Shown here piece after piece: positions 1 to 38,761 of a stretch of DNA of 38,761 nt. This DNA is from Pseudomonadota bacterium. GTDB lineage: Bacteria > Desulfobacterota > JAPLJL01. Within the stretch, counting starts at the first letter, position 1; each line of letters begins with the position of its first letter. A program made the position numbers and the translations under genes. The stretch spans positions 1 through 38,761 of the forward strand of contig JAPLJI010000182.1 of NCBI GenBank assembly GCA_026388655.1, written 5' to 3'. The notes under the pieces are model-generated. The model was not told the DNA's origin. It was given only the letters and a program-made list of their open reading frames with translations, and did not search any database.

Positions 1-1067
1 CGGCAGGCCGTCCAGACGCTTTTCCCCTCCCATTTCTGATTTACCCTCCTCTGGACCTGTGAAACGATCACCCCCCGCCAGTATTTTTCATCATGGGAGG
101 CATCAACCTCCTCAAGCAGACGGCGAAAAGTTCGGGGGGAAGAAAGCCGGGCCTGGATCTCGCGGGAATCCCCGGCCAGGGCCCACTGGGGAAGGATGGA
201 GGACAGCCCGGTATTCGCGGCGGTGTAAGGATAGCGGTCCGCCGAGATCGGGTAATCTTTCCGGATGCAATCCTCGATCTTACTGAAAGCGGCGCCGAGT
301 TTTCCCCAGTTTTCTTCCCACATCGTCTTGAGATGAGAAATCTCCAGAGAGGCCCCGGTTTCCTTCCCTACCGCCAGGAATTCATCCAGGGCTTTCAGCA
401 ATCCTTTCCCTTCGCTCCGGATATGGGAGGAAAAAATCACGCCCCATTCCCGGGCCAATCTTCCCAACTCCATCAACTCGCGCTTCCCGGAAAAACAGGC
501 CGGCGCGTAAGCCAGCCCGGTGGAAAGCCCGATGGCCCCCGCCTCCAAGGCCTCCTCCGTCAGTGCCAGTATTTTTCGGAGTTCCCGGGAGTCGGGGGTT
601 CCCGGATCCCCGCCCATCACCGAGGCCCTGATGGTATTGTGCCCGCTGAGCAGGGCGAAATTTATCGAGATTCCCAGGTCTTCAAGGCAATTAAAATATT
701 CAGAAACTTTGCGCCAGGGATGTTTCAATCCGAAGGAGGAGGGAAAGCTTTTCAGCCTTTCCCTGGCCACCTCGTCATTCAAGGGAGCGGCCGAGTATCC
801 GCAGTTTCCCCCGACTTCCATCGTCACCCCCTGCCGGATCTTGCTCTCGGCCCGGGGATTGACCAGGAGATGATAATCGGAATGGGAATGGATATCGATA
901 AAACCGGGGGCGACCACCTTGCCCCTGGCCTTGATCGTTTTCCAGGCCCGCCCGAGGGATTTTCCCACCTCCGCGATCCGGTCGTCCCGAACGCCGATTT
1001 CGCCCGAGAAAGGCTCCCGGCCCGTTCCGTCAATTATCGTCGCCCCGGAAATTAAAATATCGAGCAC
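1..1067 (-). CDS. N-acyl-D-amino-acid deacylase (D-aminoacylase family), 3' part cut by window edge
   Basis: Not in the ORF track because it runs off the left edge and begins with GTG (complement of CAC at 1065-1067). Translation gives an amidohydrolase opening with VLDILISGATIIDGTG. It carries the metal-binding HSHSD motif after a VVAPGFIDIH stretch, then GVTMEVGGNCGYSAAPL and GLSTGLAYAPACF, which are hallmark blocks of the D-aminoacylase branch, then SHIRSEGKGLLKALDE and EISHLK. About 355 residues are present; the family is usually 480-550, so the C-terminal third is missing. Known family role: zinc-dependent hydrolysis of N-acyl-D-amino acids, or related dihydropyrimidinase-like chemistry. 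The substrate cannot be fixed here. There is no strong ribosome binding site before the GTG. The + strand ORF 93-1055 is its shadow. Confidence 0.88.
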   Translation of the reverse strand, partial: MLDILISGATIIDGTGREPFSGEIGVRDDRIAEVGKSLGRAWKTIKARGKVVAPGFIDIHSHSDYHLLVNPRAESKIRQGVTMEVGGNCGYSAAPLNDEVARERLKSFPSSFGLKHPWRKVSEYFNCLEDLGISINFALLSGHNTIRASVMGGDPGTPDSRELRKILALTEEALEAGAIGLSTGLAYAPACFSGKRELMELGRLAREWGVIFSSHIRSEGKGLLKALDEFLAVGKETGASLEISHLKTMWEENWGKLGAAFSKIEDCIRKDYPISADRYPYTAANTGLSSILPQWALAGDSREIQARLSSPRTFRRLLEEVDASHDEKYWRGVIVSQVQRRVNQKWEGKSVWTAC

Positions 1068-1353
1068 GGGGTTATTGTATCATTACGGATATTTCCTCCC
1101 AACTCTGAAAACTGGTTTCGAGTTAAGAGTCTCAAATTTAGTCAACTGTTAACCTGATGTTCTGATATCCACAGCCTGGTTTCCTCATACCTCGATACCC
1201 TTCCTTTGACCCGTCGCTCTTTGCTCCCTGCTCTCTGTTCCTGCCGGGCAGGATGCCCGGCCCCCTGTTGGTCTGTTGGACCGTTGGTCTTTTTGCTTTG
1301 CGCTCTGCTCCTTGCCCCTTGCCCCTTCCCCGGGTTTTATTTAACCTCCTTCC
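1068..1353. repeat. Intergenic word-repeat tract with a small palindrome
   Basis: No gene seen. The stretch is a string of short similar words: CTGGTTTCGAG, CTGATGTTCTGATATCC, TTGCTCCCTGCTCTCTG, and TTGCCCC repeated near 1315-1328. A perfect hairpin GCCGGGCA/TGCCCGGC with loop GGA lies at 1243-1261. Similar words recur around 5.1 kb and 26.9 kb. It separates two divergent genes but shows no convincing promoter. Confidence 0.6.
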
Positions 1354-2229
1354 ATGATTCCGAGCTTATCCACCCACCTTTTCGTCTTTTATGAATTGAA
1401 CGAGGAAATCCTCCGCCTGATTCGCACCGGCGGGTTTGAAAACATCGAGCTCTGGGGAATGGCCCCCCACCTTTCCCTGGACGACCCGGAAAAACTGAAA
1501 AACATCTCCCGGATTATTAACGATCACGGTCTCAAGGTTCGGAGCATGCACGCGCCTTTTTACCGCTCGATCTGGGACGCCTTTAACGGTAACTGGCTTT
1601 CCCTCTCCGATCCCGACGCGGGCAGGCGCCGGGAAGCCCTGGACATGGTTATCAAAGCCATCAAGGCCGCGGAAATTTTTGGGCACCGGGTCCTGGTCCT
1701 CCATTGCGGCTTTTCCGGGAAGAAGATAAGTCGGGACGAAAAAAATCTGGTCGGAAGCATCGAAAAGTTAACCGAGATCTCGCGGGATTACGGAGTAAAG
1801 TTGGCCCTGGAAAACAGTCCGGAGTCATATGCCGGGGTTTCCTCTGTCCTCAAGATTGTCCGGGAATTCGATCCGGAAACCCTGGGCTTCTGTCTGGATT
1901 TAGGCCACGCCAATCTGGAGCCGGGAATGAACCCGGTGGAGGCGATCGAGAAGGGAGGCTCCCGGCTGGCCAATCTTCACGTTTCCGACAATTCCGGAAA
2001 AATCGATGAGCATAATCTGCCCGGGCAGGGAAAAATCTCCTGGGATAAAGTCACAAAAAAACTGGGCACTCCTTTCCCCCTTGAAGAAAAAACCGTGAAT
2101 CCATCCCGCCCGGTTCTTTTCACCTTTGAGCTTGCCGATCCGGATCGGGGTCAACCCCGAACCATGGAAAGATTTGACCCGGTGGTCAAAAAATCCCGGG
2201 CTTTTTTTGAAAAATTCTTCCCCGGTTAA
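1354..2229 (+). CDS. Sugar phosphate isomerase/epimerase-like TIM-barrel protein
   Basis: 291 residues, the usual size for the AP-endonuclease-2/xylose-isomerase-like TIM-barrel family (COG1082 type). The protein opens with a beta strand and a FENIELW block. It carries SMHAPF (H66), VLVLHCG (H117), LALENSPES (E153), CLDLGHANL (D182, H185), NLHVSDN (H209), DEHNLPGQG (H220) and FTFEL (E259). These are the family's metal-ligand positions in order. Members isomerise or epimerise sugars or polyols, or act as endonuclease IV. The lack of endonuclease IV signatures and the short length favour a sugar isomerase or epimerase, substrate unknown. It stands alone on the + strand. There is no clear Shine-Dalgarno, and the start abuts a repeat tract, so the exact start is uncertain. 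Confidence 0.82.
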   Translation: MIPSLSTHLFVFYELNEEILRLIRTGGFENIELWGMAPHLSLDDPEKLKNISRIINDHGLKVRSMHAPFYRSIWDAFNGNWLSLSDPDAGRRREALDMVIKAIKAAEIFGHRVLVLHCGFSGKKISRDEKNLVGSIEKLTEISRDYGVKLALENSPESYAGVSSVLKIVREFDPETLGFCLDLGHANLEPGMNPVEAIEKGGSRLANLHVSDNSGKIDEHNLPGQGKISWDKVTKKLGTPFPLEEKTVNPSRPVLFTFELADPDRGQPRTMERFDPVVKKSRAFFEKFFPG

Positions 2230-2255
2230 AATTCATTACAAAAAAACACCATTAT

Positions 2256-2284
2256 TTGACTATCTCTTACATTTTACCTAGAAT
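2256..2284 (+). promoter_or_regulatory. Sigma-70-type promoter, TTGACT-17-TAGAAT
   Basis: TTGACT at 2256-2261 and TAGAAT at 2279-2284 with exactly 17 bases between. Transcription would start near 2291, about 33 bases before the likely TTG start of the next gene. A second promoter with the same -10 hexamer and spacing lies at 12111-12139. Confidence 0.72.
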
Positions 2285-2324
2285 ATTTATGCTGTAATTA
2301 ATAAGATAAATGGAGGGGAAAAAG

Positions 2325-3560
2325 TTGTATAACCAGTTAAAAAGTCTACTATTAGTGATCTTGACCATGTTACTGGTTTTAGGCATAACCAGGGTTTCTG
2401 CCGCCAATCCGGTTCGGGTGGGATGCATCCCCTTTGAAAATATCACCGGCATCAAGGACATGGCCTGGATTTCCGAGGGAATGCCCAAGGCTATCTCCCT
2501 GGATTTGGCGAAAAATCCCAACCTGAAAATTCTGGAAGCCGAAGAAATTAAAAGGGCTTTAAGCGAACTGGGGCTGCCGGTCGGTTCCGGGGTTAACGCC
2601 TCCAACGCCCAGAAAGTCGGGCAAAAACTCGGGTCCGAATACATCATCATCGGCAACTTCCAGCAATTCGGTTCCGACCTTAAAATCGATGTCCATGTAA
2701 CCGACGTTGCCAGCGGGGTAATCGTGGAATCGCAGAAGGTCACCGGCAAGGCGGATAACGTATTCGCCCTTCAGGACTCCCTGGTGGAAGCGGTTTCCAA
2801 CTCCATGAAGAAAGTCATCAGCTCGAAGGATAATGCTCCCAAGACTCCGGCTCCAGCCCCGAACCCGCCCGCCGCGGTTGTCCCCGCTCCCACGCTTGCC
2901 CCCCCTCCTCCACTTCCCCCGCCGCCCCCGCTTCCCAAGCCCACGGCCCAGGCCAAAAAAAATACGGAAAACGAAGCCACCCGCAACCTGATCGGCAAGC
3001 AACAGAAAAAAAACCCCGCTTCCTTTAAGCAGGCCGAGAACGACGCTACCCGGCAATTACTCGCCCAGCAAACCACGACCGGGACTCCGGCGGCCCCGCC
3101 GGCGGTACCGGTGGCGGTCACGGCCGCCCCCGCCCCGGGTACGCCCAAGACGGTTTCCCGGGCCCAGGAAGACGCCGCCACCAAAGAGCTGATGCAGGAG
3201 AAAAAGGCTGCCCTGACCGCTTCCGAGTGGTACAACAAGGGAGTCCGGCTAAACAACAATTCAGACGAGGAAATGGCTTATTACCGGGAAGCCATCCGGT
3301 CTGATTCCACCTTCGCCCCTCCTTATTACAATCTGGGCTTGATTCTTTATAACCGGGGCATGAAACAGGAAGCGACGGAGAATTTTGAGAAATATATCAT
3401 TTATTCCAAGGATGCCGCGGAAAAAGCCCGGGTGCAGGAGATTCTGCAAAAGATAAATTCCAATCAGCCGGCGCTGCCCGAGCCCAAGGTCAACACCCCG
3501 GCCAAGGGCCCGGACCAGATGCCCGTCCTGTACGAAGACAAGGGGCCGGGGATTAAATAA
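2325..3560 (+). CDS. Secreted TolB/FlgO-like protein with proline-rich linker and C-terminal TPR
   Basis: The track starts at ATG 2310, but GGAGGGG lies inside that extension at 2312-2318. The in-frame TTG at 2325 sits six bases after it and begins an ideal signal peptide (MYNQLKSLLLVILTMLLVLGI), so I place the start there (411 residues). Using track numbering, residues 34-170 resemble the FlgO/CsgG/TolB-N fold: VRVGCIPFENITG, then LGSEYIIIGNFQQ. Residues 175-212 are a Pro/Ala linker with PPPPLPPPPPLP. Three short repeats of the type ENxATRxLxxxQ occur at about 219, 242 and 285. Residues 303-370 form one or two TPRs (ASEWYNKGVRLNN, PPYYNLGLILYNRG). Likely periplasmic scaffold or envelope assembly factor. 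It is probably co-transcribed with the sigma-54 activator 55 bases downstream. Function is not known. Confidence 0.8.
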   Translation: MYNQLKSLLLVILTMLLVLGITRVSAANPVRVGCIPFENITGIKDMAWISEGMPKAISLDLAKNPNLKILEAEEIKRALSELGLPVGSGVNASNAQKVGQKLGSEYIIIGNFQQFGSDLKIDVHVTDVASGVIVESQKVTGKADNVFALQDSLVEAVSNSMKKVISSKDNAPKTPAPAPNPPAAVVPAPTLAPPPPLPPPPPLPKPTAQAKKNTENEATRNLIGKQQKKNPASFKQAENDATRQLLAQQTTTGTPAAPPAVPVAVTAAPAPGTPKTVSRAQEDAATKELMQEKKAALTASEWYNKGVRLNNNSDEEMAYYREAIRSDSTFAPPYYNLGLILYNRGMKQEATENFEKYIIYSKDAAEKARVQEILQKINSNQPALPEPKVNTPAKGPDQMPVLYEDKGPGIK

Positions 3561-3615
3561 CCCGCATCGGAATGAAATCTACCAGGAGGCCGGGTTGACC
3601 ATCCGGGTTTGAGCC

Positions 3616-5049
3616 TTGCCGGAAAATTCGATCATTATTATTAATCCCGATTCGGAATCCCGGGACCAGATCGCCAAAACCGTGGCCGGCCTGGGACATA
3701 AGCCCATGAACGCCGGGAGCGGTAAGGAAGGTCTCCAGCTTATTCTCGACGAAGAGGCCCAGATCGTTCTCTGCGATTTAAATCTGCCCGATACCGCCGG
3801 GCTGAACATTCTCCAGGAATCCCTGAAGGCAAATCCCGATATTGCCTTTATCCTCATTACTTCCGAAGGCACGCTCGACTCGGCCCTGCAGGCCCGGCGC
3901 CTGGGGGCCTATGATTATCTCGCCCGTCCTTTTCAACCCGGGGAACTGGAAAACGCCGTCCAGCGGGCCTCGGAAAGGACCAAGCTGCTTTACGAAAACC
4001 GGCTGCTCAAGGAGGAAATCGGTCTCCGTTATGATTTTTCCCGAATCATCGGGAAAAGCCGGCCGATCCAGGAAATCATTTCCTTGATTAAAAAGGTTTC
4101 CCTGACCAAAAGCACCGTTCTGATTACCGGGGAAAGCGGAACCGGGAAAGAGCTGGTGGCCAAGGCCATTCACTACAACAGCCGCCGGGCCTCCAAGCCC
4201 CTGGTAGTGGTTAACTGCGGGGCCATCCCGGAAAACCTGCTGGAAAGCGAAATGTTCGGCTACCGCAAGGGCGCTTTCACCGGCGCGACCGGCAACCGCC
4301 GCGGTCTTTTCGAGGAATCGAACGGGGGCACCCTTTTCCTGGACGAAATCGGCGAGCTTCCTCTCCAGCTCCAGCCCAAGATCCTCCGGGCCATCCAGGA
4401 AGAGGAAATCCGGCCCCTGGGAGGAAACGAGTCCATCAAGCTGGATTTAAGAATAATCGTCGCCACCAATAAAAACCTGGAAGAAGAGGTGGCGGCCGGA
4501 AGATTCCGGGAGGAGCTTTACTACCGCCTGAACGTTTTCAACATCCATATCCCCCCGCTCCGGGAACGCCCCGATGACATCGAGCCCCTGGTTCACCACA
4601 TCTGGCGCAACCTCTGCCAGCAGAACAACCGGACCTTCCGGGAAATCAGTCCCAACGCCATGGTCATGCTGAAAAACTTCCCCTGGCCGGGCAACGTGCG
4701 TGAAATCGAAAATGCCCTGGAACAAAGCCTGCTTCTCCTGGATGAACGAAAAATATTCCTGGAGGAAGAGGATCTCCCTCTCTTCCTGGAGCAGCGGATC
4801 TCCGAAAGAAAGCGCCGGTTCATCCGGGACTCGCTGGGCCACGCCCTTTCCCTCGACGAATACACCAAGGTTTTCATCCAGACCTTTGAAAAGGATTACC
4901 CGGATACCGAAATCGCGCGGATGCTGGGGATTAACCCCAAAACCCTTTGGGAAAAAAGGAAAAAATGGGGGCTGGTTAAAAAACGCAAGGTCCGCTCCGC
5001 CCCCGCCACCCAGGACCAGTCACAGCCCGTCGACAGTCCGGAAGCTTAA
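3616..5049 (+). CDS. NtrC-family sigma-54-dependent response regulator with altered receiver pocket
   Basis: 477 residues, TTG start. Receiver domain (about 5-118) with phosphoacceptor-position D54 in LCDLNLPD. The acidic pair is reduced (NPDSES, where NtrC has DD), and the invariant lysine is arginine (YLARPF, R104). The AAA+ domain follows: Walker A GESGTGKE (172-179), GAFTGA sigma-54 contact loop, Walker B GGTLFLDEIGEL, and the sensor/arginine-finger region PLRERPDDIEPL, then FPWPGNVREIEN. The C-terminus has a Fis-type helix-turn-helix (DTEIARMLGINPKTLWEKRKKWGL). Known role: opens promoters with sigma-54 RNA polymerase. No histidine kinase is adjacent. The preceding secreted TPR protein is the only likely operon partner. 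The retained GAFTGA says activation is intact even if phosphorylation control is unusual. Confidence 0.95.
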   Translation: MPENSIIIINPDSESRDQIAKTVAGLGHKPMNAGSGKEGLQLILDEEAQIVLCDLNLPDTAGLNILQESLKANPDIAFILITSEGTLDSALQARRLGAYDYLARPFQPGELENAVQRASERTKLLYENRLLKEEIGLRYDFSRIIGKSRPIQEIISLIKKVSLTKSTVLITGESGTGKELVAKAIHYNSRRASKPLVVVNCGAIPENLLESEMFGYRKGAFTGATGNRRGLFEESNGGTLFLDEIGELPLQLQPKILRAIQEEEIRPLGGNESIKLDLRIIVATNKNLEEEVAAGRFREELYYRLNVFNIHIPPLRERPDDIEPLVHHIWRNLCQQNNRTFREISPNAMVMLKNFPWPGNVREIENALEQSLLLLDERKIFLEEEDLPLFLEQRISERKRRFIRDSLGHALSLDEYTKVFIQTFEKDYPDTEIARMLGINPKTLWEKRKKWGLVKKRKVRSAPATQDQSQPVDSPEA

Positions 5050-5241
5050 TCAATAAATTTCTAATTTCTTAAGACGAATTTCATCTTTAGTTTCTGGTTT
5101 CGGGTTTCGAGTTTCGAGTTTCGAGTTTCAATTGTGGAATTTGATCATTGGAATTTGTTTGGTAATTGAGATTTGGTTATTGGTCATTATTTGGTAATTG
5201 GTGCTTGGTCATTGGAATTTGATTGGTAATTAGTCATTGCC
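5050..5241. repeat. Word-repeat tract (TTTCGAG and TTGGTAATTGG families)
   Basis: No gene. Three near-perfect copies of the heptamer GAGTTTC sit around 5100-5130. They are followed by a run of TTGGTAATTGG/TTGGTCATTGG-like units separated by AATTTG words, up to the ATG at 5242. Related units occur at 7055-7088 and 19335-19370, and the reverse complement of the first family is at 37797-37822. AT content is far above the flanking genes. Confidence 0.75.
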
Positions 5242-5985
5242 ATGAGATACATTAGATATTCGCTTTTCTTTCTCACCCTCTTGCTGCTCACCCCGGCCTT
5301 TACCGTCATCCTCGCCTTCCTCCGGATTTTCGGCCTGGCCTGGACCCCCGGAGGACACATCGGCAAGTTCTGGGCCAATGCCCTGCTCCTCTCCGCCGGG
5401 GTGAAGGTACAGACCTTCGGGATGGAGAACGTTCATCCCTACAAGAAATACATTTTCGTCTCCAACCACGTGAGCCACTTCGACACCCTGGTCCTCCTGG
5501 CCAAGCTGCCCCCCTCCTACCGTTTCCTGGCCAAGCGCGAGCTTTTCCAGATTCCCTTTTTCGGCTGGGCGCTGGCACTCGCCGGGCATATCAAAGTTTC
5601 CCGCGGCCGGAAGGGCGATATCCGGAAAATCCTGGACCAAACTGAAAAGGTTCTGCACAGGGGCACTTCCGTTCACTTTTTCGCCGAAGCGACCCGGAGC
5701 CCGGACGGAAAAATTTATCCCTTCAAGCCGGGGGCGTTTCTCCTGGCCCAGGAGACCCGCGTCCCGATCATTCCGGTGGGACTCCGGGGAACGCGGGATA
5801 TTCTTCCCAAGGGCGCCATGCTCCCCCGCCCCACGCAAGCGATTCTGACCGTGGGCAAGCCGTTCATGGTCCCGGAAGACGGCTCCCGGCTGGCGGAGGT
5901 TCTGGAAAGCGCCCGAAAAACCGTGTCCGCGCTTTCCGGCCAGGAACTCGGCACTTCTCGCCCGAAATCCAGTCACCAGTCCTAG
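5242..5985 (+). CDS. plsC: 1-acyl-sn-glycerol-3-phosphate acyltransferase (PlsC family)
   Basis: 247 residues. An N-terminal hydrophobic segment (about 5-30) anchors it in the inner membrane. The HX4D catalytic motif is NHVSHFD (H76, D81). Block III is FAEATRSPDG (147-156), with the glycine of the usual EGTRS replaced by alanine. Block IV is VPIIPVGLRGT. The family transfers an acyl chain to lysophosphatidate to make phosphatidate. With one PlsC-like gene in view it could equally be an acyltransferase for another lysolipid. There is no Shine-Dalgarno: the ATG directly follows the word-repeat tract. The AT-rich text and antisense ORFs around it are not genes. Confidence 0.9.
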   Translation: MRYIRYSLFFLTLLLLTPAFTVILAFLRIFGLAWTPGGHIGKFWANALLLSAGVKVQTFGMENVHPYKKYIFVSNHVSHFDTLVLLAKLPPSYRFLAKRELFQIPFFGWALALAGHIKVSRGRKGDIRKILDQTEKVLHRGTSVHFFAEATRSPDGKIYPFKPGAFLLAQETRVPIIPVGLRGTRDILPKGAMLPRPTQAILTVGKPFMVPEDGSRLAEVLESARKTVSALSGQELGTSRPKSSHQS

Positions 5986-6204
5986 GTCTCCAGTCCTAAG
6001 TCTTCGAAAATCAGTCCTTAGTTTCCGGTCATCAGTTTTCAGTCAGTATTTCGATTTTTTTCATTCTACCGATATGAGACATGGGCCAGGTGGCTGAGGA
6101 CTTCTTTATATTGACCTTGGACGCGGGATTTCTCCTGCTGGTCGCCAGTTTTATCGAGGGAAGCAAAACCGAAGGACTGAGGACTTAGGACTTTTTTACC
6201 GATT
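5986..6204. repeat. Word-repeat tract (CAGTCCTAAGTC family) with an unlikely 35-codon ORF
   Basis: Units such as CCAGTCCTAGGTCT, CCAGTCCTAAGTCT and ATCAGTCCTTAGTTT follow the plsC-like stop, and GGACTGAGGACTTAGG closes the gap. A + strand ORF at 6081-6188 would encode a mildly hydrophobic 35-residue peptide (MGQVAEDFFILTLDAGF...). It has no ribosome binding site and ends inside the repeat words, so I do not call it. Confidence 0.55.
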
Positions 6205-6972
6205 TTATTTGAGTTTGATTAATGGATACGACCCGACCACGGTCAGGGTCAGGGTGTGGCGTAAAAGTTTTTGGAGGGCTTCCTTGATCTTGGGGTTCTT
6301 CCGGTGGCCTTCAACCTCAACGAAGAAATTATATTCCCCGACCATTTGCGGTTTGGGCCGCGAGGGATTTCTCCCGATCACGAAAAAGTTGGTGATGTTC
6401 GTGCCCAGGTTTTCAATCTGGGGGAGGAGCACCTTCAAGCTGTAGATCCGCGCCGCCCGGAGGTTGGCGATGGCCGCACCCTGGGCATCCGCGGAAGCCG
6501 CCCGGGCTGCCTCCGACGTGCTGACCTTCTCCGTAAGTTTGGCACCCGGAATATTGTCCTGGACCCAATCGCGGCAAAAAGACAACGGAATGGGGTTGGA
6601 ATAAACCCGCTTGATCTTCCGGCTGGCCTCGGCAAAACGCGGAAAGGCCCTGGTCCCCGCCCCTTTTCCCTGGGTTCCCAAGACCTTGGGGTTAACCAGG
6701 AGGGATAGGACGATGGGAAGAGATAATTCCTCCAGGATGGAGAGCCCGCTCCGGCTGAAATCCTCCCGCATCACCTGGTCCACTACTTCGTAAACCGCGC
6801 CCCGGGCGGAATTCTCGATCGGGACCACCCCGATGGCCTGGGGATCCTTTGTCACCGCCCGGAAAACCCCGAAAGTTTCCCGGATGGGGAAATACTCGCC
6901 CCGCCGGCCAAAGCGCTGGAGGGCCGCTTCCTCGCTGAAACTTCCCTCCGGTCCGAAATAATAAATTCTCAT
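6205..6972 (-). CDS. pheA: Prephenate dehydratase
   Basis: 255 residues. It begins MRIYYFGPEGSFSEEAAL, the classic PheA N-terminus. GVVPIENSARGAV matches the GVVPIENS signature, and VSTSEAAR with GAAIANLRAARIYSL covers the second half of the catalytic domain. LGTNITNFFVIGR is the T-R/N-F region that holds the catalytic threonine. A C-terminal ACT domain follows (EYNFFVEVEGHRKN), ending soon after VVGSYPL, so it is slightly shorter than typical 270-285 residue enzymes. Reaction: prephenate to phenylpyruvate for phenylalanine synthesis, with feedback by Phe through ACT. No chorismate mutase domain is fused. It lies 120 bases after ssb on the same strand, but a dispersed repeat sits in the gap, so co-transcription is uncertain. 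Confidence 0.93.
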   Translation of the reverse strand: MRIYYFGPEGSFSEEAALQRFGRRGEYFPIRETFGVFRAVTKDPQAIGVVPIENSARGAVYEVVDQVMREDFSRSGLSILEELSLPIVLSLLVNPKVLGTQGKGAGTRAFPRFAEASRKIKRVYSNPIPLSFCRDWVQDNIPGAKLTEKVSTSEAARAASADAQGAAIANLRAARIYSLKVLLPQIENLGTNITNFFVIGRNPSRPKPQMVGEYNFFVEVEGHRKNPKIKEALQKLLRHTLTLTVVGSYPLIKLK

Positions 6973-6988
6973 ATTTTGTTTTTATTCG

Positions 6989-7046
6989 AACCGTAACCGT
7001 ATGACCCAACCGAAACGAGTCGCGCAACCGCAACCGATTGACTCAA
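6989..7046. repeat. 58-base dispersed repeat, copy A
   Basis: Starts AACCGTAACCG, contains AACCGAAACGAG and CGCGCAACCG, and ends ACTCAA. It aligns without gaps to 15821-15878, with 51 of 58 positions identical by my count. It is followed directly by TTGGTAATTGG units at 7055-7088. Confidence 0.85.
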
Positions 7047-7092
7047 TTTTTTTTCGTTTGGTAATTGGAGCTTGGTAATTGGAACTTGCCTT

Positions 7093-7560
7093 TTAGAAGG
7101 GAATGTCTTCTTCCGGCCCTTTGGCGTGATCATCCCCGGGCGGCTCTTCCGAAGAATCCTTGCTGTAGCCCCGGGACTCTCCTCCCGAAGGCAGGAAGCG
7201 GACGGTGTTGGCCACCACTTCAATTTTATTGCGCTTCTGCCCGTCCTGGCTTTCCCAACGCCTTTGCCGGATCCGGCCCTCGACCAGGGCCAACCGGCCC
7301 TTGTTTAGATATTCCGCGCAGTTTTCTCCCTGTTTTCCGAAAACCACTATATCGATAAAGCTGACCTCTTCCTTGTAATCTTTGGATTTGTCCCCCTCGC
7401 CATGAGGGGCGGGGTCTTCTCCTCCCCCCGAAGCCCGATAGCGATGGTTAATCGCGAGGGAGAAAGAAGCCACCGCGGTGCCGCTGGGGGTATAACGAAG
7501 CTCCGGGTCCCGGGTCAGGTTCCCGAGCAGGATTACCTTGCTATAACTGTAGCTTCCCAT
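7093..7560 (-). CDS. ssb: Single-stranded DNA-binding protein
   Basis: 155 residues with one OB fold. SYSKVILLGNLTRDPELRYTPSG and VASFSLAINHRY form the first strands. FIDIVVFGKQGENCAEYLNKG and ALVEGRIRQRRWE form the conserved core. The C-terminal tail is acidic and ends EEDIPF, the peptide through which SSB recruits replication and repair partners. The loop between strands carries an extra acidic/basic insert (GGGEDPAPHGEGDKSKDYKEE). The start has AAGGAGAGGGGG just upstream. It lies 42 bases downstream of rpsF on the same strand, the common rpsF-ssb pairing. rpsR and rplI, which often follow, are absent here. Confidence 0.96.
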   Translation of the reverse strand: MGSYSYSKVILLGNLTRDPELRYTPSGTAVASFSLAINHRYRASGGGEDPAPHGEGDKSKDYKEEVSFIDIVVFGKQGENCAEYLNKGRLALVEGRIRQRRWESQDGQKRNKIEVVANTVRFLPSGGESRGYSKDSSEEPPGDDHAKGPEEDIPF

Positions 7561-7602
7561 TCCCCCTCTCCTTTCGCGGAATCGTTTCCCCCCCGGAGAA
7601 TA

Positions 7603-8043
7603 TTATTTGTCTTCCCGCTTCCCCATCTTCTCGGAATCCTCCCCCCTTGGTTCCTCGGGTTCCCGGACCGGGGCCAGGACCTCCGGAGGCACGCCTTCCG
7701 CCTGGTGAGGCTTGTTCTCCCGGGCGAACGGTTCAGACGGTTCATACGGGGCAAAAACGCTCTCGCTCCTGACTTGGTGGGTCCGGAATCTGATCACCCC
7801 TTCCTGGAACCGGAGCGCCCGGTTGATTTCTCCCACCTGGGTGGGCGCGAGTTCGTATTCCAGGCGGATATAATTCCCCTGCTGCTTCCTCTTGATGTGG
7901 TAAGCCAGCTGCCGGGCTCCCCAATTTTCCACCTTCAGGAATACGCCCTGATTCTGCTCCACGACTTCCTTGACCCGGGAATTAATCTTCTCGACCAAGT
8001 CGGGCTGAGCGTCGCTGATGTAAAAAGTTTCGTACTTCCGCAT
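7603..8043 (-). CDS. rpsF: 30S ribosomal protein S6
   Basis: The track's start at 8088 adds a non-family leader. The ATG at 8043 follows a perfect AGGAGGTGAC and starts MRKYETFYISDAQPDLVEKI, the normal S6 N-terminus, giving 146 residues. NWGARQLAYHIKRKQQGNYIRLEYE is the conserved S6 core. An acidic/proline-rich tail after about residue 97 (EPEEPRGEDSEKMGKREDK at the end) is longer than in short S6 proteins. Role: small-subunit protein that binds with S18 to 16S rRNA. First gene of an rpsF-ssb unit. Confidence 0.95.
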   Translation of the reverse strand: MRKYETFYISDAQPDLVEKINSRVKEVVEQNQGVFLKVENWGARQLAYHIKRKQQGNYIRLEYELAPTQVGEINRALRFQEGVIRFRTHQVRSESVFAPYEPSEPFARENKPHQAEGVPPEVLAPVREPEEPRGEDSEKMGKREDK

Positions 8044-8053
8044 GTCACCTCCT
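8044..8053 (-). promoter_or_regulatory. Strong Shine-Dalgarno that sets the rpsF start
   Basis: On the minus strand the bases before the ATG read AGGAGGTGAC. This rules against the longer ORF start at 8088. Confidence 0.85.
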
Positions 8054-8167
8054 GAATTAATAGGACAAAATAAATTACCTAAGGACATAATATTAGCATA
8101 TCTCGATGGTTGGTAGTAATACCCCGGTCAAATTTTTCGGTTTTCCTAAAAAGAATAAAAATACCAC

Positions 8168-8233
8168 CCTCGTCCCCTTTTTTCCAACCCCGCCATGGCG
8201 GGGCTTTGGCAAAAGCGGGGTAAGGGGAGATTT
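8168..8233. repeat. Palindromic repeat element between rpsF and the lipid kinase
   Basis: Contains a perfect 16-base palindrome CCCCGCCATGGCGGGG (8188-8203). It is flanked by CCCCTTTTTTCC on one side and GCGGGGTAAGGGGAG on the other, which pair again. The layout resembles the element at 36370-36415. It lies just downstream of the lipid kinase stop when read on the minus strand, so it may also end that transcript. Confidence 0.65.
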
Positions 8234-8244
8234 GGAAAGATGGG

Positions 8245-9171
8245 TTAACCGACAACCAGGTTGATCCGCGGACCCGTCCGGATCTCAACCTCCCGGGCCT
8301 CAAAAAATTCTCCCTCCATCATCACCTTGCCCGGCTCCGGAAGTTCAACCCGGACGCAGCTCGCCACCTCATCCAATAGGCTCAGATTCTTGACCGCTTC
8401 CGCCTTCCGGAGGCTCCGGATGTTCCGGACAATCCGCCCCGGTTTTTCATCCGTGGCGAGAAGATGGAAACAGCCCGGCTTTTCCTCCGCCCGGTAAAAA
8501 GGATGGAATCCGAACCCGACATTATTGATGGTGGAGGCCAGGATCGCGGAAAAACTTTTCAAAGGCGCCTCTTTCCCTTCCACCCAGAGCCGGGCCGGAA
8601 CGGGGGCGAAAAGCCGGCGGGAATACTCCCCTTCCACGATGGAGGAAGCGATCAGGCGCGCCGTGATCCGGAAGGACTTGTTGATCCCGATGTCGCCGCC
8701 CTCCTGGTAGGCGGACACCAGTTTGGCCGGCATGGCGAGTCCGACGGTAAAACCGTAATAATCGTTGACCCGGAGGAGATTCACCGGGACGGTTTCGAAG
8801 GGCTCGCCTTTCCGGGCTTTTTCCAGGAGAATCTTGAACATCTCGGCCGGACCGGTCCCATTTTTAAAATAGGCGAGAACCACGTTCATCGTCCCGCCCC
8901 GCAACAGAAGCACCTTCGGAATGGGATGATATCCATCCTGATTTATATAACTGGTCAGGGTATGAAAAGCCGTTCCGTCCCCGCCATAAAGTCCCAAGAC
9001 GTCAAAATCAACATTCTTCAAACGGGAGATGGCCTTGGGAATGTCCTTGACGCTTTCGGTGACGATTATTTCCCCCTGCCCATCCATCACCGATTTGACC
9101 TCGGAAAGGAATTTTTTCCCTCCCCGGCCCTTCCTGGCATTAGGGTTGAAAATTAACGCTATTTTGCTCAT
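8245..9171 (-). CDS. Diacylglycerol kinase-like lipid kinase (DAGK catalytic family)
   Basis: 308 residues. ALIFNPNARKG at the N-terminus and LYGGDGTAFHTL (GGDGT at 63-67) are the nucleotide-binding signatures of the DgkB/YegS/sphingosine kinase family. LLRGGTMNVVLAYF corresponds to the second conserved block, where typical members have PxGTxNxxA. The C-terminal half is the beta-sandwich seen in YegS-like proteins, ending with a GEFFEAREVEIRTGP stretch. Known chemistry: ATP-dependent phosphorylation of a lipid hydroxyl. The exact lipid is unknown. It is on the same strand as rpsF but 201 bases upstream with a palindromic repeat between, so it is probably its own unit. The minus strand upstream has a weak promoter candidate (TTCAAC, 17 bases, TATAGA). 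Confidence 0.88.
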   Translation of the reverse strand: MSKIALIFNPNARKGRGGKKFLSEVKSVMDGQGEIIVTESVKDIPKAISRLKNVDFDVLGLYGGDGTAFHTLTSYINQDGYHPIPKVLLLRGGTMNVVLAYFKNGTGPAEMFKILLEKARKGEPFETVPVNLLRVNDYYGFTVGLAMPAKLVSAYQEGGDIGINKSFRITARLIASSIVEGEYSRRLFAPVPARLWVEGKEAPLKSFSAILASTINNVGFGFHPFYRAEEKPGCFHLLATDEKPGRIVRNIRSLRKAEAVKNLSLLDEVASCVRVELPEPGKVMMEGEFFEAREVEIRTGPRINLVVG

Positions 9172-9355
9172 TTTTTTCCATTCCTTTCCCTGGGGAAAGC
9201 AATTTTTTGAACGTAATAGCCCTTACTTATTTTCTATACTAATGCTCGTTTAACCGTTGAAATTATATCCCTCTCAATGCAATGTGGGCACAATAACCAC
9301 AAAAACAGGCCGATATTTTCAGCGAACGGTCATTTGGGGGATTAAATGGTCATGC

Positions 9356-9375
9356 GGATCGGGCAAAACCGATCC
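9356..9375 (-). terminator. Hairpin downstream of GH31, weak terminator candidate
   Basis: Perfect 7-bp stem GGATCGG/CCGATCC with loop GCAAAA, 44 bases after the GH31 stop. There is no U-tract. The rest of the 9172-9418 gap shows no gene. Confidence 0.35.
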
Positions 9376-9418
9376 CAAACCTGAAGCTAATTGAAACTTT
9401 AAAAACTATCCATCAATT

Positions 9419-12073
9419 TCAAATCTGGTTTCTTCGTTTTTTCCGCGGGCGTAACCAACTGAAAAACAAATAAAAAATCATAACTATTACCAATGCTAAT
9501 ATCGATCCCGGCTGGTCCGGTTCCAGAACCGTGCACCCTTCCGACTGGGGAAGAGGGTAGAGAATAGAAAACTCATACAACCTTTGGACTTCCCCGGAAA
9601 TGGAGATAACCAGCCCGGTCTGGTCCTCCCCGATCGGGCCGGTCTTCAGCAAGTCCTTATCGGTTTGAATCCTGATTCTCAATCTCTGTGTTTCCCGATC
9701 GTAATACCAGGCCAGATCCGAATTCACAAAATCCCCGAAAGATCTCTGGGGGGGAATAATTTCCTGGCGGCGGCTGCTCTTCAAAGTAGCCGGCAGGATC
9801 TTCCAACCTCCCCTCTGGCCATTCAGGGAAATCTTGGTTCCATCCCCGAGCTCGAATATAGCTTCGCCCAAAGGATTGGTGTTCTCCGGAAGATAAACCT
9901 GGACAAAAAGTTCTCCTTCGCTATACCCCCTGACCCAGGGCTCTTCTACCGGGGACAGGGTTTCAATTTCGGAATTGAGCAGGGGAAGCAGTGTCCCGGA
10001 ACGGACAAACAGGGGAATCCGGTCTAAGGGAGCCGGCACCGTGATCCAGCCGGGGCCGGTATAGCTTTGATCGGTCCAGAAATCGAACCAGGTGCCGTAA
10101 GGAAGGTATAACTCCCGCTCCCGGGCTCCGGCGAAAATCACCGGGGCGACCAGGATCTCCTCCCCCAGAAGATACTCGTAATTTAAACCGAAAACCTCCG
10201 GGTCATTCGGATACTGGAGGAAAAGATGCCGCATGACCGGCAATCCCGTTTCGTGCGCCCGGGCGGCATAGGCGTAAAGATAGGGAAAAAGCCGCGTATG
10301 CAATTGCGCGTATCGCCGGTAAAACTCCAGGGTCTCCTGGTCGGTATCAAAGGACCAGTTCCCTCCCGGCCAGCCGTGGTGGGTCCTCATAATCGGCGAA
10401 AGCGCCCCCAACTGAACCCAGCGGTAAAAAAGCTCGCGGTCGGTGTTGGCGGAAAAAACGGAATGGGACCCGCCGATATCCGGGCCAAACAGGGCGACCC
10501 CGGAAAACCCCAGGGAAAGGCCGGCGGGAATGACCGAGGGAAGCCCGTCCGCGATTTCCCATGAAGTGTTTTGATCACCCGGCCGGGCAATATCCACCAG
10601 CCCCTGGGATCCCAGATATCCTGATCGGCAGAAAAAGGCAAAATCGCCATCCGGGCGCTCTTTCGCTAAAACCGAGCGGACCGCGCTCTGGGCAAAAAAC
10701 GGGTAGCGATTATGAAGTTCCCGGCCGCTCCGGCCGTCAAAGAAGCTGGCGGTAACCGGGGTATACTCGCCGAAGTCAAACATCCAACCGTCAAAGCCCA
10801 AGTCGGTCCCCCGCTTGAGCAGGGACTGATACCAGCCCGTGGCGAAGGGATTGGTAAAATCGACCTGGGCCACCCGGCGGAACATCACCGGAAAAACAAA
10901 AGGCTCCCCGTCCGGACGCCCCGCCACCAGCTTTTGTTGAATCCCCTCGGCAAATTCCGGGGTTCCCTCGATCAGGTAAGGCCAGTAATAGGTCAGGAAG
11001 CGAAAACCGTCATGGTGAAGATCGGTAACCAATTGCTGAAGGTTGGGATACAAATCCTGGTTGACCGCATAACTTCCCTGCGGGGAAGCCCAATCCTCGG
11101 TCCAGATCACGCTGGAGGGGATCCGGTTAGCCCGGATCGTCTCGGCTCGTTTCCGGACCGCCGCTTCCCCCCCAATCGCGTCGTTCCAGGGAGCAAAAAC
11201 CCAGCGGGGGGGAAGCGGCGGTTTTCCGCCCGCCATCAGGGTGTAATTGGAAATGATCTTCCCCGGGTCCGGACCGTAAAAAAGGTAAAATCTCAAACCC
11301 GGCCCCTCGGTTTCCACCCGGAAAGCATCCGGGTAAACCGAAGTCAGTTCAAAATTGGTCCGGTACCCGGTATCCACGAGCAGGCCGTAACCGCGGTTGC
11401 TGAGGAAAAACGGAACCGGCCAGTAAGTGGCCAGCGAACCGTCCGGGAAAGGGGGAACATCCCGGCTTTCTCCCAGTCCCACCGGCCCTTCCTCGCTCCA
11501 GCAATAAACCGTCCGGCCCTTCTGGTCGACCCCGTTGAACCTTTCCCCGAACCCGAAAAAATGGTCGTCGTCATTCGAATTGAAGGCCAGACTGACCCGG
11601 TCAATGGGCGGACTCGGTCCCGGCGTGATTTCCACCCGGATGATATTGAGATCCACCACCCGGATCTGGATTTCGACCCCGTTCTGTCCCGGGCCGGCCG
11701 GGGGACAGGAAATCACCCAGGTATCCGCCCCGGACTGGTCCAGCCCGACCGCCGGGCAGCCGTACCAGTCCCGTTTTTCCTCCCGGCGCAAACCCTCCCA
11801 GGCAAACCCGGGATAAAGAAAGCCGGGGTCCTCCGGAATCGACGGGGCGGGCGAAAAAGCCATTCCCTGATAGCGCGGATCGGAAAAAGTCCTAACCACC
11901 CCGGACAGAAATACCCGCCCCAGTTGATCCTGAAATTCCAGTTGAAAGGGATTCGGGGAAACCTTGATCCGGACGAGGCCGGTGTCCAGAACCTGCGCTT
12001 TCCCCGGCGAAGCCAGAAATAGGAGCCCCACCGCCACAAAAACCGTGATTTTTAGATAATGCCCGCGGACCAT
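9419..12073 (-). CDS. Secreted, membrane-anchored glycoside hydrolase family 31
   Basis: 884 residues. N-terminal signal peptide (VFVAVGLLFLASPGKAQ). The GH31 N-domain contains HFFGFGERFNG. In the TIM barrel, FAPWNDAIGG and VIWTEDWA come first, then catalytic nucleophile D433 in GFDGWMFDFGEY, acid/base D500 in ARPGDQNTSW, and GLSLGFSGVALFGPDIGGS and PIMRTHHGW. The WMFDFGEY form resembles sulfoquinovosidase YihQ more than maltase-type WxDMNE. However, the YihQ sulfonate-binding K-R-x-x-W stretch is not seen, so substrate is open among alpha-glucosides, xylosides or galactosides. The C-terminus has a hydrophobic helix (SILALVIVMIFYLFFSW) followed by RPRKKRRNQ, which would tether it to the membrane facing outward. 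Divergent from the pentapeptide gene. Confidence 0.93.
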   Translation of the reverse strand: MVRGHYLKITVFVAVGLLFLASPGKAQVLDTGLVRIKVSPNPFQLEFQDQLGRVFLSGVVRTFSDPRYQGMAFSPAPSIPEDPGFLYPGFAWEGLRREEKRDWYGCPAVGLDQSGADTWVISCPPAGPGQNGVEIQIRVVDLNIIRVEITPGPSPPIDRVSLAFNSNDDDHFFGFGERFNGVDQKGRTVYCWSEEGPVGLGESRDVPPFPDGSLATYWPVPFFLSNRGYGLLVDTGYRTNFELTSVYPDAFRVETEGPGLRFYLFYGPDPGKIISNYTLMAGGKPPLPPRWVFAPWNDAIGGEAAVRKRAETIRANRIPSSVIWTEDWASPQGSYAVNQDLYPNLQQLVTDLHHDGFRFLTYYWPYLIEGTPEFAEGIQQKLVAGRPDGEPFVFPVMFRRVAQVDFTNPFATGWYQSLLKRGTDLGFDGWMFDFGEYTPVTASFFDGRSGRELHNRYPFFAQSAVRSVLAKERPDGDFAFFCRSGYLGSQGLVDIARPGDQNTSWEIADGLPSVIPAGLSLGFSGVALFGPDIGGSHSVFSANTDRELFYRWVQLGALSPIMRTHHGWPGGNWSFDTDQETLEFYRRYAQLHTRLFPYLYAYAARAHETGLPVMRHLFLQYPNDPEVFGLNYEYLLGEEILVAPVIFAGARERELYLPYGTWFDFWTDQSYTGPGWITVPAPLDRIPLFVRSGTLLPLLNSEIETLSPVEEPWVRGYSEGELFVQVYLPENTNPLGEAIFELGDGTKISLNGQRGGWKILPATLKSSRRQEIIPPQRSFGDFVNSDLAWYYDRETQRLRIRIQTDKDLLKTGPIGEDQTGLVISISGEVQRLYEFSILYPLPQSEGCTVLEPDQPGSILALVIVMIFYLFFSWLRPRKKRRNQI

Positions 12074-12110
12074 CTTCGCCTTCGGAGGTCTGGGGATATC
12101 CTAACCCAAT

Positions 12111-12139
12111 TTGACGCTAATCACCATTAAATCTAGAAT
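12111..12139 (+). promoter_or_regulatory. Sigma-70-type promoter, TTGACG-17-TAGAAT
   Basis: TTGACG at 12111-12116, a 17-base spacer, TAGAAT at 12134-12139. Transcription would begin near 12146. The track's TTG start at 12111 is this -35 box, and the ATG at 12138 lies in the -10 box, so the real start of the next gene must be the ATG at 12165. Confidence 0.72.
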
Positions 12140-12164
12140 GACCTACAGGCGTGAGCAAATTAAC

Positions 12165-13661
12165 ATGGAAGCCCTCAATCGTTCACAGGTCCTGGAATAT
12201 CTCTCCGAAAAAAAGGAACTGGTCGGGAAAAACCTGGCCGGGGCCGACCTTTCCGGGATGGATCTCTCCCGCCAGAATTTCACCTCCTGTATCCTCGCGG
12301 GCGCCAACCTGACCCGCGCTAACCTGTCTCAGTCTATTCTGGAAAAGGTTGACCTCTCCGGCAGCCAGCTGGACCGGGCCATCCTGGCCAAGGCCATGAT
12401 CAGGAACGCCAACCTCAAGGGCTGTTCCGGGGACCAGGTGGATTTTTCCGAAGCCAACCTCAGCGGCGCCAACCTGAGCCTGGCCAATTTCAGTCACGTG
12501 AATTTTTTCCAGGCGGACCTGAGCCAGAGCACCCTGATCCAGGCCAAACTTTCCAACGCCGATCTCTCCGAAACCAATTTGAGCAACGCCAAGCTGACCC
12601 GGGCCAGCCTGGAAGCGGTTCTGATTAAAAACGGGGATTTAACCGGCGTGGACTTTCGCGGCGCCGTTCTGAAAAAGGTCAACCTGAACGGGGCCGATTT
12701 GAGCCGGGCCAATTTTGAGACCGCCGAGACCAGCAACATCCTGGCCCGCACCGCCTGTTTTTTCCAGGCCAACCTGGTGAAAAACGTTTTCTCGCCGGCC
12801 GACTTTACCGGTTCCGATTTCGAGTCGGCGAACCTGGAGGAGGCCAATCTCTCCCAGTCCCAGATCGCTTTCGCCAACTTTCGGGGCGCTTCTTTAAAGG
12901 CCGCCGATCTCCGGAAATGCAACCTGGCCAAGGCCGAGTTCGCCTATGCCGACCTTTCGGCCGGCAATCTTTCCGACAGCAACCTGAACTCGGCTAATCT
13001 CAAGGGCGCCGGGCTTGCCTCCGCCGTCCTCCGGGGCATCAAGGGCATCGGGGCCGATTTCAGCGGGATCGACGGGGTAAAATCCAACTTCATCAATGCC
13101 CAGCTCCAGCGTTCCAAATTCCAGAACGCCAAACTGATCGGGGCCGACCTGACCGGGGCCGATCTTGAGGGCGCGGATCTTTCCCATGTTTCCTTCGAAG
13201 GGGCCGAATTGCAGGGAGCCAACCTGAACCAGGCCTTCCTGCCTTCCACCCGCCGCCAGGTCGAATGCCCCTTCTGCGGAATCCAGCAGGACCAGGGGGA
13301 AATCTGCATCCATTGCAATCGTCCGCTGGTCCGGAAATTTCTGGGCCGGAGGCGTTCCCGCCTGGCCTACACCGCGTTTATCTTCAGCCTGTTCTCCGGC
13401 CCGGTCTTCCTGATTTTCCTTTCCCTCTGGCGTAGCCTGCTTTCCCACCACCCGCTCGGCCCCCGAATTCTGGCCCTGGGCCTGGCCGTCGCCCTGGCCG
13501 CCGCCCTGGCCGCTTTCTTCCTGGGATCCGCCGCGTTCATCCTGCTCCGGCTCCGGACGGAGCTGAAGGGAAATTCCTATGCCCTGGCCGCGCTCTTCCT
13601 GGCGATCCTCGTTTTCGCGCTCCTGGGGATAATCCTAAAGCTTCCCCTGTGGCTTACCTGA
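12165..13661 (+). CDS. Pentapeptide-repeat protein with zinc ribbon and three C-terminal membrane helices
   Basis: 498 residues from ATG 12165 (set by the promoter at 12111-12139). A short N-terminal helix (NRSQVLEYLSEKKELVGKNL) is followed by about 335 residues of A(D/N)LxxAN-type pentapeptides forming a long right-handed quadrilateral beta-helix. It is slightly broken near TAETSNILARTACF. A zinc ribbon comes next: CPFCG and CIHCN (C368, C371, C381, C384). Then three hydrophobic helices (about 401-422, 435-462, 472-496) follow a basic RRRSR turn. The soluble helix therefore probably lies in the cytoplasm, tethered to the inner membrane. Its stop overlaps the start of the cyclase gene by 13 bases, which implies translational coupling. 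No enzymatic motif. It may be a scaffold or sensor for the cyclase. Confidence 0.9.
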   Translation: MEALNRSQVLEYLSEKKELVGKNLAGADLSGMDLSRQNFTSCILAGANLTRANLSQSILEKVDLSGSQLDRAILAKAMIRNANLKGCSGDQVDFSEANLSGANLSLANFSHVNFFQADLSQSTLIQAKLSNADLSETNLSNAKLTRASLEAVLIKNGDLTGVDFRGAVLKKVNLNGADLSRANFETAETSNILARTACFFQANLVKNVFSPADFTGSDFESANLEEANLSQSQIAFANFRGASLKAADLRKCNLAKAEFAYADLSAGNLSDSNLNSANLKGAGLASAVLRGIKGIGADFSGIDGVKSNFINAQLQRSKFQNAKLIGADLTGADLEGADLSHVSFEGAELQGANLNQAFLPSTRRQVECPFCGIQQDQGEICIHCNRPLVRKFLGRRRSRLAYTAFIFSLFSGPVFLIFLSLWRSLLSHHPLGPRILALGLAVALAAALAAFFLGSAAFILLRLRTELKGNSYALAALFLAILVFALLGIILKLPLWLT

Positions 13662-15283
13662 TCCTGAAAGAAGCCTCGGATACCTATCAGATGTTCCCGA
13701 TCACGGGAGCGGAGTTTATTATCGGCCGGCTTCCCGAAAACCATCTCTGCCTTCCCGAGATCGCGGTTTCCCGGAAACACTGTCGGATTTATCGGGAGTT
13801 GAACGCCTTCCACCTGGCTGACCTGGACAGCTTGAACGGCACCACCCTGAACGGGGAAAAGGTTAAGTCGGCCCGGCTCCGGGACGGCGACGTAATCCAA
13901 ATCGGCAATAGCATCTTGATTTTTCACCACCCCGAGGAACCGCCTTCCCGGCCGGGACCGGAGCCGAAACCCTCGCCCGCGCCCCCGCCCCCGCCGTGGG
14001 GGGAAAAATCCGCCCCCGATCCCGATCTCGACTGGGCGGAAATCGCCCGCCGGGTCGAGGAGATGAGGCCCGACGATTCCAAGCTCTTGAAACCGGAGTT
14101 CCGAAATTTCCACCTTCTCCGCGATCTCTGCCGGGTGATTATCCAGGCCAACTCGGAAGAAGACCTCCTGGAGGCGGCCATGGACTGCATCTCCCGGGCC
14201 TTTTCCTTTCAGGTGGCGGGCATCTTCCTCCGCGATGCCAAGGCGAAAGATCGGCTCGTTCCGAAATTGATCCTGGGAACCAACCCCAGGAACCCGGAGA
14301 TCTCCACCACCATCCTCAAGTATGCCGGGGAGAAAAACCTGGTTCTGCTTTCCACCGACGCCCGCACCGATCCCCGCCTGATCAGCGGGGATTCGATTCC
14401 CGAGCTCGGGATCCACTCCGCCCTGGCCTCCCCCCTCTGGGACGGGGAGGAAAATTTCGGGGTAATCTATCTCTCCACCCGCAAACCGGAATGCAGTTAC
14501 CGGGAAATCGACCTGGAACTCCTCTCCGCCCTGGCCAACCTGGTCGCCCTGGGAATTCGCAAGCTCAAGCTCCGGGAAGGAATGGAAAAAGAAAAGCTTC
14601 TCCGCTCCCATCTCGAGCACTACCATTCCCCGGAGGTAATCGATCTGATCATGAAGCAGGCCCGCGACTCGGAAGGCAAGATCCCGGCCACGGTCCGGAA
14701 TATCACCATTCTCTTCGCCGATATCAAGAACTTCACCACCCTCTCGGAAAAGCTTTCCCCCCCGGAGATCGCCGAGCTGCTCAACGAATTCTTTGCCTAT
14801 TCCACCGAGGCCATCTTCCATCACCGGGGCTCCTTGAATAAGTTCCTGGGCGATGGGCTCATGGCTATTTTCGGGGCCCCCCTGCCCCTGGAAAACCACG
14901 CGGAATCGGCGGTGCGGGCCGCGCTCCAGCTCATCCAGGAAACCCAGAGCTATTGTCTCAAGCTTCCCGTTTCCAAACGCTTCGCGATCAAGGTCGGGAT
15001 CAACACGGGGGAAGTCGTGGTGGGATCATTCGGCAACCCCAAGCGGATGGAATACACCGCCCTCGGCGACGAGGTGAATACCGCTTCCCGGCTGGAAAGC
15101 ACCGCGGCGGCCAGTCAGATCCTGATCAGTGAGCAAACCCAGCGGATGGTCCAGGATCTCTTTCCCACCCGGGATATCGGCTACATTCCCCTCCGGGGCA
15201 AGGCCCGCCGGATCAAGGTTTACGAGGTCCTGGCCGGGACCGGCCAGCCCGAAAATCTCTCCGAACGCAAATACGGGGAATAG
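13649..15283 (+). CDS. FHA-GAF-class III adenylate cyclase
   Basis: 544 residues with a GTG start inside the end of the pentapeptide gene. FHA domain about 20-95 (FIIGRLPENH, SRKHCRI, DLDSLNGTTLNG), which reads phosphothreonine. Proline-rich linker about 97-117. GAF domain about 155-305 (EEDLLEAAMDCIS, SALASPLWDGEENFGVIYLS). Class III cyclase about 350-520 with metal aspartates D358 (LFADIKNFT) and D402 (KFLGDGLMAIFG). Adenine-selecting K398 and D474 (ALGDEVNTASRLE) and transition-state R481 favour ATP over GTP. No membrane helices. It would make cAMP in response to a phosphorylated partner and a GAF ligand. Coupling to the membrane pentapeptide protein suggests recruitment to the membrane. 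Confidence 0.94.
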   Translation: MAYLILKEASDTYQMFPITGAEFIIGRLPENHLCLPEIAVSRKHCRIYRELNAFHLADLDSLNGTTLNGEKVKSARLRDGDVIQIGNSILIFHHPEEPPSRPGPEPKPSPAPPPPPWGEKSAPDPDLDWAEIARRVEEMRPDDSKLLKPEFRNFHLLRDLCRVIIQANSEEDLLEAAMDCISRAFSFQVAGIFLRDAKAKDRLVPKLILGTNPRNPEISTTILKYAGEKNLVLLSTDARTDPRLISGDSIPELGIHSALASPLWDGEENFGVIYLSTRKPECSYREIDLELLSALANLVALGIRKLKLREGMEKEKLLRSHLEHYHSPEVIDLIMKQARDSEGKIPATVRNITILFADIKNFTTLSEKLSPPEIAELLNEFFAYSTEAIFHHRGSLNKFLGDGLMAIFGAPLPLENHAESAVRAALQLIQETQSYCLKLPVSKRFAIKVGINTGEVVVGSFGNPKRMEYTALGDEVNTASRLESTAAASQILISEQTQRMVQDLFPTRDIGYIPLRGKARRIKVYEVLAGTGQPENLSERKYGE

Positions 15284-15311
15284 GTTAGCGACGCGGTGAT
15301 TATCGCGGAAA

Positions 15312-15725
15312 TTATTCAAATAATTCCGTGATCCGGCGGAAAAGCTCCTCCCGGATTTCGCGGAACTTAGCCCTTACTTCTTCTTCCGTTTTTTCCCAGC
15401 CCGGGTCGGGCAGAGGCCAGTGCAGTTGCCTGACTGCTCCGGGAACCACGGGACAATTCCCCTCCTCATTCATACAGAGAGTTACCACCAGGTCCACCCG
15501 ATCCATCGGGATTTCTTTCAACGTCTTGGAATATTGGCGGGATATGTCAATCCCCGCTTCCGCCATTATCTCCACCGCGATCGGGTTGACCTGGAAGGTC
15601 GGGGCCAGTCCGGCGCTGAAGACCTCCATCCCGGGCGGGGCCAGTTTCCGGGCGATCCCCTCCGCCACCTGGCTCCGGGCCATGTTGCCCAGACAAACGA
15701 AAAGAATTCCTTTTCGGGGTGTCAT
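15312..15725 (-). CDS. arsC: Thioredoxin-type arsenate reductase / low-molecular-weight phosphatase family
   Basis: 137 residues. The P-loop is C11-LGNMA-R17 (C-X5-R), where family members usually read CTGNSCRSQ; here N14-M15-A16 follows. The next conserved block is SQVAEGIARK. The redox pair C84 and C91 in TLCMNEEGNCP has the same seven-residue spacing as C82/C89 of staphylococcal ArsC. HWPLPDP holds the general-acid aspartate. This supports thioredoxin-linked reduction of arsenate rather than a plain tyrosine phosphatase. No ArsR, ArsB or Acr3 gene is nearby. It converges tail-to-tail with the cyclase gene at a 28-base gap. Confidence 0.85.
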   Translation of the reverse strand: MTPRKGILFVCLGNMARSQVAEGIARKLAPPGMEVFSAGLAPTFQVNPIAVEIMAEAGIDISRQYSKTLKEIPMDRVDLVVTLCMNEEGNCPVVPGAVRQLHWPLPDPGWEKTEEEVRAKFREIREELFRRITELFE

Positions 15726-15769
15726 TTCTCTTTCCCTTTATCGAAATCTTTTCTAATTATCGGACTACG

Positions 15770-15878
15770 TTGATCGGTTGCGCTACTCGTTTCGTCTATC
15801 GGCTGTGTCCTTCGGCTTTTAACCGTAACCGCAAAACGCAACCGAAACGAGCCGCGCAACCGTAACCGATTTACTCAA
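15770..15878. repeat. Inverted pair of the 58-base dispersed repeat, copy B
   Basis: 15821-15878 is the second copy of the repeat at 6989-7046. The left arm (15770-15796, TTGATCGGTTGCGC then ACTCGTTTCG) is a partial inverted copy of the same words, so this locus is a head-to-head pair between arsC and the PfkB gene. Confidence 0.8.
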
Positions 15879-15945
15879 CCCTATTATTTAAATGAAAAGG
15901 CCGGCCCGGGAGGATTGGCCACCCCTCCGATTGCATTATTTGGGA

Positions 15946-16854
15946 TTAAATCCCCTCGAAATGGGAGAGGCGCTTGAATTGGCGGTAGCGCTCCTCGATC
16001 TCGGGATAGGTAAGCTTTACCAGGCGGTTCAGGCTGAAATCCTCGACGTTGAAGGACGCCATCACGCTCCCGAAGACGATCGCCCGCCGCAGGTTCTCGG
16101 AGCTGAAATTCCGGGTATTCACGAGATACCCCATAAACCCGCCGGCGAAGGTGTCCCCCGCCCCGGTGGGGTCGTAAACCGATTCCAGGGGATAGCCCGG
16201 GGCGGAAAAAATCTGGTCCCCTTCGAACATCAGAACCCCGTATTCACCCTGTTTGATCACCAGGATCTTGGGCCCCAGCTCCTGGATCCGACGGGCCGCC
16301 TTCACCAGGTTATATTCCTCGGATAGTTGCCGGGTCTCGGATTCGTTGATCGTGAGGATATCCACGCGTTTGAGCAGTTCGAGCAGGTCCTTCCGCTTCT
16401 CCGCGATCCAGCAATTCATCGTGTCGGCCGCGACCATATCCGGGCGTCGGACCTGCTTTAAAACCTGGAGTTGAAGATCCGGTTGAATATTGGCCAGGAA
16501 AAGAAACGGAGTCTCCCGGTAAACCTCCGGGATCTTGGGCTCGAAATCGGCAAAAACATTCAGGCCCAGAAACTGGGTCTGGGCGTCGGAGAGGTTATAT
16601 CCATACTTCCCCGTCCAGCGGAAAGTGGACCCGGGCTTCTTTTCCAGTCCCTGAAGGTCGATCCCGCGCCCCTGTAAAATCTGGACGTATTTATCGGAAA
16701 AGTCTTTTCCCACCACGGCGACCAGCCTGACGTCGGTGAAAAAACTCGCCGAAACCGAAAAATACGTGGCCGACCCGCCCAGGACCTCCTCCACCCGCCC
16801 GAACGGGGTCTCCACCGTGTCCAGCGCCACCGAACCCACCACTAAAATGCCCAT
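15946..16854 (-). CDS. PfkB-family carbohydrate kinase
   Basis: 302 residues. The N-terminal GSVALDTVETPFG and EEVLGGSATYFSVSAS form the substrate lid and first PfkB signature (usually GGxxxN). RLVAVVGKDF follows. The C-terminal DPTGAGDTFAGGFMGYL is the second PfkB signature with catalytic base D234 and the anion hole. The ATP-grasping loop LVIKQGEYG is present. The family phosphorylates ribose, fructose, nucleosides or ADP-heptose precursors. The sequence alone does not fix the substrate. It sits alone between two repeat tracts on the minus strand. The nearest glycolysis genes (PFK and aldolase) are about 19 kb away. Confidence 0.88.
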   Translation of the reverse strand: MGILVVGSVALDTVETPFGRVEEVLGGSATYFSVSASFFTDVRLVAVVGKDFSDKYVQILQGRGIDLQGLEKKPGSTFRWTGKYGYNLSDAQTQFLGLNVFADFEPKIPEVYRETPFLFLANIQPDLQLQVLKQVRRPDMVAADTMNCWIAEKRKDLLELLKRVDILTINESETRQLSEEYNLVKAARRIQELGPKILVIKQGEYGVLMFEGDQIFSAPGYPLESVYDPTGAGDTFAGGFMGYLVNTRNFSSENLRRAIVFGSVMASFNVEDFSLNRLVKLTYPEIEERYRQFKRLSHFEGI

Positions 16855-16866
16855 AATAATCCTTTT

Positions 16867-17028
16867 TCTTTAATGACTAATTCCTAATTTCTAATTCCTA
16901 ATTAAATCCCAATGACTAATTCCTAATTCCCAATAAGTAACCGAACCAAACATTTGAAATTTTACATTTGACATTAGACATTTTGAATTTGTTTATTGAT
17001 TAGAAATTCGTCATTAGAAATTAGATAT
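16867..17028. repeat. Word-repeat tract (CTAATTTCTAATTCC family)
   Basis: Between the PfkB gene and gatA. TAATTCCTAATTTCTAATTC units, TTTGACATTAGACATTTTG units and ATTAGAAATTAG units fill the gap, up to the gatA stop. Very AT-rich; no gene or tRNA seen. Confidence 0.75.
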
Positions 17029-18489
17029 TTACAATTCCGGTATTCTTCTCTCCCACTTGATTTCCGACTCCAGGGCATAAGCCGCCGAGAAAATTTTTTC
17101 TTCCCCGAGCGGCGGACCGATTAAATGCACCCCGATCGGAAGCCCGGTCCGGCTCACCCCGCCCGGGAGGGAGAGGCCCGGAAGACCCGCCAGGTTCACG
17201 GGGATTGTGAATATGTCCGAAAGATACATCTGCAATGGATCCGTGGTCTTTTCCCCCAGCTTGAAGGCCGGAGTGGGAGAAGTCGGGGTCAGGATCAGAT
17301 CGCACTCTTTAAATGCGTTCTCAAAATCCCTCCGGATCAGCGTCCGCACCGCCTGGGCCTTCCGGTAATAGGCATCGTAGTAACCGGAGGAAAGCGTATA
17401 GGTACCGATCATGATCCGGCGCTTGACCTCGTGGCCGAATCCCGCGGTCCGGGTTTGAAAATAGGTGTCGATCAGGCCCTTGCCCTGGGATGAGCGGAGC
17501 CCATATTTAACCCCGTCGTAACGGGCCAGGTTGGAACTCGCCTCGGCCGGGGCGATGATGTAATAGCACGCCACCGCGTAGTCGGTATGGGGAAGGGAAA
17601 TCGAAACCGGCCTGGCCCCGAGCTTTTCCAGAAGCCGGACCGAATCCTGCACCACCCCGTTAACCTCCAGGTCCAGCCCCGGGGGAAAATATTCCCGGGC
17701 CAGCCCGACCCGGATTCCTTTGACCCCCGCCCGCAGAGACTTGCGGTAATCCGGAACCGGCTGGGGGATGGAGGTCGAATCCCGGGGATCGTGCCCGGCC
17801 ACCGCCTGGAGCATGATCGCCGCGTCCTCCACATCCTTGGCCAGGGGGCCGACCTGGTCCAGCGAGCTGGCGAAGGCGATGACCCCGTAACGGCTCACCC
17901 GCCCATAGGTCGGCTTGACCCCCACCACCCCACAGAGGGAAGCCGGCTGGCGAATGGAGCCGCCGGTATCGGTGCCCAGGGCGGCGACGCACTCGTCCGC
18001 CGCCACCGCCGCCGCCGATCCCCCGCTCGATCCTCCCGGGACCCGCTCCCGGTCCCAGGGATTCCGGGTCGGCCCGAAACCCGAGTTCTCGTTCGAACTG
18101 CCCATGGCGAACTCGTCCATGTTCAACTTGCCGGGAAAAACCGCCCCCTGTGACCGGAGTTTTTCCACCACGGTCGCGTCAAAAGGGGGGACAAAGTTTT
18201 CCAGGATCCGCGAGCCGCAGGTGGTTTTCACCCCCCGGGTTAAAAAGATATCCTTGAGGCCAACCGGAATACCGTCCAGAAGCCCCCGGGATTCACCGCG
18301 GGAAAACCTCTCCTCCGCGTCCCGGGCTTCCTTTAAAGCGGAATCGGCGGTGACTGTCAGGTAGGCGTGAATCTCCGGATCGAGTTTTTCCACTCGGGAC
18401 AGGACTTGCCGGGTGACCTCGACCGGGCTGGCCTTCTTCTCCCGGTACAGTTCGTTAAGCTCGTGAATGGTCAGTCGAAACAATTCCAT
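17029..18489 (-). CDS. gatA: Asp-tRNA(Asn)/Glu-tRNA(Gln) amidotransferase subunit A
   Basis: 486 residues, the normal GatA length. The amidase triad is complete and at family positions: K79 (VGLKDIF), cis-Ser S154 ([14 protein letters not shown]) and nucleophile S178 ([13 protein letters not shown]). Further GatA markers are [27 protein letters not shown] and the C-terminal [10 protein letters not shown]. Role: releases ammonia from glutamine and passes it to GatB, which amidates mischarged Glu-tRNA(Gln) or Asp-tRNA(Asn). gatC lies 209 bases upstream on the same strand, an unusually wide gap filled by repeats. gatB is not in the window. The ATG has no visible Shine-Dalgarno and touches the repeat tract. 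Confidence 0.97.
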
Positions 18490-18499
18490 AACAAAATCA

Positions 18500-18698
18500 A
18501 AACAGGTCTATTTGGTCTGTCTCGTCTATCTGGTCTATTTGGTCCATCAATTCAATTTATGATTGTAGATTGACGATTGTGGATTGAATATTTAAATCAT
18601 CCGTATTCTCTTTTTTCCATTCGTAATTCGCAATTTAATCCGTCATTCCTTTTTGGTTTTCACTCGTCAATCGTCATTCGTCAATCGTCAATTGTTTC
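18500..18698. repeat. Word-repeat tract between gatC and gatA (TCTGGTCTATTTGG and AATCGTCA families)
   Basis: Begins with TCTATTTGGTCTGTCTCGTC-type units (18505-18545). Then it runs through ATTGTAGATTGACGATTGTGG and TCGTCAATCGTCATTCG words up to the gatC stop. The same AATCGTCA words fill 29467-29562, and TCTCTGGTCTGTTTGG words occur at 26820-26855. Confidence 0.78.
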
Positions 18699-18998
18699 TC
18701 ACTCTATTACTTTCTTAACCTTGAACATCCCCTTCCCTCTTTCCGGAGCATTGGATAAAACCTCATCAACTGGAAGGGATGGCCGTGCCTCGTCCTCCCG
18801 AAACGGCCAGGTGAGTTCCACGGCGTGGGAGGTCGGCTCGATCCCGGTGGTGTCGATCTCTTTCAGTCGTTCAAAAAAACCCAGGATGGAATCCATCTCC
18901 CGGGTCAATTTATCGATTTCCTCCGGTGAGGGAGAAAGCCGGGCCAGGCGGGCGATGTGGAGAACCTCTTCCTTGCTGATCCGTGATCCGTTTTTCAT
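18699..18998 (-). CDS. gatC: Asp-tRNA(Asn)/Glu-tRNA(Gln) amidotransferase subunit C
   Basis: 99 residues, typical GatC. ISKEEVLHIARLARLSPSPEEI is the N-terminal helix block, and LTREMDSILGFFERLKEIDTTGIEPTSH is the conserved middle. RPSLPVDEVLSNAPERGKGMFKVKKVIE is the C-terminal belt that wraps GatA. It stabilises the GatA-GatB complex. AGAGGA precedes the ATG. A promoter-like TATAAT lies 26 bases upstream on the minus strand, so gatC is probably the first gene of a gatC-gatA transcript. Confidence 0.95.
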   Translation of the reverse strand: MKNGSRISKEEVLHIARLARLSPSPEEIDKLTREMDSILGFFERLKEIDTTGIEPTSHAVELTWPFREDEARPSLPVDEVLSNAPERGKGMFKVKKVIE

Positions 18999-19023
18999 CG
19001 AATTCCTCTTGAAAAGTCAGGAA

Positions 19024-19046
19024 ATTATAAACCAAACCCTGTTTGG
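19024..19046 (-). promoter_or_regulatory. Candidate gatCA promoter with a dyad in the spacer
   Basis: On the minus strand TATAAT occupies 19029-19024. Just upstream of it is the dyad CCAAAC-AGG-GTTTGG (19046-19032). The -35 match 17 bases upstream is weak (TTTCAT). The dyad could bind a repressor or activator. Confidence 0.4.
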
Positions 19047-19112
19047 ATGAAACCAAAGACTCTGATATATTAATCATTGGATTGAGTCTGGCACTTATTG
19101 GGATTTAATCCG

Positions 19113-19281
19113 GGGCTGCCATTCCCGTCCCGCTCCCCGCTTAAGACCTGTGGGGACAGGCTTGACGGGAGGGATCCAGGCCCTTTCCGTCATCCCCGTC
19201 CCGCATCAAAGTGCGGGATAAACTCCAGCGGGGATCCAGAGGCAAGAAATACTGGATTCCGGATCAAGTCCGGAATGACAA
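19113..19281. repeat. REP-like palindromic element(s), GTCATCCCC / GGAATGACA type
   Basis: 19188-19279 opens with CGTCATCCCCG and closes with CCGGAATGACA, with inner hairpins CCCGCATCAAAGTGCGGG and TCCGGATCAAGTCCGGA. A diverged unit (CCATTCCCGTCCCGC ... GGGAGGGATCCAGG) precedes it at 19117-19180. Same family as 31434-31562 and 34844-34913. Confidence 0.8.
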
Positions 19282-19386
19282 TCGAAGAAAAGGGATTTAT
19301 CAAATATCACGTTTGGTTTTAATTATTATCTTGCTTGGTAATTGGATTTTGGTCATTGGTCATTGGTTTTATAGAGGAGGTATAAC

Positions 19387-19749
19387 ATGGCCATCAACGA
19401 TGTCCCCCAGAAATTCTTTTCCCGGCTCAATAGCGCGCTCAAATCCGGCGATTTCAGCCTGGTTCTGGACGTTTTCGTCCCGGCCTCGATCATGGAATAC
19501 AAAATGATCGGGCCCCAGAAATTCATCAACCCCGAACTGATCACGGACGGGCTCAAGTCCATCATCAAAAAAGGAGCGAATTTCGTGATTTCCGAATCGG
19601 CCGTCGGCGGCAACCGCGTGGCGGTCAACTTCGATCTCTACGGCTCCGGCCAGCGAAAGATCACCGGGACGACGATTTTTACCGTTAACGAAAAGGATAA
19701 AATCACCTACCTGGTTTTCGAGCCCGGCTGGAACAAATCCCAGGGATAG
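19387..19749 (+). CDS. Small NTF2/SnoaL-like protein, function unknown
   Basis: 120 residues with an excellent Shine-Dalgarno (AGAGGAGGTATAAC) before the ATG. The pattern of N-terminal helices (DVPQKFFSRLNSALKSGDFSLVLDVF) followed by beta strands (AVNFDLYGSGQRKITGTTIFTVN, ITYLVFEPGW) matches the cone-shaped NTF2-like fold used by SnoaL cyclases, ketosteroid isomerases and many binding proteins. FVPASIMEYKMIGPQKFINPE would line the pocket. There is no clear catalytic Asp pair, so I leave the function open. It is a single-gene unit, followed by the hairpin element at 19771 that could end its transcript. Confidence 0.75.
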   Translation: MAINDVPQKFFSRLNSALKSGDFSLVLDVFVPASIMEYKMIGPQKFINPELITDGLKSIIKKGANFVISESAVGGNRVAVNFDLYGSGQRKITGTTIFTVNEKDKITYLVFEPGWNKSQG

Positions 19750-19770
19750 ATCCAACGCCCTCTATCTCCC

Positions 19771-19854
19771 GGTAGCCGCAGGCTTTAGCCTGCGTTTTAT
19801 ATTAATAAATTTTCAAAGCGGATATCATGTCGCAACCTAAAGGTTGCGGCTACC
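19771..19854. repeat. 84-base element with 10-bp terminal inverted repeats and two internal hairpins
   Basis: Ends are GGTAGCCGCA and TGCGGCTACC, exact reverse complements. Internal hairpins are CGCAGGC-TTTA-GCCTGCG, followed by TTTTAT, and CGCAACC-TAAA-GGTTGCG. The first hairpin plus T-run could act as the terminator of the NTF2-like gene. The structure is MITE-like and no ORF is inside. Confidence 0.8.
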
Positions 19855-19868
19855 ATTATTTTGCTAGT

Positions 19869-19910
19869 GTCATTCTGAGCCCTGAGCCTGTCGAAGGGCG
19901 AAGAATCTCG
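19869..19910. repeat. GTCATTCTGAG...GAAGAATCT dispersed repeat
   Basis: GTCATTCTGAGCCCTGAGCC, then TGTCGAAGGGCGAAGAATCT. I recall closely similar sequences as high-copy intergenic repeats in many bacterial genomes. Copy number here cannot be counted from one window. Confidence 0.6.
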
Positions 19911-19916
19911 CCCTAG

Positions 19917-19966
19917 AACTTTGAACCCTGAACCTTGAACTTAAAACTTTAGACTTCGGACTTTGA
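19917..19966. repeat. Word-repeat tract (TTGAACCTTGAACTT family), first of two
   Basis: Units GAACTTTGAACCCTGAACC, TTGAACTTAAAACTTTAGAC and GGACTTTGAG end about 10 bases before the Smr start. A second copy of the family lies on the other side of that gene at 20306-20344. Confidence 0.75.
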
Positions 19967-19976
19967 GTCAAAAACC

Positions 19977-20255
19977 ATGAACGATGATCCTGAAATCGTT
20001 GAGCTTCCTATCGACGGCGAGCTGGACCTGCATACCTTCAAGCCGGGGGAAGTGAAAGATCTGGTTAGCGACTATATCGAGGCCGCCAAAAAGAAGGGCC
20101 TGCCCCAGATCCGGATCATCCACGGTAAGGGCACCGGAGCCTTACGGAAAACCGTCCACGCCCTGCTCTCCCGCCACCCCGATGTCCGGGAATTTCACCT
20201 CGCCGATGAAACCGCCGGCAGCTGGGGCGCCACGATCGTTAGTTTTAAAAAATAG
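19977..20255 (+). CDS. Stand-alone Smr-domain protein
   Basis: 92 residues that are almost entirely one Smr domain. ELDLHTFKPGEVKDLVSDYIEAA is the DLHG-like first block, with histidine kept and glycine changed. IRIIHGKGTGALRKTVHALL is the second block with the HGKGTG loop, followed by SWGATIVSF. Smr domains are nucleases acting on DNA or RNA; in MutS2 they act on recombination intermediates or stalled ribosomes. Here there is no MutS2 ATPase, so it may be a small RNA/DNA endonuclease or ribosome-rescue factor. It is flanked on both sides by TTGAACC word repeats. There is no Shine-Dalgarno before the ATG. Confidence 0.9.
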   Translation: MNDDPEIVELPIDGELDLHTFKPGEVKDLVSDYIEAAKKKGLPQIRIIHGKGTGALRKTVHALLSRHPDVREFHLADETAGSWGATIVSFKK

Positions 20256-20272
20256 TTTTCAAAAAAATACGC

Positions 20273-20303
20273 AAAAAAAGGGAGGCTGTTGAAGGCCTCC
20301 CCC
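20273..20303 (-). terminator. Rho-independent terminator of the flavoprotein/Fe-S operon
   Basis: On the minus strand GGGAGGC-CTTCAACA-GCCTCCC is followed by TTTTTTT. It lies about 48 bases after the stop of the iron-sulfur gene, which reads leftward. This is the cleanest terminator in the window. Confidence 0.82.
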
Positions 20304-20348
20304 TACTTTGAACTTTGAACCTTGAACTTGAAACTTTGAACTCTTTAC

Positions 20349-21596
20349 TTAATCCTTGCCCTTTTCGAACCCCATCGACTCGGCCACCAACTGCATGATG
20401 TCCACCACCCGGAACTTGTGGTCTTCCCGGCTCTTGGCCGCGTCGCCCAGGTTGCTCTCGTAGAACGGGCAGCAGGATACGATCGTGTCCGCCCCGGTCA
20501 CGTCCTTAGCTTCGTCGAGCCTCCAGTTGGCCACCTCGAGCGCTAAATCCGGGTAAGCCGTCTTCACGCCTCCGCCGCAACCGCAGCATAAGGAATACTG
20601 CCGGATCCGCTCCATCTCCTTAAAGTTAATCCCGGGGATGGACTGGAGCACCCGCCGGGGCGGGTCGAAGATCTGGCTGTATCTCCCGATATGGCAGGGA
20701 TCGTGGTAGGTGGCCACGATCGGCAGTTCCTTTTCGAAGTTGATATCACCTTCCTGGATCAGGCGGTCCAGAAACTCGACCACGTGGAGGATCTCGAACT
20801 TCAGATCCCCGGCGTAATTATGGGAGAAGGTGGAATGGCATCCGGCACAGGCCGTGACCATCGTCTCGATTCCCAGGCTGTTCAGCATCGCGATGTTCTC
20901 CTGACGGTATTTCTCAAACATGTCAACGGCCCCGACCCGGAGCGCGGTCGAGCCACAGCACCTTTCCTTCGCCCCCAGGATCCCGAAATCCACCCCCGCC
21001 AGGCTTAAAACCCGCGCGGCGGTCTCGGCTACGGGGATCAAATCCGATACGTAGGACTCGTTGCAACCCACAAAGAAAAGCACCTTGACCTTTTCTTTGC
21101 TGGCATCCTTTATATTCACGTCGCGGAGCCTTTTCGCCCAGCGCGCCCGGGCGGCCCGTGGGGAAAGCCAGGGGTTGTCATAGTTCAGGATGGACTGGAT
21201 CAGGGTCTGGTGGGCGGGCATGGGACCCTCTTTTTTCACCACGTAGTTGCGGAGCGCCATCATGGCGTTGGACGGTTCCAGGTCCTTGATCGCGTTGCAG
21301 ATCTCCTGGCAGTTCCCGCAGATCGTGCAGGAAAAGATGATTTTCTTGAGATAATCGTCGATCTCGAGTTCGGGCGGATCGCAGGTCAGGGCTCGCACGA
21401 TCTCCTGGGTCCCCGTCCCGGCGTAAGACTCGAATACATACTTGATGTTCCGGGGACAAGCATCGGAATACTTATGGCTCTGTAAAAAATCGGGATGGGT
21501 CATCCGGCACATCCCGCACCGGATGCATTTCCAGGCCTCGTTGCGATACTCGAAAAGAGGCCGAATATTCCGCGCGATCTTTGCCTGAAATGCCAT
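20349..21596 (-). CDS. HdrD/GlpC/LldE-like iron-sulfur oxidoreductase subunit
   Basis: 415 residues. Two N-terminal 4Fe-4S sites: CIRCGMC with a distant CP (SDACPRN), and CTICGNCQEICN. Two CCG domains follow. The first has FFVGCNES, KERCCGSTALRVG and TACAGCHSTF. The second has TYHDPCHIGR, YSLCCGCGGGVKTAYPDLA and VSCCPFYESNL. Both CCG motifs are intact, as in heterodisulfide reductase HdrB/HdrD and in the LldE, GlcF and GlpC partners of flavin oxidases. Role: takes electrons from the FAD subunit and passes them to a quinone or a disulfide-like acceptor. GGAAGGAG precedes the start. It lies 27 bases downstream of the flavoprotein gene and shares its transcript. No membrane helices, so docking to a membrane partner elsewhere is likely. 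Confidence 0.93.
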   Translation of the reverse strand: MAFQAKIARNIRPLFEYRNEAWKCIRCGMCRMTHPDFLQSHKYSDACPRNIKYVFESYAGTGTQEIVRALTCDPPELEIDDYLKKIIFSCTICGNCQEICNAIKDLEPSNAMMALRNYVVKKEGPMPAHQTLIQSILNYDNPWLSPRAARARWAKRLRDVNIKDASKEKVKVLFFVGCNESYVSDLIPVAETAARVLSLAGVDFGILGAKERCCGSTALRVGAVDMFEKYRQENIAMLNSLGIETMVTACAGCHSTFSHNYAGDLKFEILHVVEFLDRLIQEGDINFEKELPIVATYHDPCHIGRYSQIFDPPRRVLQSIPGINFKEMERIRQYSLCCGCGGGVKTAYPDLALEVANWRLDEAKDVTGADTIVSCCPFYESNLGDAAKSREDHKFRVVDIMQLVAESMGFEKGKD

Positions 21597-21623
21597 GGGT
21601 TTTCTCCTTCCTCAGTTATAACC

Positions 21624-24497
21624 TCATTTAACTGGAAACATGGTTTTAAAATCGATCACCCCCGGATGCATCAGGTCCGCCGGGTCCATCATCTTCCGGA
21701 CTTTTTTATAAATATCGGTGTAAACCCCCCAGCGGGAGAGCTGCATTTCCCCCAGGTCGTGCATGTTCCGGATGAAAAGCCCGCCGTGATCGAGCTGCAG
21801 CTCGGCCGCCTTGCGGATGATCTTGGTGGCCCGCTTGATCGAGTCCGGGTTCCCATGATCCCACCACCAGTCGAACTCGCAGGTCCCGCCGCGGGCGAAG
21901 GGCATCGGGCCCTGGATGTCGCAGCCGGACATCGCCATCTCGATGGTGAATTTGGGATCGGCCGGCTTCCAGTATTTGGCGATCAATTGTTTATATTGCT
22001 GGTCCATCTCCGGGACCTTCTCCACCTTGATGTAGCAGGCCAGCCACTGGAAAGCCCCCTGGAAAGCGGTGACCTTGTTCCCCCGGGTCCCGAGGCTTCG
22101 TTTCATCGGATCGTTGGTGGTCAATTCCGCCATCCCAAGCGTCATCGGGTCGATCATCGTCATCCCGTGTTTTTCCATTATCTGCTCGAGCTTCTTGGCT
22201 TTAATCTCCACCTGCTTTTCGTCCAAACCCGAAAAGAGGCTCAGAAGAAAATGCTTGGGGACCATCTGTACCAGATCGTAAGGGTTAGCGCCCACTAGCC
22301 CCGCGGTCCCGGCGGCCAGCACCCCGTGGTGGAACTTGTAGAGGAACTCGCAGAAATTCAGCTGGGAGAGATCGTAAATGGCATTGCAGGAGTTCACGCA
22401 GTCCGTGTAATCGTCCACGAAGGAGGCTCCCCCCAGGATCCGCTCGGATTTGAAATCGGGGAAGAGCTTCACCCTCATCTCCGTGCAGATCCCGAAGGCC
22501 CCGTCGGCGTTCAGGAACATTCCGGCGATCTCCGGACCCGGGCCGTATTGCAGGGCGATCCCCTCCACCCCCGGGACCGCGTTAGGGCCGATGTTGAGGA
22601 TCTCCCCGTTGGGCAGGACGAATTTCATGTCCACGATCAATTCGGCGTTCGGACCGTATTTGACCGCCGACCCCGCACCGCCCCGGGAAACGTAATTCGC
22701 CAGGATGGAAATGCTCCCGAAGGTCATCGGCAAAATCGGTTTCAGGGTGAAATCGTCGGTTTCATGCTTGCGCGCGTCCATCCAGAGCGCCCGCATCCGC
22801 ACGTGGGGTTCGACCACCGCGGTCATGGAATCGGGATCGATCTCAAGGAGGCGGGTCATCCGGCGGAGGTCCACCAGGATGCCCCCGTGCCGGGGCAGGG
22901 TCAGGCCCCCGTGGTTAAAGCCGGTGGAAAGGGGCACCACCGGCAGGCCGTATTCGTAAGCCACCTCCATGATCGCCTGGATGTCGGCGGTGTTTTTCGG
23001 CAGAGCCACGATATCCGGGCGCTGTCCGGGAGTAACGGTGAAGTCGCGGGCATAGCTGGAAAGATCAACGGGGTGATCGCTGACCCACTCATCCCCGAGA
23101 GCTTTTTTCAAAACCCCGACCGCTTCCGTCAAGGTATCCGTGGTCAGGGTGGGGATTTCAAACTGGGTCTTGATCTGCGCCTGGGGATCAAACAGGTAAT
23201 CCACCTGGGGGTTTAAAATCCCCTCGGGATCCATCAGCTGCTTGATCCGCCGGAGGTGCCGGCGATAGCCGGGAATGGACTTGTAGATCTCGCGGGCCAG
23301 CTCGCCCCGGGGCAGGTCAAAGAAGGCCCCGGCCTTGGCGAGTTTGAGGGAAATCTTTTGCGCGTCCACCTGCCCCCCTTCCGGGAACAGGTCGAAAATG
23401 GAATAACAGTTCCGGCCCCGGCAGATGGAAACCAGGCATTCCCCCACTTCCGAATCTCTGAACTTGGCCTCTTTCAGGCCGGAATACGCGGCCGCCCGCA
23501 GGCGGGAATTGTTTCGATATGCGGAGTAGTAAGCCACCTGGTTCGGGGAAGCCGGCCGCCAGGGCAGGTCGATCCGGTTGAGCAATTCCCCTTCCCACTC
23601 CCGGGCCTCTTTTCCGCCCTCTTTTTTCACATACCGGTCCGCCCACTCTTCCTCGTAATCGGCCAGCTCGGCGTAGGCCTCGAACCCGACGATCAGGAGA
23701 TAAAGGGGGAAATTCCCTTTCCCCAGAAGCCCGCGGAGGTAGCGGGCGTTACAGCCGATATATTCCTGCCCGACTTCGCGGCGGCAGGCGTCACGCATGA
23801 CCTTGACCAGGTCTTCGTATCGCCCGAAGGAGTAGCACCGGACCAAGCGTCTCTCCATGTTCGGATAACACATCAGGCTGGCCCGGGTGAAAATCCCGAA
23901 GGTGTCTTCCGAACCGTTATACCACTTCGACAGACTCGGGCCGGCGTCCTCCTTGTAATCCACCCCGTCCTCGGAAATCGAGTGGGTCCCGGTCTTGTGA
24001 ATCTGCCCGTCGGCCAGGACCACCCTGAGGTTCAGCACCTGGACCTCCGCGAATTTCCCCGCCGCCTTCAAAACATTCCGATGCACCAGGCATTCCGCGA
24101 CCGATTCGGAGCGGGCCGCCACCGGGGTAAACACCCGCATGCCGTGGGGTTTGAGATCCTGGTTGATCTGCTCGAAGCTCACCCCCCGCTGGACATGCAC
24201 GATCAGGTTCCGGCGGTCGATCTTCTCGATCTTGTTCTGTTTTTTAAAATTGATGATTATCCCGTCGCTCCCCGCGACCCGGGCGGGCAGGGGATAACCG
24301 AAACTGGTATAAACCGGGACCTTTTCCTTGCCGGCGAAGCGCACCACTTCCTGCACTTCCTCGGTGGAAGCGGGCAGGACCGCCACCGCCTTGGCCTCCA
24401 GAACCTCTCCATCGAAATAGGCGGAAAACGCCTGGGCATCAGATAATATCTTGTGCTTTCCGATTAATTGACCGATCCGATCGCTCAATCCGCTCAT
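21624..24497 (-). CDS. 957-residue flavoprotein with two tandem GlcD/VAO-type FAD modules
   Basis: Two FAD-binding-4/FAD-oxidase-C modules lie in one chain. Module 1 (about 1-465): AVLPASTEEVQEVVRFA, VHVQRGVSFEQINQDL, VLNLRVVLADGQIHKTGT, WYNGSEDTFGIFTRAS, ending LMDPEGILNPQVDY. Module 2 (about 470-957): IVALPKNTADIQAIMEVA, PVVPLSTGFNHGG, AVVEPHVRMRAL, NYVSRGGAGSAVKYG, MKFVLPNGEILNIG, ADGAFGICTEMRVKLFP, ending MMDPADLMHPGVIDF. Each ends with the MDPxxxxxPG/Q tail of GlcD-type enzymes. Module 2 keeps the flavin loop better than module 1 (PVYTSFGYPLPARV). Normal GlcD-type subunits are 450-500 residues. The reaction is probably oxidation of a 2-hydroxy acid or alcohol. AAGGAGGGG precedes the ATG. 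Confidence 0.92.
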   Translation of the reverse strand: MSGLSDRIGQLIGKHKILSDAQAFSAYFDGEVLEAKAVAVLPASTEEVQEVVRFAGKEKVPVYTSFGYPLPARVAGSDGIIINFKKQNKIEKIDRRNLIVHVQRGVSFEQINQDLKPHGMRVFTPVAARSESVAECLVHRNVLKAAGKFAEVQVLNLRVVLADGQIHKTGTHSISEDGVDYKEDAGPSLSKWYNGSEDTFGIFTRASLMCYPNMERRLVRCYSFGRYEDLVKVMRDACRREVGQEYIGCNARYLRGLLGKGNFPLYLLIVGFEAYAELADYEEEWADRYVKKEGGKEAREWEGELLNRIDLPWRPASPNQVAYYSAYRNNSRLRAAAYSGLKEAKFRDSEVGECLVSICRGRNCYSIFDLFPEGGQVDAQKISLKLAKAGAFFDLPRGELAREIYKSIPGYRRHLRRIKQLMDPEGILNPQVDYLFDPQAQIKTQFEIPTLTTDTLTEAVGVLKKALGDEWVSDHPVDLSSYARDFTVTPGQRPDIVALPKNTADIQAIMEVAYEYGLPVVPLSTGFNHGGLTLPRHGGILVDLRRMTRLLEIDPDSMTAVVEPHVRMRALWMDARKHETDDFTLKPILPMTFGSISILANYVSRGGAGSAVKYGPNAELIVDMKFVLPNGEILNIGPNAVPGVEGIALQYGPGPEIAGMFLNADGAFGICTEMRVKLFPDFKSERILGGASFVDDYTDCVNSCNAIYDLSQLNFCEFLYKFHHGVLAAGTAGLVGANPYDLVQMVPKHFLLSLFSGLDEKQVEIKAKKLEQIMEKHGMTMIDPMTLGMAELTTNDPMKRSLGTRGNKVTAFQGAFQWLACYIKVEKVPEMDQQYKQLIAKYWKPADPKFTIEMAMSGCDIQGPMPFARGGTCEFDWWWDHGNPDSIKRATKIIRKAAELQLDHGGLFIRNMHDLGEMQLSRWGVYTDIYKKVRKMMDPADLMHPGVIDFKTMFPVK

Positions 24498-24510
24498 GCA
24501 CCCCTCCTTC

Positions 24511-24540
24511 AGAATAATATTTTGACTAGCTGCGTCAAAA
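24511..24540 (-). promoter_or_regulatory. Promoter and operator-like palindrome of the flavoprotein/Fe-S operon
   Basis: The 7-bp inverted repeat TTTTGAC-TAGCTGC-GTCAAAA is perfect (24520-24540). On the minus strand its arm supplies the -35 box TTGACG (24538-24533), 16 bases from TATTCT (24516-24511). A dimeric regulator bound here would cover the promoter. Transcription start would fall very near the ribosome binding site, giving a short leader. Confidence 0.55.
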
Positions 24541-24604
24541 ATAAGTATAAATCACTCTTTTTTTCTTGGGAAGGGGGGGAATCCGGTTCCGAGGGAAAAA
24601 ATGG

Positions 24605-26776
24605 CTACGGCGCTTTGTATTCAACTTTTAAGAGTTTTACCTGATGTTCTTCGAGCCGCAACGATATTTTTTCATCTTTAACCTTGATCTTTTCCCCGCT
24701 GAAAGCCTCGGTGATCTCCCGGGGGGATGAGGAACTGAGCCAAGCGGTATCGATTTCGAACTCCCGGGCCTCGCCTCTCCAGTTGAAGAAAGCCAGATAA
24801 CCTGCCTGATCTCCGCCGGCGAGCCACCAGATCGAAGGCGCCCGGCTTTCCCCCGCGAGATCCATCACGGGTGATGAAAAAAGGTTTTGACTCGGCGCAT
24901 CGAAAAGGTCGAGAGGAACCGCCGGTTTTCCAATTTTGGCGATTTCCAGAATGACCGGGTCGGTGGCAATTTTAAGCCGGTCTTCCTCCAGGCTGGCCAG
25001 ATTGTCCCCGAGCAGGAAAATCCCTCCCGCCATCACGTTGGCCACGGCGAACATTTTCGCCTCTTCGAGGGTCAGGGGATCCCGCAAAAGGAGCTGGTCG
25101 GGATCGTTCAGGAACCAGTTTCCCCCGGTGAAAAAGCGGGAAGCGGTATTCCGGGCTTCGTGGACGAGAAAGTTATAACTCGGGTTTCCCCCGCCGACCG
25201 CCTCGTAGGCAATATCGGGGCCGGTCCGGAAAGCATGGGCGTGTCCGAGGGTGGGAAGCATCGGAGCGCCGCAGGCGAGAATGAACATATCCTCCCCCGC
25301 CGCCTTCCTGATGATTTCCAGGCCGCGGTGGTAGGCCTGCATGCTGGTGATCTTGGGATCATGACGGACCCCTTCAAAGGCCTCGGCGAAAATGAAATCT
25401 ATTTTGAGCATCCGGAAACCGGCATCCCGAATCCCGCCGATCACGCCGCTCAGCCAGGTTTCCGCGTCCGGATGCGTCACGTCCAGGATGGCGTGGGTGG
25501 CGCGGAGCGGCTGTTGATTGGCAATCAGATCCCCGTTCTGGTCATGAAGAAACCAGTCGGGATGATCATCCACCAGGTCTGAATCCATGCTAACCAGGAA
25601 GGGAGCGATCCAGATACCCGGCCAGAGCCCGGCGGATTCGATCTCCCCCGCGACGGCGTCAAGCCCGGAGGGGAATTTTTGGTTGTTGGTCCATTCCCCC
25701 CAGCGGGGCATATAACCGTCATCAAGCTGGACCAGGTTGAAGCCATAGGTCGAAAGCTCCTCCCTGACGAAATTGAAATTTTCAAGTATGTCTTCCTCTT
25801 TCACCTGCGAATAATAGTAGTACCAACTCGCCCACCCCCAGGGACGGTCCCCCTTCCAGACCAGGGGCGGGGTTATCTCCGCCGCGGCCCGGGCGTAGCG
25901 GTTCAGTCCGGCAACCGGGTCCTGGTCCGCGCCCAGGTAAACCGGATCGAACTCCAGCGATTCACCCGGCGCGAGGGTTACCCGGTCTCCGGTCATCCCT
26001 TCCACCACCCGAAGGTCCACGAGCTCCGCATCATCCTTGAATTCCACCCCGAGATAGGTTTTAAAAAGATTCGCGGAAAGCGCCCCCATGATCAGGATCA
26101 GGGGTGAATGCGGTGACTTGAGGGCCGTCATCCACCAGGAAAGCCCCGGCTGATCCCCGAACCAATCATCATTATCACCGCCGGATTGAAAGGTTCCAGC
26201 TTCCCGAGGTAAACCCGGATCACCGAAGCTGATTTTTATCGGACCGGTAAAACTCCAGGATTGATAGCCGTTGTGCAAAATTGATAATTCATTTTCTTCA
26301 TTTCCGGCAAAATCAATTCCCTCATTCCCACTTGAGGATTCTGATTCAAAAGAAAGAATCTCCGCTCCCGGGATTATCATTTCGCTATTGGTTGAGTTTG
26401 TCGCTTTAAAACTGATTTGGAGATATTCACTGTTTGAGCCCTGAATCACCTTAAATTCAAGATCGGGCGCGCCGGATTTCCCTGAAAGTATCCAAGTCGT
26501 CCGGTCAGGAATAATATTCGTTACCTGGTTTGGATATTCGTTCGAAGAAAACCAGGCAACCCCGCCGGGTTGTGAGACCGCAATCCGGACATGCCCTACC
26601 CCCGCCAAACCTTGATCTTCCGAACCGAAAACAAAACCACCGTTTTGGGTATCGATAAAGTAACCCAGCGGAACAGCGGTTATCGGGGTTTCCATTTTTT
26701 TCGATTCCCCGCCACAACCGAACATCAGATGAAAAGCCAGCAAAACAGACAGAGTCAAGAAAAATGGTTTTCTCAT
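24605..26776 (-). CDS. Lipoprotein alpha-galactosidase-like glycoside hydrolase (GH36/clan GH-D)
   Basis: 723 residues. The lipobox LMFG-C21 predicts a lipid-anchored protein. An N-terminal beta-sandwich (about 35-290) contains HNGYQSWSF. The TIM barrel follows: WGWASWYYYY, NLVQLDDGYMPRWGEW, GLWPGIWIAPFLVSMDS, DVTHPDAETWL, MLKIDFIFAEA with nucleophile D460, LACGAPMLPTLGHA, and acid/base D521 in FRTGPDIAYEA. The C-terminal domain has LAGGDQAGYLAFFNWRGEAREFEI. Clan GH-D members cleave alpha-galactosides, or alpha-N-acetylgalactosaminides in related families. Acting outside the cytoplasm, it may feed galactose. The flanking flavoprotein operon is on the same strand but has its own promoter. No transporter is adjacent. 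Confidence 0.9.
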   Translation of the reverse strand: MRKPFFLTLSVLLAFHLMFGCGGESKKMETPITAVPLGYFIDTQNGGFVFGSEDQGLAGVGHVRIAVSQPGGVAWFSSNEYPNQVTNIIPDRTTWILSGKSGAPDLEFKVIQGSNSEYLQISFKATNSTNSEMIIPGAEILSFESESSSGNEGIDFAGNEENELSILHNGYQSWSFTGPIKISFGDPGLPREAGTFQSGGDNDDWFGDQPGLSWWMTALKSPHSPLILIMGALSANLFKTYLGVEFKDDAELVDLRVVEGMTGDRVTLAPGESLEFDPVYLGADQDPVAGLNRYARAAAEITPPLVWKGDRPWGWASWYYYYSQVKEEDILENFNFVREELSTYGFNLVQLDDGYMPRWGEWTNNQKFPSGLDAVAGEIESAGLWPGIWIAPFLVSMDSDLVDDHPDWFLHDQNGDLIANQQPLRATHAILDVTHPDAETWLSGVIGGIRDAGFRMLKIDFIFAEAFEGVRHDPKITSMQAYHRGLEIIRKAAGEDMFILACGAPMLPTLGHAHAFRTGPDIAYEAVGGGNPSYNFLVHEARNTASRFFTGGNWFLNDPDQLLLRDPLTLEEAKMFAVANVMAGGIFLLGDNLASLEEDRLKIATDPVILEIAKIGKPAVPLDLFDAPSQNLFSSPVMDLAGESRAPSIWWLAGGDQAGYLAFFNWRGEAREFEIDTAWLSSSSPREITEAFSGEKIKVKDEKISLRLEEHQVKLLKVEYKAP

Positions 26777-26814
26777 TTAAAGTTCCGTTATTTTTTCTTT
26801 CGCAGGTTCAATCT

Positions 26815-26981
26815 GGGTTCTTTAGTTTCTCTGGTTTCTCTGGTCTGTTTGGTTAACTGATCATCTGATGTCCAGATATCCAAATCCTGATTTCCTGATA
26901 ACCTGATTCCCTGTATTTTTCCGGCCACAATCGTCGAGCAAGCTCGACCACTACATTCGATTACTTGCCACCTGCTACCTG
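26815..26981. repeat. Word-repeat tract with GTCGAG palindrome
   Basis: TTTCTCTGGTCTGTTTGG words and TGATGTCCAGATATCCAAATC words fill the gap, and CACCTGCTACCTGCTACTTG units end it. A palindrome GTCGAGCAAGCTCGAC lies at 26933-26948. The stop codon of the radical SAM gene (TAG on the minus strand) falls inside the last repeat word. Confidence 0.7.
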
Positions 26982-27926
26982 CTACTTGTTTTTCGCTATC
27001 CAGTACCCCTTTTCCCCGTGCTGTTTGAGATTGATTTTGCCCTCTTCGAGAAGCCGGTTCAGGGCCTTCTCCGCCTCCTTCATTTCCAATCCCATCCCCG
27101 CGGCGATCTCCTCCGCGGTCACCGGCCGCCGGGAGGCGGTCTCCAGGATTCTCTCTTCCACCGGTCCTGATTGAACCTTCGCCGAAGAATGCCTGGACCC
27201 GGCGATTACTTCTGCCGGGGGCCCGAAAAATTCCTTGAGCTCCTGCAGATGCTCATCCACCAATGGCAAAGCTGAGCTTTCCGTGCCCGGGCGGGCGACC
27301 GTGTTCAATTGGATCCGATCCGGATGCAGGGAAAGGGCCACCTCCCGGAGCAATTCCACTTCTTCAGGTGTATCGTTTATGCCCCTGATCAGCAGGATTT
27401 CCAGCCAGATCTCGCCCGAGAATTCCTCCCGGAACTGTTGAAGGCCGGAGATAATCTGGTCAACCCGCAGGGAAGAATGCGGACGATTGACCCGGGCGAA
27501 AGCCTCCGGGCTGACCGCGTCCAGGGAAGGAAGAACGATATCCGCTGATTTTAAAGCACCTCTTACTCTGGGATCGGATAGAAGGGTCGAGTTGGTGATC
27601 ACCGCCAGGGGAATCGAGGTGATCTTTTTCACCTCCTGGATTATTTCTTCCAAATCCAGATGCAAAGTCGGCTCGCCCGAGCCGGAAATAGTTATGTAGT
27701 CCGGCCGGTTCCCGGTCCGCAGGAATTGAATCATCTCCCCTATAATTTCCCTGGGCGGAACGAAGGACTGACGCTTCACCACTTTGTCGGTGGTTTTGCC
27801 CAGCTCGCAGTAAACGCAGTCCAGGGAGCAGGTCTTGAAGGGAACCGGGTCTATCCCGAGGGAAAGCTTAAGCCGCCGGGAAACCACCGGCCCGAAAAGG
27901 TAATGGCGTTTTGAGGACTTGGTCAT
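26982..27926 (-). CDS. Radical SAM protein with C-terminal winged-helix domain
   Basis: 314 residues. The radical SAM cluster motif is C33-xxx-C37-xx-C40 (KTCSLDCVYCELG), preceded by LFGPVVSRRLKLSLGIDPVPF, which is typical of the COG0731-like radical SAM group. SGSGEPTLHLDLEEII is the GGE-like SAM-binding motif, and VITNSTLL and LPSLDAVSPEAF are the next strands. The C-terminal 70 residues (GPVEERILETASRRPVTAEEIAAGMGLE) form a winged helix. Function in this branch is not assigned: relatives act in tRNA wyosine-type modification or as activases. No substrate protein is adjacent. The gap to GH36 is filled by repeats, so it is probably transcribed alone. Confidence 0.9.
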   Translation of the reverse strand: MTKSSKRHYLFGPVVSRRLKLSLGIDPVPFKTCSLDCVYCELGKTTDKVVKRQSFVPPREIIGEMIQFLRTGNRPDYITISGSGEPTLHLDLEEIIQEVKKITSIPLAVITNSTLLSDPRVRGALKSADIVLPSLDAVSPEAFARVNRPHSSLRVDQIISGLQQFREEFSGEIWLEILLIRGINDTPEEVELLREVALSLHPDRIQLNTVARPGTESSALPLVDEHLQELKEFFGPPAEVIAGSRHSSAKVQSGPVEERILETASRRPVTAEEIAAGMGLEMKEAEKALNRLLEEGKINLKQHGEKGYWIAKNK

Positions 27927-27954
27927 TAAAACTGATTTGTTTTTTATTTATGGC

Positions 27955-28066
27955 TAATATCTTACGCCCGACCGCAGACCGCCGACCGCAGACCGCCGAA
28001 AAAAAATTGTATGATCACTCATTGATTTCGCAGGCTAAAGTCTCTGGTTACCCTCGGACCCTGGAA
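27955..28066. repeat. Word-repeat tract (GACCGCCGACCGCAGACC family)
   Basis: CGACCGCAGACCGCCGACC repeats at 27968-28000, followed by AAAAAAAATTG, a GCAGGCTAAAG word and TTACCCTCGGACCCTGGAACCC words. No gene. It separates the radical SAM start from the DJ-1 stop. Confidence 0.65.
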
Positions 28067-28068
28067 CC

Positions 28069-28683
28069 CTATTTTTTCTGCTTAAGCAGATTAACCACCG
28101 CCCGGGCGAATTCCCTCGCCGCCCCCGGACCGTTGCCGGTGATGATCCGCCCGTCCGTTTCCACGGGGTTACCTGTGTAGCTGGCCCCGGCCTTGGTCAA
28201 TTCTTCCTTCTCCGATTCGAAAACAGTGGCCCTCTTGCCCTTGAGCAGACCCGCCCGGGCCAGGGTAACGGGGGCGATGCATATGGCCCCGACTACCCCA
28301 CCCTGCTCCAGAACCTCCTGGGCCAGCACATGGGCGTCGTGATTATGAAAGTATTCCGACGCCCCCACTCCCCCGATAAAAAGGACGGCGGCCAGGCCCT
28401 GTGGTTTTAAATCCTGGAGCAAAACATCCGGTTTCACTTTCATCCCCAGCATCCCGGTCGCCTCGGTTAGCTTGGAGGAGGCAATTAGTACCATGGCGCC
28501 TGCCTGGATTAAAAGATTTCGGGGTTCTTTGAATTCTTCATCCCGGAATTTCTCGCTGGCGATGACCAGGGCGACCTTCTTTCCCGCCAGGGGTTTTCCC
28601 TCGCCTCCCAGAACTGTTTTCCCCGTGAGAAAACCGGATGCCAGAAAAACCAAGGCCAATGAAACCAGGCCAATTCTTTTCAT
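28069..28683 (-). CDS. DJ-1/PfpI-family protein with a signal peptide
   Basis: 204 residues. An N-terminal hydrophobic segment (MKRIGLVSLALVFLASGFLTG) predicts export, unlike most DJ-1 proteins. The core is KVALVIASEKFRDEEFKEPRNLL, AAVLFIGGVGA and GVVGAICIAPVTLARAGLL, with the nucleophile-elbow cysteine in AICIAP. Next come KRATVFESEKEELTKAGA and RIITGNGPGAAREFARAVV. This matches the ThiJ/PfpI fold. Members serve as glyoxalases, deglycases, chaperones or proteases. A catalytic E near the elbow (SEKFRDEE) is present. A periplasmic location suggests protein quality control or carbonyl detoxification. It has no obvious operon partner. Confidence 0.9.
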   Translation of the reverse strand: MKRIGLVSLALVFLASGFLTGKTVLGGEGKPLAGKKVALVIASEKFRDEEFKEPRNLLIQAGAMVLIASSKLTEATGMLGMKVKPDVLLQDLKPQGLAAVLFIGGVGASEYFHNHDAHVLAQEVLEQGGVVGAICIAPVTLARAGLLKGKRATVFESEKEELTKAGASYTGNPVETDGRIITGNGPGAAREFARAVVNLLKQKK

Positions 28684-28764
28684 TTTTGTTTCCTTACTTA
28701 ATGAATGAATTCGGAAATATTCTAGCCGAATCGATTTTTGTTCTCCACGGAAGGATCCGACCGC

Positions 28765-29466
28765 TTACCGGATCATCGTGATCAGGTCTTTGATCTCGTG
28801 GGCGAACTTGTCCTTGCCTCCATCCGAGGCCCGGAGATCCTCAACCAGGCGGAGGAAGTAGGAAAGCGGGAGACTGAAAATAATATCATCATCCCCGAAA
28901 CCGCCGAATTCTTTTCCGACCGTTTCGGGATAAGTGACCGTGGGTTTATCCAGGGAGATTGGATTGGCGATCGCGCCCTGGCAGATGGCCGAATAAAAAT
29001 GCGGGATCATCAGATTACCTTCCCGAAAATTAATGATGGAATGGATCCGGTGCGCCTGGTGGGCGTTGATGAGCAGGAGGACCAGCTCCGGCTCGTCCAC
29101 CTCTTTTTCCAGCGGCTTTAAAACCAGGTAATCGCGGGGGGCCGGGCGGGGCTTGGGAATGGAATCAAACCACTTTTCCGCCAGTTCCTCGCTGGCGAAC
29201 AACTTTTCCCCGTGGGTCAGAAACAGGACCAGACCGGGGCGGTAATCGTCAAATCCGAACCAGTGAACCGCCCCGGGGCAGGTGGTGGATTCCCGGTTGA
29301 GGCTCATCACCCTTCCCTTGAAAGCCTGGAAGATGGCGTTGCAGCCGAACCGCTTGGAAACGGGCGCGGCCGGGTCCGGTTCAGCGCAGTAGCTGGCCGC
29401 GACCGGGGGATACCTCAACCCCAGGTAATCGCTGACTTCCTTTACCGCCCCTTCCCAGCGCGACAT
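28765..29466 (-). CDS. DUF169 family protein
   Basis: 233 residues. YLGLRYPPVAASYCAEPDP at the start, CNAIFQAFKGRVMSLNRESTTCPGAVHWFGF in the middle, and FYSAICQGAIANPISLDKPTVTYPETVGKEFGG near the C-terminus are the conserved blocks of DUF169 as I know it. Cysteines in YCAEP, CNAI, TTCPGA and AICQGA are spaced so that a metal or cluster site is conceivable. The family is found mostly in anaerobes and archaea and has no proven function. The ATG touches the word-repeat tract, without a Shine-Dalgarno. It is 81 bases upstream of the DJ-1 gene on the same strand, so a shared transcript is possible. Confidence 0.85.
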   Translation of the reverse strand: MSRWEGAVKEVSDYLGLRYPPVAASYCAEPDPAAPVSKRFGCNAIFQAFKGRVMSLNRESTTCPGAVHWFGFDDYRPGLVLFLTHGEKLFASEELAEKWFDSIPKPRPAPRDYLVLKPLEKEVDEPELVLLLINAHQAHRIHSIINFREGNLMIPHFYSAICQGAIANPISLDKPTVTYPETVGKEFGGFGDDDIIFSLPLSYFLRLVEDLRASDGGKDKFAHEIKDLITMIR

Positions 29467-29562
29467 CAGTATTCAATTTACGATTTCAGATTGACGATTG
29501 TAGATTAATTTTTTCATTCTTTCGTAAATCGTCAATCGTCAATCAACAATCGTCAATTTTTC
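29467..29562. repeat. Word-repeat tract (AATCGTCA family), second copy
   Basis: GATTGACGATTGTAGATT and AATCGTCAATCGTCAATC words, the same family as 18546-18698. It fills the whole gap between the DUF169 start and the SDR stop, so it touches a start and a stop codon. Confidence 0.8.
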
Positions 29563-30372
29563 TTACTTCCTGCCGACCCACTTCTCCATGGACTTGCTCG
29601 TCCCCAGGAGGTGCGCGATCCGGTCAAACTGGTTGACGGGCAGGACCGCCTTGATGAGGGGAACAAACTTGACCATGAGCGGTTCCCGGATCATGGGGGC
29701 GTCTTTCTTGAAGGCCGCGTAAATCTTGTCCACCATCTGTTCCGGGGTGAGCCACTTGGTCATCTTGGGAGGCTTGACCCCCGCAAACATCCCGGTGGCG
29801 ACAAAACTCGGGCAGACCGTCGTGAATTTCACGTCTTTCAAACCCATTTTCTTGGTCTCCTGCCGGATGGCTTCGGTCATCCCGACCACCGCGAACTTGC
29901 TGGCGCAGTAGGCCGCCAGGTTTACCACCCCCATCAGCCCGGCCGCGGAGGCCAGGTTGATCACGTGGCCGGCCTTTTTCTCGTACAGGTCCGGCAGAAA
30001 CGCCTTCATCATCCACATCACCGCGTTCACGTTCACGTCGATAGTCTTGAAGAGTCTTTCGTCATCGGCTTCCACGAACGGGGCGCCCCAGACCACCCCG
30101 GCGTTGTTGACCAGGACATCGATCTTGCCGATTTTCTTGTGAATATCAGCGGCCATTTCGTAAACCTTTTTCCGGTCGGTGATGTCGCAAATGTATGTGT
30201 GTATCTCAGCTCCCATCTTCTTGAACTCGGCGGCGGTTTTGTCCAGCGCTTCCTTGTTCACGTCGATCAGGACCAGCCGCGCCCCGTCCTGGGCGAACTT
30301 GATGGACAACAGGCGCCCCATCCCCATCGCCGCCCCGGTGATCACCACGATTTTTCCTTTGACGTCTTTCAT
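29563..30372 (-). CDS. Short-chain dehydrogenase/reductase
   Basis: The track start at 30681 is wrong: it reads into the upstream peptidase gene in another frame. The ATG at 30372 follows GGGAGGAGTG and starts MKDVKGKIVVITGAAMGMGRLL, giving 269 residues. NAD(P)-binding TGAAMGMG; VLIDVNKEALDKTAAEF with an aspartate after the second strand, favouring NAD(H); NNAGVVWG; catalytic S in INLASAAGLMG; and YCASK. The C-terminal part (KPPKMTKWLTPEQMVDKIYAAF and the basic NQFDRIAHLLGTSKSMEKWVGRK) is typical of SDRs acting on bulky or acyl substrates. It lies 26 bases after the P1 peptidase stop, probably one operon. Substrate unknown. Confidence 0.92.
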   Translation of the reverse strand: MKDVKGKIVVITGAAMGMGRLLSIKFAQDGARLVLIDVNKEALDKTAAEFKKMGAEIHTYICDITDRKKVYEMAADIHKKIGKIDVLVNNAGVVWGAPFVEADDERLFKTIDVNVNAVMWMMKAFLPDLYEKKAGHVINLASAAGLMGVVNLAAYCASKFAVVGMTEAIRQETKKMGLKDVKFTTVCPSFVATGMFAGVKPPKMTKWLTPEQMVDKIYAAFKKDAPMIREPLMVKFVPLIKAVLPVNQFDRIAHLLGTSKSMEKWVGRK

Positions 30373-30398
30373 CACTCCTCCCTTGGTAAGGATATTTT

Positions 30399-31361
30399 TC
30401 AACCCTGTAAATCCCGCCAGGCGGGAATTATACCAAAACCATCGGCGGCTTTTATCCCCCGGCGGATGGCGTCCGCCAGAAGGACGGATGCGGTATGCCC
30501 CAGGGCGTTGAGATCGGCGGACTCGGCGCCGGCTGAAAGGCAGATGACCAGGTCGCCGTCGTAAAGGGTGTGCGCCGGGGAGATCGCCCGGGAGATCCCG
30601 TCCTGGGCCATCTGCGCCACCTTGATCGCCTGCATCCGGTCCAGCCGGGCGTTGGTGGCGATTACTCCTAGGGTGGTGCATTCTCCTGTGGCTTCTTTTC
30701 CCTTTTCCCCGTGCATCAACCTATGCCCCATCCGAACAAATTCTTTCCCCTCGCGGGTGTTCCGGGCTCCCGCCAGGATTTTCCCATCGGTTTCGACCAC
30801 GTCCCCGTAGGCATTCACGACGGCCAGGGCCCCGATCACCAATCCGGAGGCCGGGGAAAAACTCGCGGTTCCAATCCCCCCTTTCATCCCGAAGGGAGCC
30901 CCAAAAATCTTGCCTACTACCGCCCCGGTCCCCGCTCCCGCGCTCCCCTCTTCCACCGGTCCCGAGGTGGCCGCCTGGCAGGCCCGGTGGGCCATGTCCG
31001 CGTCCGGTCTGCGGAGGGAAAGAAACAGATCGAAAATGACCGCCGTGGGAACGGTGGGAATGTAGGTCTGGTAGAGCAGAAGTCCCTGGCCCTTCTCCTC
31101 CAGGAATCTCATTACCCCGCCCGCCGCGTCCAGCCCAAAAGCGCTGCCCCCGGTCAAAAGCACCGCCTGGATCTCGGTAACCAGGTGAAAACCGGAAACC
31201 GAGTCAAACTGGCGGGTTCCGGTCGCCCCTCCCCCGAGATCGGCCCCGGCCACCGCCCCGGACTCGGTGAGAATCACGGTCAGACCGGTCCGGTTTTCCC
31301 GGTCGGTAAAGTGCCCGACTTTTATCCCCGGGACATCGGTAATGGCGTTATGCCAGTCCAT
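30399..31361 (-). CDS. P1-family (S58, DmpA-like) aminopeptidase
   Basis: 320 residues. ITDVPGIKVGHFTDRENRTGLTVIL is the typical N-terminus. GAVAGADLGGGATGTRQFD, VLLTGGSAFGLDAAGGVMRFLEEKG, and GAGTGAVVGKIFG with GIGTASF are the family blocks. The likely self-cleaved junction and new N-terminal nucleophile lie in GECTTLGVIATNARLD, with threonine in place of the serine of DmpA. A second subunit of about 90 residues would follow. Known activity: D-esterase/L-aminopeptidase or beta-aminopeptidase. With the D-aminoacylase at the left end, it fits scavenging of unusual peptides, but they are 30 kb apart. First gene of an SDR operon. Confidence 0.9.
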   Translation of the reverse strand: MDWHNAITDVPGIKVGHFTDRENRTGLTVILTESGAVAGADLGGGATGTRQFDSVSGFHLVTEIQAVLLTGGSAFGLDAAGGVMRFLEEKGQGLLLYQTYIPTVPTAVIFDLFLSLRRPDADMAHRACQAATSGPVEEGSAGAGTGAVVGKIFGAPFGMKGGIGTASFSPASGLVIGALAVVNAYGDVVETDGKILAGARNTREGKEFVRMGHRLMHGEKGKEATGECTTLGVIATNARLDRMQAIKVAQMAQDGISRAISPAHTLYDGDLVICLSAGAESADLNALGHTASVLLADAIRRGIKAADGFGIIPAWRDLQG

Positions 31362-31693
31362 AAAAACATCCTAAGTCATCAGTTCTGAAGCTTTACCCGG
31401 GGTTAACCCCAGCAGGAACCCATTCTCCCCGATTGTCATTCCCATCCCGCATCAGAGTGCGGGATAAACTCCAGTGGGAATCAACCCCTTCGTCTGTCAT
31501 CCCCGCGAAAGCGGGGATCCAGAAAAAATAACTGGATTCGGCATCAAGTGCGGAATGACGGGAATAAATTAACTCAGCAAGATCACGGGAAATAAGTAGT
31601 GAAAAACCGGAATACTCTTCTATTGTCTACTCAACTGACCTTGATCGCTCGAACCCTGGAACCCTTGGACCCGTAAACCCTTGATTAGGCTAT
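31362..31693. repeat. 332-base gap with two REP-like units (31434-31562)
   Basis: No gene. Unit one is TGTCATTCCCATCCCGCATC ... CCAGTGGGAATC (31434-31482). Unit two is TGTCATCCCCGCGAAAGCGG ... TGCGGAATGACG (31495-31560), with hairpin CCCCGCGAAAGCGGGG. The remaining bases include TTGATCGCTCGAACCCTGG, ACCCTTGGACCC word repeats and a CCCGGGGTTAACCCC near-palindrome. The propeller lipoprotein stop is at its right end. Confidence 0.75.
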
Positions 31694-33424
31694 CTATGGA
31701 AGTTTCGTCCGGTAAACCCCATGATACTCGGTGCCGATGTACAACCGATCCAGATTGTTGGGATCCACCGCGATCGATCGAATCGAAATCGAGTCCGGCA
31801 ACCCATTGTTCTGGGCGGTAAAGGTGGACCCCCCGTCCCGGGATCTCCAGACTCCTTTCTCGGTCAAGCCCACCAGAACCGTGCCCGGGTAATCATGATA
31901 AGCGATCGGCAGAATGGCCCGCGGATAGGAGTTGGTGTTGCCGATCTGGATCGGCAACAGCCAGGTATTCCCTCCATCCACGGTCCGATATATCCCTTGA
32001 TTTTCCACCCCCACGTAAATTTTTTGAGGATCGGCCGGATCAAAGGCGATAACTCGCGAGGTTAAACTTCTAAAAAAACTCATCTCCCCCCAGGTAGTTC
32101 CCAAATCCAAAGATTGAATTATTGTTTTATAGAAGATGTCTTCGGATTTCCAGAAGACGCTGGCCAGCATCTGATTGCCTCCGAAAGCAAGATTATAAAC
32201 CTGTTGAATATCAGTAATTCCGCTCGGATACCAGTTTTGTGAATCATCGCTGGAAAAGTACAGGGGACCGTTGAACCAACCCGGCCCCGCCCAGAGCTTT
32301 CCCTGGGAATCGAGCCCCAGGGAGAAAATCCGCCGGTATTTATGCGGGATGCCCGAACTCTCTTCCTGCCAGGAATGCCCGTCATAACGATAAATACCGG
32401 CCGTGGTGGCCGCAAAAACATAAAACTGAGTCAATTTTTCACTTAATCTGAGATCGAGAACCCGGAGTTCGGAGAGACCCAGTATTTCCTCCCAGCTGTC
32501 CGCCAAGGGGGAATAGGCGTACACTCCATAACCTTGATCTGGAATCGGATTTGAAACCGAAAGCGGGTCAAAGAAACTCGACAACCCCGCATACGCCCTC
32601 GACGAATAAGGATCCACCACCAGGGAATTAACCACCGCCTGCGAAACCCAGCTCGGGAATTCCCCCGCCTCCGTCCCCGCCTTTTCCCACAACAAGACAT
32701 CCTGAACTTCAAGCGGAATTGAGCAAGCAATGGTGTAGGACGGAACGCTCGGATCGGTTACGGAAAATTCCATGACATAACTGCCCCGCGCGCCAAAAAT
32801 CGGTGAATAGGAAAAATCCACTAAGTTGTCTAAATTGTTAAACGCAAAACCGGTAACCCCGCCCGGCATTTGCCCCTGCCATTTAAAGGTATACGCCAGG
32901 CGGAGATTATCCTCGATATCCGGGTCGGAAGCCCGAAAGGTGAAAGCCAGGGTGGAAAGCTCATCCACGGTCTGAAGCGGGTTGCCCGGGCACTGCGGGG
33001 GCCGGTTTACATTATTCACTTTGATCAGGATATCTTTTCTAACCGTGGTGATCTGTTGGTTGGGTTTGCCATCCTTGGTTTTTTCATCTATGGCCGCCAC
33101 CCAGACCGAATACTCCCCGGCGTCGTCATAGCTGGCGGTATACCTCCAGGTGGGAATGCTTAAATCCTTGGAATAACCCCCGGGAGCCCAACCCCCGAAA
33201 CTATATGTCAATATATCCCCATCCGGATCGGAAATCTGAGGTTCGATCACGATTTCCTCTCCCTCGTTGACGATCACCTGGGCGACGGGCTCAATAACTG
33301 GGGGCATGTTTTTTACGGGGGTAAATTCCTTGTCCGGGAGCTTGAGACAGGCCGGAGCAAAAAAAGCGAAGCACAAAGAGCAAAAGGCAAAAAATAAAAT
33401 AATTTTATTAGCAGCAACTTTCAT
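31694..33424 (-). CDS. Surface or periplasmic lipoprotein with two Ig-like domains and a BNR/VPS10-like beta-propeller
   Basis: 576 residues. Hydrophobic leader and lipobox APA-C26. Two cadherin/PKD-like Ig domains follow: residues about 36-150 (MPPVIEPVAQVIVNEGEEIVIEPQISDPDGDILTYSF) and 150-245 (NRPPQCPGNPLQTVDELSTLAFTFRASDPDIEDNLRLAYTF). Then there is a propeller of sialidase/YCF48-type blades (VVDPYSSRAYAGL, GIYRYDGHSWQEESSGIP, IYVGVENQGIYRTVDGGNTW, VWRSRDGGSTFTAQNNGLPD, LYIGTEYHGVYRTKLP). The blades carry the Asp-box SxDGGxTW form. No catalytic sialidase triad is apparent, so binding is more likely than hydrolysis. Last gene of the three-gene envelope operon, 3 bases after the PEGA gene. 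Confidence 0.85.
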   Translation of the reverse strand: MKVAANKIILFFAFCSLCFAFFAPACLKLPDKEFTPVKNMPPVIEPVAQVIVNEGEEIVIEPQISDPDGDILTYSFGGWAPGGYSKDLSIPTWRYTASYDDAGEYSVWVAAIDEKTKDGKPNQQITTVRKDILIKVNNVNRPPQCPGNPLQTVDELSTLAFTFRASDPDIEDNLRLAYTFKWQGQMPGGVTGFAFNNLDNLVDFSYSPIFGARGSYVMEFSVTDPSVPSYTIACSIPLEVQDVLLWEKAGTEAGEFPSWVSQAVVNSLVVDPYSSRAYAGLSSFFDPLSVSNPIPDQGYGVYAYSPLADSWEEILGLSELRVLDLRLSEKLTQFYVFAATTAGIYRYDGHSWQEESSGIPHKYRRIFSLGLDSQGKLWAGPGWFNGPLYFSSDDSQNWYPSGITDIQQVYNLAFGGNQMLASVFWKSEDIFYKTIIQSLDLGTTWGEMSFFRSLTSRVIAFDPADPQKIYVGVENQGIYRTVDGGNTWLLPIQIGNTNSYPRAILPIAYHDYPGTVLVGLTEKGVWRSRDGGSTFTAQNNGLPDSISIRSIAVDPNNLDRLYIGTEYHGVYRTKLP

Positions 33425-33427
33425 CGC

Positions 33428-34210
33428 TTAGAACCTGATCTTGGTGGAAATCCCCATGCCCTCAATCCCCCCGGTGGAGCCAGTCTGGGGGAAAGGAGTC
33501 AGGCTCACCGGCCGGGAGGGAGCGCTCTTAGACCTCTGGATTATGTAGAGGTATGCCGCTATTCCCGCGAATAATCCGGTCACTGCCAGGGAGGTATAAT
33601 AACCATCCCGGTAACGGTTGAAATCCGTCCTGGCGCCACTGGCCTGGTTTTTATATTTATCCAGGTCGGGGTTTCCAGAACAGCTCCCCGTCGCCTCGCA
33701 GGCATTCTTGACCCCCGTGTAGTTATCCGCCGCCCGGGAATAACTGTCACCGGCCCGGCTCCCCAGGGAGTAAAGAATCCCGGCGCTCACCAGGGCCGCC
33801 CCGCTTAAGGCCAGGGCCCCCAGCCGGTAGGCGCGTTTCTGGCTGGCCGCCCTCAGGGCCGGGGGGATCTGAACGGAGATAACCAGGGTCGGCTGGGGGG
33901 ACTCGGTGGAGGTGATTGATTGTAAGTACCCACGGAGGATGATGCTTTTCCCGGCCTCCACCTTTATCCGGGTAGAAAACTCCTGGTAGCCTTCGTAACG
34001 AATCCTGAGTTCATGTTCCCCCGCCGGCAACGGCAATGATTCGAGGGGCGAGTTTCCCAGGAGCTTGCCGTCCACCCGGATCTCCGCCCCAAAAGGTTGG
34101 ATCATCAGGGAGACCTTCCCTTCCGCGGGTTTTTCCTGCGCCCACAAGGGAGAAACCCACCCCTGGATAAAAACCGGGATCAAAAGAAGAGAGATTAAAC
34201 GCTTAATCAT
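33428..34210 (-). CDS. PEGA-domain membrane-associated protein
   Basis: 260 residues. Signal peptide (LISLLLIPVFIQGWVSPLWAQ). A PEGA domain about 32-97 reads SLMIQPFGAEIRVDGKLLGNSPL then LPAGEHELRIRYEGYQEFSTRI. A first membrane helix lies in YRLGALALSGAALVSAGILYSLG and a second in YYTSLAVTGLFAGIAAYLYII. A loop between holds GDSYSRAADNYTGVKNACEA and DFNRYRDGY. PEGA domains are surface-layer-like beta folds whose role is usually structural. Its stop and start nearly touch both neighbours: 8-base overlap with the HhH gene and a 3-base gap to the lipoprotein. Confidence 0.83.
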   Translation of the reverse strand: MIKRLISLLLIPVFIQGWVSPLWAQEKPAEGKVSLMIQPFGAEIRVDGKLLGNSPLESLPLPAGEHELRIRYEGYQEFSTRIKVEAGKSIILRGYLQSITSTESPQPTLVISVQIPPALRAASQKRAYRLGALALSGAALVSAGILYSLGSRAGDSYSRAADNYTGVKNACEATGSCSGNPDLDKYKNQASGARTDFNRYRDGYYTSLAVTGLFAGIAAYLYIIQRSKSAPSRPVSLTPFPQTGSTGGIEGMGISTKIRF

Positions 34211-34772
34211 TCAGATTAATAGTAAGATATTCCTCGATTTTGCTCAAGGATTTCGGCCCGATTCCCCGGACGTCGAGGAGACCGGATAATTCCCGGAAAT
34301 CCCCGTGTTCTTCCCGGTATTGAAGGATTCTCTCCGAAAGGCTCGGTCCAATCCCCGGGATGGCCTCTAGATCCCGACGGCCGGCCCGGTTAACATCGAT
34401 TTTCTGCCCGAAGAGCAAAAGATGACTCCCCGGCATTTTCTCCTCGCGGAAGTCCAGGGGTTCCCGGGAAAGAATCCTGACCCGGGTGCCGTTTTCCAGC
34501 CGTTTATCCTCTTCCCGCCCGGATCCCGGGATTAGCTCCGCCAGGGTGGGAGAACCGGCAAACCCATAAATGCAGGGGGGCCGGTCAGGATACTGCACCT
34601 CGATCCAGGAGCGAATATTTTCCTTCAGGGAAACCGGCGAGGCAGAAACCTCCCACCCTCCGGAATGCAGCTGCCCGGCAGTCAGGAAAGCGGCAACAAA
34701 AATCACCGGCAAGAAATCCAGGTTAAATCGTTTGTTTCCCTGCTCCTGAAGCAAACAATCCTCTGCCTTCAT
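34203..34772 (-). CDS. ComEA-like helix-hairpin-helix protein with N-terminal membrane segment
   Basis: 189 residues. An N-terminal hydrophobic helix (FLPVIFVAAFLTAGQLHSGG) comes first. A SLBB/soluble-ligand-binding-like stretch follows (RPPCIYGFAGSPTLAELIPGSG, RVRILSREPLDF). A C-terminal ComEA double HhH covers about 123-186 (KIDVNRAGRRDLEAIPGIGPSLSERILQYR and LSGLLDVRGIGPKSLSKIEEYL), where the two GIGP loops bind DNA backbone. ComEA-type proteins bind incoming DNA in the periplasm during uptake. No ComEC or ComF is in view, and the partner genes are PEGA and propeller proteins, so its role here may be envelope-related. First gene of the three-gene operon. Confidence 0.85.
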   Translation of the reverse strand: MKAEDCLLQEQGNKRFNLDFLPVIFVAAFLTAGQLHSGGWEVSASPVSLKENIRSWIEVQYPDRPPCIYGFAGSPTLAELIPGSGREEDKRLENGTRVRILSREPLDFREEKMPGSHLLLFGQKIDVNRAGRRDLEAIPGIGPSLSERILQYREEHGDFRELSGLLDVRGIGPKSLSKIEEYLTINLND

Positions 34773-34789
34773 TAATCTTTAATGAAACT

Positions 34790-34946
34790 CCCCGCGGCAA
34801 GACCGCGGGGTATCTAAATCAAAAAGACTCTTATTTTGTCTATTGTCATTCCTGCGGAAGCAGGAATCCAGAAAAACAAAATAACTGGATTCCTCATCAA
34901 GTGCGGAATGACAGAAATAAGGTAACCCCGTGGCAAAACCACGGGG
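34790..34946. repeat. Composite element: TGTCATTCC unit nested between two matching hairpins
   Basis: The left hairpin CCCCGCGG-CAAGA-CCGCGGGG (34790-34810) and the right hairpin CCCCGTGG-CAAAA-CCACGGGG (34926-34946) share stem length and loop form. Between them, 34844-34913 is a 70-base REP-like unit with exact 9-bp ends TGTCATTCC and GGAATGACA. No ORF. The rest of the 34773-35094 gap holds no gene. Confidence 0.8.
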
Positions 34947-35094
34947 AATTACCAGTTAAAGATAGATGGCTTCGCCTTTTCACTTTTCTTTTTTCTTCTC
35001 AATTATCAACCAACCCTGAATATTCTCCAACCGTAAACATGAAAATGTGATATAAATCTGAAATATTAAAGATGTTTGTAAAGGGGGGTTTTCC

Positions 35095-36189
35095 ATGAAT
35101 AAAAGGATCGGGATCCTGACCGGCGGGGGCGACTGCCCGGGTCTCAACGCCTTGATCCGGGCGGTGGTGAAATCCGCCATTCATGAACAGGGCTGGGAAG
35201 CGGTGGGAATCCTGGACGGTTTTGAAGGCCTGCTCTGGCCCGGCCGCTACACCAAGCTCAGCTATGACGATGTTTCCGGAATCCTGGCCTCCGGGGGAAC
35301 CATCCTGGGAAGCTCCAACCGGATCAACCCCTTCGCGGTCAAAGAAGAAAAAGACGGGCAGATTATCACTTCCGACCGGTCCGGGGAAGTGGTCCGGGTG
35401 ATCAAGCGGCTGGGCCTGGATGTTTTGTTTGTCACCGGGGGGGACGGGACCATGACGATCTCCGCCGGAATCAATGCGCTGGGGGTGCCGGTAATCGGGG
35501 TGCCCAAAACCATTGATAACGATCTGCGGGGTACCGATTTCACTATCGGGTTCGATACCGCGGTAACGATCGCCAGCGAGGCGATTGACCGGCTGCGCAC
35601 TACCGCGCAGAGCCATCACCGAGTTATGGTGGTGGAAGTGATGGGCCGGAACGCCGGCTGGATCGCCCTCGAGTCCGGAATCGCCTCCGGGGCGGATATC
35701 GTTTTGATCCCCGAAATTCCATTCTCCTATGAAAGCATCTGCCGGGCGATTGAACTCCGCAACCGGAAAGGCCGCCGCTACACCATCGTGGTGGTAGCCG
35801 AAGGCGCGCGCTGGCAGGGGGGGAAACCGGTGGTGCAGCGGGAAGTCAAAACCAGCGCCGAACCCATCCGCCTGGGCGGGATCGGTGAGGTAGTTACGCA
35901 CGAAATCGAATCCCGGACCGGGATTGAAACCCGGGTCACCGTTTTGGGGCACGTCCAGCGGGGCGGGACCCCGACTGCCCGCGACCGGAATTTAGCCACC
36001 CTTTTTGGAATCGAAGCGGTTCGCGCGGCGGGCGAGGGGAAAACCGGTATTTATGTCGTCCTGCACGGGAAGAAGATTACTCGTCTTCCGCTCCGCCAGG
36101 CGGCCCAGGGCATCCGCCGGGTTTCCTTGAATTGCCCCCAGGTCCAGGCCGCCCGGGCGATCGGGATGAGATTCGGAAACGAAAAATAA
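35095..36189 (+). CDS. pfkA: 6-phosphofructokinase (mixed-type substrate residues)
   Basis: 364 residues. ILTGGGDCPGLNALIRAVV is the N-terminal phosphate-binding loop, GTILGSSNRINPF the next block, and FVTGGDGTMTISAG the nucleotide site with Gly at the key position (G118; Gly104 in E. coli numbering). PKTIDNDLRGTDFTIGFDTA has K138 at the position of Lys124, a feature of PPi-PFKs. VMGRNAGWIALESGIASGAD and ETRVTVLGHVQRGGTPTARDR complete the active site. Gly104 favours ATP and Lys124 is common in PPi or group III enzymes. Phosphorylates fructose 6-phosphate. The ATG has a purine-rich GGGGGG box, like the aldolase gene. Confidence 0.95.
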   Translation: MNKRIGILTGGGDCPGLNALIRAVVKSAIHEQGWEAVGILDGFEGLLWPGRYTKLSYDDVSGILASGGTILGSSNRINPFAVKEEKDGQIITSDRSGEVVRVIKRLGLDVLFVTGGDGTMTISAGINALGVPVIGVPKTIDNDLRGTDFTIGFDTAVTIASEAIDRLRTTAQSHHRVMVVEVMGRNAGWIALESGIASGADIVLIPEIPFSYESICRAIELRNRKGRRYTIVVVAEGARWQGGKPVVQREVKTSAEPIRLGGIGEVVTHEIESRTGIETRVTVLGHVQRGGTPTARDRNLATLFGIEAVRAAGEGKTGIYVVLHGKKITRLPLRQAAQGIRRVSLNCPQVQAARAIGMRFGNEK

Positions 36190-36241
36190 GCGGAATATAA
36201 ATCCGGAAAATGCATTTAGTATTTTCGAATATTATGTAGTT

Positions 36242-36284
36242 GCCCGATTTATCGGGCTCTTTAAAAAAACGCCGATGAATCGGC
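36242..36284 (+). terminator. Two tandem hairpins after pfkA
   Basis: GCCCGA-TTTA-TCGGGC (36242-36257), then TCTTTAAAAAAAC, then GCCGA-TGAA-TCGGC (36271-36284). The T-run is weak, so termination strength is uncertain. The gap around it (36190-36435) holds no gene. Confidence 0.4.
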
Positions 36285-36369
36285 ACACTGCAAAAATATC
36301 CACTCGCGAAAGACGTTAGTGCAAATCCAACTGCATTTTTCTGGATAAATTCAAATTCACAATAATGAA

Positions 36370-36415
36370 AATCCCCCCTCTCCCCCCTTTTGACAAAGGA
36401 GGGAATGGGGGGATT
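36370..36415. repeat. 46-base palindromic element AATCCCCCC / GGGGGGATT
   Basis: The outer arms AATCCCCCC and GGGGGGATT are exact reverse complements. The inner arms CCCCCCTTTTGAC and AAAGGAGGG almost pair. On the minus strand it lies just after the aldolase stop and is followed by TTTTC, so it could end that transcript. Layout like 8168-8233. Confidence 0.75.
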
Positions 36416-36435
36416 AGATTTTTTCTGCTGGTTAA

Positions 36436-37689
36436 TTACTTGGTGTACTTGTTGGCCAGATCGAGCGTGTTCTTGACCCGCAGGCGGTCGAAAATCAGGG
36501 CAAAGCGGGCCTCGAGTTCCTCCTCTAGTTTCCCCCGCACCTTTTCCGGAAGGTCCCAGAGCGCCTGCTTGAACGGGCCGTAAACCTTCTTCCGGGTTTT
36601 ATAAATGAATTGCTCCTCCGTCATCCCCGGTTTCTTCTCGTCGGCGCACTTCTGATCGAGGTACCGGTACATTTCCTCCCGGAGCTCCCGGGGAAAATTC
36701 GGGCTGTCGAGCAGGAGGTTCTGGAAACCGGTGGCCAGGTGCACCTCGGCGCACTCCACTTCGGGGAAAAGGTGAAAGGCCTCCTCGGGAAGCGTGGAGG
36801 CCCCGTGCTGGACCGCCCCGGCCATGCCAAACTCGGAACGGGCCAGCGCGGAAAGCTTTTTCAGGGTCTCAAAGTCCAGCTCCACCTTGGCCACGCTGCC
36901 GTCCGCGAGGGGAACTCCCCCGTGGGTGGTGCCGGTCTGGATGCTGATCTTGGAAATCCCCTCCAGTCTCTGACCTAATTTTTTCAGCTCCCGGGAATAA
37001 CCTTCCATGAAAGCCCGGAGATCCTCCTCGGTTGAGTTCTTGGCCCCCACCTCCCCGATCTCCCCCCCGATGGAAACCTCCTTGCCTTTGCTTTCCTTTT
37101 CCCGGATGAAGGCGGTGAGCTCGGCGGTGATCCGGCAGTTGTTTTCCTGCTGGGCGAGAATCGTGGGCTGTTTCAGATCCACCACGGTGGAGGCGTCAAT
37201 GTCGATATTGTAGAACCCCGCCTCCAGCGACTCGGAGATAAGCTTCTTCAGGTTTCCGATCTCGCCTTCCCGGTTTTCCCGGAAAAGCCGGGTCCGGACC
37301 TGGTAATGATCGCCCTGCAGGCAAACCGGCCCGGGGAATTTCTCCGCCGCCGCGGCGGCGATAATCTGGGAGGCGTATTCCGCCGGGTTCTGGAAGGTGT
37401 AATCCATCTCCGAGCGGGCGATCTCAAATACCAGGAGTCCCACCTTTTCCCGCTGGGCGGCCCGATAGGCCGCCCGGGCGGTGAAATAGGTCATCCCGCG
37501 GATGTTGCAAGCCGGCACGGAAAGCCCGCCGAATTCGCCCCGGCTCCTGGCTTCGTAAAGTCTTTTGACGGAGGCGATATTTACCCCTTCCTTGACCGCC
37601 TTTTCCCGGAGAGACTTCTGGGCGGCCTTCTTCTCTTCCTCTTTACTTGAGAGCGAAGCCGCGCGCGCCAATTTTTCCCACTCGTTCAT
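36436..37689 (-). CDS. Class II (metal-dependent) ketose-bisphosphate aldolase, long form
   Basis: 417 residues. An N-terminal helical extension of about 55 residues (NEWEKLARAASLSSKEEEKKAAQK) is not in standard class II aldolases of 280-360. The core order matches the family: catalytic D-H in LQGDHYQ, DIDASTVVDL, metal-region E in GGEIGEVGAKNST, H in TTHGGVPL after ISKISIQT, H in AVQHGASTLPEEAF. The C-terminal 60 residues (YKTRKKVYGPFKQALWDLP) are also extra. Cleaves fructose-1,6-bisphosphate or tagatose-bisphosphate to triose phosphates; which substrate cannot be decided. With pfkA next door on the opposite strand it forms a glycolysis pair. It has a GGGGGG box before the ATG. Confidence 0.88.
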   Translation of the reverse strand: MNEWEKLARAASLSSKEEEKKAAQKSLREKAVKEGVNIASVKRLYEARSRGEFGGLSVPACNIRGMTYFTARAAYRAAQREKVGLLVFEIARSEMDYTFQNPAEYASQIIAAAAAEKFPGPVCLQGDHYQVRTRLFRENREGEIGNLKKLISESLEAGFYNIDIDASTVVDLKQPTILAQQENNCRITAELTAFIREKESKGKEVSIGGEIGEVGAKNSTEEDLRAFMEGYSRELKKLGQRLEGISKISIQTGTTHGGVPLADGSVAKVELDFETLKKLSALARSEFGMAGAVQHGASTLPEEAFHLFPEVECAEVHLATGFQNLLLDSPNFPRELREEMYRYLDQKCADEKKPGMTEEQFIYKTRKKVYGPFKQALWDLPEKVRGKLEEELEARFALIFDRLRVKNTLDLANKYTK

Positions 37690-37826
37690 AACCCCCCCTT
37701 TTTAAAACCTTTCTCCCCCTGATTATCGCCTTTATATTTCTTCCGTAACCATCATCTTATAAAATCCCGGGCGGATCGTGCTTTTTCTTCCCCCCAACTC
37801 GAAACCAGAAACTCGAAACAACAAAC

Positions 37827-38761
37827 TTATTTTTTTCTTTTTCCGCTCCGTCCGGAAACGCTCCGGAGCTTGTATTCCAAGCTGTCCACCAGGGCCTGCC
37901 AGCTGGCCTCGATGATATTCCGGGAAACCCCCACCGTTCCCCAGCTCTTTCTCCCGTCGCTGGATTCGATCAGGACCCGGACCGGGGCGGCGGTGCCCTC
38001 CTTCTCCGAGAGAACCCGGACCTTGTAGTCCTCCAGGCGAATCTCGGAGAGCGGCGGGTAGAACTTCTCCAGGGCCTTGCGCAGGGCGTTGTCCAGCGCG
38101 TTCACCGGCCCGTTCCCGAGGGCCGCGGTGTGCTCCACCTTCCCGTTTACGTCCACCATGATCGTGGCCTCGGAAATGACCGGTTCATTCTCGGTGCGTT
38201 TCTCGTTGATCACCCGGAACCCGTGCAGCCGGAAATATTTCTTCTTCCCCTCGATCGCCCGCCGGAGGATCAGCTCGAAGCTGCCCTCGGCCCCCTCGAA
38301 TTGAAATCCCTCCTTCTCGAGCTCCTTGAGCTCCCGGAGGAGCTCGCCGGTCCGGGGATCGTCGGCCTTGAGCCTGATCCCGTATTCGCGGGCCTTGGCC
38401 ACCACCGTGGAACGGCCCGACTGGTCCGAAACCAGGACCTTCCGCCGGTTCCCGATCTTTCCCGGGTCAACATGCTCGTAGGTAGGCGAGTGCCGCTCGA
38501 CCGCGCTGATGTGCATTCCGCCCTTGTGGGCGAAGGCATTGGCCCCGACATAGGGCTGGTGCCGGTTGGGCACCTGGTTCAGGATCTCGTCCACGAAATG
38601 AGAAACCTCGGAGAGCCGGGAGAGCGCGCGGTCGGAGACGCAATCCACCCCCAGCTTGAGCTTGAGCGCGGGGATGATCGAGACCAAATTGGCATTACCA
38701 CAGCGTTCCCCGATCCCGTTGATCGTGCCCTGGACCTGGACCGCCCCCAGCCGGACCGCGG
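37827..38761 (-). CDS. cimA: Citramalate synthase-type protein, 5' part cut by window edge
   Basis: The track starts at 38687, but the same frame continues through the right edge ([23 protein letters not shown]), so the true start is outside. The C-terminal 311 residues are present. [22 protein letters not shown], then [23 protein letters not shown], belong to the CimA/LeuA linker. The last 120 residues form the LeuA-like allosteric dimer domain ([29 protein letters not shown]). CimA joins pyruvate and acetyl-CoA into citramalate for isoleucine synthesis; 2-isopropylmalate synthase is the alternative. [14 protein letters not shown] is the form I associate with CimA. No partner isomerase is in the window. 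A reverse-complement TTTCGAG repeat tract lies just after the stop (37797-37822). Confidence 0.88.

Follow-up and report, generated by a model that had tools for sequence, protein, structure and literature searches.

Short polar heptamer arrays of many words in the intergenic DNA of a Desulfobacterota bacterium

The excess of heptamer repeats in bacterial intergenic DNA has been known for years, and the rules on unit number (four) and strand that such repeats follow were formerly ascribed to G-quadruplexes or to the contact length of the polymerase. Two examples are the GGGAATC repeats of Xanthomonas and the GGGGA(C/T)T repeats of Nostoc, each a single G-rich, quadruplex-forming intergenic heptamer with a four-unit preference, an outward strand bias and persisting sites; the four units were tied to quadruplexes by the authors of that study (PMC4692102). 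Among the cyanobacterial STRRs, which include hairpin-forming repeats in intergenic DNA (PMC2670836), three heptanucleotides are reported in Calothrix according to PMC4692102. Geobacter metallireducens has dispersed sites of four or five heptamers in tandem, which form pairs on opposite strands with variable spacing (PMC2700814), and the TAACTGA heptamer of the Beggiatoaceae forms intergenic direct repeats of 2-6 units with a patchy phylogenetic distribution (PMC4679880).

The tracts reported here are a multi-word variant of these known, unexplained heptamer repeats. With those of Xanthomonas and Nostoc they share a 7-base intergenic unit, arrays of about four units, an outward strand bias and close inverted pairs (26:3 in the genome studied here, 24:15 in its sister species G002). 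They differ in having about ninety words, mostly non-quadruplex, in place of one G-rich, quadruplex-capable word, and are further set apart by word replacement at orthologous sites and by a restricted unit alphabet. Several degenerate heptanucleotide words in one genome are also a feature described for the cyanobacterial STRRs; in the excerpts available the STRR vocabulary is much smaller, and polarity is not among the features that those excerpts report. Unlike the tracts described here, the Geobacter sites fall into few consensus classes, have been read as binding sites of a global regulator or as RNA elements and lie in part within genes (PMC2700814), whereas the Beggiatoaceae repeats consist of one word just upstream of start codons, with related heptamers being rare (PMC4679880).

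The window, i.e. the whole stretch of 38,761 nucleotides that was analysed, forms contig 120 of a draft genome of 3.56 Mb in 194 contigs with 94% completeness. Close relatives of one of its proteins are found in the records 'bacterium isolate STA_72' and 'Proteobacteria bacterium isolate LacPavin_0920_SED1_MAG_56_8'. An array typically has four or so degenerate heptamers, 8- and 9-mers being minor classes. The arrays draw on a vocabulary of about ninety words and run outward from the nearest gene to mid-gap, beyond which their reverse complements are found. All tracts named in a preliminary description of the window are present where it had placed them, and the following arrays were mapped:

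1216-1240, - strand: GCTCTTT-family array, right half of gap 1068-1353
1265-1290: CTGTTGGT array of the 8-/9-base word class
1289-1331, - strand: TGCCCCT/TGCTCTT-family array, right half of gap 1068-1353, lag-7 score 16
5089-5129, + strand, outward: GTTTCGA-family (TTTCGAG) heptamer array, lag-7 score 28, at position 0.31 (left half) of gap 5050-5241
5139-5231, - strand: TTGGTAATTGG-family heptamer array found by TRF, outward form TACCAAT, right half of the same gap; about 90% identity over 49 bp to L026:12668 and L045:4857
5971-6003, no strand: CAGTCCT-family array at the 3' end of the PlsC-like ORF (which ends at 5985), overlapping its last codons
6173-6193, - strand: AGGACTT array, inverted partner of 5971-6003
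16871-16934, + strand: TTCTAAT-family arrays (CTAATTCC), left half, with matches in L025, L029, L039 and L042
16952-16982, - strand: ATTAGAC-type inverted array, right half
18505-18548, no strand: GGTCTATTT 9-base word array
18561-18587, + strand: ATTGACG-family (AATCGTC) array, left arm
18660-18695, - strand: inverted right arm (AATCGTC array) with the AGTGAAAACC scaffold on its outward side
19349-19367, - strand: TTGGTCA array upstream of the gene at 19387
19911-19963, - strand: GAACTTT-family (TTGAACC) array upstream of the Smr-domain gene
20305-20342, - strand: GAACTTT-family (TTGAACC) array between the convergent Smr gene and 20349-21596
26818-26853 (26812-26844 in a second delimitation), no strand: TCTGGTTTC 9-base word array
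26885-26913, no strand: CTGATTTCC-type 8-base array, CCTGATTx
27968-27999, + strand: GACCGCC-family array
29472-29506, + strand: ATTGACG-type left arm in gap 29467-29562
29522-29557, - strand: AATCGTC right arm in gap 29467-29562, at position ~0.76 with ORF 29563-30681 taken as a gene
31639-31684, no strand: CCTTGAAC 8-base word array
37796-37827, - strand: AACTCGA array between one gene that ends at 37689 and another that starts at 37827

The tract phenomenon is genuine and extends across the whole genome, of which 702 kb, with 425 gaps and about 145 kb of intergenic DNA, were sampled. About 1.54 Mb were sampled from the sister species, which belongs to the same genus (identity of 74-77% for the window's PlsC-like protein, with a median of 81% across orthologues). 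These are the two well-sampled species, all genomes being MAG drafts, and gene edges were taken from a simple hexamer-scored ORF caller instead of a curated annotation. The contigs of the window's own genome were picked for matches to heptamer patterns, which may slightly raise the densities but cannot produce the observed contrasts.

In the intergenic DNA of this genome the match excess is 0.297 at lag 7, 0.287 at lag 14 and 0.281 at lag 21, against a background of about 0.26, and by the same periodicity measure no such excess is seen in its coding DNA. At one threshold, 226 lag-7 tracts are found in the 425 gaps, compared with 2.6 in dinucleotide-preserving shuffles, so that a base-composition model, agreement with which the preliminary description had named as a refutation, clearly fails; strict tracts cover 4.7% of the intergenic DNA. 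An equal amount of coding DNA yields 6.8 tracts. The earlier statement that genes are free of them therefore holds as a strong depletion but not as an absence, as the array at the end of the PlsC-like ORF also illustrates. Lags 8 and 9 give 43 tracts each (about 2 expected), whereas lag 10 yields 11 and lag 11 yields 6, with no long tract among them; of the proposed word lengths of 7-11 bases, 7 is thus retained, with minor classes of 8 and 9. Four units are found in 81 of the 226 tracts, three in 55 and five in 44. Phase-variable microsatellites classically have near-identical units and a variable copy number; here the units are degenerate and restricted and mostly present in 3-5 copies, in line with the earlier view that these are not simple microsatellites. 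A far longer array of about 19 nearly perfect CTATCTG units (L032:3211-3347) is a possible recent expansion.

The 226 tracts fall into 91 families when rotation and strand are disregarded, compared with about 193 for 226 random intergenic 7-mers, and identical words occur in separate gaps 12 times more often than with random 7-mers. The reappearance of families at distant gaps, already noticed in the window, is thus far above chance. The two species have 26 families in common (4.6 expected). Exact AATCGTC 14-mers are present in 72, 23 and 33 copies in three genomes of the genus and in 0-3 copies per genome in 294 other genomes of the phylum. A genome-wide search of G174, from the distant family f19, gave 20 exact arrays of GTTTCGR, whose A/G alternation matches that seen in the window's genus; they could stem from transfer, from ancient descent or from convergence. 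AAGGTTC recurs seven times in G008, from another distant family. A locus of G131, a distantly related genome from another family of the phylum (L087, 440-698 and 1496-1662), likewise carries the words AAGGTTC and ATTGACG, and there ATTGACG has an inverted partner.

Variation among units follows narrow rules. In 183 units of the ATTGACG family, positions 1, 3 and 7 are practically invariant (182-183 of 183), and changes at the other positions comprise 110 transversions and 7 transitions; because variation is restricted in this way, random mutational decay is excluded as the source of degeneracy in this family. The GTTTCGA and GCATAGA families likewise combine fixed cores with few permitted alternatives. 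Within tracts, the order of unit variants resembles random draws from the family, as judged against heptad-permuted arrays. Copying of whole tracts was also considered, as BLAST matches between gaps seemed convincing, but exact sharing equals that in heptad-permuted controls. A single degenerate grammar for all words (MAMYYNK, obtained by EM alignment) was rejected as well, lying within about 2 sd of random 7-mers when each family is counted once. The absence of a significant grammar across families argues against one cognate protein of the kind that binds ribbon-helix-helix operator arrays (omega heptads, MetJ 8-mers). The families, described earlier as unrelated, are indeed distinct in sequence but have period, copy number and polarity in common.

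These data bear on the idea that replication slippage acts purely locally in each gap and that the vocabulary is set by slippage-prone sequence alone. Heptamers are over-represented among bacterial SSRs, with the polymerase contact length proposed as the reason (PMC4692102), and low-density heptamer tracts are present elsewhere in the phylum, both of which would suit such a process. However, it does not predict a restricted, transversion-dominated alphabet or a re-use of families far above that of random 7-mers, and independent slippage predicts no fixed handedness of words relative to gene edges. Already strained by the restricted alphabet and the polarity, slippage alone appears quite improbable.

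At the left edge of gaps a given word keeps to one orientation, and at the right edge it is found as its reverse complement, whatever the gene direction. The two orientations occur at left and right edges, respectively, in ratios of 21:1 and 0:11 for ATTGACG, 22:1 and 1:18 for GTTTCGA, 39:3 and 0:15 for AAAGTTC, 36:0 and 1:13 for GCATAGA and 0:8 and 9:0 for ATTAGAA. Orientations trained on the window's own genome predict the gap half of 349 out of 418 tracts in the sister species (349:69), and the reverse training is correct for 151 of 190 (151:39). Consistent tracts prevail in single-tract gaps (105:15 in the sister species, 56:18 in the own genome) and near the edges of convergent gaps (55:3 and 16:3); near the edges of divergent gaps the ratios are 12:1 and 5:4. 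Sign strings along a gap take the form '+...+-...-', with 101 '+-' and 10 '-+' transitions and one switch at mid-gap, and the outward strand mostly has more G than C at the left edge and more C than G at the right. In the window, all lag-7 tracts with an assigned orientation obey this polarity once ORF 29563-30681 is counted as a gene. Since GTTTCGA contains no stop triplet in either orientation, the polarity is not an artefact of ORF ends, an explanation excluded by such stop-free words together with the presence of polarity in all gap types; AAAGTTC has a stop triplet in its disfavoured orientation only. Words of period 9 show weak polarity and those of period 8 none. Outside the genus, where tracts are too few, 7 are consistent and 6 are not.

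Tracts that share both a gap and a family and are separated by 30 bp or more are inverted in 26 gaps and direct in 3 in the own genome, with a weaker bias (24:15) in the sister species. The same family is found at both gap ends 13 times in the own genome (1.8 expected) and 11 times in the sister species (5.6 expected). A polarity that runs outward from either gene edge and switches once at mid-gap would be explained neatly if 3' ends at breaks in gaps were extended with word arrays in a telomere-like manner and then joined, leaving outward words on both sides, and the strand that leaves the gene is indeed mostly G-rich. Ninety words, however, would require many templates, and neither a reverse transcriptase (PF00078) nor Ku was found in the genus set used for enzyme searches (G000, G001 and G002, drafts 82-94% complete); such break healing is very improbable. 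Quadruplex formation, the explanation offered for the heptamers of Xanthomonas and Nostoc, might be suspected from the four-unit preference and the strand placement, both as reported there (PMC4692102). A GGG quadruplex is possible in only 7 of 665 tracts, though, and a GG quadruplex in 157, and tracts without even GG potential keep their polarity (265:47 and 127:35). As a general cause quadruplexes are refuted here, and their probability is close to nil.

Tract coverage peaks within 50 nt of stop codons, amounting to 15% in the first 25 nt past them and to about 5% or less beyond 100 nt, and stands at a low 3% in the 25 nt ahead of start codons. Among 78 orthologous gap pairs with the sister species, tracts are present in both gaps of 18, against 10.7 expected (P=0.0005, length-stratified). 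The tracts are therefore not missing from the same loci in relatives, an outcome that the preliminary description would have counted against itself; sites persist and words differ. With a locus from a further MAG (L049) added, words at persisting sites agree within one mismatch in 5 of 22 cases, no better than the 3.5 given by random pairing. The TTCTAAT words of window gap 16855-17028 are replaced by AAACTCG and AATCGTC in the orthologous L049 gap, AATCGTC of gap 18490-18698 by TCATAGG and GAACGTT, GAACTTT of gap 19750-19976 by TTTCGAG and the GACCGCC array at 27968-27999 by CGTTGCT words. One orthologous gap (L015/L145) differs by exactly one 7-base unit, AAACTCG. The keeping of sites and swapping of words between sister species argues against ordinary microsatellite decay and against word-specific regulation.

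A structural or regulatory use of the tracts had been suggested from the window. Its word-specific form is disfavoured on three grounds: persisting sites exchange their words, there is no co-variation between the arms of a gap, and the density of tracts in divergent gaps comes close to that in convergent ones. A structural use independent of the words is possible. Arrays at gene edges might punctuate transcription in both directions, as insulators or terminators, with selection on position and polarity and the words left free. The coverage peak next to stop codons, the G/C asymmetry of the outward strand and the persistence of sites between species would agree with this, as would the better folding of gaps with at least two tracts compared to tract-free gaps (z of -3.0 versus -1.6). 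On the other hand, the density in divergent gaps (1.17/kb) is not much below that in convergent (1.42) or co-directional (1.64) gaps, polarity is independent of gene direction and, as the arms do not co-vary, no RNA hairpin is apparently under selection. A role as punctuation is conceivable but doubtful. RNA hairpins as the selected feature were rejected for the same lack of co-variation, and the window has no Rfam match.

The most likely mechanism, to which we assign a probability of roughly 45%, is that the tracts make up a population of short, polar repeats spread through the intergenic DNA of the genome and maintained by slippage and ectopic, polarity-preserving copying. Replication slippage would add and remove units in 7-nt steps, as the single-unit difference between orthologous gaps suggests. 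Unit variants may recirculate among arrays through short-homology ectopic template switching or gene conversion, which would lead to a common, limited vocabulary whose units are ordered at random. If copying is guided by homology, the orientation of words relative to gene edges would be inherited from putative founder inverted-repeat elements and would seldom flip. Sites by gene ends would persist either because insertions are tolerated there or because they are weakly useful irrespective of the word. The copy mechanism on short words proposed earlier fits the restricted variants found genome-wide, the random unit order and the 7-base indel. The excess of gaps with one family at both ends and the A-rich scaffold common after ATTGACG arrays also favour the mechanism. 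No copying enzyme was identified, the Y1 transposases not being tied to tracts and PF00078 and Ku being absent from the three genus genomes. Against slippage and copying speak the inter-arm spacers, most of which are not visibly homologous, unlike the prediction for a simple inverted-repeat founder; the tight number of 3-5 units, unexplained by free slippage; and the weak within-gap inverted pairing in the sister species (24:15) along with the lack of polarity of 8-base words.

The paired arms also invite comparison with MITEs or REPs, dispersed mobile palindromes that a transposase such as Y1 (RAYT) would move, with the heptamer arrays as inverted ends. Like REP/BIME sequences, the tracts are dispersed, intergenic and inverted, and seven Y1_Tnp matches are present in the genome. 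Some gaps hold both arms of one family, an A-rich scaffold is common after ATTGACG arrays (recurrent form AGTGAAAACC) and a few spacers recur. However, among 33 inverted-arm pairs read few spacers were recurrent and most were not visibly homologous, so that the conserved interior expected of a MITE is missing, and unit order carries no signal of descent at the level of tracts. The two Y1 loci inspected (of seven) do not share a flanking array, L171 being without a tract and L170 having an inverted pair of other words. The usual RAYT substrate is a GTAG-type palindrome; the heptamer tracts lack it, and such palindromes occur separately in the genome. Mobile palindromes are accordingly a rather unlikely source of the tracts as a whole. 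A spacer, CGAGGTCTTGCGAGGGA, is joined to ATTGACG arms in five copies in two species (L026, L025, L048 and, in G002, L149), and with these arms it is perhaps a true mobile element with arrays as ends.

A bolder proposal is that a dedicated, word-agnostic machinery writes or recopies heptamer arrays of about 28 bp at the edges of genes, drawing on a common lexicon and using in every case the strand that leaves the gene, which would give gene blocks polar ends and would make the single-word repeats of Xanthomonas and Nostoc reduced versions; we consider it unlikely. Since dozens of non-quadruplex words obey the four-unit and strand rules, and words are exchanged at persisting sites, these rules are separate from any given sequence. 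The origin of bacterial heptamer repeats thereby becomes testable: any mechanism must explain the period of 7, the number of about four units, the restricted alphabet and why polarity follows gene edges and not transcription. Such tracts should not be taken for word-specific regulatory motifs.

Two other kinds of repeat were observed in the window. GTAG-bounded palindromes resembling RAYT REP elements lie at 19770-19855 and 36230-36330 (GTAGCCGCAGGCTTTAGCCTGCG...; GTAGTTGCCCGATTTATCGGGC). Dispersed palindromic repeats of 100-200 bp, of the type TGTCATTCC...GGAATCCAG ... CTGGATTCC...GGAATGACA, are found at 34773-35094, 31362-31693 and 19050-19300; many of them are at least 90% identical to copies in other gaps, and they are distinct from the heptamer tracts.
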